A stretch of DNA of 64,000 bases from Adineta ricciae (taxonomy: Eukaryota > Rotifera > Eurotatoria > Adinetida > Adinetidae), in contig CAJNOJ010000288.1 of the NCBI GenBank assembly GCA_905250025.1, positions 1 through 64,000 of the forward strand, written 5' to 3'. Made by a program: the position numbers and the translations under genes. Positions within the stretch are counted from its first letter, which is position 1, and each line of letters begins with the position of its first letter. Below the pieces are notes generated by a model. It searched no databases. It was not told the origin of the DNA and saw nothing but the letters and a program-made list of their open reading frames with translations. Positions 1 to 64,000 of this stretch are shown one piece after another.

Positions 1-217
1 TGGGAATGAGATGATTCCATCCGAAACCAAGCCATATGAAAACGAATGTATCTTCTGGATCGAGTGACACAATATATTGAACACATTCGTCAACATCATC
101 AAACTCATATGTGTCAATTCCAATAGGCTGTAGTTGGTCTATAGAAGTGTTATCGTGATGAGCAGATCGCAAACAAATAAGTTTAACATCTTCTGTTAAA
201 GCAAGATGATCATTCAT
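1..217 (-). CDS. ART-TPR family protein, N-terminal part (runs off window)
   Basis: Open frame from an ATG at 217 to the window edge. It encodes the N-terminal alpha/beta domain also seen in the complete genes at 6613-8879 and 13176-15467, including the shared stretches around DDVDECVQYIVSLDPEDTF and WLGFGWNHLIP. It is nearly identical in DNA to 8663-8880, so it is a recent duplicate. The ART and TPR parts would lie to the left of the window. Function of the N-terminal domain is unknown. Confidence 0.8.
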   Translation of the reverse strand, partial: MNDHLALTEDVKLICLRSAHHDNTSIDQLQPIGIDTYEFDDVDECVQYIVSLDPEDTFVFIWLGFGWNHLIP

Positions 218-1487
218 TGTATAGATATGAAGAAAATCGCAGTGACGAAATAAATGATGCTTGGTGTATAAATCAAATACTCAGACAAATTTCTTCCGAG
301 TCGTTCGTTTTATTATGTGTGGTCTCTCTACAACTAACTGATTGGCTGTTCGCGCACTGTTTCAAGTTTCAGCTATTCTACTTACGTATGGATTGATACT
401 ACTTTGAAAAGCAATCAAAAGTAAATATTTAGTTTGTTCGGAAGTATATCGGTATTCTTATCGTCAGAGGAGAGAGCATATTTTGTTGTAGCTATGGTAA
501 AGAACAACTTTCTATCAGAATCAGCAATGAAGAACGAACCAAAAACATTTTCAATCTTACAGCTTTGATTCGAATTACTACAGCTGACTCTACGAACGTG
601 TTGGGAAAGGTCTATATTTATAACTGAATGGATGCCATATGTCAATTTTCAAATAATTCCAATTCATATAGTAGATGAATTTTGACAGAATAAACAGATA
701 AGTGGATTAAATGATTAAGTGGACATGAGCCAATGAAAAGAAGTTGGTAAAATATTATTTTTAATAAAATCATCGTTGTAAAGAAAATAACAGGATGCAA
801 TTTTAATCGACTCCGTATGTATTATGTATAGATGTTAGGAATCGACATTGTTCTCATAAAATAATTATCAAATGAGTTTCTCGATTTCTGTCGAGTGAAA
901 TTTGCGATCTGCGCCTTGACTGTGTAAGTCAGAAAATGTAAACTGGGCTGGGTGAAACCAAATCTTTAGAGGTTCATTACATTGAAATCTATGCTGGTAT
1001 TTATCGGTTTTTCAGCTCAAGTTTGTCAGGCTTCCTACAAAGTCAAGACTTGAAATGGATTTTTTGCATGAAATGAAGATTTTTTCTTGTATTGCACACG
1101 CCTCTCGACAATTGAACTCTTTTTATTCACATATGTGACTTGGTCAGATGTTTCCCAGTTTGGTGTCACAAAGGAACCGACCGAACCCGATGAAAAACTC
1201 GCTCAATTTTAACTCTGATTCAAACGAAAGACGTGAAGAGAAGAGTTTCTCTGTTTTAGATGATCGTTGTAGAACGTTTCATCTTTTGTTCACAATGAAC
1301 AACGTCCTCTATGTAACATTTATTCATTCGATGGATTGTCTATTTTTGTTCTTTTCTTGAACATGAGTTGCACAGTATTTCCTTTTCTTCTTCTCATTCT
1401 CAAAACTCATCGGAAATGGTTTCTTTTATCTTTGAAATGTATGATAATATGCTTTTTCTTTTAGATATTCTTCTGCATTGCTCAACA
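218..1487. other. AT-rich intergenic stretch
   Basis: Open frames here (for example 1148-1360 and 1368-1625 plus) have low-complexity Phe/Ser-rich translations, no splice-consistent structure and no family resemblance. I see no gene; it presumably holds promoters for the flanking divergent genes. Confidence 0.5.
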
Positions 1488-2317
1488 ATGGTTGTTAAAG
1501 CTGACCCAAACACAATTGTAAGTTTACATGGAGAGCAGTGTTTTTTTTTCAACGTCTCGAAGAATTCTATGAACAAAGGACAATCGTATTCTGAAAATTC
1601 TACTATTTTTTTTTCGTTTCTATGAAACTTTTTAACAAAGATCGTCCGATAATATTTCTTCGTGAATTTATGATAAAGTTGCGTTTATTTTTCTTGTTGT
1701 TCGAAGATCAATCACAAAGAAATCAACATTCGATCCAATGATCGCTTTCCAGCGGGGATCTGGTGGCTGGCGTAGCATTTTTTTTCTGGTTTCGTTGTGC
1801 TGTGGATGGTTGGTATTGATCTAAAAGTACGTATGAAAATTTCTGTAAAATGAATGAAATAGTACGTAACCGGTCTGAAGTTGAATGAACAAATGGAAAA
1901 AGTCTGAAATGGAAGTGTTGAACGAAGTAGAAAAGGAAGAAAAACATTTTCAAATATGGAAAAATAATCTATTTTTGACTTTTTCTCTAGGACCTTTCCC
2001 ATCCCAATCAATTCTGGAGTCGTTTATTTGGAATATGTTTGATTTGTATCAGTATTCTATTTCTATTAATGGCTTTACTTCTGTTATTTGCACAAGTTTA
2101 TTTTTTATATAAATATTTTCAAAAGAAATGGTTTTCCAACAATAAAAGTCAAGTAAACTTTTGATGCAATGAAACATGATTTAGATAATCAATAGGATCG
2201 TTTATTCTTTAGATAAAGAATTCAGTGGTTAAATGGAATGTGAAATTAAGTCATCTTTATAAGAAATTTGCATCTTCAATTGATCCTCGGAATGAAACGG
2301 AAGAAATAATTGTTTAA
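1488..2317 (+). CDS. Small single-pass membrane protein (exons partly resolved)
   Basis: I do not recognise the family. Three pieces are supported by comparison with the paralogue at 4893-6004. A 10-codon first exon (1488-1517, MVVKADPNTI) ends at a GTAAGT donor. An exon at 1991-2152 starts after CTCTAG and carries one long hydrophobic segment (FGICLICISILFLLMALLLL) followed by a basic tail. A last exon at 2213-2317 starts after CTTTAG and ends in TAA. All three are in phase 0. One or more exons coding the region before the membrane segment probably lie within 1518-1990 but could not be fixed. Product, topology and even intactness are uncertain. Confidence 0.4.
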
Positions 2318-3329
2318 AGGAGATCTTATCTTCATTCACTAATGAAAAGATCTAATGTTAGTCATCGATTTTTGTACATATTTTGTTGAATATCCTTATT
2401 CAATGTAAATGTTTTTTATTTTTACGATGCTTTCGAAGAAAAAACGAGCGGGATTAGAGTAGCATAACCCGACGTTGTTGATCTCTGACCTGAAAACATT
2501 GAATATATCGGTCTTCTATTTCAAGTTGAATTCATCAAATTGTTAAAGAGCAAAACCATCTCTGGCATGTGTCAAACCTTGACTATGTGATTTTGTTCAT
2601 TAAAATGCATTGTATTCTCTATTAATGTTTGATGCTTTATTGTATTCGAATTTTCCCAAGTATATTAGATAGACCTTATTATCTATGATAATGGCTATCA
2701 CTCTCGTTTTCATGTTGTTGTTTTGTTTAAGTTTGAAAGTCTTTTTCTTTGTTTTTGGTATAACAATGATAATTTTAAAGAAGAATATTTTTAATTGATT
2801 AACAACAATTTATTTATCTCGTACAGCAACCGCATGAGAATGATATTTAAAGAACCAATCCTTCAATACAATGCATAATAGTCATATTAATGTCGAAGAA
2901 ATGACTGTTTTGCAAGTGCATTTCATGGACACATTTATGGTATATGAAAACTTATTAGTAAATTCTATTGAGAGATGAGAACAACTCGTGAAGGTTTTAA
3001 AAAGTTACGAATATGAACAATAGATTGGCTTGTATCACTTTTGTCTTTTATCAGAATTTAATTCCCATACAAGCAAGGTGATGATGATTCACACAAGGTA
3101 TTCTCATATAGCGTAAATATCTGGATGTTCAATCGAACCCACATTGACTCATGTTTATACGTCAAGTATAGATGAAACGTTTCGTTTTTCAAAAGGAAAA
3201 GTCGATTGATTTATTAGGCCAATCGAACTAACAAAACGATTTTTTCAAAAAATATCAATATGCATGGCTGAACAAAAAGAACGAACCATGTCATATGAAA
3301 AAACAACAAAACTAGATACAGTTGTATTT
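2318..3329. other. AT-rich intergenic stretch
   Basis: No open frame with coding character on either strand and no repeat structure noticed. It separates the convergent genes at 1488-2317 (plus) and 3330-4352 (minus). Confidence 0.5.
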
Positions 3330-4352
3330 TTATGATTGGATTGAAGGTGAATGTTCCCAATTGGCTTCTTCAAGTTCTTGTTCATTCTCGATTGGTATCG
3401 GTTCAATAACATTCACCTGTGTCAAATACGTTGCGAACAGCAACAAAAACAGCGCTAATAGCACATCAGTTACCTGAAAAATATCCATATCGATGATAGT
3501 TTGCTTTAATGGCGAAAAAAAATAATCGGGTAAATACTTACTTGCAAAGCTGTAAAATACAAGAGTTTTCTTATCGATCAATAATCCCCAAACAGATTGA
3601 ATAAAAACTATGACACCAAAGAGCATACGGCGTGACTGTACCTGAAAAAAATTCATTGAAAAGTGAATACAAATTCTTTCTCTACACCTTCTTCAATGTA
3701 TTTTTAGATCATTACCCAGGTCGAACAATCCGGCACAGAAAGGGCCGGTTCCGGAGTATTCTGGAGATTTCATGGAAGCAGTATTCCGGATGAGCGGATC
3801 CGGTGACCGGATTTATCTAGATTGGGCCGGAAACGATTACCTCATTTCTCCGTCGGATTCCTGGCATTTTCCGGACGGGTTCCGCTAAGAAATAGCGAGT
3901 TTCTTCAGGTATTTTGACGGAAATTCATGGAATCCTGCTTCAGGAATCATCGCCCTGGGTATTAAAACAATCGCAAGTAATTGTCATCAACTGCAAAAAT
4001 TACGCGGACACCACACATGATCATCACTGTGAACGATGAGCTCTGATGATGTATATATCCATATAACAAAGATTTGTGAACAAATGAGTCGAGAGAACCG
4101 ATTATTTGTTGAAAATAGATCAACAAGTGACATTTGAAGAATCCAACAATGAATAGCTATGTAAAATTTATAGAAATCAGTAAAATATTCGAAAAATGCT
4201 TGTTTTTGTCGCCTTACAATTTCGAATATTTTGAAAAAAATTTCAATTAATTTGATTTTCTTCTTCGAAACACCACTTCCTGTACAGATGTATTTACTAA
4301 TTAGTGTATCAAAACATTCACTAATTGGAACGTCTTCATAATTTGATGACAT
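3330..4352 (-). CDS. Small multi-exon membrane protein with a transposon-like insertion in an intron
   Basis: Minus-strand gene of unknown family. The 5' part (about 4200-4352, MSSNYEDVPISECFD...) resembles a segment at 23.4-23.6 kb, and the 3' part (3330-3656) contains a membrane segment with QSVWG followed by a second hydrophobic helix and an acidic tail. QSVWG recurs in the copy at about 22.75 kb, as does the two-helix layout. The GC-rich element 3715-3959 separates the two parts, as in that paralogue. Possible introns do not all join in frame; in particular a GTAAGT donor at about 3540 would give a stop when spliced to CAG at about 3480, so the 3' block may be read through or the copy may be decaying. 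Exact exons are not resolved. Confidence 0.35.
3715..3959. mobile_element. GC-rich MITE-like element, copy A (245 bp, TA flanks)
   Basis: GC-rich, CCGG-studded island in AT-rich sequence. Ends are inverted (CCCAGGTCGA at the left; the right end reads CCCAGGGCGA on the other strand) and the element is flanked by TA on both sides, as expected for a Tc1/mariner-type target duplication. Related copies are at 22813-23090, 41181-41390 and a divergent one near 28100-28276. No coding capacity, so non-autonomous. Confidence 0.65.
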
Positions 4353-4892
4353 GATGCTTAACTAAACATACGCAGTTAGTTTCGCGTAAACGAAAAACTG
4401 AGTCAATTTACCGAGGTGATCGGATGCGAAAAGTGTGCGTCGAAAATAAACGAAAGCAAAAATGAAGATGGTATATATCGAAAGATAAGCTGAATACAAC
4501 GAATATCAACGAGAAAATTCCTTTCTTTCTGATCTCTGCCACATGTTCCTCGTTCGAGGGTGACCTGGGCATATAGAAATGTAGATTTTCTTTTCTTTCC
4601 TTCAAAAACACGATGATTAGAAAGAAATTTCTTTTAAAAGTTTCAACATTATTCTTTGAAAATATTTTGAAAAATCGATGTGAACAACTGAAATCGATTT
4701 TCAATAGCTGTTCAAATGAAATTGTTTGTTTTTTAAAAAGAAAAATCAGTTCGATATGCATTTTGTTTAACCATGAATGATATGGCTATTAGGTGTGATT
4801 GATACTGTTCGATTCATATTGACCTACGTCTGACATTCGTTGAACATTTTCTGATTTGATGCTTTTCCTCTCAGTTAGTTAAATCTTCCACA

Positions 4893-6004
4893 ATGATTGT
4901 TAAAATTGAAAAGAGTATACTTGTAAGTTTATTCAAAGAAGAGCTTTCCGAATGTACCTTTTCCCTTCCAGATCCTACAAGGCAATAACAATCACACCTA
5001 TCTGTTCGTTTTCTGACGGATTGGATTTCATCGATTTTGAAAAAATTCAACGTTATTGTTTCTTAAATTGATTCTGTGAAAGCTCCATAGAATTATTCCC
5101 TTGATTGAAATAAAATCAGAATCGCGAAAATGTTTGTTAGTAACATTAATGATACATTGGTCATCATTAGAAAAAAGAATACGAAATTAGAAAAATACCA
5201 TTGATCAATTGATGATACAGTGCAGTTTAATTCTTTTGATTTTTATTTAGAAAGAAACATTCCGACAATGTATAATTGAGTTTTATCACCCATCATGACG
5301 TTCTTCGTAAGTTGGATTACTCTTTTAAAAGGCGTCGTCAACGTTATGATGAGTAAGTAAGAACAACTAAATGACAATCATGTAATGTAAACATTGATCA
5401 GTAGATTAAAAGAAAAAGGTCACAAAACACGCTCTTTAACCCTTTGAAAACAGGTTTTTCCATAAAGACAATTTAATTTCTTATTACAGTAACAACAGAA
5501 TTCTAGTTCAATTAGAAGTCACTATCAATCTATTCGACACAAACAGTGAGTCACTTGATGATTCACTAAAAGAATTTATTTTAAGTTGTTTCGACTCATA
5601 TATAACCAGAGCTTAATGCTTATGATATCATCAACTTCTGAACAGTACTCGAAGTGTTATATTTCCTATGCAGATCTCCAAAGAGTTAATAGAGAATGGA
5701 ATGACAGATGGTACATTGATTTACATTGGAAAAGATCTGAATTGTTCGAATATTTCCATAGATGAGAGAAATTATCGACATATTCTGCGAAACCTTTGCT
5801 TTGGTGTTCTATTTCTGTTGTTTGGTCAATTCATGCTGATCGTACGAATTCATTGTCTATTTCGATACTATGGAAAGAATCGATCTTCTACAAACAAATG
5901 TCAGGTAAGACTCATCATTCGAGTCTTTCATTTCATTTGAAAACAGAAAAACATATTTATTCGAGAATATCAATATTATTTTGTGTTTGTTAACAATTCG
6001 TGAA
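4893..6004 (+). CDS. Small single-pass membrane protein, paralogue of 1488-2317
   Basis: The first exon 4893-4922 (10 codons, MIVKIEKSIL) ends at GTAAGT exactly like the first exon of 1488-2317. The exon 5674-5904, after TATGCAG, encodes about 40 polar residues with an NCS glycosylation site, then a hydrophobic helix (LCFGVLFLLFGQFMLIV) and a basic tail ending before GTAAGA. The last exon 5948-6004 follows GAAAACAG and ends in TGA. Exons between 4923 and 5673 were not resolved: the acceptor at about 4974 opens a frame that stops after 14 codons, and a candidate exon at about 5490-5545 does not join in frame. Likely a type I or type II surface protein, function unknown. Confidence 0.4.
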
Positions 6005-6612
6005 GAAGTATAAAATATGCATTAATTTTATTTTTGAATTTAAATCAATGACAATTCAGAGCGAAAAAGTTCATCGACCGCGTGAAATACGAGACTCGTT
6101 TCTATAATTATATGGCTTTTGTGTTTTTTAATCATAATAGATTATTATCTTTTCTGCGTATTGATATACATAAGAAATGACTTGATGTTTCTATTCACAA
6201 CGAATACTCAAATTGTTGTCAGATGAATGTCAATGTGCATAGTGGAATATATAATTACGACTTGAACAAGTTAAATTCGCGTCTTAGTGTTCAAGTTTCT
6301 TCCAGTTTTTTGTTTCATTAGTTTTCCGATCCACAACAACATTTGCTTAATTGGAACTAAATAAAGCATACATTTACGGAAAGACAATCATTTATAACAA
6401 GTTCTCTTATGAGTCTTTTTCTCCTCTGTGAAAACGAGACGATATATCTTGTTCCGTGTTGAAAGTCATGCCTTTCAAGAGACGAATACAAAGAGCGAAG
6501 AGTTTGTCATTTCGGATGAATATCTTCTATTCGTTTACACAATTGAATATATAAAAGCTAGGGATGTTTAGCGTATCTTCAACTATTGATATGCATTCCA
6601 TGTTTGCGCACG
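6005..6612. other. Intergenic stretch between convergent genes
   Basis: AT-rich, no coding frame or structured repeat seen. It should hold the 3' ends of the convergent genes on either side. Confidence 0.5.
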
Positions 6613-8879
6613 CTATTTAAGGTTTCGTAGCATTTCAATCCAATGAATAAAAGATTCTATTTCATGCAAAAGAATGTGGGTAGGTGGATGATGTTGTAAT
6701 AAGAGCCGACGTGCGCAATTGAAATTCAGTAATGCAGATTCGACATCATGTAGTTGGAAGAAAGCACGACCAATGGAACAATATGCTTTGACAATTAAGA
6801 TTGAGTTAACTGGCAAGTTGCAGTCTTCAATTATCTGCCGATAATACATAATTGCCATCGGCCAATCTTTTTTATCCATATGATAATCAGCTGAAGTTTT
6901 CAGTACGTGTGCTTGAGGTTTGGTCGAATCATGAAGATCCTCTAGGATATTTTCCGAGTAATCGTTTCTATTTAGAGCAGTAGCACTTTTGATAATACTA
7001 GTCAAAAGATATTGATTTTCAGAGCTAGAATTCTTTAATAGGGCATCAGTTGATGATGACTGTACAGTCTGAAAACATTGTAAAGCTTTCTCGTGATTAC
7101 CCCGACTAACTTCGACTGCACTCTCCATAAGTCGCACCGAGAGGAACGCAGGATGTGGTGATGGCATTCGGTACGACTTCCGCACTTCTTTTATGAGAAC
7201 AATACATGCGACCATACTCTGATTTAGTTGCTCACAACCATCGTTGGACTCAAAGTAGTGTGAGATATTTGCCGAACATTGAAAAAGTAATGACATTATG
7301 TTATTCATAAGTTCACATGGACCTATTTCGTTCACAGAAGTGTTAAGTGAAGTTACTAGATCAGAGATCGCTTCTATGAAACAGGTTTCCACCCCATCCG
7401 TGTCATTAAAATCAGTTAATAAATTGTTTATTTTGAATATCGATTGGCAAATATTTCTTACATTTCTATGATTCCTCTGTGCACACAGCACTTGCACCTG
7501 TTTCATCCTTTCCAAATCAATCATTGGGATGGAAAGTGCCAAAAGTTGAAACATATAAAATGACTCACTCATACCACAAAGTAACTGTCTTTCGAGAATA
7601 AATTCTCGTAACTCTTTCAATTCTCGATCCATGTCATAAGATAATCGAGCCTGAATACAACTATTTCTATACTGTCGATTACTTGTCGAAACTGATTCGA
7701 TTCGAAGAGTTGTTCCCATCGATAATAACACTTCTTCATCATCAGATATCTTACTGAGTGAACGAATACAAGCGAATGGATGTATGCTTGAATTGAGTAA
7801 TCGCTTATCGATGATAATTTCAAGCATAATGTCTCGTTCCAAATCATCACCCAAGTACGCCATTGCAACAACAGGATCGAGTGATGTTGATACAAATGAA
7901 TTGATTGATAGAATTCCACCAGCTTTACATGATCGAAGTCGATAACTTTCCCCAGATGATACCTTCATCGCACGGTATAGTTTTATCGTCGATGCTTGCT
8001 CTAAAAACAGTTTTAAAAAGATGAATATATGTCTATCAGTCCGTAATTTGGTTATTCCTCCTTATCTTTCCCCTTGTAACAGTCGATTTTCACGACTAGA
8101 GAATACTCACCGTTGTTGGATTGTCTAGTGAGGTATTGCTCGTGATAGAGTTTCTTCAAGTGTTCATAGATATCTCGAATGATAAATCGAAATTTAAACA
8201 GAATCACCAAGTTTTGAGTTCGAAGAGCTTTGTTCACCAATCGATACACAAATGAATCACGCGAATACCATTCAATGGCATCTTCACGACGATAGTTCTT
8301 TTCAAAATCATCGATTTGGGCAAGTTGAACTGAATTGTTGCGATAAAAGTAGCGCGCTTCTTTGATCATTTCTCCATAGACATTTGTAGGAGGCGTTGGC
8401 ATTCGAATGAGACACTGCAAAAGTACTTCAGACCATATCGCTTGAATAGGATTTCCTTGTGGATTGTGAATGGTTGTTGTTTCTTGATTGTAGAACACAT
8501 TGAGATGTGTAGACTGTCCCTCTTGACTCACACGAATGTCTCGAACGAGTTGCTGAAGTAGTTCATCAGGATGAATGAATACTCCGTGGACTTTTGATAT
8601 GGACCTATGATGAGTTGGTTCATGAAGATAGATGCAGTGAATCTGTTCGAACTGATGTAAGATGGGAATGAGATGATTCCATCCGAAACCAAGCCATATG
8701 AAAACGAATGTATCTTCTGGATCGAGTGACACAATGTATTGAACACATTCGTCAACATCATCAAACTCATATGTGTCAATTCCAGTGGCTTGTAGTTGAT
8801 CTATGGAAATGGTATCTTGATGAGCAGATCGCAAACAAGCAAGTATTACATCTTCTGCTGAATTAGCGAACTCATCCAT
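6613..8879 (-). CDS. ADP-ribosyltransferase with N-terminal alpha/beta domain and C-terminal TPR-like helices
   Basis: Two exons (8111-8879 and 6613-8000), intron 8001-8110 with GTGAGT..TTTTTAG, 718 residues. Residues 1 to about 190 form an alternating strand/helix domain I cannot name. Residues from about 205 (AIEWYSRDSFVYRLVNKALR) enter an ART fold of the arginine-specific R-S-E class: Arg266 in LYRAM, Ser-Thr-Ser at 294-296 after SINSF, and the acidic DEEVL motif near 344-348. This class uses NAD+ to modify protein side chains. The C-terminal 300 residues are helical repeats resembling TPRs (DWPMAIMYYRQII, VESALLNFNCARRLL). The start matches the paralogue at 13176-15467 and the intron is at the same codon. 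Being intact with all three catalytic motifs, it is probably active; substrate unknown. TPRs suggest peptide or protein sensing, an inference only. Confidence 0.85.
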
Positions 8880-9020
8880 ATGATGAAAATAAAAGAATTT
8901 GGATGAGCAACGATTTACGAATGAATAAACTCTTGTGATTCGTTTTAAATTTATAGTAGTTAGAAAAAAAATTCATGCAAAGTATTTAGATATCTTGTGT
9001 TGACATATTCATTTCTTTCA

Positions 9021-9160
9021 GGCTGATAAGCATCATTTTTGCGCAAATATGGCAAAGTCCAACAGTATTATCTATCTTATTCGCCATATCCCCGTTGAAT
9101 TATTGGACGTCGAGGAAAAACTCATCAGAAGACAGCTGCGAGCTAGTATGAATCAAATAG
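9021..9160 (+). other. Isolated exon-like open segment
   Basis: After a TTTCAG acceptor-like site the plus strand is open for about 45 codons (MAKSNSIIYLIRHIPVELLD... then basic RRQLRASMNQI). Composition looks coding but I find no partner exons or family. It may be an exon of a broken gene. Confidence 0.2.
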
Positions 9161-9950
9161 TTTTCTGTCGAAGAACGATACTAAAATATATTAAGTATAA
9201 TTGAATATTTTTGTCATGACAAACTTTAAGTTATTATGAGAACATCACTACACTGTTCAATCATTCATTCATCACGAACAGGAGTTTAGAGTAATGGAAG
9301 AAGTAAGAAGTTCTATAGGTCATATATTTTAGACAATCGTTGTAACATATGAATCAAGTTCTATCTTGATCGAAAGCTATTGATTTAATAATAACAACAA
9401 AAAGAAAAAAAGCTTTCGTTTCATCACTAACAAGAATGAAATGAAACTAAAGGTCATGCCGATGAGATACTGAAATATTTAATGGACGATACTGAGTCGA
9501 GCAGAACGGAAGTCGTATCAGTAAGCAACGATGACGTTTTAAGGTGATACATAACAGTAAAGTGTCAATCAGTATTTTTGTTGTAATCCTTTTAAATTTT
9601 ATTCTATCAAGCTAATTAGAAGTATTTCTTCTTCTTCTATTTCGTCAATAATTTTGTAAAATTTCTCTCAAAACCTGTTACCGCACTAAAATGTATCACG
9701 AAGAGAACATCAATGCTATGCGTACTATTAAATTAACATGTAGTCTAGTTTCTACGTCACTTTACCTGTTTTACTGTGCCTAAAATACGCACATTCATGT
9801 ATAGTAATCAGGATCTCCGTAGTGATTAACTTGATTCAAGGTATTCAACTGGTTGACGGAATCTCACTGTCCAAAACTACTAACGCTAACATCGTTCGTT
9901 CAGCATTGAATTACAAACCACATATCGACATTTTTAAATCATGGTAAATC
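9161..9950. other. Intergenic AT-rich stretch
   Basis: Nothing recognisable on either strand. Confidence 0.45.
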
Positions 9951-10670
9951 GTTCGATGATAGTATGGTCAAATATTTTGCGCGTACGCCTATACTATGCA
10001 GAAAGTGGGCGAACAAAGTATAGATAAAATATATATCTACCGAATGTGATCACTACTCATTTACTTTTGGGTCACAGAACTTATCCAAGGAACGTGTGCG
10101 TCTCTTATTATTAGTCTATTCTCAAAATACATGAGGCAAAACCTGACAAATCTTCATTTTGAGACATTTCTCGATGCGGTTATTTATAGTTATCCACCAT
10201 ACGATGATTATTTTCGACACTTACGTACTGCATAGAAAGATAAGAATAATCATAATACATTTTCCACATTTTACGAAGCTACGAGGCATGCTTTTCGCTC
10301 AGTCATCCGTCAACTTGCTCCATTTTTCAATATTGACCTTGATACTGAGTTATTTGAGCGAATTATGACGTGCACATCGTTTCAATGCATAACCGAAGAA
10401 CAATTACTTCGTCTCGATCAGATTTTCACCGAAAAGACAGTCGATTTGGTTTGAACAGAAGCAAAAACCGTATTTTAGGGTTCATGCATCAAGGAACGAT
10501 GTATTTAATTTTTACATCTTCGAGTTGGCACAATATATTCTCTCTGTAAATCAAAGAGACGTACCAGTTATTATACCTAATGACAATGTGGATTCATTTG
10601 CAAGAATCAACATGCGCTTAGAAGATACTTTGGACTTTTATACGATCTATTTTGTAACATAAATCTGTGT
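9951..10670 (+). pseudogene. Degenerate protein-coding remnant, family not recognised
   Basis: Plus-strand segments with coding-like composition occur in shifting frames with internal stops: about 10150-10240 (NLHFETFLDAVIYSYPPYDD), 10250-10450 (HAFRSVIRQLAPFFNIDLD, then SFQCITEEQLLRLDQ), and 10500-10670 (NDVFNFYIFELAQYILSVNQ, then NMRLEDTLDFYTIYF). No set of GT..AG introns removes the stops that I could find. I read this as an old broken gene; its ancestry is unknown. Confidence 0.35.
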
Positions 10671-11077
10671 GTTGCGAAATTAGGTGAACAAAAACTATAT
10701 GAATATTTCATGCGAGTTGTTCAAAATAATTCCAATCTGCATAGCTAATATTTTCAGCGAAACGATCATTATCAAAGAAGTAAGATTGTAAATGATTATT
10801 TCAATCGACGCTTGTTAATATAATTAGATAAGAAAGAGCTGCTGTTCTTAATATTTCAAGTTGTATACGTCATTCTCGACTATATGACATAGCATAGATT
10901 TAACAATAAATCTGTTTGCAAACATGATCTTTACGAAAAGATATGAGTAACGTTGGATAAACGCTTATTTTTACTACTGTAATGATGACAGATGCAGAAA
11001 TATAATAAATATATATATATAGATAGATAGAAGGAGTGATTTTAATCCATTGTTGTATTTAAAGAAAAAGAACAAAG

Positions 11078-12275
11078 ATGTCTGGTTCTAAGGTTTTTAC
11101 TATTTTATCATTTATCTTCTTCGGTAGGTTGGAGTAATGCGATTATATATTGAATATCTCTCCTGTTTAGCTTCGATTTTATTATCATCTTCACAAAATC
11201 TCAATCGAAAAGTAGAATGGAATACACTTAAGATTATGTGGGGACCTGATCCATTGGTATCCAATGATAAAGTGTTCATTCGACAACCAAGAACAGTGCA
11301 ACAAGCTTTACAAGAAGGATACAGTAAACTTCCAAATGGTCTAGGAGATCAATGTCTCGGTAAGAATCAATCATGACTTTCAAATTTTCATTTACTATGT
11401 TGAAATTCAGGCAGAACAACTGTTGGTCATCGTTATTGGAAAGGTAATGATTCTGCAGCTATTCTTTTATATGACAAACAAGGAACTATTGCTGGCATTC
11501 AGATTGGAGTAATTTGTGTATTACTTCGTGTTTCACTCTGCCTATTCTGTTTAGTTCCCTCGATCTGTTGCTAACAGAGCGTTCTATTCGTTTGACACTC
11601 AACGGATGTACAATCGAGAGACAATCAATGGCATCGATATGTACACTGCTACAGCATATTTTGTTCCTCCTGGTATGGACTTATCCGAATTTATTTTGTC
11701 AATTGTTTGATCTTTTTCTACTCTAGCTACAATTTGTAGTGTTGGACGTACCTTGTCACGTCTTGAACATGAAGGAACGGGAACTGGTCTATTTTTTCAG
11801 AATGGATCAAATCCATTGCAAGATGCTGTTGAAGTGCCACTTTGGGAAAATGATCTTGGCAGAACAAAATGGGTTCCAGGTGCCTGTTTTAAGACCATGG
11901 GTTAGTTTATTCACTTCGTTTTTTATCTGACCTACTTTTGGTCTTTCAACAGGTAGACACTATTGGTATAACAATCATTTAAATCTGAACTGTTCGGAGT
12001 TCTTACCAGCTTTCATTATGTATAATAAAGGTCAATTGAATGCTTTTGGATGGAGCATCATGGCCAATATGAAATCATCACATCGAGTTGAGTCTCCATC
12101 AAAAGCTGTTCTTTCAGTATGTATTACTTTCGGCGATACTGATGCAATGAACTTTGTATTTTAGTCATTTCTGATTCCTGTTCCGAAATGCTTGTTTCCA
12201 ATCTATGATACCCTCGGAGGTGTGTCCGCAATGCATCTCTATTTCAATACGGACCCAGCTAATCTCGAATGTTGA
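11078..12275 (+). CDS. Secreted conserved protein of unknown function, seven exons
   Basis: Exons 11078-11123, 11171-11359, 11411-11508, 11555-11672, 11727-11900, 11953-12116 and 12165-12275 join in phase to 299 residues; every intron is 46-54 nt with GT..AG. The first 25 residues are a signal peptide (MSGSKVFTILSFIFFGASIL). The mature chain is rich in Cys and aromatic residues, with blocks such as TVGHRYWKGNDSA, RHYWYN and a terminal VPKCLFPIYDTLGGVSAMHL. The pattern looks like a secreted animal family that has no function assigned as far as I know; I could not name a domain. Gene structure is clean and the frame is intact, so it is a real gene. Confidence 0.8.
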
Positions 12276-13175
12276 ATTGAATGAATACCTCGTGTTATCA
12301 AATGAAAACTTCTTATTTCGCTTGTCAATAACAATTCGATTGCTGATTTGCTTTTCTTATTCGAATGTAATGGAATGCTTTCGTAAGAGATAAATAAATA
12401 ATATCCAAATCTTGAACTAAATTAACAAAATTTAATTTTAAGGGAGTGCATTTATTGACAACGAGTGAGAGTGGAGGTGTGTGTGATGATTGTTTGAGAC
12501 ATTAAGGCCGTTAGCAACTTATTTTAATGAAGTCATGTGAAGATGCAATTTTTGGTTCTGAGCTCCTGATGAGTTCGCAGTTCACGCAATTTAGTCGGCA
12601 GTTTGACTTTGCAAGATGTAGAAGACGAGTATGGAATCATTATTCCACATAGAACTTTGTGGAAAGATCATTGACTATAAGATCTCTTTAGTAGTTTGGC
12701 GACGCCTTCGCCTTGTACTTTGCCTGGTGACTGAATATTATAAGCAGTGATAATCTTTGCTATCGACAATTCGTTGTTGTCGGCAAATGAAACTCTGTGA
12801 CTATAGATCCGACGAGCTAGATCATTTCTGGTCTGCGCTAAAGTTCTGATAATACAGTGGAAATAGTTTCTTACGTCTCAGTTTGTGGAAACAAATGTAA
12901 AATATATTTCATGGCGTGAATATTGTAAAAAACGAATGTGTTCAACACGTTACTCACTTTCAAAACTCAGAAACTTGAAAATTTTAGTACGAGTACAGAA
13001 CATGAAGCAAATAATTCTTTTACAATTTGAATTCAAGTTTATTATATGTAAAATTGCTGGTATGACTTGAAGATCGTATAGATTCTAAAGGCAAAGAAAT
13101 CCTCGTGTTCAAAGCCGACGGCTATATTCTCTAGTGCAATCATAATTCGAAAAAGTAAAATATTCTTGTCAAAAG
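12276..13175. other. Intergenic stretch
   Basis: Holds a 61-codon plus-strand frame at 12885-13070 without family resemblance; otherwise nothing seen. It separates convergent genes. Confidence 0.45.
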
Positions 13176-15467
13176 TCATGATTGATGATTAAGATAATAA
13201 TTGGGGAAGCTGTTCCAGCACATTTGTTTCAACTGTGTTGTCGAAATCAGAATTTGTGTTCGGGACAAAAGAGGATGTGTAGGTGGATGATGTTGCAGCA
13301 AGAGCTGATGGGCTTGGTTAAAATTGAGTAATGCTGATTCGAAATCGTTTAATTCGCAGAAAGCGCTACCAATATGATTATAAGCTACAATAATTGATAT
13401 TGAATTAAGCGGTAAGTTGCATTCGTCGATTATACGGCGATAGTTTATAATTGCCATAGACCAGTCTTTTATCTGATCATAGTGCTCAGCTAAAGTGAAA
13501 ATTATTTCAACGGTAGGATTCGTGCGATCATGGAGATCTGCTATAATCTTTTCTGAGCAATCACGGTTGCCGAGTACATTGGCGCTTTTTACAATATTTG
13601 CAAGCATTAGTGGTGATTGTACTATTTGATTAAGCACTGTGGAAGTTGAAGGAGATGCATCTCCTCTATCAAAGTATTCTATGGCTTTCATATGATTGTC
13701 TTGTAGACTTTCAACGGCACATATTACATATCGAAGACTTGCGACTGCAGGATGTGATGGAGGCATCTCGAACATTTTAATCGCTTCTTTCAATAAGGAA
13801 ACTATCTTTGGCATTTGTTGTCGCATTGTCTCTAAGTAACCAACAGACTCGCTAGTATGTGAAATATTCGTCAACCCCTGGAAGAGCGGCGCCAACAAGT
13901 GTTGCACTGTTCCCGATTTATCTACGTCACGTATTAAAGCATCTATCGATGTGAATAAATTCGAAACCATTTTCAATGAATTGAGATCAGGATCATCTCC
14001 ATAGGCTAAATCTCTTATTGAGCTTTGTACTTTGATAATCGATTCACAAACGGTTTTTAGAGATTGCTGATGATTCAGCTCAAATACTGATCGCATCTGA
14101 TTTAGTTGTTTCATGTCACCTGTCGAGATGAGAAGTCCAAAAAGTTGATTTATATAGTAAGACTGATCCATTCCATGATACAACTGTTTTTCTAAAATAT
14201 ATGTTCTCAGTTCTTTCATTGTCTCGTCCATTTCATAACACAATCGAGTTTTAATGCAAATATTCTTATACTGATCATTGGTCGTTACTGATTCGATTAG
14301 CAGTCTAGTTCCCATTGATAGTAACACTTCTTCTTCATCTGAGAACATGCTGAATGAATGAATCGCCGCAAACGGTAGAGTGTCTGACTTGAGTGACATT
14401 CTATCAATGACAATCTCCAACATAACATCTCTCTCTGAGTCATCACCCAAATATGCTATTGCTACAGCTGGATTGATTGATGCAGATGTAAATGAATTTA
14501 TCGATATAATTGAACCTTTTTTCGATGATCGAAGCTGGTTACTTTCCGCAGATGTCAGTTTCATTGCGCGAAATAATGTAATTGTCGACAATGCTTCTAC
14601 AAATAAAATATACATAGTTCAGACAAAAAACAAGAAGTTCTACAATTAATGATGAGAACATACATCTCTTTGAATTTTTCAAGAAGAAAAGCACCTACTA
14701 TTTTCCGTTTTTCCAGTAAAGTATTGTTCATGGTACAACTTCGTTAACTGTTCGTAGATATCTTTAATGATAGTTCGAAATTTGAAAAGGATTACCAAAT
14801 TTTGAGTTCGAAGAGCTTTGTTCACTAATCGATAAACAAATGAATTACGCGAGTACCAGCGGATTGCATCTTCACGACGATAGTTCTTTTCAAAAGCATC
14901 GATTTGGGCAAGCTGAACTGCATTGTTGCGATAGAAGAACCGCGCTTCTTTTATCACGTCTTTATAAACATCTGCAGAAGGTCGGGGCATTCGAAGTAAA
15001 CATATTAAAAGTAATTCAGACCATAGGGATTGAACGATAGTTCCTTGTGGATTATGAATTGTTGATGTTTCCTGGTTGTAAAACATATTCAAATGTGTTG
15101 AACTATTTTGATTACAGATTCGTATATCTCGAATAAGTTGTTGAAGTAATTCGCCAGGATGAGTATATACTCCATGAACTTTAGATATGAAACTATAATG
15201 GGTAGGTTCAGTGAGATACACACAGTTAATGTGTTCAAATTCGTGTAAAATAGGAATGAGATGATTCCATCCAAGACCAAGCCACACAAAAACAAAAACA
15301 TCTTCTGGATCAAGTGACAAAATATATTCAATACATTCGTCAATATCTTCGAAGTTATATACATTCATTCCATTCTGTTCAAAATAATCTATGAATGTCG
15401 AATCTATGTTGACAGGTTCTACACAAATCAACATAATGTCTTCAGTTGAAATTTGGTCGCCACTCAT
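13176..15467 (-). CDS. ADP-ribosyltransferase with alpha/beta N-terminus and TPR-like C-terminus (second complete copy)
   Basis: Exons 14699-15467 and 13176-14596, intron 14597-14698 (GTAGGT..TTTGTAG), 729 residues. Exon 1 is exactly 769 nt as in 6613-8879 and the intron interrupts the same codon. ART motifs are present: TLFRAMKL, SINSFTSAS and DEEEVLLSMGT (a full E-E-E here). The C-terminal half has TPR-like helices (DWSMAIINYRRII, FESALLNFNQAHQLLLQ). I chose the ATG at 15467, not an upstream one at 15536, because it aligns with the paralogue start and removes an unrelated leader. Protein divergence from 6613-8879 is substantial while catalytic residues are kept, which suggests selection. 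Confidence 0.85.
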
Positions 15468-15539
15468 TTTGAAGATCCGATGGATACGTAAAGATAGTAC
15501 CAGTAATACTGTGTTGTGAATAATACAATCTATCAATTA

Positions 15540-15829
15540 GAAAAGTATATACAAAATAAGTTTTGGTATGACTTCAAAGAATTTAGTAATACGAACACTT
15601 TCTACTCTTGTACGAATATACCTATGTAAATGTTAAATTTTCCTTTTACTTCCTTTCTTCACTAAATCAGAACTGTTGTACTGCTTGCAGAATTTGTTGT
15701 CTGCGCCAATTATTCACACCAACAGATGACACCATATAACGTCAACTATTTTGAGTACAAACATAAATGTCGTTTTTCAAATAAAATCTCTTTCCGATAC
15801 GAAGAAATATTATTCTATTTGTTTTCTCT
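15540..15829. other. Intergenic stretch
   Basis: Short AT-rich spacer upstream of the ART gene; probably contains its promoter. No gene seen. Confidence 0.4.
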
Positions 15830-16320
15830 CTACTGTTGTTTTTATTTAACGCTTGAACAATTTCTTCTCGATAATAAAAGATGGTGTTTCAAAAACCTCG
15901 ATACAAAAATGGTAAACCCAACTTTGGTCGAAAACCAAAAAATTTCGAACAGACTATAGTTTCAATTCACACACATTTTTAGCTATTAATACAATAATAA
16001 AGAATCATCAACCGAAATGAGAGCTTTTCTTCCTTTTTCACCTGGCGAATAAATAAGATTGCAGTTAAAAATCCACTTAGAACAAAAAATGTATGAACAC
16101 TAAATTGAGCACTCGATAACAATTGAAAAAATATACTACGTTTCGCAACCATAATATCGATCATGTTACTTGTGTAAGAATGAGCCACAATTATCAAAAC
16201 AAAGATAGTACTCGAATACCATTAATAAATGCGAATAATTCATTTTTGTTGTCGGAAGACTCTTCTTCCAATGTAAACATTTGGTGAATTGATTTTATTG
16301 CAGAGAATTCGATAAAAATC
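15830..16320 (-). pseudogene. Internally deleted copy of the acyltransferase gene 17506-18873
   Basis: 15979-16320 matches the first part of that gene (NMIDIMVAKRSIFFQL, SVHTFFVLSGFLTAILF) and 15830-15912 matches its last codons, while the middle is missing. A short deletion removes part of the first membrane helix (IIVAHSYTSN replaces a longer segment). The Met taken as start in the intact copy is Ile here. Clearly non-functional. Confidence 0.85.
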
Positions 16321-16478
16321 TCAACCTGTATCATGTATGAAACGCAAAGGTGTAGTTCTTCTCACCCTCAGTAATAAATTTTATCTATCATTGTCTTTGA
16401 GTTAAATCGAAAAACAAAATTCTTTATCAGTGTGAAGCTAGCACGAAGGAGCTAGCACGAAGAAACTGTGTGTAAGCT

Positions 16479-16597
16479 AAAAACTTTTTTCCAGAGTTTG
16501 TCCGGTTCATAAAACCTAGTCCATTCGATTCAGAATTTAATTCTGCATCGAATGGTGGTATTTTTATTCACCGGACAAACTTTGGAAAAAAGTTTAC
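16479..16597. repeat. Short foldback element with 28-bp inverted ends
   Basis: The left arm (16481-16506) and right arm (16571-16595) are inverted copies: AAACTTTTTTCCAGAG then TTTGTCCGG at the left; the right arm reads almost the same on the minus strand. The centre is itself a near-palindrome around ATTCGATTCAGAATT. The whole 115 bp can fold as one hairpin, like a tiny MITE. No clear target duplication. Confidence 0.6.
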
Positions 16598-16645
16598 CAC
16601 ATCTTTGTTTGCCTCATATAGGTCTATTTATGTTTCCGATAATTT

Positions 16646-16646
16646 N
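16646..16646. other. Single-N assembly join
   Basis: One N immediately precedes the C-terminal part of an F-box-type protein with no N-terminal part to its left. Interpreted as a contig join of unknown size. Confidence 0.7.
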
Positions 16647-16958
16647 GCAGTGGATAATTTTCAAGCACAAGTTAATAAATTTGAAAACCAATCATGTATT
16701 TTATATAATAATCTTGTTCGATTAAGATTAACTCATGCGCACATTGATTATGCTTATCAATTTCTATGTGATACAAAAGCACGTGTTCCAAAACTTTCCA
16801 TACTTAAAATACAATATGATAAATTAGTTATTGTTACAGATAATTTTACTAATGTTACAACACAAATTAATTGTAATCAACTAAAAAAACTTATCTTCGA
16901 TGAAATTATTGTCTATTCAGAACATTTTCATGACTATTTTCCTTATTTCACTGAATAA
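16647..16958 (+). CDS. C-terminal part of an F-box/leucine-rich-type protein (5' end lost at gap)
   Basis: About 100 codons ending at TAA 16958. The end of the protein (NFTNVTTQINCNQLKKL, then HDYFPYFTE) matches the end pattern of 36568-38949 (NNFAKEEMRHNC..VKQL and RYFPSLLI) and of 47155-47597, so it belongs to the same family. These proteins pair an N-terminal F-box-like motif with degenerate helical/leucine repeats and are candidate substrate receptors of SCF ubiquitin ligases. The N-terminal part is missing because the sequence begins at an N. Confidence 0.6.
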   Translation, partial: AVDNFQAQVNKFENQSCILYNNLVRLRLTHAHIDYAYQFLCDTKARVPKLSILKIQYDKLVIVTDNFTNVTTQINCNQLKKLIFDEIIVYSEHFHDYFPYFTE

Positions 16959-17505
16959 ATCTTTTTCGTTCTCTCATTTTATCATATAAATGTCAGATCA
17001 AGTAAAGTAACACTCATTTTGAAACGAACCATATTTTTCCAATGAGATATTTGCCGATTTATAGGGCTCAAAGTTAGTTAATCGACAGCAAAAGATTACC
17101 GATCCAACAATACTGTAGGGCCATAGTTACCTATCATTAAGCGAATTTTCCAATAGACTTTGCCTAACCGTCGATCAAAAAACAAAAAGATGGATTTTCA
17201 ATAGTTTGTTATATTTATTCATTGGTGAATTGTATATATTCTCATGTAAATTCTATTTAAAATGAAAACATCAAAAGAAAAAAATGTCGGAACAAATACC
17301 AAACTTTATAGCCTGTCATTGCCGAGCAATGATAATTTTGTCTCCTTATATCTTTCTCGCCTTTCAAAATTTAGTTGTAGCTCAGTACGTTGTATCAATT
17401 TTTGTCCTCATTGACATCTTCACCTGTTAGTCACACCCTTCTGATGAAATTTGTTCGTCACTCATTTCGAGGATTCAATGAACACATGATTACTGTTGTT
17501 TTTAT
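16959..17505. other. Intergenic stretch
   Basis: AT-rich; nothing recognisable. Confidence 0.45.
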
Positions 17506-18873
17506 TTAACGTTTGAACAATTTCTTCTCGATAATAAAAAATGGTGTTTCAAAAAATGTCGATATAAAAATAGCTGCAAAATAACTGAGAAATATCTGCG
17601 CAATAAAATTGTTCACAAAAAGATATCCTTGATAATAGAAAGGCTGAGTCTGATTGAATATCATCATATAAATAATTGTCGTATGAACCAAATAACATGA
17701 ATAATTAAGTCGTGCAAATGGAATCCAAATAGGCCAAGAAAGAATTTTATTCACTACTCCACCTTGATCTGTACTACATAGAAATAACAACCAACCGATA
17801 GCAATCGACCAGAGGGTCCGTGAGAAAGTCACATATGTAATACTTTCGGATCGACTTAGGCCAGGTACACGAATGCTGTCAGGATAAGACGCAAACAGAC
17901 ACACACAAATAAACCCGAGACTGATAATGGTTCCGAGCAGTTGAAAACGTTTCTTCATTTGATATTGCCGACCGGTTATGACAGTAATGTATCCAGTGAG
18001 AAGTCCAATAGCATATGCAGATATACGGCACCAGGGCTTAATATAAATGGTGCTATAAAAACTCGGTCCATCCTAAGACAAACAAATAAACAATGCTACT
18101 CACTACGTACAGAAAAACTCACATTATGTGCTCTACCAGTTGGCTCATTGAGTGACATATTCGGATAATACAGAAGAATCGACAAAGTTGTGATCATCGT
18201 AATGAAGATAAAAGCGATGGGAATTAAAAATGATAGAAGCTTTTGTCCACGAACAAATGGAATTAACGTTAATGGTGCTATCCAATGAAATTGCATATCA
18301 TTATGAAGATACCACGCAATATTCAGACACATCTCATCAGGTCGTACTAGATTGCCCAAATAAAGAATCGATGTCCACCAAGATCGTGTTCGACAACCTT
18401 TCGATTCAAATCCTTGCTCAACCGGATACATCGGTCCATTTCCAAAATACGGTGTTAGATTGATACTGACAAGGACCATCAAAAGAAATGTTGGTGTTAA
18501 TCGAATATATCGATGAATATAATAAAGAATCATCAGTCGAACCGAAAGTTTCTTCTCCTTTTCCACTTGACGAATAAATAAGATTGCAGTCAAAAATCCA
18601 CTTAGAACAAAGAATGTATCAACACTAAATTGAGCACTGGATATCAATTGGAAAAATATACTACGTTTTGCAACCATAACATCTATCATGTTACTTGTGT
18701 AGGACAAACCGAAAAGTAAAGAATGAGCCATAATTATCAAAAACAAAGATAATACTCGAATACCATTAATAAATACGAATGATTCATTTCTGTTGTCGGA
18801 GGATTTTTCTTCAAGTGTAAAGATTCGACGAATTGATTTCATTGCAGAAAATTCAGAAAAAAATATCAGCCGT
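17506..18873 (-). CDS. Membrane acyltransferase, NRF-6 type (Acyl_transf_3), 5' end lost at gap
   Basis: Exons 18123-18873 and 17506-18072, intron 18073-18122 (50 nt). The product is a multi-pass O-acyltransferase of the type called nose-resistant-to-fluoxetine in nematodes: FINGIRVLSLFLIIMAHSL in the first helix, the FVLSGFLTAI helix, WYLHNDMQFHWIAP, and the hallmark YIKPWCRISAYAIGLLTGY. About ten hydrophobic helices. Such proteins move acyl groups on lipids or peptides in membranes. The usual extracellular NRF domain is absent, but the reading frame stays open upstream of Met 18842 (IFFSEFSAMKSI) right up to the N at 18874, and the deleted copy has Ile at that Met, so the start is beyond the gap. 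Confidence 0.85.
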
Positions 18874-18874
18874 N
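18874..18874. other. Single-N assembly join
   Basis: The N separates the still-open 5' end of a minus-strand acyltransferase from the middle of a plus-strand RTA1-like protein. Two genes cannot both be cut at one base naturally; this is a contig join. Confidence 0.8.
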
Positions 18875-19252
18875 GCAGGTCTCATCGTTAATCTTGTTTC
18901 CTTTGCCATTTTCTGTTTACAACTCTTCTATTTCGGGTATCGGATAAGAAAATTGCCACCTGTTTTCCTACCTGAAAGTATTTATGAGAAACGATGGCGA
19001 CGATTTCTCTATGTGATCTATATCAGTAGTATTCTCGTGTTGATTCGACAAATTTATCGTGTTATTGAATTTGCTCAAGGTTTCACCGGTTATTTAGCAG
19101 TACACGAATTGTATTTTTACATATTTGACACAATACCAATATTCTTCTCTGCTGCAATCTTTATAATCTATTTTCCTGGCAACAACTATTTACCACGAAA
19201 CGGAAAAGACACATACAACAATAACAATGTCGTGATTCCTGAAAAGTTTTAA
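18875..19252 (+). CDS. RTA1-like lipid-translocating family protein, C-terminal part
   Basis: About 125 residues open from the N to TAA. The sequence fits the RTA1 family: GLIVNLVSFAIFCLQLFYF helix, a WRRFLYVIYISSILVLIRQIYR helix, the diagnostic RVIEFAQGFTGYL..HELYFYIFD block and a final helix ending in FPGN. RTA1 proteins are seven-helix membrane proteins known chiefly from fungi, where members protect against 7-aminocholesterol or export sphingoid bases. Presence in an animal-type genome with ordinary local codon use suggests an old horizontal transfer. The first four helices are missing only because of the gap at 18874. Confidence 0.8.
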   Translation, partial: AGLIVNLVSFAIFCLQLFYFGYRIRKLPPVFLPESIYEKRWRRFLYVIYISSILVLIRQIYRVIEFAQGFTGYLAVHELYFYIFDTIPIFFSAAIFIIYFPGNNYLPRNGKDTYNNNNVVIPEKF

Positions 19253-20126
19253 AATAAAATAAAATTTCGACATAGAAATCACGAAATACATCATTAAAAG
19301 TCACTCAGTCAGAGTAGTCGGCTTTTCATTGAGAAACGGCGCAGAAAAAGTAATCTTCTCTTAACAATATATTTAAACGATAGTCAACATCAAACGAAAT
19401 GATGAATGTCAAGTGTACTGCACATCGATATCACTGCGAACACGCTTATATTGAAATATTCAATCAGATCGTCAAAGATAATTCTTGTCAATAGTCATGA
19501 TTAGTAGATGTTTATTTCCTTTAATTTTCAATCTCCTAATCACATAGGTCAAGATTTAAGTCGATTTTTCATCATTAGCTCTTGACAACGACTCTGGACA
19601 GGTCCAAAAGTCTAGTTACCTTTATTTATGTATATTTTGAATAAGCAAAACAGTACCGAAACATAACAGCAATGTTCGATTAGCTGAAGATCATGCATCT
19701 ATTTAATTCATGAAGTATTAGATGCTACTAAACCCGTTGCAAAAAATGAGTGAAACTGTAGATCGAATCAGCATCCTCATTCGCAAGATATATGATATCA
19801 TCGGTTTGATTGATTTTATTTACAACATAATAAAAAAATTATTACTCAATAGCTACACTTAAACTGTAAAAAAAGAGTTTTGATAACGAGAATATTTGAC
19901 GAGATTTGATTTACATAAACAATGAATAATAATCTTCGAGTAGAAAAAAGATCATGTCTCTTTTTAAATGACAAATTCTTGTTGATGATCTTGATGGAGA
20001 AACCAAGATAACAAATTCTTATAAAAATGAAGATATTTGAATTTCCCATGAACAGATGATCGCTTTTCACATTGATTATTGTGTACCTATATCAAAAATG
20101 CTGCTTATCTATTCGTGAAAAATTTC
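19253..20126. other. AT-rich intergenic stretch
   Basis: One 74-codon minus frame (19846-20070) of low-complexity Phe/Ile/Lys composition is not convincing. Nothing else seen. Confidence 0.45.
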
Positions 20127-20812
20127 ATTTCACTTGTACTTCATTTTTCGATAATTGTCTCTTATTCAAGAGTGTGTATACGCAATAAAAAAGATTAATT
20201 AACACTATTAAACCAAAACAAATAGCTAGAACACCGATCCATATACAAACAATACTAAAAACTATCCACCAATTCATATGTGAACTTTTCCATGCATATA
20301 TTGCCTATATAAAGAAATAGTCAATTGTGATTAGCTCCATTTTTTCTCTAAAAACACATCTAATAATTATCAAACGATACCAAAACGATGAAAATTATTC
20401 AAATAGGTGAATATTTTACAAAAAAACATTATCAAGCTCCTCAGTATTCCGAGAATCTTCCATTTTGATCCGATGGTGCCATGACTGGTTCTTTCCAATT
20501 TCGACCATCTCTCACATGACAGAAGCTCGTTCCATCGAATCTCAGCTCTCATTATTATTTTTCTCTACACCACGTTGGCTTCATACCATCATTATTCAAG
20601 AACACACTTACTGCGCTATCGATGGCGCATTTAAAACAAGCGATGGAAGTTGCAACAAATGTGAACGTCGCCAATAAATGCGCTAGGATTGATATATCCG
20701 GTTCGAGCATGTTTTCTTCATAAGGCGTTTCTGCATTTCTCTTTGAATGAAACAAAAGAAAAGAATTAGAGTTAAGAATAATACGAGAAATCTTTTTTTT
20801 TCTCGAATTCAA
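20127..20812 (-). CDS. Small two-helix membrane protein, last two exons
   Basis: An exon ending at a strong GTAAGTGT donor (about 20609) codes PYEENMLEPDISILAHLLAT then FTFVATSIACFKCAIDSA. It joins in phase to a last exon after TATATAG (20127-20307), which codes AIYAWKSSHMNWWIV, a long hydrophobic helix (CIWIGVLAICFGLIVLINLF) and a basic tail ending in TGA. The start is unclear: an ATG at 20812 is in frame, but a TTCAAAG acceptor at about 20745 suggests an earlier exon. Family unknown; layout resembles the other small membrane genes of this window at 3330, 22496 and 28284. Confidence 0.4.
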
Positions 20813-22495
20813 TTAATGATTTACATGAGGTTGAAGTTTTCAAGGAAGCACAAGACAATATTCAATGAATTTTGATAACTGGTAGTAGCTGATATTTGTT
20901 CATTTGATAGAACTTACACTGTTTTTGGAAAGTTAAAATATTTTAGCATAATTAGCTGACGGCATGTTGCAGCTTGGGTTTGCGCTAATCATATTACGAA
21001 TTCAGAAGAAACTTCCTTCATAATGATCGAAATCAAATTTCTATTTATCTGTGTTTATTGTCCTTCAATTCATTTTATTATTGATGTGTTTAGGACGATC
21101 AATCAATGAAAACTTTTTCTATTTGCCAATTAAATTTTCTACTCCAAGTAGGGTTTTATATGTGAAACTGAAGTCATCACAGCTGTGTTTGAATTATCCA
21201 GAAGACGGAGATGATATTTCATAAACTTATTGTTGCATGACGATCAACTTGAGAAGACATCGTTAGACAGTTAACAATTAAATAGATTATCTAGAAAAGA
21301 ACCAATAAAAGTAACAACAGACATTGTTTAGTGAATCAGATAGAAATCAAAGAACTTGAAAATGAATAAGAATAGGATCATAGATTTTTATAAGTTCTTT
21401 AACATGAGAGCGGACGAAACGATGCCATCGTGTTATTGAAATGATAGTCAGCCATTTCATCAAACCTGACTGATCACTAAAGATAATGAGGAACAAGAAG
21501 ATTATTTGTCAGAATTTCCTTTCAAACGGCCTTCTTCTAATTATAACGCTGAGGAAAGTTGTCTGCAAAAGGATTGACATTGAGGTGGACAAGCAAAAAC
21601 TGTTACTATTTCTCTTCAACAAAATCTCCAGATAGCACTCGAGGGTCAATCTTTGCAACTTTGTTTTCTAGGCAGCAATAGTGAAATATTCAAGAAAGAG
21701 AACAAAATGTCAAAAGTTTATCCAATAAGAACCCTCCTCATAGATGGTGTTGATTTATTGACCACTACGATCGAACGGAGAAGATAAGAGCTCTTTTCTC
21801 TTTCAGAATTGAAACAGAAAAATATCTCCAATATAGTTTGTAGGTAAAAAGATACGATATTCAGTCGCCGTTATCGAAACACAAATTCATTCATGCCGAA
21901 GTCGGCACTATAAATCAAAGCGAGTCCACATCGTCAGCCTTCTTATTTTGACACTTTGACATCAACTTCGTACTGGTCAGTGATTTCAATGTGAGTTTTC
22001 AAAGAAATATTAACGAGAATGATATGCGTTGAAAAATATTTCTTACAGCCATATGGCAATTGTTTATTGAGTTATGAGTTAATGTTGATAGATTTCAAAG
22101 AAATTTGAATTAATATAGACACTGGAAACTGATGAAAAGATGAAGATGTCATCTGACATTTTCGTTATCAAATGAATTTCAATTTTCACAAATAACTTCT
22201 TCGCAACTGGTGTGAATTTTCAAAAGATTCAACATTTTGAACTCTTTATGAAACGTACTGTTCAACGAATAATGCATTATCTGCTGAATTATCATGTCTT
22301 GTTGGCAATACACATGCTCATCTCAAACGATACCTTCATATTCTCAAGTGCTTTTACGATTTCGAACCTTTGACTAGTTCAATATAATTTTCAATAGTAA
22401 TAATACTCGATTGCATTGTTATACGAATCGAGTCTAATAACCGAAACTTTCCTTTTAAAAAACTATTCCTAAAACTAAAGATGATGGAAAACGCT
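20813..22495. other. Long AT-rich stretch without recognised genes
   Basis: No frame above 60 codons with coding character, no repeats noticed apart from a small GCCGA/TCGGC hairpin near 21900. It could hold upstream exons of the gene at 20127-20812. Confidence 0.45.
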
Positions 22496-23596
22496 TCAAA
22501 CTGTCTTCTCTTCGATCAACGGTGGGTGTTGTTGTTGAGTTGGGCTTGATCGTTCACAGTCTTCACTCATTTGTCTGTGAGATACTTCATCAACATTGCA
22601 TTTGAGCATAATGTATGATACCACAAACACAAGGAGAGCGAGCAGTTTTGTGATGATCTGTAAAATCATTTGATCATAATACATTGTGTATTATTTAGAA
22701 AAGCAAGAAAATGAATACTCACGTGTAGGAGAGAATATGATTTCAATTCTTTTTTGTTGACAAACATACCCCATACGGATTGAGCCGCGGCAACACCACA
22801 AAATATAATTTGCCCAGGTCGAAGAATCCGGCCCGGAACTGACTAGTTCCAGGACCTTCCGGGGATTTCATGGAACCAGTATTCCGGCTACCGAATCCTT
22901 TCATCGCATTTAAAAGGTTTTATCGGGAACCAGCAAGAACCCGCCATAACCATTAGTCGGATACGGTTACCGGTTCCTTCAGTGGGATTCCGAGTATTTT
23001 CTCGTGGTTTCCAGCGCGGATACTATAAATATTCTGCGGGTTTTCACGGGAAATAAGCGGAATACTGCTTCTAGGAACGATCGTCTTGGGTAATATTCAT
23101 GAGAAGGAACCTTGTTTGGGAAAGTATTCTGACAACGTACATGGTCAGATATGTCAACATCGAGGATTGATGAGAGACATATCGATAGATGATTGATCTC
23201 TGTTCGTATGATCGATTTTCATTCACAATCTCTGTAAAATATACCAATAATTCGACAACAATAAACCCAATAATAGCAATCTACGAGAAATAAAATATTC
23301 GACATATTCAAGTGTTTTAGAAAAATATCTTTCACCAATTCGAACCTGTGAAATAAAAGCGACATTATGATACTTGTTTTTCGATTGATTTTGCGACTGC
23401 TTGCAATATGAACATCACAAATTTCATCAAAACATTCGACAACGGAAGCACCACGAAAAAGTTGCATAGATATTCGTTCAAGTTTCAAGTGAACGAACTT
23501 TTCTTTGTTATGAATAGAAAAATCGGGTATTTTCGATACACACGAGACGAACGACAAGAATCGAAAATGAATTCTAATTCTGACCACGAGGAACAT
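22496..23596 (-). CDS. Small multi-exon membrane protein, paralogue of 3330-4352
   Basis: Last exon 22496-22657 follows ATTTTACAG and codes a hydrophobic helix (LLALLVFVVSYIMLKC) and a polar tail with QQQ. The exon before it (22723 to about 22810) codes IIFCGVAAAQSVWGMFVNKK and ends at GTGAGT; QSVWG matches the paralogue. The GC-rich element 22813-23090 lies just upstream, then further coding (23219-23596: ASVVECFDEICDVHIASS) that resembles SECFDTLISKYIC of the paralogue. The first exons are not certain. The shared position of the element suggests that it was inserted before the locus was duplicated. Confidence 0.4.
22813..23090. mobile_element. GC-rich MITE-like element, copy B (278 bp)
   Basis: Left end CCCAGGTCGAAGAATCCGG, right end reads CCCAAGACGATCG on the minus strand. 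Internal block TTTCATGGAACCAGTATTCC matches copy A (TTTCATGGAAGCAGTATTCC). Flanked by TG at the left and TA at the right, so one target base has changed. No coding capacity. Confidence 0.65.
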
Positions 23597-23599
23597 TCA

Positions 23600-24302
23600 T
23601 AAAAAGTTGTCCGATTCTCTCTTTCTCTGTTCCTTCGTATGTTCTGGTCGGCACATAAACTATACTTCGACTGATCTTAAAGTTTGAAGATTTTGAGTGA
23701 ATGAATACTAAGTAATAATTCCGAATTTCATTTTCATCAAATAAAATCAATAAAACAATTGAAAAGATTAATTATGTTGCCCTTGAACAACGTTTTTACT
23801 ATTACTCCGATAAATACGTACAATTTGTTTCCTTTGCAATACTGAAGATGACATCGGACGTATTCTATCACACAAGTAACGCTCGTCTAGCAACTCGCTC
23901 AGCTCTTTCTCGTAGAAATCGTGCTTTCAGATATTACACTTTAAAGCTATTATTGTGTATATTAATTTATTTTTAGTGTAGATTAGATATTTTCACAAAA
24001 GCAACAATAGATATTTTACCAAATGTTAAATAGAGCATTAGGTATTGTGAAGAAATATCAATACAGTTAGGAAGATTGTGGATGATTACATCAAAAAACG
24101 AAATTAAGAAAACACGATAGGCAATATCTGATGCAATGAGAGAAAAGAGACAGTTACTACAATAATTAAGATAAATGTGAAGCAAGAGATAAAGAAAATA
24201 AGCATGCATGAATAATTATTTTAAGGTAATTTCAAAGTATAATACGTTTTATATGCTTGCAATAACACTAGACTGTTAGGAAAGTATTGATTTACACATG
24301 TT
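23600..24302. other. Intergenic stretch
   Basis: AT-rich; nothing recognisable on either strand. Confidence 0.45.
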
Positions 24303-25060
24303 TCAAAAAATGAAAGACGTACACTCTCGTTTTGTCTTTTTGTCAAGTTCATCTAAACGTTTCAGTTCAGCATCTTGCGCAGAAGAAGGTTGAACTTGTA
24401 GAACCTTCATGTCGAAAGGTCGAAGGATAACTATATCATCCCCTTTCTTCACTCTACTGAGTGGTACATATATCGATGCTACTTGCAGTGTCCCAGGCGG
24501 AACTTGGAGATCGACTACGATTTTGTTCATTGTGAGTCCTTGCGCTTTGTATGTAGTTATAGCGAAGGCAGGTACAATTGGTAGTTGTGTTCTTGTAACT
24601 TGAATGACTTGTGGAATTTTTCTCCCACTTTGCACTCGATCGAGTAAATGTCCGAAGAGTTGCTTTATAGGAACAGTGAATCGCTTTTTGATTAATGGAA
24701 TAGGAATTAGTTTAGGGCGAAGACCATCAAGATTTGTTTCTACTTGTGATGTATTAATTTCCACAAGTGCATATAATGGTTTTCGTATGTATATTGTATT
24801 GGAGGGAAATACATCGCTCTTTATCTTAAAATCTCCTGGCTCCTGCTGATCATCATATACGAGCTCTCGAAAAATTCCTTGTGTACCATTCGAAAGCCCT
24901 AGTTCACACGCAATGTTATCGGTGAGAAGTACAGGCATGTTGGGTACGAAGGGTAAGAGACCGGGTAGAAGCTCGGTCTTGTTATCTGATAGATGGACGC
25001 TAGTTCAAAAGCCGTTTGCGAAAGGTAATTACTAATTATTACATAACGAGACATTGAACA
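24303..25060 (-). pseudogene. PIF1-type helicase, C-terminal relic
   Basis: A 211-codon frame (24303-24938) carries the end of a superfamily 1B helicase: MPVLLTDNIACELGLSNGTQ, then PAFAITTYKAQGLTMNKIVV (motif V-like) and SIYVPLSRVKKGDDIVIL (motif VI). The frame extends upstream to about 25010 (VHLSDNKTELLPGLLPFVP); just before this, residues expected upstream appear in another frame, so a frameshift sits near 25010. The Walker A and B motifs are absent. Such genes come from true PIF1, which unwinds G-quadruplex and telomeric DNA, or from Helitron transposons, where the domain is fused to Rep. Without the N-terminal half I cannot tell which. Non-functional as a helicase. Confidence 0.7.
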
Positions 25061-25179
25061 CAATATTTTATTCATCATACTTATACACTTGACTATACTC
25101 GGTATCATACAAGTTATAAATGTTTTTCTCAAAATCGGTATCCTTGGTTTGAAAAATTTTTTTTTAATTCTCAAAAAAG

Positions 25180-25645
25180 TAACATCAGATTTGTCCTCTC
25201 CGACCCCAAAATGTCTTCGGTAAATTTTCCAAAAAAAACTGTTTTTTACAAAAAAATAACGCCCGATTCGAGTTCATCGCCCCAAATAACTCCTTCGTCA
25301 AATTTTATAAAACAGCTTTTTTTCATAAAAAAATGGTCCTTTGTCTCAAAAAAACTTTTTTTATGGAAAATTTCGAGAAACTAACATCAGATTTGAGTTC
25401 CTGGACCCCAAAAACCCTTTCGTAAAATTTTATAAAAAAAAAGTTTTTTGTAAAAAAATGGTCCTTTGTCTCAAAAAAACTTTTTTTATGGAAAATTTCG
25501 AAAAACTAACATCAGATTCGAAGTCTCCGCATCGAAATACATCTGGAAATGTCTTTTCCGAAAAATCGATTTTCAATGTTTTTTTGACCCTGCGGACATA
25601 CAAGCAAACAAGCAAACAAGCAAGCAAGCAAGCAAACAATTTATG
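25180..25645. repeat. Degenerate tandem repeat (about 125-bp units) ending in a CAAGCAAA simple repeat
   Basis: A block beginning AAAAAATGGTCCTTTGTCTC and running to AAACTAACATCAGATT occurs at about 25327 and 25453, nearly identical; more diverged half-units (AACATCAGATTTG, GTAAATTTTCCAAAAA) precede them. A (CAAGCAAA)n run follows at 25600-25638. Apparent open frames here are by-products of the repeat. Confidence 0.75.
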
Positions 25646-25659
25646 TTTCTAAGACTCTT

Positions 25660-26216
25660 CTCTACGAGAAAGAGAACATTACGCTTGATTTAGTATATTT
25701 ATCAATGAAATCGTTTATTAAAATAGCAAAAAACAAAATTATTCACTAGAAAAGGTCTATGAAACTAATCAAAGTATTGCAAAGAATTCTGTGAAACATT
25801 TTGGTCAAACACAACCAAAAAATCGCATATTCGTTTGTGCAATAAATTGATAAATTTAAATCATCTGCGCATAAGAGAAAACAACAAATAACGTTTCATT
25901 TTGATTTGTAATAATGCCGATTTTAGCTAGAAAGTGTGCATAATGGGAAGAATGTTCAATATAAATAAGGGAAATGAAAACAATCTAAATCTCAAAACTA
26001 CTGAATTTAAAAAATTTCAAATCTTGGACTTAATACAAGCCCATGGGCTTATAATACTTCATTCGTATTGTTCCTTCTTGGGTGGACTTCTATCATAGGA
26101 CGTGGTTTATATCAAAGACATTGGCGAAAAAAATTACAGCTGAGTACAGCAAAATAAAAGCAATCATAATAAATGAAGTACTGGGAAAAAACTCGTCGAC
26201 TACGTAAAAATCGATT
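25660..26216. other. Intergenic stretch
   Basis: AT-rich; no gene seen. Confidence 0.45.
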
Positions 26217-26561
26217 TCATACGATGCAGGTTCCTTTCAGCGTCTTTTTCCAATTGTTCCTTCTGATTTTTTCATTCATCATGTTAACTTTTTGCCCTTC
26301 GATCACCACTTTTTCCACTTCTAAGTTGCAAATTTTATCTTTACTGTCCGCCACAGCTATTAACATTCCTCCCCCTGCAATCCAGCCCGCAATCGGTATC
26401 CAGGCAACAAATATTGTTGCAATCTCCAAGTTTTCAACACGATTTCTATGCCATTCAAGATCCTTTTCGACACCATTAAGCCGTGTTTGTAATTCATTCA
26501 GGAAGCGTTGAGCGGCTTTCGTGTTATCAACAGTGCCATTTCGAACACCTTCATAGGACAT
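26217..26561 (-). CDS. Hypothetical coiled-coil protein with central glycine-rich hydrophobic segment
   Basis: Open frame of 114 codons. A helical stretch (NELQTRLNGVEKDLEWHRNR) is followed by a glycine-rich hydrophobic segment (IFVAWIPIAGWIAGGGMLIA) and a second charged helix. A CAG acceptor just upstream of ATG 26561 (about 26573) and a GTATGA after codon 112 suggest it is an internal exon of a larger gene. The helix - glycine-rich hairpin - helix layout is seen in several helical membrane-inserting proteins, but I have no family match. Confidence 0.45.
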   Translation of the reverse strand: MSYEGVRNGTVDNTKAAQRFLNELQTRLNGVEKDLEWHRNRVENLEIATIFVAWIPIAGWIAGGGMLIAVADSKDKICNLEVEKVVIEGQKVNMMNEKIRRNNWKKTLKGTCIV

Positions 26562-26589
26562 ATAGCTCGGCTGAAAGTATTACTGAAAC

Positions 26590-26745
26590 TATGTATAACA
26601 AAATCTATTCCTATCTATTTCTAAACGTACATGAAGGTGGGCTTAGAGACAGAGCTGAACCTATCCTATCTATTCCTAAACTGGCATGGGTGAATAGACA
26701 TAGCTAAATTTATCGCTATCTATTCCTAAGTATGTATAGGAGTGT
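26590..26745. repeat. Three degenerate repeats of CTATCTATTCCTAA
   Basis: CTATCTATTTCTAAAC, CTATCTATTCCTAAAC and CTATCTATTCCTAAG occur about 50-60 bp apart. A worn minisatellite; no function seen. Confidence 0.5.
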
Positions 26746-26957
26746 ATTAGGAATTCGTCACTTATATTATAAGTCGAATTAGGCAGCTACTCAGACTATC
26801 TAAACCATATAGATGACACTATAAAGACTTTCATAAAATCTCGTAAAAGTGAGTATATAAGCGAGAAAAGAATATGTCAAGCAGTGCACATGATATTGCT
26901 GTATTCCCAGATAACATATCAATTCGTACGTCTCAGAAGGGTTGATTTAAAGATTAA

Positions 26958-27305
26958 ATGATTTATAGATTTTTCTTCGACTCTGTGTACTGTCTCACTT
27001 CTTTTGAGTTGAGTTTTTCAGATAAATATAATATGACATCGTATTTGAGTATGAGATTAATTTTATCAGCTTTCGTTTTTCGTATAAATACTTATTATAT
27101 CAGTATATCTACATCATTCATAAAAAATCAATTTTCTACGATGCATTCGAACATGGCCTTNTTTTTCAATTTATTTCGAACGAAATCTGAACGAGAAGAA
27201 ATTTCCCAAAGAGTTCACATGCGTTTAGTTCGACAACATAGTGGAACTGTTATACCGCCATCGGCTTCGAATTTACGTAAACAATCAATAGTTTCAACGC
27301 ATTAA
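26958..27305 (+). CDS. Fragments flanking a single-N join; right side is the C-terminal tail of an unknown protein
   Basis: Right of the N at 27161, 47 codons run to TAA 27305: FFNLFRTKSEREEISQRVHM, then RLVRQHSGTVIPPSASNLRK. This basic, Ser-rich tail looks like the cytoplasmic end of a membrane receptor, but too little remains to name it. Left of the N, the same frame is hydrophobic (LSMRLILSAFVFRINTYYIS) with weak coding character. The two sides need not belong together. Confidence 0.35.
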   Translation: MIYRFFFDSVYCLTSFELSFSDKYNMTSYLSMRLILSAFVFRINTYYISISTSFIKNQFSTMHSNMAXFFNLFRTKSEREEISQRVHMRLVRQHSGTVIPPSASNLRKQSIVSTH

Positions 27306-27574
27306 CAATTCTTTTTTCCAAATGTTGAATTACTTTTCTAGTTTATGTTTTTTCAAAAATAATATGAATCAATGAAAAGAAAAAAACGATTTTACTCCGT
27401 CTTTTCTCGTCTGAATGACATCAATCACAACAATCTATATGCCTGCTGTTGCGACGCAATGCTTCTACATGAAGAAATTCATCTTCATTTACCTTTATTC
27501 ATACAGAAAAATAAACACAATGGCAATAAAGTAATTATTTCGCAGTGATAAAATACTCAAAGACTATTCAGTTA

Positions 27575-27710
27575 CATAGGGCGATCTAAAAGTTCTGGAA
27601 ACTGCGCTGTATTTAATCGAGAAAATGACATTTCATCAGTCTTTTCACATTATGTGTTTGCAACACTCGCTGTGATATTCTATGGAAAATTTCTGCCTTT
27701 TAAGTAACTA
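27575..27710 (+). repeat. Plus-strand arm of an inverted duplication containing an exon-like segment
   Basis: This arm matches the reverse complement of about 28482-28610 at roughly 80 percent by eye. Both code a similar short segment (ENDISSVFSHYVFATLAVIF here; ENHISSVFPHDMFGTFGVIL there) ending LPFK or LPFN and a stop. Confidence 0.6.
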
Positions 27711-28080
27711 TTCTGATATTCCTTTCCAGTAAAGAATATGGATTCAATAGACCGTTTTGGTTATTGCTCGAGGCTTCAGAAATCTTTGTCGGAAATGATT
27801 AAATTTTAGTAATAACACGCGTGTTTATCAGATTGATATGTGCCATCACGATATTCGACGAAAGTCTGCACTATAAGACCTGAGTTAAAGACAGAAAGTA
27901 GTATACAAACATTTTTTTCCATCAATAACCGGCAGGAACAATGATATAGGTCATGTATTTAGTGATTTTTGAATTATTACATGTTTAAGAATGGTTCTTA
28001 TTGTATTTTGCAACACTACTTATAAAAGTAATAATAAACTTTTAAGTTCATAAAGAAGAATTTATTTAAAAAAAGATTTG
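27711..28080. other. Intergenic stretch
   Basis: AT-rich spacer inside the inverted duplication; nothing recognisable. Confidence 0.4.
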
Positions 28081-28099
28081 CTGACGTAGTTACTCTAAG

Positions 28100-28276
28100 A
28101 CGAGCGATCGGTTCTTGTCGGATCCGGTAGGAATTTATCGGAATCTCTAGTACAGAAATCCGACCGGAAGTTGTGGGATGTCGGAAAGTATCGGAAATGA
28201 TCAGGATCCTATCGAAACCTTGGAATTTTCACATCTTCCGACATCCGACAACTTCCGATGGGATGATTTCGACCTG
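28100..28276. mobile_element. GC-rich MITE-like element, divergent copy C, with an internal foldback
   Basis: Rich in CGGA/TCCG like copies A, B and D, and its right end TTTCGACCTGG reads CCAGGTCGAAA on the other strand, the family terminus. The left end is not clear. Inside, 28165-28186 and 28236-28257 are 22-nt inverted repeats with one mismatch (CGGAAGTTGT..GATGTCGGAA), able to form a hairpin. Confidence 0.5.
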
Positions 28277-28283
28277 GATAGTG

Positions 28284-28610
28284 TCAGTTGGTTTTCATCA
28301 TGAGTTTTTTTAAGGCATGAAAAGCCTTGTCGCTGTTAATCTGCCAATGAGAGAGAAGAAATTGAGCTTTGCCGGACATAAAAAAGTTAAACAGCAGTTG
28401 CAACAATTTGATTAAGATGATAACCAAGACTGTCTGTTCAAAAACGTACTTTTTGCTCGGAAACAATATGAAAAGAGTTAGTTAAAAGGCAGAAATTTTC
28501 CAAGTAATATCACACCAAATGTGCCGAACATATCATGTGGAAAGACTGATGAAATGTGATTTTCTCGAGTAAATACAGTGCAATTCCGAGAACTTTAAGA
28601 TCATCCAATG
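28284..28610 (-). CDS. Small membrane-protein gene fragment of the local family
   Basis: Last exon 28284 to about 28429 follows TTTGAACAG and codes a hydrophobic helix (TVLVIILIKLLQLLFNFFM) and a basic tail. Upstream, 28482-28560 codes MFGTFGVILLGKFLPF, comparable to the helix exons at 3.6 and 22.8 kb, but this frame stops before any donor, so the copy may be broken. Confidence 0.3.
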
Positions 28611-28845
28611 TACTTGTCACGAGAAGTATTACTTTGTTTTTCTGCCAAGTACTTACATGAAAGTTTACTCAATTTAACACCATTTAATCTCACAACTGTT
28701 CGTCTGTTAACAACAGATAGAGGAAGTCATATTATAGCAAAGACAAAGTAAAGCACGGAATCTCCTATTTACTTAAAACGCATTAAACTGTTCTTTTCGT
28801 TTTCTAATGAATGAAAACGTTGAATATAAAACTGAAATCGGCTGA

Positions 28846-29415
28846 TCAATTCTTTGTTACTTCTTTATCACCAGCACTTTTTTGGATAATTTCAATCCAA
28901 TATCCATCAGGATCCAAGATAAATGCGATGTGTCTCATTTGTCCGTCTTCGGGGCGTTTTTTGAATCGAACTCCCAACGTTGTAAAACGATCACAAGCTT
29001 TATGAAGGTCATCGACAAACACGCAGATATGTCCAAATCCTTTATGTTCGGGTTCATTGCCGGATTTGTAACCTTGAAAATCACTTTCTGGTAATTCTGT
29101 ACCCCAATTGTGGCATAATTCGAGAATACCTTGTTGTTGCCATAACCAACCCATCAGCTGATCGTGATTATCTCGATCAGGAACAGCTGATTGCGGATAA
29201 CATAGGAAATAATTCGTGAATTTACCAGCAGGCATTGACATCACACGAACAAGAGTCATCCCAAGTATACGAGTATAGAAATCTAACGAAACTCGCGGAT
29301 CTTTTATACGAATCATGGTATGAGAAAACCCATACGCTGATGTTGTGGTATCCAATGGACCCGTTGGTAGTGAACTTGGATCAGGAGGTTGATAATTCTC
29401 AGGAAGACTTGACAT
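28846..29415 (-). CDS. GLO1: Lactoylglutathione lyase (glyoxalase I)
   Basis: Single-exon gene, 189 residues against 184 in human. It converts the hemithioacetal of methylglyoxal and glutathione to S-D-lactoylglutathione in the cytosol, the first step of the glyoxalase pathway. The two-repeat VOC fold is complete, with the metal ligands at His32 (SHTMIRIKDP; Gln in human, His in yeast and bacterial enzymes), Glu99 (GILELCHNWG), His129 (GFGHICVFVDD) and Glu175 (GYWIEI). The substrate-clamp segment ..KKRPEDG..RHIAFILDPDG is typical. No signal or targeting peptide is seen. The ATG at 29415 follows an in-frame-stop region, so the start is well placed. Confidence 0.95.
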   Translation of the reverse strand: MSSLPENYQPPDPSSLPTGPLDTTTSAYGFSHTMIRIKDPRVSLDFYTRILGMTLVRVMSMPAGKFTNYFLCYPQSAVPDRDNHDQLMGWLWQQQGILELCHNWGTELPESDFQGYKSGNEPEHKGFGHICVFVDDLHKACDRFTTLGVRFKKRPEDGQMRHIAFILDPDGYWIEIIQKSAGDKEVTKN

Positions 29416-30023
29416 TTTGAATGCTTTTATATGGAATCCGAAAATTTACTACGCTATTCGAGATCGAGGTGACGAAAACAACTGTCTCATCAAAGTCGAT
29501 TGAGATTGGATAGGATCATGATACCAATCTATTTATTTTGAATATTAAATTTCCATGAATTGCGAAGAATTTTTTAAATTAAATTCTTATGATTTATTTT
29601 TCTCTATACTTGATGATACTTTCCGTATCATAGATGTCTCTAGAAGTAAACTGTGCGTTTTCACACTACTCTATCAAGATCAGAGGCCGATTGCCCATAT
29701 TGGAATTACTTTTAGAGACGAGAAGACGTGACATAACTTCTCTGAAATCAGTCAATTACTTGTTGATTATTCGATACTTAATTTACAAAAATGGATTTTG
29801 GCCTATAGTGAACTATGAGTGTGTCTGGAAGAGTCCAGAGCTTATTTTAATTCTCTCCTTCAGATTTCAGTCTTTATTGTTTGATAAGAATTTCGTCTAT
29901 GGGTGACTAATTTCCTGGTGAAATCGAGTCTACCTAGGTCTAATCCTACGGATTTCTTTCGAATGATATTCATTTAATTAGAAAAACCAATGTTAATCGC
30001 TGAATATCTTCTGAGATGAGATT
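29416..30023. other. Intergenic stretch
   Basis: A 90-codon plus frame at 29634-29906 has no recognisable family. Otherwise AT-rich spacer. Confidence 0.45.
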
Positions 30024-31073
30024 TTAAGTAACAAGAGTCGATTTATTGATAACAATAGATGTATCATGAAGAATAGTTTGAAAATCTTTATAAAGGATCA
30101 TCTTTTCATTAAGAAAATATTCGGTAGCCCATCGTTGAAAATCTTTTTCGATATTTTCTTGAACTAATTTGACAAATTCTTGAATTTTCTTGGTTAATTC
30201 TTTCGATGATGGATCATCGTATGGTGACCATTCGGTTTGATTGAAACTCAATTCTATCGCTTTGATAACTGTCCATGAAAGATCATTATCACCTGGATAA
30301 AATTCTAGAGAATTCCAATAATTGAATGATTTGAATAGTTGAATTTGTTCATTGGAAAGTATTTGTTGTAAATCGTCTTCCAGATTCAGTTGATTGTAAG
30401 GATTTGATTGAAGAATGAAACCATATTCAATAAACAAATCAACATTCGAATGTGGATTGTAAAGAAATGTAATTTGTTCGTTGAATTCAATGGATTTGAT
30501 TGCATAAATGTCATACGAACGTGTCGTCGGGTTAAATTTCGAAATTGTATTTGGTTGAACTGAATGATTGACAAAATCTAAGTATGGAATGAGACAAAGA
30601 TTGTCATCTTGTTCTTTCGAATCTCTTTCCATATCGAAGTGAACACATCGAGTATTGATCGCATAATAAGCCCAGAGGAATTCTTCGTCGTTGTATTGCG
30701 TAAATTTGTTTCGTGATTGATTGTATTTCTCCAGATGCTTTTTCATTGGATTCGTTAATTGTCGAGGATATTGTTCAGTCGAAAATCGTCTCCAAGATGG
30801 AATACATGAAATACTTCGAAGAAATTTCACATATGGATGCAATTTTTCTTGTAACAAGTGAAGAATGATATGTTCAAAACCTGAGAAATCTTCGATTTGA
30901 TAAGAAGGTTTTATAAAGAGCGTTTCGGGGATCGAGAGAACAAGAGAATCTTTTTCGATGAATGGTTGACAAGAATAAAGACCGAAACCGTGGTGATCGG
31001 AAAAGGAAACAGTGACATTGTCTGTGTGAACTCCGAGAGAATTGAACCATTGAAGAAATTCTTCGATATTCAT
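30024..31073 (-). CDS. SET-domain protein methyltransferase (SETD3/SETD4/RuBisCO-methyltransferase-like)
   Basis: Single exon, 349 residues. The N-terminus (FLQWFNSLGVHTDNVTVSFS) and the split SET domain fit the SETD3/SETD4/LSMT group: GFGLYSCQPFIEKDSLVLSI (S-adenosylmethionine loop), LIPYLDFVNHS at 162-171 with the conserved NHS, then QITFLYNPHSNVDLFIEYGF and the substrate-binding helical part after 240. Group members methylate lysine or histidine on non-histone or histone proteins. It is shorter than SETD3 and closer in size to SETD4, but I cannot assign it to one. The gene lies tail-to-head about 70 bp downstream of the end of the kinase-like gene on the same strand. Confidence 0.85.
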   Translation of the reverse strand: MNIEEFLQWFNSLGVHTDNVTVSFSDHHGFGLYSCQPFIEKDSLVLSIPETLFIKPSYQIEDFSGFEHIILHLLQEKLHPYVKFLRSISCIPSWRRFSTEQYPRQLTNPMKKHLEKYNQSRNKFTQYNDEEFLWAYYAINTRCVHFDMERDSKEQDDNLCLIPYLDFVNHSVQPNTISKFNPTTRSYDIYAIKSIEFNEQITFLYNPHSNVDLFIEYGFILQSNPYNQLNLEDDLQQILSNEQIQLFKSFNYWNSLEFYPGDNDLSWTVIKAIELSFNQTEWSPYDDPSSKELTKKIQEFVKLVQENIEKDFQRWATEYFLNEKMILYKDFQTILHDTSIVINKSTLVT

Positions 31074-31142
31074 CGATCTGAAAACGAATTTGAGAATTTA
31101 TTTGTGAAATAAAGCACAGAAATAACAACGTGAAGAAAATGT

Positions 31143-32980
31143 TTATTTAATTGAGTGAATAGGAGGAGGCACAGGCTTTTTCGTCGACTTTTTCGTTATT
31201 TTACTCATTTGATATTCGATATTTGTCCAAAAAAGATTCTTCAAATTTTGTAATAAAAGTGTCTGTCGAATTTGTAACGAAGTTAAATCCATAAAATCAC
31301 TATTATAAATACTTCCATCTGTCACTATTTGTTGACATTGTCGATTCAACGAATTGAATTCCGTGAGAAATGTGACATTCGCATCCGGTTGAACTAATGA
31401 TGATAATAACGAACAGAGTTCATGGAGAGAATCTTTATTAAATTCTCTCATTTGACAAAGATTCGATGACATATTACATGTCGCGTGACAATACGAATCA
31501 TAGGAACAATCTTTGTTCGAACGGCATTGATTTGGAAGACGAGATAAGATCGATTTCGACGAAATGATGTGATTGGTTTTTAACATCTAAATAAAAAATA
31601 ACGAAGGGTAAAAATACAGAGAATAGTAATGAGAATGAAACACATTCGGTGTTATTTGCAATTAGAAAATGTTTAGTTAATTCACTCGTAAACGTCTTCT
31701 TGGTATCTACCTGTACTACTCGATCTCTCGACATCGAATTTGAAAAGATTTACTTTAGATTCATAATCTTTGTCATAGCCGAATGACTTAGCTAATGGTT
31801 GACATAAATGTAAATGTTGATCGGAATCTTGATAGTGCCATGTATCACTGAAATATTCGGTAATTCCAACAGCTAATCGTACTCGTTGGTACCAATTCGG
31901 TCGTTCTGATCCTGTAAGTAGTTCTAGAAAAGAAAAAGTCAAATGTGAAGTTGATTTTAAAGGAAAATATTATAAACCTTGTTTGTCATCGAAAGGTAAT
32001 TTAGGATGGAGAACTTTTTCAACTGCAAAGATATGACCGCATGTACCAACTATCTTTGGTGTGTAAAATTTATCGGAGAGTAATAATGTATAGACGAATT
32101 CATCGATTTGGACAAGTGACCAAATACTGCGTGCTTCAGATAAACTTATCTAAACAAATGTTCAATGAAATGAATAAAATCATCTTAAGAACTTACTTTG
32201 CCATCTTTGTTAAAATCAGCCAAAGTCATCAACTGTTCAACGAAAGCTTCGGAATTTTCTAATGTGATTGTTTTCTAAACAAAAGCTGGTTTAATCCCAT
32301 CAAATTTATCGATAAAACAAACCTGAACATGTTGTTGCAATGCATTGTAAAGTACATCTAATGTCGCATCATCTTGAGGAAACTTAAAATGTTCTTTCAC
32401 ATCTCCCGATGGATTCGATTTGCTCAATGGATGTCTTAAATAGCAACGAATGACTTGATGTTCATCATTATCTTCAAATAACTATATGAAAAAAAAAGTC
32501 AATCAGACCATTCTTATTTATAAAAAAAATTCCATTGTACCCGTGAACGAAAATGTTTATGAGCTCCTAAACAATTCTGCAGTTGAATCGTTTTCGTTGT
32601 GCATAGTTCTGGGCATAAATGACCACCAACTAAACCTTCCGAATACGCATGACACTTGACAAAATACAAATAAATCAAATATTAGTTATTTAAGAAACCA
32701 AATTACCACAAAACTTGTACATTCTTCATTGAAACAAGTTGGATCGATATAGGTGTAATATGAATAGAATATCGAAAGAACTATCAGGAGAATGATGAGA
32801 ACAATCAAATAGAGAAAACGATTTGAAGATGATTCCTATGAATAAAATTAAGAAAAAAGATTTTGTTTGAAGAAGACAATTTCCTACTTCGGGTTGAGTT
32901 TTTCGCACATTTGATGAATACGATCGATGATAATCATCATCTTTTTTGGAGGAAATATATTCTCGTAATGGATATGACAC
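31143..32980 (-). CDS. FAM69/DIPK1-like secretory-pathway protein with kinase-like fold
   Basis: Eight exons, all minus: 32888-32980, 32707-32835, 32541-32654, 32323-32481, 32197-32274, 31978-32149, about 31733-31923, 31143-31586. A cytoplasmic basic N-terminus is followed by a type II anchor (LYLIVLIILLIVLSIFYSYY) and a Cys-rich lumenal part (CHAYSEGLVGGHLCPELC). An EF-hand-like insert follows (DFNKDGKISLSEARSIW), then a kinase-like core (IVGTCGHIFAVEKVL) and a C-terminal Cys cluster (QCRSNKDCSYDSYCHATCN). This order is that of FAM69 (DIPK1) proteins, vertebrate ER residents of about 430 residues. The donor of the seventh exon is uncertain: strong GT sites give the wrong phase and only weak ones keep frame. 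Confidence 0.8.
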
Positions 32981-33230
32981 TAAACAATAAGAAAACAGAT
33001 CTTTTCAAGACAAAACTTTGTTCGTATTTACTCATTCTCAACGAGATTTGATGGAAAACTGAAATTACATCTGAAAATAAAAGTGATTGAAAAATATATA
33101 TAAAATAAGGCAAAATAAATGGACGGTGCAAATGATTATCATGAGATTTTGTTACAAAATACAAAACAAACACACTGATTGTTAAAAAAATATTCAAAAC
33201 GAGCACGATTAAGGAAGAATTTTCATTTGT

Positions 33231-34252
33231 TTATCGTCGTTGATTTGCAGGATGATTATTACTACCACCACCAACTGGACGGTAAGGACTTCTTTCATTA
33301 TCATCATGTAACCAAGTCTACAAGATTTCATTAATGAAAAAGATTTTTCTTTCAAATCGATCTTTTACTTGAAGCTCTTCGTTGGTCACTTGTAAATTAT
33401 TAACTCGACGTTCCATCGTTGCCATCCATTCTTTGTACATTTGTTCCCAAGTTGCGACCTTCATATGATTTCATATTTTAATTGAAGTGGTGTTCGGAAA
33501 AAAAGAGACTTACTTGTTTCTTTGCTTCTTCTTCTCGTTGAGCTAAATCGGCCATTTTTTCTGAATGATCTCGTTTCATTCGTTCGTAGATTTTCTGTAA
33601 AGAACAATTTTTCGCTTCGCTTCAAAGGTGAATTCATAATTTACTCTGTAATCTTCGTTTTCCACACGTAATGCTTCGCAGAGATTCTTGGTTTCGGTTA
33701 AATCATTTTGTGTTATGTCCAACGCTCGATCAAGTACCTGAAAAAATCAATCGTAGAAATATATTTTGTTGTAAATATGGAGGAAAACCTCTTTAGCAGT
33801 TCGTTCTTCTTCCGTTTGTTTCTTTTCAAGTTTTAATTGTTCGACCAATTGTTCATTATTATATTTTTCAATATCCAGTAATTTTTTCAGATCATTACAT
33901 TTTGAACATGGACCAGAATTGCTTGATGATTGTTTATCTTTTTGTTCGAGTAATTTCTTCAATTGTGTACTCGATTTTCTTTCGTTTTCGAGAAGTTTTT
34001 CATATTCTTCGCATTTTTCACATGGCTTCGTTCTTTCTGGTCGATTCAACCTACGAATAAAGAAGTTAATTCTTCAAAAGTCTCGTTGAATTTTCAACAA
34101 ACCCAGGTACACTGGTATTAACATATTCTTTTTCTAATTTGACAACAGTTGTAGCTTTAGCGCGACGTAATTCATCGAGTTTTGTTTTATAGTCAGCAAC
34201 TTGTCGTTCGAGCTACAAAGAAGAATCGTTGATAAGAATAGATTGAAGAAGA
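33231..34252 (-). CDS. Coiled-coil protein, 3' part (5' end lost at gap)
   Basis: At least six exons, minus strand, introns 50-60 nt. Segments in order: LERQVADYKTKLDELRRAKA, then NRPERTKPCEKCEEYEKLLE.., VLDRALDITQNDLTETKNLC, KIYERMKRDHSEKMADLAQR, VATWEQMYKEWMATMERRVN and a last exon TWLHDDNERSPYRPVGGGSN ending in TAA. Nearly all is charged heptad-like helix with two C-x2-C pairs (PCEKCEEY, PCSKCNDL). It looks like a cytoskeletal or Golgi-type coiled-coil protein; no family named. The 5' end is cut by the N at 34253. Confidence 0.65.
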
Positions 34253-34253
34253 N
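34253..34253. other. Single-N assembly join at an inverted duplication
   Basis: To the right, about 115 bp are an identical reverse complement of part of the coiled-coil gene to the left (33787-33905). See the entry at 34254. Confidence 0.75.
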
Positions 34254-34410
34254 TTCAAAATGTAATGATCTGAAAAAATTACTGGATATTGAAAAATATA
34301 ATAATGAACAATTGGTCGAACAATTAAAACTTGAAAAGAAACAAACGGAAGAAGAACGAACTGCTAGATCCGCTGTTGGTCGTGCTGTTGCCATGTTGTA
34401 CTATGTTTAA
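34254..34410 (+). CDS. Inverted, identical partial copy of the coiled-coil exon with a different end
   Basis: Codes SKCNDLKKLLDIEKYNNEQL and onward to EEERTA exactly as the minus-strand gene, without a single base change over about 115 bp, then switches to RSAVGRAVAMLYYV and a stop, where the other copy goes on to AKE and an intron. Either a second, inverted gene copy joined by scaffolding or a true palindromic arrangement. Confidence 0.5.
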
Positions 34411-34679
34411 ACAGTTATTTTATTTACATGAGTAAACTTCTTCAAGAGCTTTTCGATCAATTGCTTCGTTCTTTTTTTTTGATGGATAATCGAACAAACC
34501 AACAGATTTCATTCGATAGAGGTCGAACATATCTATACTCAAAACGGATGTTCTTCTCATTTGGAACACCATGAATATGATGCGTGTAATCGAAGATTTT
34601 CCTAAATGTTTGTTCTTCTTCAGAAAGTGGAAAACCTTGAAGTCAGTTTAGTGGAGTTAATTTCATTGAAAGTAGAATG
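34411..34679. other. Intergenic stretch upstream of tRNA
   Basis: No gene seen. Confidence 0.4.
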
Positions 34680-34751
34680 TCCGCGGTAGTATAGTGGTTA
34701 GTATCCCCGCCTGTCACGCGGGAAACCGGGGTTCGATTCCCCGCCGCGGAG
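34680..34751 (+). tRNA. tRNA-Asp (anticodon GTC)
   Basis: 72 nt, full cloverleaf: acceptor TCCGCGG/CCGCGGA with discriminator G, A-box TAGTATAGTGGTTAGTA, anticodon arm CCCGC-CTGTCAC-GCGGG with GTC, B-box GGTTCGATTCC. No intron. A T6 run follows within 15 nt and can end RNA polymerase III transcription. Confidence 0.97.
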
Positions 34752-34877
34752 TGACTTCTTTTTTGCTTCTTATTGCGTCGTAAAAAACGAACGAATTTAA
34801 AAGATTGATTCTTTTCAAAATAAAAAATGGACGTATCTTTCTTTTTCATAAAAGGTAATGCGAAGAAAAAAAGAATA

Positions 34878-34949
34878 CTCCGCGGCGGGGAATCGAACCC
34901 CGGTTTCCCGCGTGACAGGCGGGGATACTAACCACTATACTACCGCGGA
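34878..34949 (-). tRNA. tRNA-Asp (anticodon GTC), inverted identical copy
   Basis: Exact reverse complement of 34680-34751, tail to tail with it across 126 bp. Flanks differ, but both genes have their own T-rich terminator, so both may be expressed. Confidence 0.97.
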
Positions 34950-35212
34950 CGGAAAACAATAGCATAAACAAATACCATCTATCTGTCCGCGCACGCGATG
35001 CAGATAGGCGTGATGAAAAATACATCAACATGCATATTTAACTTTCGTAAATCTGACGTAATACTCAATGCGTATCAGACTATGCGCTTTGTTTCGCAAA
35101 ACAGTTCAGTTTTTTTCTATTTATGCATTCCTTTTTCTAAATTGCGTTGACACGTTGCTAAACTAGTTTGCAATGAAATTATACTTTGCTATTCATTTGT
35201 ACCTTCTTCTCC
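34950..35212. other. Intergenic stretch
   Basis: AT-rich; no gene seen. Confidence 0.4.
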
Positions 35213-35867
35213 GATCTAGATCCAACAAATGATGACATTCATGCAGCTCGAAGTGATTGAAAAAGTTGAAGAAATTGAAGTGAAAACGGAAAAAGAGTTT
35301 AATCTCTCAAAAACATCTGAAAGTCATTGAAAATTATAATAGCAAAGAAAAAAGATTGAATTACAAAAGCGAATTCAGTATTCTCATCTTGTCAATGAAA
35401 GTCGTCTTTCGGCTCTTAAGACACGTGATGATCATATTCAAATATTGAAAGACGAAGCAAGGGAATAGTTAATCCTTTTAACAACAGATGACTCGAAATA
35501 TGCAACGATTCTGGTAAATCTCATTGCACAAGGATTTTTCACTCCGTTGGAAAAAGACATCACTATACGATGTTGACGAGACGATCTTATGGTTTTGTCC
35601 ACAAACATCTTTCCACAAGAATTGAAAGAAAATTCTGTTCTGGTCTATGTCGATGCGAGAAGTTTCTTACCAAATGATTGATTTCTATTCGAATTTCTAA
35701 AAGTTAAGAAATATTTTCCGATGATTTTTTTAAGGATAAGTGATGTTAAACTTTATGCTGTGAATTGAAAGATCAAAGCTCCACTCTCAGCGATATTTCA
35801 ACAAATCCTTCCTGAAATTCGACGAAAACTCTTTGGTCTCAATCCCTATTCAAAATATCGAGATTGA
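35213..35867 (+). pseudogene. V-type ATPase subunit E pseudogene
   Basis: The plus strand reads like most of V-ATPase subunit E, the peripheral-stalk subunit: MMTFMQLEVIEKVEEIEVKT, then SHLVNESRLSALKTRDDHIQ, LVNLIAQGFFTPLEKDITIR, and a C-terminus IFQQILPEIRRKLFGLNPYS. At least five in-frame stops and a frameshift near 35340 disrupt it. No introns are seen, so a processed retrocopy is possible; no poly-A tract is clear. Confidence 0.85.
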
Positions 35868-35883
35868 AATTTGTTTTTTTTGT

Positions 35884-36074
35884 TTATTTGAAAAATATCA
35901 AAAGTTTTTCTTCTCGTATGACCATTAGTTTGATCTGATCGATCTGTTTCATACAAGCGATGTTTTTCATATCACAATCGACCCCGTCGACTGAAATATT
36001 CTTCGGTTGTCCTTTCGAATCGATCATCAAACGACATCGACTTCCAACAAACCAACATTCGTAAGGCGACCAAT
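35884..36074 (-). CDS. 3' end of a second copy of the gene at 39628-40428 (cut by gap)
   Basis: Aligns without indels to 39628-39818; offset is a constant 3744 bp over 303 bp that also includes the tail of the V-ATPase relic. The 5' remainder is missing at the run of 15 N. Confidence 0.75.
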
Positions 36075-36089
36075 NNNNNNNNNNNNNNN
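36075..36089. other. Assembly gap of 15 N
   Basis: Gap between a truncated minus-strand gene at the left and the truncated end of a different plus-strand gene at the right. Confidence 0.95.
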
Positions 36090-36090
36090 T

Positions 36091-36452
36091 AACATGTTAT
36101 TACTGTACAATGGTCAAGTAAGAAACATCAAATAAAGGCAAACAGTCAAAATTTCGTTGTAGATCAGAGAAACAATTAATACTTTATGTAAACATTATCA
36201 CGACAAGGTACAAACCATGGTTCTCATGAAGCAATTGGAAATGAACTTGCTCACAATGTCGGACAATCATAGTAGCATAATTACTGACATTCAAGCGGTA
36301 ACCAAAGATCTACTCAGAATAAACAAATCGATCGGGCAAAGCTTCGAACTTATTCAGGAATTGTATGCGGAATATGGTAAGAAATGAAAACTGCTTTGAT
36401 GATGCATTTCGTTTTTTACTTTTTAGATATCAAAATGAAGAACTTCGAATAA
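36091..36452 (+). CDS. C-terminal part of a helical protein (5' end lost at gap)
   Basis: Three exons join in phase: up to 36117, 36163-36376 and 36427-36452. The product (HYHDKVQTMVLMKQLEMNLL, then SIITDIQAVTKDLLRINKSI, GQSFELIQELYAEYDIKMKN) is entirely amphipathic helix, about 85 residues to TAA. It looks like a small coiled-coil complex subunit, but I cannot name it. Confidence 0.6.
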
Positions 36453-36567
36453 ATTTGTCTTCTTCTTGATGATCAAAATAGACACCCGCATTTTTACGTT
36501 ACGACAAAAGAGTCTTTCGCATATTTTTTGAATCACAAATTCTTATTCAGAAAATAGGTTAAGTCAG

Positions 36568-38949
36568 TCAGATTAACAATGAAGGAAAATAACGAAGAAT
36601 ACTTTCTAAATCAGTTCTTGGATAATCAGTGACTAATTGCTTTACCCTACAGCAATTGTGTCGCATTTCTTCTTTTGCAAAATTGTTTGTCACAGCTTTC
36701 AAAAGATAATAGTGAACTTTTAATTTTGATAAAGAAGGTAGACGTGTTTTTGTTTGATTAAGAAAATGTTTAAGGTAATAAGAATTTGCACTTGTCATAT
36801 CGAGAGAACTAAGATGTCGATATTCAATCATCGAACACCAATCTTTATCGCAAAGATGATATTGTTTTTCGCGCAGAAATGGTGGCCACATGTTGTGAAT
36901 AGATAAGGTTTTAAGAAATGGAAATGCTTTAGCAAGTCGAACGAAAAATTCATGTTTAAATGCATTTTCATTATGTAATTCCACATGAGTAACTGAGTCA
37001 AAAATCATATCTGGAATATTATTTGTAATGCGTGTGAGTCGCTGAAATTTAGTTGGAAGTGAAAAGACACGATATAAAGGGGGATAATAAACATAATCCA
37101 CCATGTAACTCACTTGTCCATATTTGAAATCTGCAAAGCTTTGTTGAATATCAATAGTAGATGGATGAACACTGACATCGCCACGAACGTCTTCCAAACA
37201 TTCAATACAAAATATAAATGCTTGAAGTTGTGACATAGGAAAAAGAATTTCATCCGTAAGATAAGTACCATAGATAAGCGGTGATTGTGACGAAATATCA
37301 AGAAATAAGGTTAAATCTTCAAGGCATAACATTCGACGAAGAAGATGTACAATAGTAAATTCGTATCTTGCAAGAACAGAATAACATGTTAATGAAAAAC
37401 ATTTCAAATTAATTGATTGATACTGAAAGAAAAAACAACACTTTCATTCGTCTTCGAAATTTTCTCCTTAAACATGTCTTTCATTGGTATGAGAAATGTA
37501 TTTTTCAGTAAGAATAATTGTTTCATGATCTTTTACAGCACTGATTTAATATTCCAAAATATGTCGAACACACGTTCAGCTTAACTATTGTGGATCAGAT
37601 TATCATACGTATAGATCTTTGGAACACTGCCCGTGCACATCAAATTCGTCTACAAATATACTCTCGAATGAGCCATGTTTGCACCCATACCTTACATTAG
37701 TCAACTTACATAACTTGTAACTCGTAAATGTCCCCCTATTCACATCACTTATTCGAACCTTCACACTATTCCAGTGTGTCCAAACCTAATTGATGCTGAT
37801 GATTATTAAAACTTCGTGAAAAATCTATCAACTTAACCTCAGTTGCTCATGTTCGAAGACTTCCCATCTGTACTAACTATATAAGGTGTAATCGTTCGCT
37901 TATTGAAACGCGTTAGAAAAACTGAAGTATATCGACAAAAATGAATTCGATCGCTTCTTTGAAGATTTTTCGAATAATTCCAACATATGAGTTGATTCAG
38001 AAATCGCACTCTGTACTAGGCGTTTGATCAAATCTTTTCATCTCCAAACAAGTTAAAACTGGCAATGATAATTAAGATGAACTTACATGGTTATTAGATA
38101 TCGATACGGGATCTTGTATAGCTTCAACTTCAACGCTAAATGTTGTCAGTTGTTTAAGATGACCATCAAGCAAAGCATAAACATCATTTAAATCAATTAC
38201 ATTAAGAGATAACTTCGTTAGTGTTGAAGAATAAAACGTTTCTGTCGGTAATCCATGTAGTGACAAACACGGATAATTTCGGGATGTTCTGTAAAACTTT
38301 ACAATTGATTGTACAACAATAGTTAAATGTTTCAGATTCACAAAGAAAGATAAGATAACGGAATAAACATTCTGAGTATAGTCTGCTGATGTGATTTGAA
38401 AATCGCTCTCATTGATCACAAGCGTGAGATTTGTAATTTGTTGTTTACATTTATGTTTACACATACAGTTATCTAAATAGAATATCATTAAGTCATCCTT
38501 TTTCTCAACATGTTCATTTTCTTTTAATAAATTAAAACACATGAACAACATACCCGTGAAAACTGCGAAGCAATTTTTTTGTCCATATCATAAAACGTAA
38601 GTTCAGTCAGATTAGGATAATTACCAGCGCCTAGGATATGTTTCATAAAAGCTGATTCAACGACTAGCGATTTGATATTTTCATCAATTCTTGGTAATAT
38701 TGAAAGGCAAAAACGATCGAGTTTCATTGAACGCATTGAATGATTTGGTTGCAGCATGGGCACAAAATTCAAAACGTTAATGAAGATTGGGTGTTGTATA
38801 ATACTATGCAGTCGTTGATTGTTAATATCCATGAAGGAAAAAAGAACATCCACATTCTCAAGTTTTCTTAGAATCAGAAATAATATTTCATTTGGCAAAT
38901 CAAGAAGATCAATACGCTTCTCATTCATGTTTATATGTAACATAGTCAT
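36568..38949 (-). CDS. F-box-type protein with degenerate leucine-rich repeats, complete
   Basis: Exons 38554-38949, 38087-38503 and 36568-37422, introns 50 nt (38504-38553) and 664 nt (37423-38086), 555 residues. The N-terminus is F-box-like: IDLLDLPNEILFLILRKLEN, VDVLFSFMDINNQRL. The rest alternates short strands and helices with leucine spacing (LTELTFYDM, LKHLTIVVQS, LTKLSLNVIDL, VKQLVTDYP). F-box proteins recruit substrates to SCF ubiquitin ligases. I chose the 50-nt intron because the alternative 33-nt excision gives the wrong phase. The second intron is ten times the local norm. Two more family members lie at 16647 and 47155. Confidence 0.75.
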
Positions 38950-39515
38950 TTTTTAAACGAAACAGAAACAAACATGATCTTTTATAGCGAAGAAAACAAA
39001 AGACTAATCGTTGATACCTGGAATAGACAAGAAAAAGGAATAGACAGCAAAATAAGCTGTGTGGATGATATTGCCGTGTCAAGCGGTCAATTATATTTCT
39101 TAATTTGTAGTCAATTCAGCTCAGTCTGTCTTTGAGGAATTACTGATCAAATTAATGGAGTTGCTATAATACTGAATATACAAACAGATATTCAATCAGA
39201 AAAAGAGTATCTCCAGAAGAACAGGCATCCATCACACATTCTTCGATCCATCCACGTATCTTTCGGGATTAATTTATTAGTGATTCAAGAATATGAGTCT
39301 TGCTATTGCTTTTCACAAACGTGTTTCTTCTCGATTTAGAAACAATTCCAAGTTGTACTTCAACGGCCCTTATATGGCAGAAGCGCTTTTTCTATACACA
39401 GGAGCATAGCAAACGAATATTTGACATAAAACAAAATTCATACGGTGATTTATCATTGAACTTAGTTCCTAATACGAAAAAAATATTCCTTCTCTTTTAA
39501 TTGATGCAGGAAAAA
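38950..39515. other. Intergenic stretch
   Basis: AT-rich, with a 66-codon plus frame (39300-39500) lacking any family resemblance. Confidence 0.4.
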
Positions 39516-39611
39516 ATCAAAGCTCGGCTTTCAGTGATATTTCAACAAATTCTTCCTGAAATTTGACGAAAACTCTTTGTTCTCAATCCCTATCCAAAAT
39601 ATCGAGATTGA
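39516..39611 (+). pseudogene. Second fragment of V-ATPase subunit E (C-terminal 30 codons)
   Basis: Reads KARLSVIFQQILPEI, stop, RKLFVLNPYPKYRD, matching the end of 35213-35867. Upstream similarity stops abruptly at 39516, marking a duplication breakpoint. Confidence 0.8.
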
Positions 39612-39627
39612 CATTTGTTTTTTTTGT

Positions 39628-40428
39628 TTATTTGAAAAATATCAAAAGTTTTTCTTCTCTTATGACAATTAGTTTGATCTGATCGATCTGTTTCATCCAA
39701 GTGATGTTTTTTATATCACAATCGAACTCATCAGTTGAAATATTCTTCGGTTGTCCTTTCGAATCGATCATCAAACGACATCGACTTCCAACAAACCAAC
39801 ATTCGTAAGGTGACCAATCGGAAAGCCACACATCACGTGTCCAGCCACTAAAACGAAAACCTGTGTGAAGTTTCTGTATCGACGAAGAGAAAATATCAAC
39901 ACGCCATGTTCCATTCCATTCGACGATGAGTAAACCGAGAAGAAATGAATGTGAATTATCAGTTGTACACGACGAACGAATCAAGGAGATATCTTCGCTA
40001 ATTGAATCACACAAATGTCGCCGTTTCCAAATACGTTTTCCTCGTGGATATTCATCTAAATATTCGCCAAAACGATACAAAATAAACAAACGATGATCAT
40101 TTGTTGAACATAAAGATGAGAGAAAACGATTTTCTTTTAGTAATTCATAATCATCGATATGTTCGAGTTGGCCAATCGATGGATTTAATTTATAAAGACA
40201 TTGACTTGACAAAAGAAGAAACACATCCAAATAGGATGAATAGCACATATCAACTAATAATGTTGGAAGGTAAATACACATGATTTGGTGGCAACCACTA
40301 TTGAATAAGCGAACTAAAGGACGAGGATGTTCATCGTAACTAAGAATGAATGATTCGGATGAAGTCAATAAAGGAACAAAACATTGTTCGATGGAATATC
40401 GTTTTACAGGGCGTAGTGATGACGTCAT
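39628..40428 (-). CDS. Hypothetical protein with beta-propeller-like repeats
   Basis: Single exon, 266 residues, intact. No signal peptide. Regular strand-turn-strand blocks with Asp/Gly turns and aromatic ends (SSQCLYKLNPSIGQLEHIDD, NDHRLFILYRFGEYLDEYP, NGTWRVDIFSSSIQKLH, KNITWMKQIDQIKLIVIREE) suggest a small beta-propeller, but no WD or Kelch signature is present. Its 3' end and downstream flank are duplicated at 35772-36074. Confidence 0.65.
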   Translation of the reverse strand: MTSSLRPVKRYSIEQCFVPLLTSSESFILSYDEHPRPLVRLFNSGCHQIMCIYLPTLLVDMCYSSYLDVFLLLSSQCLYKLNPSIGQLEHIDDYELLKENRFLSSLCSTNDHRLFILYRFGEYLDEYPRGKRIWKRRHLCDSISEDISLIRSSCTTDNSHSFLLGLLIVEWNGTWRVDIFSSSIQKLHTGFRFSGWTRDVWLSDWSPYECWFVGSRCRLMIDSKGQPKNISTDEFDCDIKNITWMKQIDQIKLIVIREEKLLIFFK

Positions 40429-41180
40429 TGGAAACTTTATCGAATGTCGTTTCGTTTTGAAAAAGTCATATGACTATGTTTGTTAGAGACAGGAAAGAAA
40501 ACTATTAGTGAGAAACGTGTTTATACGGTAGAAAGAAAAGAATTAGAAAGACAGAAATCGTGTAGTAGACAGGGAGTGAAATAAATCTTGTAGGCTACGA
40601 GGCAGTATTCTTTTTGTGAACTTGTTACTGTTTGTGATGAGCTACGCAATACTAAACTAGTGATTAAGTTAACTCTTCTGGATTAGGCAATATTTACCCT
40701 GGTAGTAGATGTGAAAATCGAATTCCACGAATACCATTTTCCCTCCTCTTTCTGTCGTTTTCTTCCAAACAAAGCTCAACTTATCATAAAAGATCTATTT
40801 TTTCAACAAGCGTACATGACTTAACGACTTCTATTCTCGACAACTTGGTTATCAACAGAATAATGAATGGTTGTTATCTGATACCAATAAGGATGAATTT
40901 TCGTTCTTGTCTTCTTTTTCACATATGCTTCTCAGGATTGATGTGTAGTGATCTGATGGCTTTGTGGTTATGAGCAACTGTTTTATAGCTCGTTAATTCT
41001 TATCGTTACGTATTGCTTGTGTTATTCGATTATCTGATATATTTGACGACTTTTATCTTTTCATTGTCGAATGTTTTATTTTTAATCAAGTAAAAACGTA
41101 TAAAACTAGCTTGCTTTTTTTCATTTCACTCGATTGGCTTTACACTTGCCGCCAATTCAGTTACAGTTAGCGCAACTATA
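40429..41180. other. Intergenic stretch
   Basis: AT-rich; nothing recognisable until the GC-rich element at 41181. Confidence 0.45.
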
Positions 41181-41390
41181 CCCAGGCTATTATGGCACGG
41201 TCGGTTCCGGCCGGAAGTTCAAACGTAGGTTCCAGTCATTTCCTGCAAACTTCGAGCTGGAAACGGCCAGGAACTGATCGGATATTTCCTGTGCAATTCT
41301 GGCCGCAAGGAACTTGCAAGAATTGGCGAAAACTGTGCCGGAACCGACTCAGATGTCAACGGATCCAGTCGCCGGAATGATCGACCTGGG
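41181..41390. mobile_element. GC-rich MITE-like element, copy D (210 bp), inserted in a gene end
   Basis: Left end CCCAGGCTATTATGG after TA; right end reads CCCAGGTCGATCATTCCGG on the minus strand, flanked by CA. The right end lies inside the reading frame of the minus-strand retropepsin-like gene and supplies its last codons. Confidence 0.65.
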
Positions 41391-41750
41391 CAGTGGTTTT
41401 AGACCTAATAGTGGCGCATTCAAACATGGCATACAATAAGCGTAAGCAGGGGCGATGATTCTTTCCCAAAGAATAAGCACTGGCCCGTATCGTTTTATAA
41501 GAACATTGTTATCTGTACTAGAGGACACCGACACGGTATCGAAATATTCCAAATCAAGCTGTTCAACTAAAGATGCTGTGAGAGCTAACTCACAACACCC
41601 TGTATCAACTTTGATCATCGTGCGAATCATATGTACTTCTGTGCCGGATAGTGAACTACGGCTTTTTTTCTCGACATCTGACTGTTTGAACAAAGTGACA
41701 TCCATTTCTAACCAGCGTTCGTTGTTTGTTTGACTGCTTGCCATATTCTA
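41349..41750 (-). CDS. Retropepsin-like aspartic protease-fold protein, 3' end replaced by element D
   Basis: An acceptor CGTAG precedes AATATGGCAAGC, so 41744 is the first ATG of this exon. The frame has the features of a single-domain aspartic protease fold: IKVDTGCCELALTASLVEQL (DTG with flap-side helix start) and, near the end, NAPLLGLKPL, like the second hydrophobic-hydrophobic-Gly motif. After this the frame runs into the GC-rich element and stops. Such stand-alone domains occur as domesticated or retroelement-derived proteases. No reverse transcriptase is nearby. A related plus-strand gene lies at 42587. Confidence 0.5.
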
Positions 41751-41859
41751 CGAAGTTAAATAAAAATACGTATTTGAATTGTGTATAAGAATAATCCGTT
41801 AGTCCTCCATCAGCCCAGATCTGGATAACACATTTATAAGAGATAGAGCTCATGTGCAC

Positions 41860-42586
41860 TGCTTTTAACTTTACCGAAAGCTCCCAGATGTTTTGTAGAA
41901 TACTTCGCTCAATTATGCAACAAATATTTTATCGTTCTATATATCAGATAATACTCATGATTTTATTCATTCGCTTCAGTCATCTTGGTATATTCCTCTG
42001 TTGGGACCGTTCTTTAACTTAAGTCATATCATACGTCTTTTGATGAAGGCAATCCTCCCATTGTTTATCTTTCTCTTTGAATAAATTGGCTTTTACTTCT
42101 TACAAGAACTCTTGTTGAATGATCTAAATGAATCTTTTTATTTGAAATCGTAATGAAATTTTATATGAGAGAAAAAGAATCTTGTTTTCTCTAAAGTAAA
42201 GCGGGTAATCTACCATCGTAGTCATTCGGTGATAGAAGTTAGAACAAACGTGCCGTTATCCGCAATAATCATCTTCTATATTCAGGTCTTGTCAAATCTC
42301 CTTTAAGTTGATACTGAACTGTTTTCTATTCAATAAAGTCTATTTCTGTACAAAGAATAAGAGGAACCGTTCGTACTTTGTATCTTGTTTGGAAGGAGAA
42401 AGGATCGAATAAATCGTACGTAGTGACGTGTTTATCTATCTATATATGTGTGTATTTTAATGACCAAACGTTATAAATAGACGGGAGACGAGAACATCAA
42501 GTACTTAGATGAATCTTTTGTCATACATATATAAACGTTTTTCTTTTCTTTTAGATTTATTCGTCATTTTGACGGACAGTAAATAA
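41860..42586. other. Intergenic stretch between divergent retropepsin-like genes
   Basis: AT-rich; likely contains both promoters. No gene seen. Confidence 0.45.
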
Positions 42587-43068
42587 ATGCAATCGATCGA
42601 TTTCACTTTAGTCGTCGGTAATGAATGTGAGCAAACATTATCCATTATGCGTGTAATAGACGAATCCGAAGTTCATCATATGACATTAACAACTGTGTCT
42701 TGGATACCCGACAATACATATGTCTTCATCAATGATGCAATGCAACAACGACTTGCTCTAGGCTTGAGGAAAGCATTACCATTAGACAACTTTAGTCCTT
42801 CTATGAGTGATATTGCTTTTCCTGATCGTTCTTATTCAACATGTCAACCGATTTTTTTTCTCCTGACGCTTTTAATGATGTTACTTTATCGTTTGCCACT
42901 CCTATTTTGATTCCTGATTTGCCTGTTGATATTGTAATAGGTACGCAGCTTTTCAGTAAGTTCGTTCTTGTGTGGAATTTACGTTTAAACCGTTGGTTAA
43001 CTCGTAGAGAACAGCAAGAAGAAAGAGCGAGAGAAGCGAATCGAAATGCATATCGAAATCTTCTGTAG
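42587..43068 (+). pseudogene. Retropepsin-like protein with a homopolymer frameshift and altered active site
   Basis: The first frame (from ATG 42587) carries TYVFINDAMQQRLALGL, where a retropepsin would have DTG or DSG followed by a short helix; here it is NDA, so catalysis is unlikely. From the T8 run at 42852-42859 the frame shifts by one base, and the second half (PDLPVDIVIGTQLFSKFVLV) supplies the conserved IVIG-type motif before a basic tail ending at TAG. One base missing in a T homopolymer may be a sequencing error or a real lesion. The two halves align in order with the gene at 41349-41750. Confidence 0.5.
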
Positions 43069-43968
43069 GAAGGATAGACGAACATATTCAGCCAAAAAGA
43101 CATTTGTTGAATTTGCGTCAGAAAGATGTGCCTATCAAAAAAAGTATCCAGTATTCCAATGTATATTTAGAGAAAACGAAAGATCGATTTGATTTGCTCT
43201 TCTTTTATCATCACTGCTTGTCCACGAAAAGTAATTTCGATCATTATATATGTAAATAGAAACGTTTCTTGTTCTGGTAACTCATCAACTGTTATCTTTT
43301 TGTTTTGTCTGTTTCATGTGTATTGTAATCTATACTTCTTCTATCGTGTTAAATGGTGAGTTTAATTTCAAATATTGACCAATTTATAAAAAGTACATTC
43401 GGAAGTCATTTAATATATCCGATGATCTTTCAAATCTTTGACAATTTCTGAAAGTAGTCCCGACAATTATGGGAAAACATGTACAACAACAACATCTTTT
43501 TGCATATGAGAAATTGATGCTTTACCAAAATAAGATTGACAACAAGAATATGCTTGGAGAAATATTCTAACGAATGGATCTACCTGTGACAGATACTATC
43601 TAACATCCTCACAAAATTTCAGCGTCAAATGACAGATGGAAGAGTATCCTTGTTTTCGATTTAACACAAAAAAACACACACACCCATAATATATCCAACA
43701 AAGAATAAAATCCAATTATTTTGTTTCTACCGACCTTTCTTTTCTAACAACAAACAAACAAACGTCATCAAATCTATTTCGTTTTTCTACCTGTGTATTG
43801 TTTCACAACATCAATAGGTATAGCCTCATTGATCAACCAACGACAAGACAACACAAAGCATATTACTTCCTTTTTATGTATTTTTGTATTACCTACACCA
43901 ATGCATTCGACCATAAACTTTGTCTGTTTCGCTCTTCTAGACACACTCTTATTTGTTTATCAATCGAA
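43069..43968. other. Intergenic stretch upstream of peroxiredoxin
   Basis: AT-rich with a CA-rich tract near 43675; no gene seen. Probably holds the promoter of the downstream gene. Confidence 0.45.
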
Positions 43969-44909
43969 ATGTCATTGAGACTAGGCCAAGAATTCCCAAA
44001 TTATCAAGTTAAGACCACTGTCGGCGATCAAAAGATACATCAATGGCTTGGTGATCAGTAATTTTCTTTTCATTTCAATATTCTTTTCGTTCAATATGAA
44101 ACTTTAGGTGGGGTATTCTATTTTCTCATCCAGCAGATTACACACCGGTTTGTACCACTGAACTGGCGCGTGCAGCAAAACTTGCACCTGAATTCGCTAA
44201 ACGAAATACAAAGCTCATCGGTTTATCCTGTGATACAGTTGAACTTCATCGCGAATGGATAGAAGTACCTTTCATTCTCTTTTTCCTATCAATACTATCC
44301 TGCTATTGATAGGACATTCATGCATATGCAGATATCACGGATCAATGTTCAAAACAGTTTCCGTTCCCAATTATCGACGACAGTGATCGCGCTATAGCGA
44401 CAAAACTCGGTATGATCGACCCAGTCGAAACCGATAACGAAGGTATACCACTGACTGCTCGCTCTGTAAGTTTGTAAACGTCTATTCTACAATAGCACAC
44501 AACTCATTCTGATCTTTCAGGTATTTTACATTGGCCCTGATAAAAAAGTCAAAGCCCTACTGCTGTATCCAGCGACGAGTGGACGAAACTTCGAGTAATA
44601 CTCATCCAAAGCGACATTCTGTCTGTCAATTCATCCATTCTCTTTAGCGAAATTCTTCGACTGCTCGATTCACTGCAACTATCTCAAAAATATCCAATTG
44701 CGACGCCGGTTGACTGGAAAGTAAACCACACTTCCTTACAACAAAGAACACTTTTTATTCATTCCCTTTCCGTATAGCCCGGCGATGATGTTATGGTACC
44801 AACAAACGTCAGCGACGAGACAATCAAAGAAAAACTCCCCAATCCCGTGAAAGTAAAACAGGATCTTCCCAGCGGAAAAGGTTACATTCGAACCACAACT
44901 CTAAAATAA
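43969..44909 (+). CDS. PRDX6: Peroxiredoxin-6-type 1-Cys peroxiredoxin
   Basis: Six exons: 43969-44057, 44108-44264, 44313-44465, 44521-44594, 44648-44720, 44778-44909. Introns are 48-57 nt and all phases agree. The enzyme reduces hydrogen peroxide and phospholipid hydroperoxides through one Cys with glutathione or thioredoxin help. The peroxidatic Cys45 is in [58 protein letters not shown] and ATPVDWKPGDDVMV are PRDX6 signatures. The lipase motif G-D-S-W-G of vertebrate PRDX6 is GDQWG here (28-32): Gln replaces the catalytic Ser, so phospholipase A2 activity is probably absent. The Gln codon spans the first intron. Length (about 225 residues) is normal. Confidence 0.97.
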
Positions 44910-47154
44910 GAGACAGTTTCTTATTTAATTTAAATAATTCGACGAGCGTTAGCACATTTAATGACTGTCGCAATCTGCTCCCGCCTGTTTATTTAATAAT
45001 AAAATCAAAGGCGAGGCTAGATGAACAGTTTTTCTCTGTGCTAGTTACGTTAAAGTAGCATCAATGGAAAAAAGCAATTAGACTGTTTGCACCACCCAGC
45101 GGAACTTTTTTTAAATACAATCTCGGCGCGAGGTGTGTGAACAGTGTGATCGCCATTTCCGTATGTATCAACAAGGTCTGATAGGAATAATAGCGTATAT
45201 AAAATCTTATCGGAGGGTACTGATCGACCAACTTCGCTTCATTGATTATCGTCGAGCGAGGCAAGACGAACAGTGTCTCCCGTATAAGAATGAAATACTT
45301 CGACCTACTTGTGTAAGTTGGATATTGCTGAATTGTGTAACTTGTTCATTGAGATACATGTCAATTTATATAAGGAGTATGACAAATATTCGTTTGCCAT
45401 TGGTTTATACGAAGGTCATTGTCATTTATTGGTTGAGTTCAAGAAATGACCCTTTATCCGGTCACTCTCTCTCTTTCTCCCATGCACGCGCATTGTTTTG
45501 TTGTTCTTTTGTCAAGGATATTCAATGAACAAGAGATTGTCTGACCGTTCACGACCGACGTGTATCGAAACAATAGAAAGAACATACGAGAATATTTGAT
45601 GTCTTACATTGAATATCGAGTGGATGTGTAACAGTGCTGAAAATTTTGTGGATGCAAAGAAAGATTTTCTGTGAATCGCACGCGAATAAATCTGGTTGAA
45701 TTGATATATGCGAAGACAAGTTCGTTTTGATTTCAAATAAAAGTTAAACGTTGTTTGTCTATGAAAATACGAGACGATTTTTGTCAATATTGACAGACGA
45801 AACTAGTGTCATTGATCGTATGCTAACAAAAAAGAACATCTTTTAGGTAAATATGTTCACAACGATTTATATCGTTTGAAAGTTTATGTGAAGAAGTTGA
45901 TTATCGTCTTTGATTGAACGCAGCGAAAATGCATTGATTTCGTATTTGAAATAAAAAGCGAATTGGAGAGATGGCAATTAATGCACCATTTCAACGAGCG
46001 ACTTATTGGCGTCATTATGTCAATATCAAATAGAGTTGTTCACAATTTCAAGTGTTTTCAATATCTTGTAGAGATAATCATTGATTATCGAATATTCTCT
46101 TGAAAAAGTTAATATTTGAACTATTCGATGAAACATTCCACGACGAAACAGATGTTTTTCATGTTTGTTATATTTTCGTTGCACAGCGGGAGATCTGCAT
46201 CTTTTATTTTCGCACTTTTAATTTAGCACATGCTGTTAAATGAATAGAGAAATGATTGTGATCATCTATTCACACGGTAGACATACATTCAATGCGTGAC
46301 AATAAATATCAAACAATAGATTCTAGAAGGAAATAAGATTATTTCTTTCATTTAGAAATATATTTAATCTACCTCATAAGTTCGATTAGATTTATTTTTA
46401 TTCAACTTCTATTTCGTTATTCAATCTTCGATGCAGCTTCACTTCGATAAAATACAATTGTTTTGTAATTTAAAAGTATTCATATGAAACCTATCGATTA
46501 ACCGGTATTCAATGACGTTCACGTCAAGAATAAATGAATACCCCTGGATCAACAGAACGTGAAATAAACAAGCTGAATGTGAATTGAAGCAGGTATCAAT
46601 CATATTCCAAACCACAAGAAAATTTCGATTTTGAGTAGTATCGCAATTGTTCAACTATAGCGCAACAGTCTTACATAATACTGAATTGAAACGCTAGACT
46701 AGAATAATTGACACATTGAATGAGATCTGTTACTTTGGTCTATCGAATGAGTTTAAAAAGAATGATCAACGCAAGAAAAAAACATTTCGTTTTGCGAAAA
46801 CGTTTCCTTCGACAATGCGAAATTAATAGTATGAAGATAAATGTCAATGAATTACAGATATAATCACTTCAAATATTTCAAAACCTGAATCATATTCATC
46901 TCTAATAGATCATTGAAGTATAAAAAGCAATATTTAATAAGTACAAATATTAAATCAAGCATTACACAGTGCCATTTTTTATATCAATGACTTGACCTGC
47001 TTCACAAACAGACTGAACGAACAAATTGCTTTAAAAGATGAATTCAGTCGCAATACAACAATGGCATTGATATAACCTTCTATGACGAGAATAAAGCGAC
47101 GTAGACACATAAATATATTTTATTCCTATCTGAGCAATTCACTTCTTATTTAAT
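44910..47154. other. Long intergenic stretch
   Basis: Several frames of 65-130 codons on both strands (for example 45133-45528 plus, 45512-45787 minus) overlap each other antisense and show no family resemblance or splice pattern. I see no supportable gene. Confidence 0.45.
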
Positions 47155-47597
47155 ATGACGCTCTCAAAGATGAATCTTTTGTCTTTGCCAAATGAAATGT
47201 TACTTTTGATTCTAAAGAATTTGAACAATATTGATGTCCTTTATTCTTTGTTTGGTATTAACAATGAACGATTAAATCTTCTCGTTCAAGAAAATATTTT
47301 CACCAACAGTCTGAATTTTTCATCAATTAATGATATTTGTTTAATCGATCGATTTTATAACGATATCTTACCCAAAATTCATCACCATGTGAAATCTTTG
47401 GCGTTTAATCCATTATCAATGCAACGTATCTTAGTTCTTGCAGATTATCCCAATTTAAATCAACTGAAAATNTAACAGAGAACTTTACAAGACAAGAAAC
47501 ACGTCGCAATTGTAAGAAGATAAAACAACTGTTAACGTCAGGATTTGTTGAACGTTCAACTGACTTTTTTCGTTATTTTCCATCAGTTGAGATTTAA
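47155..47597 (+). CDS. F-box-type protein with its middle lost at a single-N join (47472)
   Basis: Left of the N: MNLLSLPNEMLLLILKNLNN, IDVLYSLFGINNERLN, an F-box-like start closely resembling 36568-38949. Right of the N: NFTRQETRRNCKKIKQLLTS then DFFRYFPSVEI and TAA, which is the family C-terminus. About 400 residues that should separate the two ends are absent exactly at the N, so the gene is probably whole in the organism. Confidence 0.75.
47472..47472. other. Single-N assembly join inside an F-box gene
   Basis: N-terminal and C-terminal parts of one gene family are joined directly here; the expected central part is missing. Confidence 0.8.
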
Positions 47598-47681
47598 TCT
47601 TGTGTCATAAATGTTCTTGTCTCTCTTCTTCAGACGGAAGCATGTCGTTTACGCTTTTTATCTAAAGAGAAACAGAAAATA

Positions 47682-47956
47682 TCAACAAAAGAGCTTTTTT
47701 TTCGTACGTTTCTTTTCTCCCATCTTTTTTAAACGTTTGTTAAAGTCATCTCGTTGATTGTACAACTTTTCAATCTCTTGCTTCAAAATTTAAATTTTTT
47801 TCTTCTTGTTTTCAATTTTCTCCGTATTGTCTTTGTTAGCCATGTGAATTCGGTCCATCTACATCAATGAGACAATTGAGAGACAATCATTCTTGTTCAT
47901 TTTCTTACTTCGTCGTCGACATTCGGGGGTTGTACCCAAGAAGCAGTACCATCCAT
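47682..47956 (-). pseudogene. Short coiled-coil gene with one in-frame stop
   Basis: Exon 1 (47909-47956: MDGTASWVQPPNVDDE) ends at GTAAGA, then a 50-nt intron, then MDRIHMANKDNTEKIENKKK, a TAA stop, and the same frame continues ILKQEIEKLYNQRDDFNKRL and KKMGEKKRTKKK. The stop lies within an A/T-rich run, so a real nonsense mutation, a sequencing error or a shorter peptide are all possible. Family unknown. Confidence 0.4.
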
Positions 47957-48445
47957 TGTATTATCTAAAAAATCAATATTCAGTAGAACGAGAGTAAAAT
48001 AAAATGATCAACTTTTGTTGTTTGGAGATGAACAGCGAAGGATAGTGTTTTAAACGACACATATTAATGAGAAAATCTAGACCGAGTCGATAGATGTCGC
48101 TCTCATACAATCAGTGAAAGGAAATTATTCAAATGATTATGCCAATTGAATATTTCTAAATATCGAAAAATATTTTTTCCGGAAAGTGTCCAAAACAATC
48201 GAAATAATTGTTAATAATCAATAGATGATTATGAAGATGACTCATCGCATGAAAAATATTTATCACTTTATTTCGTTGTTATGATTGGTAAATAAATCAC
48301 AAGAATATTTTTGTCCTAATAGTAAAGGAGAACATCATGTGAATACGATAAATGAAACAAATGACGAACCTTGATTTAGTTGAATACGTCTGAAAAGCAA
48401 AATACTTTTTTTTCTCGTGATTTTTAGAAGGAGCAAAAAAGAAAC
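47957..48445. other. Intergenic stretch between divergent genes
   Basis: No gene seen; probably a bidirectional promoter region. Confidence 0.4.
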
Positions 48446-49396
48446 ATGGTTGAAGTTAAATTATGTATTATAAAATTAGACGGTACAAGTGAATATCGTC
48501 GAATTGGTATCCCATTATTAACTGCTTCCACAAATGTTCTCTCAATCTTACGTGAAAAACTTTCGCAATTCTTTCCGGAATTGATGTCTTCGAAAAGTGG
48601 AATTCATCTGGAATTTCAATACGAAGGTAAACGAAAACTAAAAGCATTTCATTCTTGTGAAACATCTTCTCTTCGTTAGATGATATCCGTGGTCTTGTAT
48701 TAGCAACAAACTCTGATGGTATAAACGAAGCTGCACGTGATCAGGCATCACGCCAACAATTACTTCGAGTTTTCGTTAAATTTATTAAAGACGATGTTCC
48801 ACCGTTGAAACTTCTTCCACCAAAACACGTTGGAGTTATTTGTGATGGTTCGTAAATTTCTTTTCCTAGATTTTCTAATTATCGATTTGAATAGGTTGTA
48901 ATCGTTCGCCGATAATTGGTGTTCGTTACAAATGTCTCGAATGTTTTGATTATGATTTATGTGAGTCATGTGCCGATCGACAATTGATTCATAATCATCA
49001 TGTTATGGCGAAAATACGAACACCTCATCAGGTAAAGTTTATTTTCTCTTTGCAACGATGACCTTCTTCTAAACAAAATGTCGAATAGATTGACGTCGTT
49101 CGTAAACTCTGTTCATCGACTCGACCGAATTTACCCGAATTAATGATTAATCAACCGACTGATATTGAGAAAACAAAATATTACAATACCAATGCAACTC
49201 AAACATCTATGATTGAAGATAAAGACGAACCAATTGCTGATGATATGGAAATCATTTCATCGAACGCTATTCAAGACGATTTTGTTCAATTAGATTTGAA
49301 TGAATGTACCGAACAACAACAAATTGCAAAAGTTCGTTGACTACCCTTGAAATTCTCCATGATTTCCATTCTTTATTTCAGGTCAAGGAACAGTAA
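48446..49396 (+). CDS. PB1 and ZZ-domain protein, sequestosome-1 (p62)-like
   Basis: Five exons (48446-48626, 48680-48847, 48895-49031, 49089-49331, 49382-49396), 247 residues, all phases agree. Residues 1-95 look like a PB1 domain: [11 protein letters not shown] carries the paired Arg of the basic face, and [20 protein letters not shown] resembles the acidic OPCA side. Residues about 112-160 form a ZZ zinc finger ([39 protein letters not shown]). Near the end, DDFVQLDL has the form of an LC3-interacting motif (aromatic-x-x-Leu after acids). This is the order of the autophagy receptor p62, but no UBA domain follows before the stop. Binding to LC3 is an inference from the motif only. Confidence 0.85.
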
Positions 49397-50541
49397 ACTC
49401 GAAAATTCTCATAACAAACAGTGCCAGTGACAGTTTTTCTCTTTTTCTATAGTCGCGATCTCTCTATTTATCGTCGTAGTTTATTTTCCCAGTGACGCTT
49501 CGATTTCTTATGTGTTTTATTCAAGAGATGTTTGTCGTTTTTCTGCTTCTTCATGTATCTTTCGACGTTCTTTTTCTTTTCTTGTAAATACAAATGTTCG
49601 TTTTCTCTCGTTCTTCTATTCACTGAAATGCACATATATATTTGTAAATACCTTCAACTGCACTGTTCATATGTTTTTTTCAATGTCAATCACGAAAACG
49701 AATTCGACAAAGTGAGAATGTTTGAAAGACTCATTGAACTTAACAAAGAATAGGTGAAACAGGAAGGAAGCTTTTTTTTGGAAAAACTTCGATTCCGGGA
49801 AACAAGTCATGAAAGAGGAGATTCTACACAAAATGCTTCGAAGAAAATTTTACATAATCAAGAACTTCCCATCGGAATGGTTTCAAGTGAGAAACTTGTT
49901 GACTTTGTTGAATAATTTTGTAAAAACAAAGAAAACAACGCCCTTAAAAGCTCTTTTCAAATGAACGAGTTCTGAAGGTTGTCCTTTGACTTTGAACAAT
50001 GTTTCTGTTTTTAGAAAAGGAAACTTGGAGGTGGTGCTACTCATTTGTTAATCTAAAAAAGAAGTATAAAACACCGTGTATCCGATTATATCGATATGAC
50101 TTTTCCATTTAGTAGCTAACACAAAGGATTTTCTTAAATAAAACAATTTTTCACTGATTGTGAGCTTTTTCCTTCGTCTCAGTTTTCTCGGAGACGTAGA
50201 ATAATAAGAATGGCGATGTTGAGTTTCATTCTTTAGTCATACATCAAGATCTTAGATATACCGATTTATGTTGAATAAGAATTTTCTAGAAAATGAATCG
50301 AATATAGAATTCAGTATGACAATGCGTATAAAATATCTTAAAAATAGTTTCATAGGACTTCTCGTGTCATTGAAGAAAGCTTGAAGGTGAAGGTTAGTAT
50401 TTTACAACATTTATTCGATTGTATTAATTTTTTAGACGAGATGAAGACTAGAAAAATTTGTCATGAATCTTATATAAATAATAGAGTGGAGGAAGGAAGT
50501 ACACTTTCAGTTTAACAAAGGAGATTTTTGTATTTAGAATC
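49397..50541. other. Intergenic stretch
   Basis: Overlapping frames at 49512-49753 are hydrophobic noise. Nothing else recognised. Confidence 0.45.
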
Positions 50542-51741
50542 TTGATTTTGATTACAATGGTGACAAACAATCAACATATGTCAATTATTCTTCAAAGCAT
50601 CGATACTTTCAGTCGTCGAGTACAAGTTACTGACAGTTTATGTTGGTTTTTGATTGTCTTGGGAGTTTTGGGTAATTTATTTGGTCTTCTTATATTCTCT
50701 TCGTCTCAACAAACATGGCGAATATCGACCATTTATGTTTATTTGGCAAGTTCAACTTCTATTATCAATCTTTTTTGTGCAATTCGATATGCACTCATTT
50801 TACATTCGAAATCACGAATATTTATTAATTATTTAGTTGGATATTCTTGGTATGCGTGTAAAATCTATGAAATGGCGTTTTCATTTCGTGTTATTTCATC
50901 ATGGATAACGCTTTTCTGGATGTTCGAACGTTTAACCTGCATTTCCGACCGATTACGAACCTTATTTCACCGATGGAATACAAGTCAATTGAAAATCGCT
51001 ATCCCACTTGTCATTCTCAGTTTTATTCTGATCGGTACACTTGCTCCTTCTGTTTATATGTATCAACCACAAACTACCGAGTAAGAAAAGCGACTTTTCC
51101 CTACCGAATATCGATTTGTTGTCTTTAGAAATGAATCAGCAAGTAATACAAGTCGAGATTTGATTCATTATTATTGTGGCCTCAGTTCGAATGCTTCATT
51201 AAAATGGAAAAAATATTTCTTTGAAGTACATCTAGGTTTCAACCACCACACAGTCCGCTGTTTTTTCTCGGAATTGTTCCCAGCTGTTGCCATCGTTACG
51301 TTCAACATTTGTATTCTATATAGCATTTACCAAACAACCCGTCAATTGAAACGAACAAATGAACATAAAATGTCGAAGAAACGAAGAAAAGTGACGTCAT
51401 GGATGAATCTTGTCTTAATTCTTCACTCTTGTCTTTTTCTTTTCTCACTTTTCTCGCATATTGCTGGACACATTATGACAGTTGAAGCACATGAGACTTG
51501 GTGGGTTTTATTATCCGTTTTAGGCAATTGTTCGTTGAATTTCTACATTTATTGTTTATCCGGAAGACATTTTCGATGGAAAACTGTTCGTTTAATTAAA
51601 TTCTTCTTCTTTCGAATCGTTTATCAAATTGAAATCTGGGAACGACAATGGAAAGAACGACAACGCAACTTCAGATACCGTGAAAATCATCCATTGAAAA
51701 CTAGACTAAGATTAATTCCAATGTATTCGTCGTCTGCATAA
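50542..51741 (+). CDS. Rhodopsin-like seven-helix receptor (GPCR)
   Basis: Two exons (50542-51080, 51129-51741) with a 48-nt intron, 383 residues. Helices: SLCWFLIVLGVLGNLFGLLIF (GN motif of helix 1), IYVYLASSTSIINLFCAIRY, WITLFWMFERLTC (helix 3, with ERL in the DRY position), IPLVILSFILIGTLAPSVYM, ELFPAVAIVTFNICILYSIY, WMNLVLILHSCLFLFSLFSH and GNCSLNFYIYCLSG (NxxxY-like end of helix 7). A conserved Cys precedes helix 3 (WYACKIYE) and another lies in loop 2 (YYCGLSS). Ligand cannot be predicted; the pattern is of the many peptide-receptor-like orphans of bdelloids. The start could also be the second Met at 50557. Confidence 0.85.
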
Positions 51742-51803
51742 AGTGAAACTTGTTTATTATGAAAAGAAAATTTCATGAAAAAAAGAGCTGATCAGTTTCG
51801 AGT

Positions 51804-53265
51804 TTAATCATCTTCATCGGTTGGTTGGGGGATGAGTTTCAATGGATGGTCGTGTCCTTTCTTTTCGCATGCTGCGCACAAGTCGTAGTTTCCGCATGTT
51901 TCACAATGGTATCGTTGACCTATAAGTGGAGCTGCACTGCAGCCATCGCATGAAACATGTGACCATTCGTATTCTTCAGGTGGAGGAAGAGGAACTTTTT
52001 CTCCTCGAGCCCAGACTTTCAAAGCTTCAACACCTTTTGATGAAACATCATCTCGGCCACGACGTGTTAATAATTTACCATCCGATGAAAGAATAATCAA
52101 CGATGGAATGCCTAAAGATACACAAATAGAATAGTTTTAGGATGAAGGAGGAAAGTTAATATACCTGAGCATTGAAAATACGCTTTGAGAAGTGAACCGG
52201 AGTTTAATGGAACTGCAGGCCAGGGCATTGTTTTTCGATATTCGTTAAACGATTCTTCACCTCGATCACTTGACACAAAAACGATTCGAAAGTTTTTCGA
52301 ATCTTCTTGAGCTTGTTTGTAAACTTCTCCTAATTTCGGTGTAAATTGTCGACAAGGTGGACACCAATGAGCAGAAAAGTAAAATCCAACAGCTTTCACA
52401 CCATCTTGCCACAATGTTTTCGTTTCGAGTGTCTCTTCACTATTTGGATCAAGTAAATGAGGAACCGATTGACAAAGTTCTTCTAACGAATAATGTTTTC
52501 CCGGTATAAGATATTCCACAAGTGGATGTTCATGTTTGTTCTGCGCTGAACATGATGAACATAGATCAACATCGCATTCTCGCTGGGTACAGCCGTGACG
52601 TGGACCCATGATTGGACTCATAAAGCAATTCGAACAGCTGATATTTTGCCAAACATGTTCTCCTTCTTTGGCGTCACGTGACCAAAACAAACGCTTTCCT
52701 TCTGCCCACTTGAGAACAGCCTGTTTGCCTGCAGCACCTACTTCAGCAACACCATCGGAATCGATCACTTCACCGGATGGTGAAAGCACAATTAATGATG
52801 GAATGCCTTCAACTTCAAATTTCTCTCCTAATTTTTGTGAACGTTGACGGTCTAAAGAAAAAGAAGTCTCGATGACTCTCTTTTCTTCTGTAAATTTCAT
52901 GATTATTTACCGGCGAAAGGAACTGCTTTCCATGGCATTTCTTTGAAATAATGTTTAAATTCTTCTTCGTCTTCATCACACGAAACAAAGACGATCTCCA
53001 ACTTGTCTTTGACTTCATCTTTGACTTCTTTGTAGATTTCCGCTAGTTTTGGTGTGAATCGTTTACACGGCGGACACCAATGAGCACTAAGATATGCAAT
53101 GGGATTTGTAAATATAGATTCAAGGATACTTTGAATGACTTACGAAAAGTACAGAGCAACGTATTTGCCATTGAGTTGATCAGTTGAAGTCTCCGTGTTG
53201 TTTTCACCCGATTCTTCGTGTTGGAGAAGGTGTTCACCTAGTAAATCAGTAAAAGTGTTCGACAT
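51804..53265 (-). CDS. Nucleoredoxin-like protein: two thioredoxin-type domains, each followed by a ZZ finger
   Basis: Four exons (53144-53265, 52911-53086, 52165-52851, 51804-52111), 430 residues. Two thioredoxin/tryparedoxin-like domains have the active site WCPPC at 44-48 and 262-266, each with FTPKL after it and a cis-Pro loop GIPSLI. Each is followed by a Cys-rich ZZ module ([20 protein letters not shown] near 170-210; [20 protein letters not shown] near 385-425). Nucleoredoxins are cytosolic disulphide reductases. The regular TRX-ZZ-TRX-ZZ order implies internal duplication of a two-domain unit. All catalytic Cys are present in both. There is no signal peptide. Confidence 0.9.
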
Positions 53266-55734
53266 TTTTTCTTTTCCAGTCAAATTCTCGTATGAAGAAA
53301 AAGTAAAAGCGAATACCTCGTCTTATAAGGGTGAGAAATAGGAAAAAGGGGGTGCTGTCGATTGCTACACTATTATGAAAGTAACACGTGTAACTGCACT
53401 GTATTTGCGCGTTCTGACTGACGAATTATTCATGCATTCTTTTCCTTTAATGTCTCGATGCTTCCTTTCTTACTTAATAAGGAGAAAAACAGTCGCACAG
53501 AGCGATACTTTTGGATGTGTGAATCAGTCGTGTGTTTCAAGGGTTTACGGGACAAATATGAATAAGATAAATTTGTAATACGATGAAATATTTTCGTGGA
53601 GAGAAAAATCTCTGTCAGAATGACTTTCTCTGATGATTGTTGTATGTAGCAAATAAAAATATGTGAATTCTTCGAAGGATCAAATGATGCAGAATCTTAT
53701 AAATATGTGAATTCTAAGATCGTCGGGATTTATATTGACTGATTGCTATTAGAAGAAAATCGATAAATAATGGGCATTATTATGATCTCAGTTCAGCTGC
53801 TTCGACAATGAAAAGGATGACAAGGCAACTTCAAATATTCTATCTGAAGTTGATCCGAAAACTTCTTGGTTTGTATAAAGTAAAAGTTATCTATTGCAAA
53901 AAATGTTCTTCACCTTTGAATTTAATAATAATCATCATTAGGACATACATGTAAAAGTCGAAGAGACTATTCGAGTTTTTAACTCTTAACTAATTGGCTA
54001 TTAAATATCTACCAACTAAATGCTAATCATCAAACGATTAACTACCTATCAATTATTAACTAACTGATCTTGAGGGTGTGAGTGTTGAGGAGGGTGCAGC
54101 CTACAACGGCGTAGTCAGGATCAATGTGAACGAGATTCGTTACCGTTGGTTGGCTGATAAGTGATAGTCATATAGTGAATAAATGATTATGTAGTATTTA
54201 ATATTCAGATGCCAATTACTTGATAGTCCGTTGATTGATAATAAGTAATCGGTTGGTAAATTTTTAATTAACTATTACATAATAGTTAATAATTAGTCAC
54301 TCAAGGATTTACGATCAATCATTTACGAGTTGGTAAGCGGAAAACTCGAAACTTCGAATTGTAGATTTAGAAGTTTAAAAATTGAAAACTCGAATCGAAT
54401 TAACGATTTCTACACTACTCATATAAGAAATAACAACATGGGATGAAGGAAAATCTTTTTCTGCTTCGTTCTCTGATTCCATATCGAGTTCTGGTATGCG
54501 TCATATATGACGTATGTTTTTTCTTTCCTTATCGCTCGCTACGTCTTGTCATGTATGTTTTTCGAAACAAAATACCAATTCCGATAGGCTACGGTCGAGT
54601 GAGAGTGTATTCTTTTTTGATATAGTCTCATCTTTTCCCATTCATCTTCTATATCTTATATAGGAAAAATATCGTTTGACAAACAAATTTTTCATGTCAC
54701 CATTTTCTGTATCAATTACGTGCATTGCAATAAAATTTACAGCTTTTTTCAGAAAATCATCTCGTCGACTGTTGAGTAACTCTCATCTTCTGCATCGAAC
54801 AAATCGTTCAAATGCAATTATTTTCGAACTGTTAATGAAATAGTGTTTTCATATAGAAAAAGATGAAAAAGAAAGTATACTGTTCAGAACTTCAAGTACA
54901 TTTAAACAGGCCGTGCTACCTTCACAGCGATATATTTATTTCAAACTCACTTATCGTCATTCATTATTTTGTCAAAATCCACCGATCTGAATTGTTGCTT
55001 TCGTCAAATATCTTATTGGACAAGAAGGAATGAATTTTAACGAACGCACAGAAGGTTTTTCAATGGATAATCTTCATTCACGACACGATGATACAACAAT
55101 AAAAAGATTATCTCACTCACAAATTTATTGTAACAATAACTTCACTCGGAATTTAGTTAAATCGAAAAATACCACGTTGATTTATACTATTGTGCATTAG
55201 CCGATGTGTGAATGTATTAAAATCTATTCATAAAAAGCTGGCTTATTTTTTCTTTACTATCGAACTATATTTAGAAGAAATCAAATTGTATTCCGTACGC
55301 ACATGACATTTAAAAAATGTACCTGCATTTATATTTTATTTTCATTCTTCTCTTATAATCACTAATAATATGACAATCATCTCTAGGTTTTAGTTTAGTC
55401 AGAAAAGTTATGTAAATCTAATTTATATTATACTTTATTGAGGCTTCAAAAGACAAAGCTAAAGAGAAAAATCAAATTTTTTATTCTTTTTCCATGAAAA
55501 TAATAGAATTAGCCAAGAAAAACACTATAGTACAACTGCTTCCCAACAAAAAACAAAATCCTGACACCTTGATTATTATTGCGACCAAAAATACAAGAAA
55601 TAATACCCACAATACATTTTAAAACATCCACTTCAGAAAACCATCTTAAAACACTAAGACATGTCTACAAAAAAAAACTCCATAGTCACTGCGAAAAATC
55701 TTTACGAATGTAACCTTTCTTCTTTTTCCGCAAT
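53266..55734. other. Long AT-rich stretch with one short telomere-like tract
   Basis: No supportable gene. 53990-54350 is built from repeated TAACTATTAAT/ACTAACT-like words. A short G-rich patch at 54072-54099 (GAGGGTGTGAGTG..GAGGAGGGTG) resembles the telomere-like tracts at 59.2 and 62 kb. Confidence 0.5.
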
Positions 55735-56583
55735 TTACCAAGCTGGACGTGTTAATGGATTGATGTAGTTGTCTTCGTGTTCAGCTGGGGCTGGGCGAGT
55801 GAGTGGGTTGATGTAATGATCATCATGGTCAGCTGGAGCTGGACGGGTCAATGGGTTGATGTAGTGATCATCGTGTTCAGCTGGAGCTGGACGAGTGAGT
55901 GGATTGATATAATGATCATCATGATCAGCTGGGGCTGGGCGAGTCAATGGATTGATGTAGTGATCATCGTGTTCAGCTGGAGCTGGGCGAGTCAATGGGT
56001 TGATGTAGTGATCATCGTGTTCAGCTGGAGCTGGGCGAGTCAATGGGTTGATGTAGTGATCATCGTTTTCAGCTGGAGCTGGACGGGTCAATGGGTTGAT
56101 GTAGTGATCATCATGGTCAGCTGGAGCTGGACGTGTTAATGGATTGATGTAGTTGTCTTCGTGTTCAGCTGGAGCTGGACGGGTCAATGGGTTGATGTAA
56201 TGATCATCGTGTTCAGCTGGAGCTGGGCGAGTCAATGGGTTGATGTAATGATCATCGTGTTCAGCTGGAGCTGGACGGGTCAATGGGTTGATGTAGTGAT
56301 CATCATGGTCAGCTGGAGCTGGACGGGTCAATGGATTGATGTAATGATCATCGTGTTCAGCTGGAGCTGGACGAGTCAATGGGTTGATGTAGTTGGCAAA
56401 TTGATGTGGAAGAGCTGGACGAGTCAATGGGTTGATGAAGTTGGCAAATTGATGTGGAAGAGCTGGACGAGTCAATGGGTTGATGTAGTTGGCAAATTGA
56501 TGTGGAAGAGCTGGACGAGTCAATGGATTGCTCGAAGCATAGCCAACAAGAAGAAGAAGAAGAAGTATAAATTTGGATTCCAT
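55735..56583 (-). CDS. Secreted protein made of sixteen 16-residue repeats
   Basis: Signal peptide MESKFILLLLLLVGYAS, then repeats of NPLTRPAPAEHDDHYI. The first three units carry ALPHQFANYI in place of APAEHDDHYI, and a partial unit NPLTRPAW ends the chain. The unit is acidic, His-rich and Pro-rich with one Arg. The constant 48-bp unit is a coding minisatellite; differences between units are few (D for E, EDNY for DDHY), so repeats are being homogenised. The start at 56583 is chosen because the signal peptide begins there. A structural, adhesive or metal-binding coat protein, or a multi-peptide precursor cut at the Arg, are possible; no evidence favours one. Confidence 0.8.
   Translation of the reverse strand: MESKFILLLLLLVGYASSNPLTRPALPHQFANYINPLTRPALPHQFANFINPLTRPALPHQFANYINPLTRPAPAEHDDHYINPLTRPAPADHDDHYINPLTRPAPAEHDDHYINPLTRPAPAEHDDHYINPLTRPAPAEHEDNYINPLTRPAPADHDDHYINPLTRPAPAENDDHYINPLTRPAPAEHDDHYINPLTRPAPAEHDDHYINPLTRPAPADHDDHYINPLTRPAPAEHDDHYINPLTRPAPADHDDHYINPLTRPAPAEHEDNYINPLTRPAW
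55738..56540. repeat. 48-bp minisatellite (about 16.5 units)
   Basis: Tandem units read on the plus strand as TGATCATCGTGTTCAGCTGG followed by AGCTGGACGGGTCAATGGG. The unit lacks stops in the antisense frame, which produces long false plus-strand frames at 55777-56139 and 56161-56754. Confidence 0.9.
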
Positions 56584-57459
56584 TATTGTTGTTTGAAATA
56601 CACAGAAGTTTATAACCGACGCCGATGTGTTTTCATAGATCTTCACCGTACTTTATATACGATTATGATGAGAACCTGGGCAGATGCGGATCGATTTCTA
56701 TCGTGTGAAAATAACAGATGGTGTTGGATGACCAATTCCATTGTGTCTGAATGATTGTTATTCATTCTTTAGATTGTTTGTGATGTGTACTCACGGAATA
56801 ATAAATCAAAATACCCTACGTGTAAGTTATTACTCATAATTTTTTGAATCATGATAACAATAATCATCGTGTAGGACGAGTGATTTTCGCCGAAATGAGA
56901 TACAGTTTCGGTGAAGAATCAAACGAGGATGAGATATTTGCAAGGATATTTATTTTGAATTTGATATCTTTTGAGTTTTCACATGTGACTGATCATTGAG
57001 AAGTGAGCTGTAAAAAAACTAATCTTGATATGAATAATAATATCCATAGTTCGATTATTTTCAAATTGAACGAATTGTATGTTCACTTTCACTGTAAATT
57101 TTGTTGCTTATCTCACCTTTAATTCGATGTGAAAATCCGAAGGTCAGTCTTTACGTCCTAGTGTTCTTCTTATCACATGCCGTGTAGACAATATTAAAAT
57201 CAATAAGTAAATATTGACTTTGTTATCTTCGAGCCTTGTCATCAATTATATTTTTGTATGATTATCCAGGACGCACATGCGAATGTACACCATCATCATT
57301 AACTTTGATTCAATTTCATAAAAAAACTCGCAATGTAATGAAAGCTCTAATGACATATTTTCAAAGAATTCAATGAAAAAATGGAATGTGATGTCATGTG
57401 TGTGTATGCATCAATTATCTTCTGACAAAATTTCTTTTATTAAAAATGCAAATGAAAAT
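56584..57459. other. Intergenic stretch
   Basis: AT-rich; likely promoter for the repeat protein. No gene seen. Confidence 0.45.
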
Positions 57460-58026
57460 TTAATCTTTTGGTACACATCGACTTTCCGGAACGGGTAAAT
57501 GGAAAATCTTTTTCGGTACAACCGCAGGTCCAATTGTATAATTCGTAAAAACTGAAATCAGAATACTATTATCTAAAATTTCAATTGGTCTATTATCTTT
57601 AATTGATGCAAGATAACTCCATGTCCAACTTTGATCAGTTTCATTCCACATATTACATTCAATTTTCGGATCACTAATAGCATTTGTTTTACCAGCATAT
57701 GGCAATTTTTGCCAATCAGCTAACATATCTGCATAGTTTTCTTTGACTTTGTGACATCGAGTTGGTTGTTTGTCATAGTAAAGAAGATATCCCGTTTGAT
57801 TTTCTCCATAGTAAAATGCTTGTTCAGTGATGATACCATAATTTGTAACATCGATACGAAAAAGTTGAGCTAAACGATCGACATAATTTGTGGTTACTTC
57901 GATTTGGGGTGAACCATCGGGTTTTCCAGCTGTTATTGTGAATTGATTTGGATTTGGTGGTGTTGGAATTGCCATAAGATAAACATTGTGAATCAATGAG
58001 ATGAGTAAAACAATTTTGACTATCAT
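57460..58026 (-). CDS. Secreted protein of unknown family (ependymin-like layout possible)
   Basis: Single exon, 188 residues. The first 19 residues are a signal peptide (MIVKIVLLISLIHNVYLMA). The mature chain has four Cys (PTRCHKV, IECNMWN, SRCVPKD), three N-glycosylation sites (ENQTG, WNETD, TNYTI) and strand-rich segments such as RLAQLFRIDVTNYGI and GYLLYYDKQPTRC. The size and the order of hydrophobic strands then YD..PTRC recall ependymin-related proteins, but the match is too weak to name it. Confidence 0.65.
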   Translation of the reverse strand: MIVKIVLLISLIHNVYLMAIPTPPNPNQFTITAGKPDGSPQIEVTTNYVDRLAQLFRIDVTNYGIITEQAFYYGENQTGYLLYYDKQPTRCHKVKENYADMLADWQKLPYAGKTNAISDPKIECNMWNETDQSWTWSYLASIKDNRPIEILDNSILISVFTNYTIGPAVVPKKIFHLPVPESRCVPKD

Positions 58027-58381
58027 TTTCTTCTTTTTTAATATTCTGAATATAGAACAAATGATATACTTACAGATTTGTATGAATTAATTTTGCATTC
58101 GTCATTGTTTCTTCGTCTTATCTGATAATATTTATCTTGAAAGTAACACGTCAGATCGTTTGAAAGTTTTCTTCAACAACATTTAAGTATATTCATGAAC
58201 ATTGATTATGATTTGATATTTATTCTAACTGTTGTTATCAATGGCACTGAAATTTGTTGTTTTGAGGATGTCTGAGCACCATGATGCAATCTTCTACCTC
58301 GAATAATGAATCGTTCGCGAACTGTAATACATTCACATAGACGACCAACTTTATCCCTATTGAGTTGCTCTATAGATTAAT
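58027..58381. other. Intergenic stretch
   Basis: AT-rich; no gene seen. Confidence 0.4.
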
Positions 58382-58411
58382 GGACGGGGGCGCTTTTAAG
58401 CGCCCCCGTCC
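58382..58411. repeat. Perfect GC-rich palindrome, 14-bp arms, 2-nt loop
   Basis: GGACGGGGGCGCTT, TT, AAGCGCCCCCGTCC. It lies 6 bp beyond the stop of the minus-strand MFS gene. Twelve GC pairs in an AT-rich region make this a very stable hairpin. Its first bases (TGGACGG) match the inverted ends around the telomere-like block at 59217-59354, so it may be a minimal transposon remnant. Confidence 0.85.
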
Positions 58412-58416
58412 TTTTA

Positions 58417-59215
58417 CTAATCCGAACTACGGGAAAGTAAAATTGTAATAATAAAAGCCACTACATATGGTGGTCGAGTCATCAATTGTGATTGAACTGG
58501 TGTCCATTTTCCTGATCCAACAATCACTGAAGGTAAAAACAGTGTCACACCCTGTACAGCTATTGATCCTGTTAAATAAATAATACCATATGTATACGTT
58601 TTCCAATCAGTAAATATAGATTTCACTTGTAACCAAGAAAATAAATGATTATGAGATGCACCAGAATCTTCAGCTATAAGTTCGATTTCAAGTTGCCGTT
58701 GTTCAGCACTCAAAAATCGTGCTTGTTCAGGTGAATCAGGTAATAGAAACCAACAGCATACCGCCATTAAAATAGTCGGAAAACCTTCAATCTAAATTGA
58801 AATCTCCAAAAACAAACAATGATTACAAAATTTGCAATAAATTACAATGAAAATCAATTGCCAATGAGCAACTTGTGATGATTTTATTTGACCAATACCA
58901 TAAGCGATCAAACCACCAAATGTACCTGCTAATGCTGAAAACGACCAAAATACACTAAGTCGAACAGCTTGCATTTTTCTTGGATACCAAAGACTCATAA
59001 AATAGACAACACCAGGAAAAAAATCAGCTTCGAAGGCACCAAGTAGAAAACGACAAATAGTTAGACCAACAAAGTTCGTTACAGCAGCCATACAAACGGC
59101 TACTGATCCTTAAAACAGAATGGTTAGAAATATTAAACAAATAAAAGAAATAAATATGAACCTCAGCTAAACATAATCAAACAAATCCATCGAGAGGGTC
59201 ATCATCGTCTTAGAA
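58417..59215 (-). pseudogene. MFS carrier of the fungal allantoate-permease type, truncated at both ends
   Basis: Exons about 58840-59105 and 58417 to about 58795 encode the central helices of an anion:cation symporter-type MFS protein: TNFVGLTICRFLLGAFEADF, FFPGVVYFMSLWYPRK, GTFGGLIAYGIGQIK, then the PDSPEQARFLSAEQRQLEIE loop typical of this group. The last helices are cut by a stop after LLSRSSD, before the usual 12 helices are complete. A further 5' piece (SRWICLIMFS) is readable at about 59165-59195 but meets TGA where Trp is expected; beyond it lies the telomere-like block. The family is abundant in fungi, so the gene is probably foreign in origin, and this copy is broken. Confidence 0.75.
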
Positions 59216-59216
59216 T

Positions 59217-59354
59217 TATATTGGACGGAACTTCAAAAAGAGGGTGTGGGTGTGGGTGTGAGGGTGAGGGTGGGTGAGGGTGTGGGTGTGGGGTGTGAGG
59301 GTGAGGGGTGGGTGAGGGTGAGGGTGTGTGAGGCAAAGTACCGTCCATAATAAG
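59217..59354. repeat. Telomere-like G-rich block inside imperfect inverted ends
   Basis: 59240-59333 is a 94-bp mixture of TGTGGG, TGAGGG and GGTGTGGG units with G on the plus strand. It is flanked by TTGGACGGAACTTC at the left and, on the opposite strand at the right, TATGGACGGTACTTTG, which suggests that the tract was captured by, or is part of, a small inverted-repeat element. Confidence 0.75.
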
Positions 59355-59950
59355 TAAATATTGGAGAAGTTATAATGTGAATTTTATACGAAATGATTGT
59401 GTATTTGAACCGTGACGAGCAGCGAAAACAAAAGATGATGAAGTGCTCAAGAGTATTGTAATTAGACATACACCTTGTCTTTTATTTACACTGAAATGAT
59501 AGATAAAAACAGAAATAAGCGTTGTGAAGTACATAAAAATATTTCTATAATTTATTTTTATTACCAGCAGAACAGGCAAAGTGTATTCTATAACAATGCA
59601 GTTGTTCTTTTTCCAATAACTTTCGACATTTCGAAAATTTTACAAAAAAATAAACATGACAGTCTATTTTGTATAAAGAATAATCATAATAATCAAACAC
59701 TGAATACTTTATTTTTATAGGCAATAAAATAAAAAAGCTTTCAGTGCAATCTCTTGCAGAATTGAAAATACGAAACATGACTGATTCAGCATAGGTTGAC
59801 AAAATATTCTATTTCAATCATTTTCTGATACTGTGATTAAGTTTGTAGATAATGAGTTTGAGGATGGAATTGATCTGTTAATATGCTATCTTCACTGTCA
59901 CTCTCAAGAAGATTTCAAACCAGGTGATAGACTACCAGTTATTTTATTTT
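59355..59950. other. Intergenic stretch
   Basis: Overlapping short frames on both strands (59475-59802, 59833-60051) are not convincing. The right part is the 3' flank of the MAM gene. Confidence 0.4.
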
Positions 59951-61876
59951 TTAATAGAAATGTCGAAAGATTTGAACAAGAAAAAAATAAATTATCAAAC
60001 TACGTGTATTTAAAGGAAATAGCTGAGGAGCATTGTTGTGAAGTGTTGTAGTCGTAGTAGTAGTTGTTGTTGTAGTTATAATAATTGTTGATGTGTATGT
60101 AGTAGTGGTAGTAGGAGTGGTAGTTGTCGATGTGCTTGTAAGTGTCGTTAATGTACTTGTAGTAGTTGGTATGACAGAACTACATTGGTCAATTTCAATA
60201 TCATCGAAAGCAACAGCTGTCAATGTTGGTTCGAGTCGGTAAACTTCAAAAGAGTATGTTATTGCACTAGTAATGTTGGTTAAAGGTACCAAAGCTATCT
60301 GCCATCCTTGACTATCACTTAATACTTGATACCATAATACGGTACTAGAACTTTCATCACTGGATAGACGAATTACTGTTGTATTTTTATTCAATAGTTT
60401 TGATTTGACATAATAAGCAAATTTAATACACATACCAGTATTCTGCAGAATTTTTTTTGACAGATATACACGACCTCTATCATTTGCACTGACTGCTGAC
60501 AAATTTTGATTCCAGTAGAGAAAACCAGCAGATGTTGAATTATGTGTATGATCTCGAGCTGGACCAAGTTCTTGATCAGGTATTGTATCACCAGTAGATG
60601 TTGTAAAATTAAGTGTCGAATTCTTATCATTCATCATCTCACACATTGTCAAAGTATCAAAATTGCATGAGAAAGAAAGAAGAGAATCGTATGGAGTAAA
60701 TGAAGGAGGATAATCACACGAAATAATATCAATATTATCGAGAGCGAACGAGTCTTTCCAAATAGAAGTATCCACACGAAACAGAAGTGAATAGTTACCA
60801 ACTGGTAAATTAATAATACCCCAACCCCTATAATATAGAAAATAATAATATCAATTTAAAAAAAAAATGATGTCAATATCGTCAACGTACCATCGACCGC
60901 CAGTTCTAAAAGTGAGAAAAGAGAAAGTTTAAATTAAACTAGTTTTCTTAAAGATTATCTACATGTGATATGCTGATTCGGCTTTAGGCCATAAAACTTT
61001 AATTGCTTTCGATTCATCTGAAGCCCATGAATAAATTCTCAAATGACTGGCATAACTTGTTGTTGGATAAACATAATATTGAAAATTCAAACAGTACGAT
61101 TCTTCAGATGTTATTTGGAATTGTTTTTTTAAATGTATATAGCCAACTTTACCATTACCGACTATATTGGAAACGGGCACAAATGCATAATGTCCTGAAC
61201 TATTTCCAAATGTATAATCAGCAGTTGGAGCAGACCATTCGATTCTACGAGCGTTAGTTGCAGTTGATATTAACCATTGATATTCATATATCGGTAATGT
61301 AACAAAATCGTTTGAGCAAGATGATTCAAAATCACACGTATATAAAACTTTCGGAGGTGGAGGCAGTTGACCATCACAATAATCCACAGAAATATCGTCA
61401 AATGTTAAATGTAGCTGTGTTATATATGTTTTAACGTTTATTTTGATTTTTTCATTTGGTAATTTTACATCGATTAATGTCCAATCAACAGTTGAAGCAT
61501 TCTTATCTAAAACTGAAGCGAGTGTACGCATCAATTCTTGTCCTTCACCTTGGGCAGTTTGAACACTGAACAGATGTTCTATTCGAGAAGAATAATACCA
61601 CATTCGAAAACATAACGGTCGATCAGTTGAAGGCTCTAACCAATTGTAAGCTTGAATTTGGAGTCCTCTTGGGGCAGTTCCAGTATAGTAAATATAATGG
61701 CCAGCTTTTATATTTAATGTATGATCATGATCGATAGGTTGGGGATTGTAACCATCTGTTTTAGCCAAATCATACAAATAAAAATCTTTACAATCTGTTT
61801 CAAAATCACAATTAAGTATTGCGCCTTGGCTCAGAAATGTTTGAGAAAGAAGAATGAATAAAATAAGTGGTGACAT
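59951..61876 (-). CDS. Secreted MAM-domain protein with Thr-rich stalk and probable GPI-type tail
   Basis: Exons 60963-61876, 60891-60905 (15-nt microexon) and 59951-60827 join in phase to 601 residues. Signal peptide MSPLILFILLSQTFLSQGA. Three MAM-like repeats follow: one from ILNCDFETDCKDF, one from VLYTCDFESSCSNDFVTLP, one from SFSCNFDTLTMCEM, each with GHY or GFL..W blocks (KAGHYIYYTG, SGHYAFVPV, LGPARDHTHNSTSAGFLYW) and a C-terminal FDDI..D.C motif. MAM domains mediate adhesion at the cell surface. A Thr/Ser mucin-like stretch (TTTSTLTTLTSTSTTTTPTT) leads to a short hydrophobic end (LIIYFFLVQIFRHFY), which fits a GPI signal or a membrane anchor. Confidence 0.8.
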
Positions 61877-62350
61877 TGTGATAAGTGAAGAAAAATGAAG
61901 AATTTTTTCACATTTAAATATTAATATAGTGTAAATTACCTAAGTAATGACATCTCTGTTTTGCAATTACAAGAAGATAACGTCATACATGATAACAATG
62001 AAAACGAAAGATAAGAAAAACATCTTCATATTACGTATTTAACAATGTTTGTGAGGGTGTGGGTGCTGTGTTCAAAGTAAAGTAGTACCAACGGACGAAC
62101 AAGTATATATTTGTTTACATCTACATATACACACACGTCTCTTTAATATATTACAATATGAACCAAGAGAAACGAGAATTGCGTTTCAATCGATTTTATT
62201 ATAAAATCGTACAAAATAATCAACGTATCATTGACAATAATTTAGAAGTGTAATATATATAAGGAAAATAAACGAATTATTTCTATATAATTATTGTGTT
62301 TTTAGAACATCAATGACTTTCATCGAAGATTTATCGGATGAAATATTCTA
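61877..62350. other. Intergenic stretch with a short telomere-like patch
   Basis: TGTGAGGGTGTGGGTG at 62048-62063 is telomere-like. Otherwise AT-rich; probably the promoter of the MAM gene lies nearest 61877. Confidence 0.5.
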
Positions 62351-62363
62351 GGGTGAGGGTGTG
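62351..62363. repeat. Telomere-like tract next to hammerhead motif 1
   Basis: GGGTGAGGGTGTG on the plus strand; on the minus strand it directly follows hammerhead 1 by 9 nt and reads as the C-rich complement. Confidence 0.65.
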
Positions 62364-62372
62364 AGTATAGCT

Positions 62373-62417
62373 GCCACGACCATGATTTCGTCCCTGCTAG
62401 AGGACTCTTCAGGTGGC
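62373..62417 (-). ncRNA. Hammerhead ribozyme motif 1 (all core bases present)
   Basis: Minus strand, 45 nt: stem I GCCAC, core CUGAAGA, stem II GUCCU/GGGAC around CUAGCA, core GAAA, short stem III AUC/GGU with AU loop, cleavage triplet GUC, stem I GUGGC. All invariant bases are present, and each stem pairs. The very short stem III is the form described in Penelope-like retroelements. No reverse transcriptase gene is nearby. Cleavage is predicted just 5' of GUGGC. Confidence 0.85.
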
Positions 62418-62549
62418 TTCGATATAGTGCTTGTTCAAATGATTGCAAGAATCATAAACAAAGTACTAAGACCTGTCAAATTTCATCAGCAAATTTCAAA
62501 GAAATTTGAAGATAAGGTAGGTATCGTTATCGTTGTGGTGAGTATAGCT

Positions 62550-62594
62550 GCCACGATCATGATTTCGTCCATGCTAAAGGACTCGTCGGACGGC
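62550..62594 (-). ncRNA. Hammerhead ribozyme motif 2 (one core change)
   Basis: Copy of motif 1, 177 bp away. Same layout: GCCGU, CCGACGA, GUCC/GGAC, GAAA, AUC..GAU (perfect stem III), AUC, GUGGC. The second core base is C where U is required, so activity is doubtful. Stem I keeps pairing with two G-U wobbles. Confidence 0.75.
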
Positions 62595-62684
62595 TCAAGC
62601 AAATGTTTTAGTTTAGATGCGCATTAAAGTGGCAAACACATTATTGAGTTTTAGTCATTCAAGCTTTTTCATTTTTTACTTTGA

Positions 62685-62697
62685 AGGGTGAGGGTGA
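62685..62697. repeat. Telomere-like tract next to hammerhead motif 3
   Basis: AGGGTGAGGGTGA on the plus strand, about 22 bp beyond the 3' end of motif 3 as read on the minus strand. Confidence 0.6.
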
Positions 62698-62719
62698 GAA
62701 TCAAATGGAATTCCAAGCT

Positions 62720-62769
62720 ACTTACGACGCGTTTCGAACAGAGCTTATCCTGTTCATCATCAGGTAAGT
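62720..62769 (-). ncRNA. Hammerhead ribozyme motif 3 (different family from 1 and 2)
   Basis: Minus strand: stem I ACUUAC, core CUGAUGA, one extra U, stem II GAACAG/CUGUUC, GAAA, palindromic minimal stem III ACGCGU, cleavage triplet GUC, stem I GUAAGU. Stem I can extend through an internal loop with AUUCC/GGAAU. The extra U between core and stem II is unusual and may lower activity. Confidence 0.75.
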
Positions 62770-62939
62770 TCGGAATAGTTATTCTACATGATTAAATTCA
62801 CAATAACAAAAGTCAATCTAGAATAAGAGTCAACAAGAAAACTTGAAGACATTCAGTAATAGATAAATACTTAAGATCGAGAAGATAATATAATCGTAGA
62901 ATTTCCAAAGAGTGAGAATCAATTGGAATCCCAAGCTAC

Positions 62940-62990
62940 TTACGATCGCGATTTCGATTCTTGCTAACGGGATCGTCATCAGGCAAGTTG
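62940..62990 (-). ncRNA. Hammerhead ribozyme motif 4 (related to motif 3)
   Basis: Minus strand: ACUUGC, CUGAUGA, extra C, GAU/AUC with a long loop, GAAA, stem III AUCGCGAU, AUC, GUAAGU. Compared with motif 3, one stem I pair A-U becomes G-U, so pairing is kept although the sequence changed; the palindromic stem III is also kept with different bases. Confidence 0.7.
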
Positions 62991-63087
62991 GTACATCAGT
63001 GTTTCACATCCCTGAATTATCATATCAGAATAAAATGCCACAAGAGTCCAAAATGGAGTCCTAACGATATTGATCAAATCAGAGACC

Positions 63088-63240
63088 GACGGTATTGCAA
63101 AATTTTAATACCGTCTCGTACCGCATACCGTCTTCTTTAGTTCCATACCGTACCGTACCGTCTCGCCTGATAATTATCTGATACCGTACCGTACCGTTAC
63201 CGCACAGGTTCTGAGCATACCGTCTCGCGAAATACCGTAC
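63088..63240. repeat. Cluster of ATACCGTACCGT-type repeats with a hairpin
   Basis: About ten copies of TACCG/ACCGTC words in 150 bp. It begins with a hairpin at 63088-63115 (GACGGTATT, 10-nt loop, AATACCGTC). Possibly the subterminal part of a hAT-like or other DNA transposon; no coding region. Confidence 0.6.
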
Positions 63241-64000
63241 CGCCGACAAAAAATTTTCGAATTTTTTTCAGAGTGATTCTAACTTGTTCCCTTTCATATA
63301 TGTCATATAAGTTCCTTTTCCGAAGAATATCGATAGGAAAGTATTAATATACATAGACTTGTAATTATAAACATATGCGTAAAAAGTATTTCAAGAATGC
63401 ATGATATGATCCCACTGACACACAGTGTTGCGCAGCTTTACGAAAACCATCATCATCATAACAAAAGATTTTATATCTGTCTACATCTGTTGCACTATTA
63501 ATTGTTTTTATTTCTTTAGAATGAGCACTAAGAAATCAGACAGTTTTGGAGTGACTACATAGAAAAATCAATTATTGGGAAGGTGATGAAGTCTCAGATA
63601 AAGACATGGTGGGATCGTTTTTTATCACTTAATTCAGTTATCTTTGTTGAGAGATATGTTGCTGTTTGAAACTTATGAATATTGTTAAGCAACTCTTGTG
63701 TGAAACAAAATTTAAAAACTTCTCTGAAACGTCAGTAATATTGAACTTCGTGGAAAAAAGCAAGTGAATGTTAACAATAGTTAGAATTACATGATTTTGA
63801 TCATTTGGATTATCGAGAATAATATGTGAAATCCTATTGCGCATTAAAAACTGTTGAATCATTAAACGATTATATTTTTAATCAGGCACGGAAAAGTAAC
63901 GGTCAAAAATGTAGATATATATACATATAAAATCTCAGATATTTTATTTATTTTCGTTTTAATTTCAAGTTTTAAATAAATTAACAATTTTAAACTAAGA
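63241..64000. other. AT-rich stretch to the window edge
   Basis: A 74-codon minus frame (63638-63862) is not convincing. No other structure seen. Confidence 0.45.

Follow-up and report, generated by a model that had tools for sequence, protein, structure and literature searches.

A hammerhead array with telomere-complement tails in Adineta ricciae is very likely the remnant of two telomere-attaching Penelope-like insertions

Terminons and Athena elements are telomere-associated, endonuclease (EN)-deficient Penelope-like elements (PLEs) of bdelloid rotifers (Gladyshev & Arkhipova 2007; Arkhipova et al. 2017; both as presented in PMC6431247). According to section 8 of that 2019 giant-transposon review, what joins the 3' end of a Terminon to the G-rich repeats of the telomere is a stretch of (ACACCC)n or (TCACCC)n located directly downstream of a hammerhead, a description that the section credits to Arkhipova 2017. 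Two other systems are relevant. For Poseidon PAc, a PLE of Anolis, the passages of Frangieh et al. 2024 (PMC11167929) that deal with insertion place the start of reverse transcription inside the RNA, at an AC-rich stem-loop downstream of the hammerhead, with a tail signature left in the genome; they also report that in vitro insertion persists when the hammerhead is mutated and that cutting of the RNA required the protein. The metazoan non-LTR retrozymes, in the parts of Cervera & de la Pena 2020 (PMC7229834) drawn on here, are short tandem repeats with type I hammerheads and lack a reverse transcriptase (RT). As for the ribozyme itself, a viroid hammerhead core with an extra nucleotide is already on record, at least in outline (De la Pena & Flores 2001).

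Here, we describe a locus of Adineta ricciae that compares most closely with the first of these systems. The window, by which we mean the whole 64-kb stretch of DNA analysed, carries an array of four type I hammerhead folds at 62,351-62,990 (minus strand), in the order HHR4-HHR3-HHR2-HHR1, with telomere-complement sequence after HHR1 and HHR3. We consider it very likely that this array is the remnant of two successive Athena/Terminon-kind, EN-deficient Penelope-like insertions at telomeres, 5' truncated and now well inside the contig. The features are as follows.

62686-63040, minus strand: putative insertion B (HHR4-spacer-HHR3-tail), aligned to contigs C739 and C664; 5' limit uncertain, at most about 63076
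62938-62988, minus strand: HHR4, 5' copy of dimer B; stems I6/II3/III3; core CUGAUGA with one extra C before stem II
62720-62769, minus strand: HHR3, 3' copy of dimer B; stems I6/II7/III2; core CUGAUGA with one extra U before stem II
62686-62698, minus strand: tail of dimer B, CTCACCCTCACCC, 21 nt beyond HHR3; junction with telomere-complement
62351-62685, minus strand: putative insertion A (HHR2-spacer-HHR1-tail), aligned to contigs C632 and C314; 5' part putative
62550-62594, minus strand: HHR2, 5' copy of dimer A; stems I5/II4/III3; core CCGACGA (U4 to C)
62373-62417, minus strand: HHR1, 3' copy of dimer A; intact core; Rfam RF00163, 26.4 bits
62351-62365, minus strand: tail of dimer A, CTCACACCCTCACCC, 7 nt beyond HHR1; junction with telomere-complement

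The CUGANGA...GAAA core, three stems and UH cleavage site of a type I hammerhead are found in the sequence, with core deviations in HHR2, HHR3 and HHR4. HHR1 has the layout GCCAC CUGAAGA stemII GAAA stemIII GUC^GUGGC (predicted cleavage site at ^); HHR2 is probably inactive, given the U4C change in its core; and HHR3, whose stem II is GAACAG/CUGUUC, matches the insertion-class pattern described below at C288:62732-62763, C288 (126,695 bases) being the contig whose first 64 kb form the window. The hammerhead starts are spaced 219, 175 and 177 nt apart. In a search of 1.4 kb, Rfam Hammerhead_1 (RF00163) scored HHR1 below its gathering score of 34 (E 7.8e-4) and did not list HHR2, HHR3 or HHR4; zero hammerheads reached the gathering threshold in the 64-kb window, and in the genome there were only two weak ones, the best at 27.1 bits, among the 73 of 18,299 candidates that were scored. 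Because Rfam sees the hammerheads of the array weakly or not at all, patterns of our own were needed. A relaxed finder (CYGANGA core, optional 1-nt insertion, stem I of at least 4, stem II of at least 3 and stem III of at least 2) gave four matches in the window, exactly HHR1 to HHR4, versus none in each of 20 first-order Markov windows, a comparison biased in the finder's favour since its relaxations were picked after the array had been seen; a stricter finder recovers HHR1 only. The folding energies of five hammerhead-tail RNAs were not clearly better than those of shuffles (z -0.91 to 0.97), and the predicted single-strand fold of HHR4 is not a hammerhead.

In both HHR1 and HHR3, the ribozyme is followed by CTCAC and then by telomere-complement repeats, which bears out what an earlier note on this DNA had claimed for these two motifs. 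The longer motif CACCC[AT]CACCC occurs seven times in the window, always on the minus strand and at four places (59248-59316, 62055, 62351 and 62686), versus 0 in 20 simulated windows. Can hammerheads and telomere repeats nevertheless be independent of each other, interstitial repeats being common in this genome and lying nearby by chance? Five-unit CACCCW arrays are indeed found at 158 places (28 in the reversed control), and two of the window tails, at 62055 and 59239-59332, have no adjoining hammerhead. Against such independence, which we regard as exceedingly improbable, stand the CTCAC boundary and its narrow offset in several families, together with the distribution of tails across the genome.

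That distribution comes from a search of the assembly (130,461,839 bases in 1033 contigs) with a pattern that is blind to stems I and III and to tails. The pattern, CTGATGAGN{14,17}CGAAA, matched 108 places versus 8 for the reversed control; 99 distinct matches were examined, a few of them at loci that had first come up through their resemblance to the array in the window, in a comparison that took in its tails. Stem II had at least 3 pairs in 74 of the 99, and 45 of these 74 were complete, with stems I and III and a cleavage site as well (shuffled flanks would give 0.65); among the 25 with a weaker stem II, 5 had stem I, stem III and the cleavage site (0.42 expected). Of the 45 complete hammerheads, 33 have an [AT]CACCC tail no more than 65 nt downstream, as against none of the 20 matches that lack both stem II and the rest (Fisher 8e-9); shuffled letters have such a tail in 4%. 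The earlier note had named untailed hammerheads elsewhere in the genome as grounds for abandoning the association, and 12 of the 45 are untailed by this measure; given the 33 that are tailed, they do not refute it, and 7 of the 12 keep CTCAC. CTCAC alone follows 39 of the 45 complete hammerheads versus 3 of the 20 incomplete matches, two of which (L078, L094) resemble damaged hammerheads. Where stem II was present and the rest absent (29 matches), 10 had a tail. In addition, L046, L074, L092 and L104 carry CTGATGAG...GAAACCGG motifs with stem II present and neither a tail nor a cleavage site at the usual place.

All three stems also covary. In an alignment of all 35 genome copies selected by stem II and junction, plus HHR1 and HHR2, 95.1% of cells in the three stems were paired, and 64 cells had changed on both sides versus 22.8 +/- 4.3 in shuffles (0 of 500 as high). 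By stem, paired cells amounted to 91% for stem I, 99% for stem II and 97% for stem III, pairing being a selection criterion for stem II and not for stems I and III; with partners shifted by 1-3 columns, the value was at most 49%. Of 60 distinct complete hammerheads, a set that takes in the loci found by similarity, 11 form an insertion class in which an extra nucleotide separates A9 from stem II; the stem II of this class is varied yet paired (GATCC/GGATC, GAACAG/CTGTTC, GAAAGG/CCTTTC, GAATGG/CCATTC). Within the same set of 60, CTCAC lies at most 62 nt from the cleavage site in 52 and [AT]CACCC in 43. The start of CTCAC or [AT]CACCC falls at 12-14 nt in 29 of the 45 complete hammerheads, with a second group at 34-35 nt (5 of 45). 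By contig class, 41 of the 45 complete hammerheads lie beyond C300 versus 6 of the 20 incomplete matches, the remaining 14 of which lie in C1-C300 (Fisher 1.2e-6); this bias toward small contigs fits a repeat-rich subtelomeric compartment, but it may be an assembly effect.

At several loci of the genome hammerheads come in pairs, separated by about 170-270 nt, and these pairs bear directly on how the array should be divided. In both dimers of the window and on C632, C314, C576 and C580, the 5' copy is followed by CTCAC(C) and unit sequence and the 3' copy by telomere-like letters, which on C580 amount only to CTCACCCG; C739 and C546 have the same dimer order in a 5'-shortened unit. The count leaves out C697, C714 and C722, where a gap or the edge of the contig cuts the sequence off. 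The exception to the rule is C705, where both copies are tailed. Within the window, CTCACC downstream of HHR2 (62542-62537) runs into ACAACG, and CTCAC downstream of HHR4 (62916-62912) runs into TCTTTG, which is unit sequence, the offset in each being that of tailed copies. Dimer B aligns to C739 at 71% over 256 nt and to C664 at 81% over 154 nt; dimer A aligns to the dimer of the RT-bearing C632 element at 69% over 259 nt and to C314 at 66% over 262 nt. Based on the dimer pattern and on these alignments, HHR2 and HHR4 are most readily understood as the internal (5') members of their dimers. On the best reading, the array consists of two insertions that have lost their 5' parts, each holding a hammerhead dimer in which the 3' copy alone has a tail; the tail of B abuts the 5' part of A. 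This reading replaces the four tandem units of the earlier note. Likewise, the idea that HHR2 and HHR4 keep the remnants of decayed tails was dropped, since CTCAC(C) plus unit sequence follows the 5' hammerheads of several relatives, in the form CTCACCACTG on C632, C314, C697 and C714.

The relatives also supply the enzyme. On C632, an RT frame (L120:2996-3940 with breaks; L012:211-633 with ARYIDDI), which by its motifs we take to be of Penelope type, is followed 1.5 kb on by a hammerhead dimer and (TCACCC)4. With 105 residues of this RT as the query, the genome gave 76 matches. None of the 76 is on C288, and no ORF of at least 150 aa was found at 62-73 kb, in agreement with the claim that the array has no RT gene. 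The assignment of the window copy therefore rests on its relatives, and because there is no RT in the same copy, we speak of a 5'-truncated remnant rather than of an element.

For comparison with the RT places, 63 hammerhead places were used: 46 were complete and 17 belonged to the insertion class, 6 of the latter (C285, C383, C430, C486, C668, C680) being known as matched letters only. For six distinct RT fragments, a hammerhead follows on the same strand at a distance of 1.2-1.9 kb, which gives nine pairings. When hammerheads up to 2.5 kb downstream and up to 2.8 kb upstream are counted, all 13 pairings are on the same strand and none on opposite strands; in 4 of the 13 the hammerhead is upstream of the RT, which we read as the end of a preceding element. 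In 20 further RT downstream regions, a CTCACCC-like tail occurs in 6 in sense and in 0 in antisense, a strand specificity that again speaks against hammerheads and repeats meeting by chance. Inspected by eye, 8 of the 20 (L123, L125, L126, L128, L130, L132, L137, L138) have a hammerhead, or what is left of one, with CTCAC or a near match to it next in line, with telomere letters absent before a gap in L130. Two more, L135 (C953) and L136 (C660), which are of one RT family, have motifs that resemble hammerheads, with a stem II that is long and AT-rich, but lack a telomere tail, and in ten no hammerhead was seen by eye, L140 among them having a tail alone. The C953 protein, which is 100% identical to an Adineta ricciae record, is an RT, matched by the NCBIfam models Drt2 (E 1.1e-7) and retron (3.9e-5), both far below those models' cut-offs, and its homologues bear PF00078; for the ORFs tried, Pfam-A gave no RT match and a PDB sequence search gave none. 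Pfam gave no GIY-YIG match in the 625-aa C953 RT ORF or in two C632 ORFs beyond the RT core. In total, the relatives in which a Penelope-type RT precedes this kind of hammerhead-tail end (C632 and the six fragments) uphold the proposal of a footprint left by EN-deficient, telomere-attaching PLEs of bdelloids; of the two coding capacities that had been suggested for the neighbours, RT was found and GIY-YIG was not, in the ORFs tested.

These data also bear on whether the array consists of non-autonomous, retrozyme-like units, that is, short hammerhead repeats in tandem that use circular RNAs to spread and depend on the RT of a PLE. PLE/Terminon RTs have been proposed as retrozyme mobilisers by the authors of PMC7761336, the array is RT-less, its hammerhead spacing falls within the 150-450 bp that the text consulted gives for animal repeats, and consecutive near-identical units do occur in this genome (C714, 99% over 141 nt; C722, 95% over 145 nt). 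However, the same kind of dimer ends the RT-bearing C632 element, A and B are of different families, and the units differ in sequence and vary in their 5' ends (a C546 unit begins only about 18 nt before its hammerhead), the latter as 5' truncation would lead one to expect; telomere tails, moreover, are absent from the retrozyme description so far as it was available. On balance, we think a retrozyme-like origin improbable and favour two 5'-truncated PLE insertions. A search for units beginning at the cleavage site gave 10 candidates, 2 of them convincing looking, which we offer as a lead only.

How much of the tail does the element itself bring? In a single family, the letters are identical through CTCAC and then diverge immediately (CCTCACCC, ACCCTCA, CCACACCC, ACACCCTCACACCC, CCATCATT), and the five-unit CACCCW arrays of the genome hold both TCACCC and ACACCC. 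Divergence right after CTCAC is expected if the run beyond it is the mixed telomere of the chromosome and the element gives only CTCAC(C). Judged from these letters, the element's own share seems to be about CTCAC(C), or 5-6 bases, with the remaining tail contributed by the chromosome's telomere. The suggestion that an RNA from this strand would end in telomere-complementary bases needs revision to that extent: the internal copies continue CTCAC(C) into unit sequence, and if the element adds only about CTCAC(C), priming may be internal on the RNA. We tentatively extend this idea, at somewhat less than even likelihood, to a scheme in which the tail would be mostly not element borne, the RNA would offer only CUCAC(C) and then its own sequence (ACTG at several loci), the overhang would prime internally on a tandem-hammerhead RNA, and the extra-nucleotide hammerhead class would mark part of the ends.

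We thus propose a mechanism in which each insertion would be the 3' end of an element, with two tandem hammerheads, a short linker ending in CTCAC and then telomere-complement repeats. A G-rich 3' overhang (...GGTGAG-3') would pair with CUCACC just 3' of the final hammerhead on the RNA of the element, and the element RT would extend the 3' end of the overhang into the hammerhead and further upstream until falling off. Telomere repeats would then be re-added, and the next element would land on them. We infer that insertion A came first, with its tail toward lower coordinates (the presumed centromere side), and that B then landed on the distal end of A. Since the tail is 3' of the ribozyme cleavage site, cutting by the last hammerhead would remove it. 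Either the last hammerhead would stay uncut while the RNA is in use, which is compatible with the Anolis result, or priming would take place inside a longer or circular RNA, which, from the arrangement of the copies, would appear to explain the internal copies and the dimers better. We do not claim a need for cleavage, given the in vitro insertion of the Anolis mutants.

In kind, this system is already described in print (PMC6431247), so that the "under-described system" of the earlier note is too strong a term. The likeness to Terminons and Athena lies in a hammerhead at the 3' end with (TCACCC)n/(ACACCC)n after it, the bdelloid host, the 5' truncation beside telomeric repeats and, in the relatives of the array that were tested, a Penelope-type RT without GIY-YIG. 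In contrast, the window copies are 3' ends only; measured against the description in PMC6431247, the dimers with their tail after the 3' copy, the CTCAC boundary and the recurrent one-nucleotide core insertion in part of the family appear to be features defined here. With Poseidon PAc the array would share an internal start downstream of the hammerhead, and it has a tail signature in the genome; PAc, as far as its description was consulted, has GIY-YIG, cuts AT-rich DNA and uses a start site not homologous to its target, whereas the junction letters here match telomere DNA and GIY-YIG was not found in the relatives tested. Retrozymes resemble the array in their type I hammerheads, short tandem repeats and lack of RT; they differ in that here a dimer ends an RT-bearing element, and telomere tails are not described in the consulted parts of PMC7229834. 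Taken together, our observations extend to Adineta ricciae the published rule that a hammerhead plus a telomere-matching stretch is the attaching end of bdelloid telomeric PLEs. Narrowing the element's contribution to about CTCAC(C) would turn the general idea of tail-overhang pairing into a testable primer-template junction, and it would link telomeric PLEs with the internal initiation seen in vitro for an EN-bearing PLE.

The position of the array, 62.4 kb into a 126.7-kb contig and hence mid-contig, counts against a telomeric reading. Could the units have attached elsewhere, the block having been moved here later via subtelomeric recombination or break repair? Subterminal chains may turn into internal islands (PMC6431247), and next to the array lies a dispersed element whose copies share an end near 63077. 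Conversely, the flank at 61890-62350 has no second copy in the genome, and nothing else matches the array better than 81% over 156 nt, so that no copied source is seen. Such a relocation is in our view rather unlikely, and it is compatible with the proposed origin of the units as telomeric PLE insertions.

Several further observations concern the surroundings of the array. The dispersed repeat at 63077-64000 and beyond has 29 other matches, the longest 96% over 933 nt, with variable 5' ends; many copies stop at the same point, near 63077-63080 when read in minus sense, where ACCGT repeats lie close by, and it looks like a 5'-truncated non-LTR element. On the other side, a further CACCCACACCCTCAC stretch without a hammerhead is found at 62051-62065 (minus strand); its flank, 61890-62350, is the one that is single copy in the genome search. 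Interstitial telomere-like repeats, G-rich on the plus strand, fill about 95 bp at 59239-59332; they have no adjoining hammerhead and are flanked by an approximate inverted repeat (ATTGGACGGAACTT / AAGTACCGTCCATAAT). The neighbours of the array include MAM-domain genes, and two tRNA genes of equal score, at 34680-34751 (plus strand) and 34878-34949 (minus strand), lie in opposite orientation about 130 bp apart.
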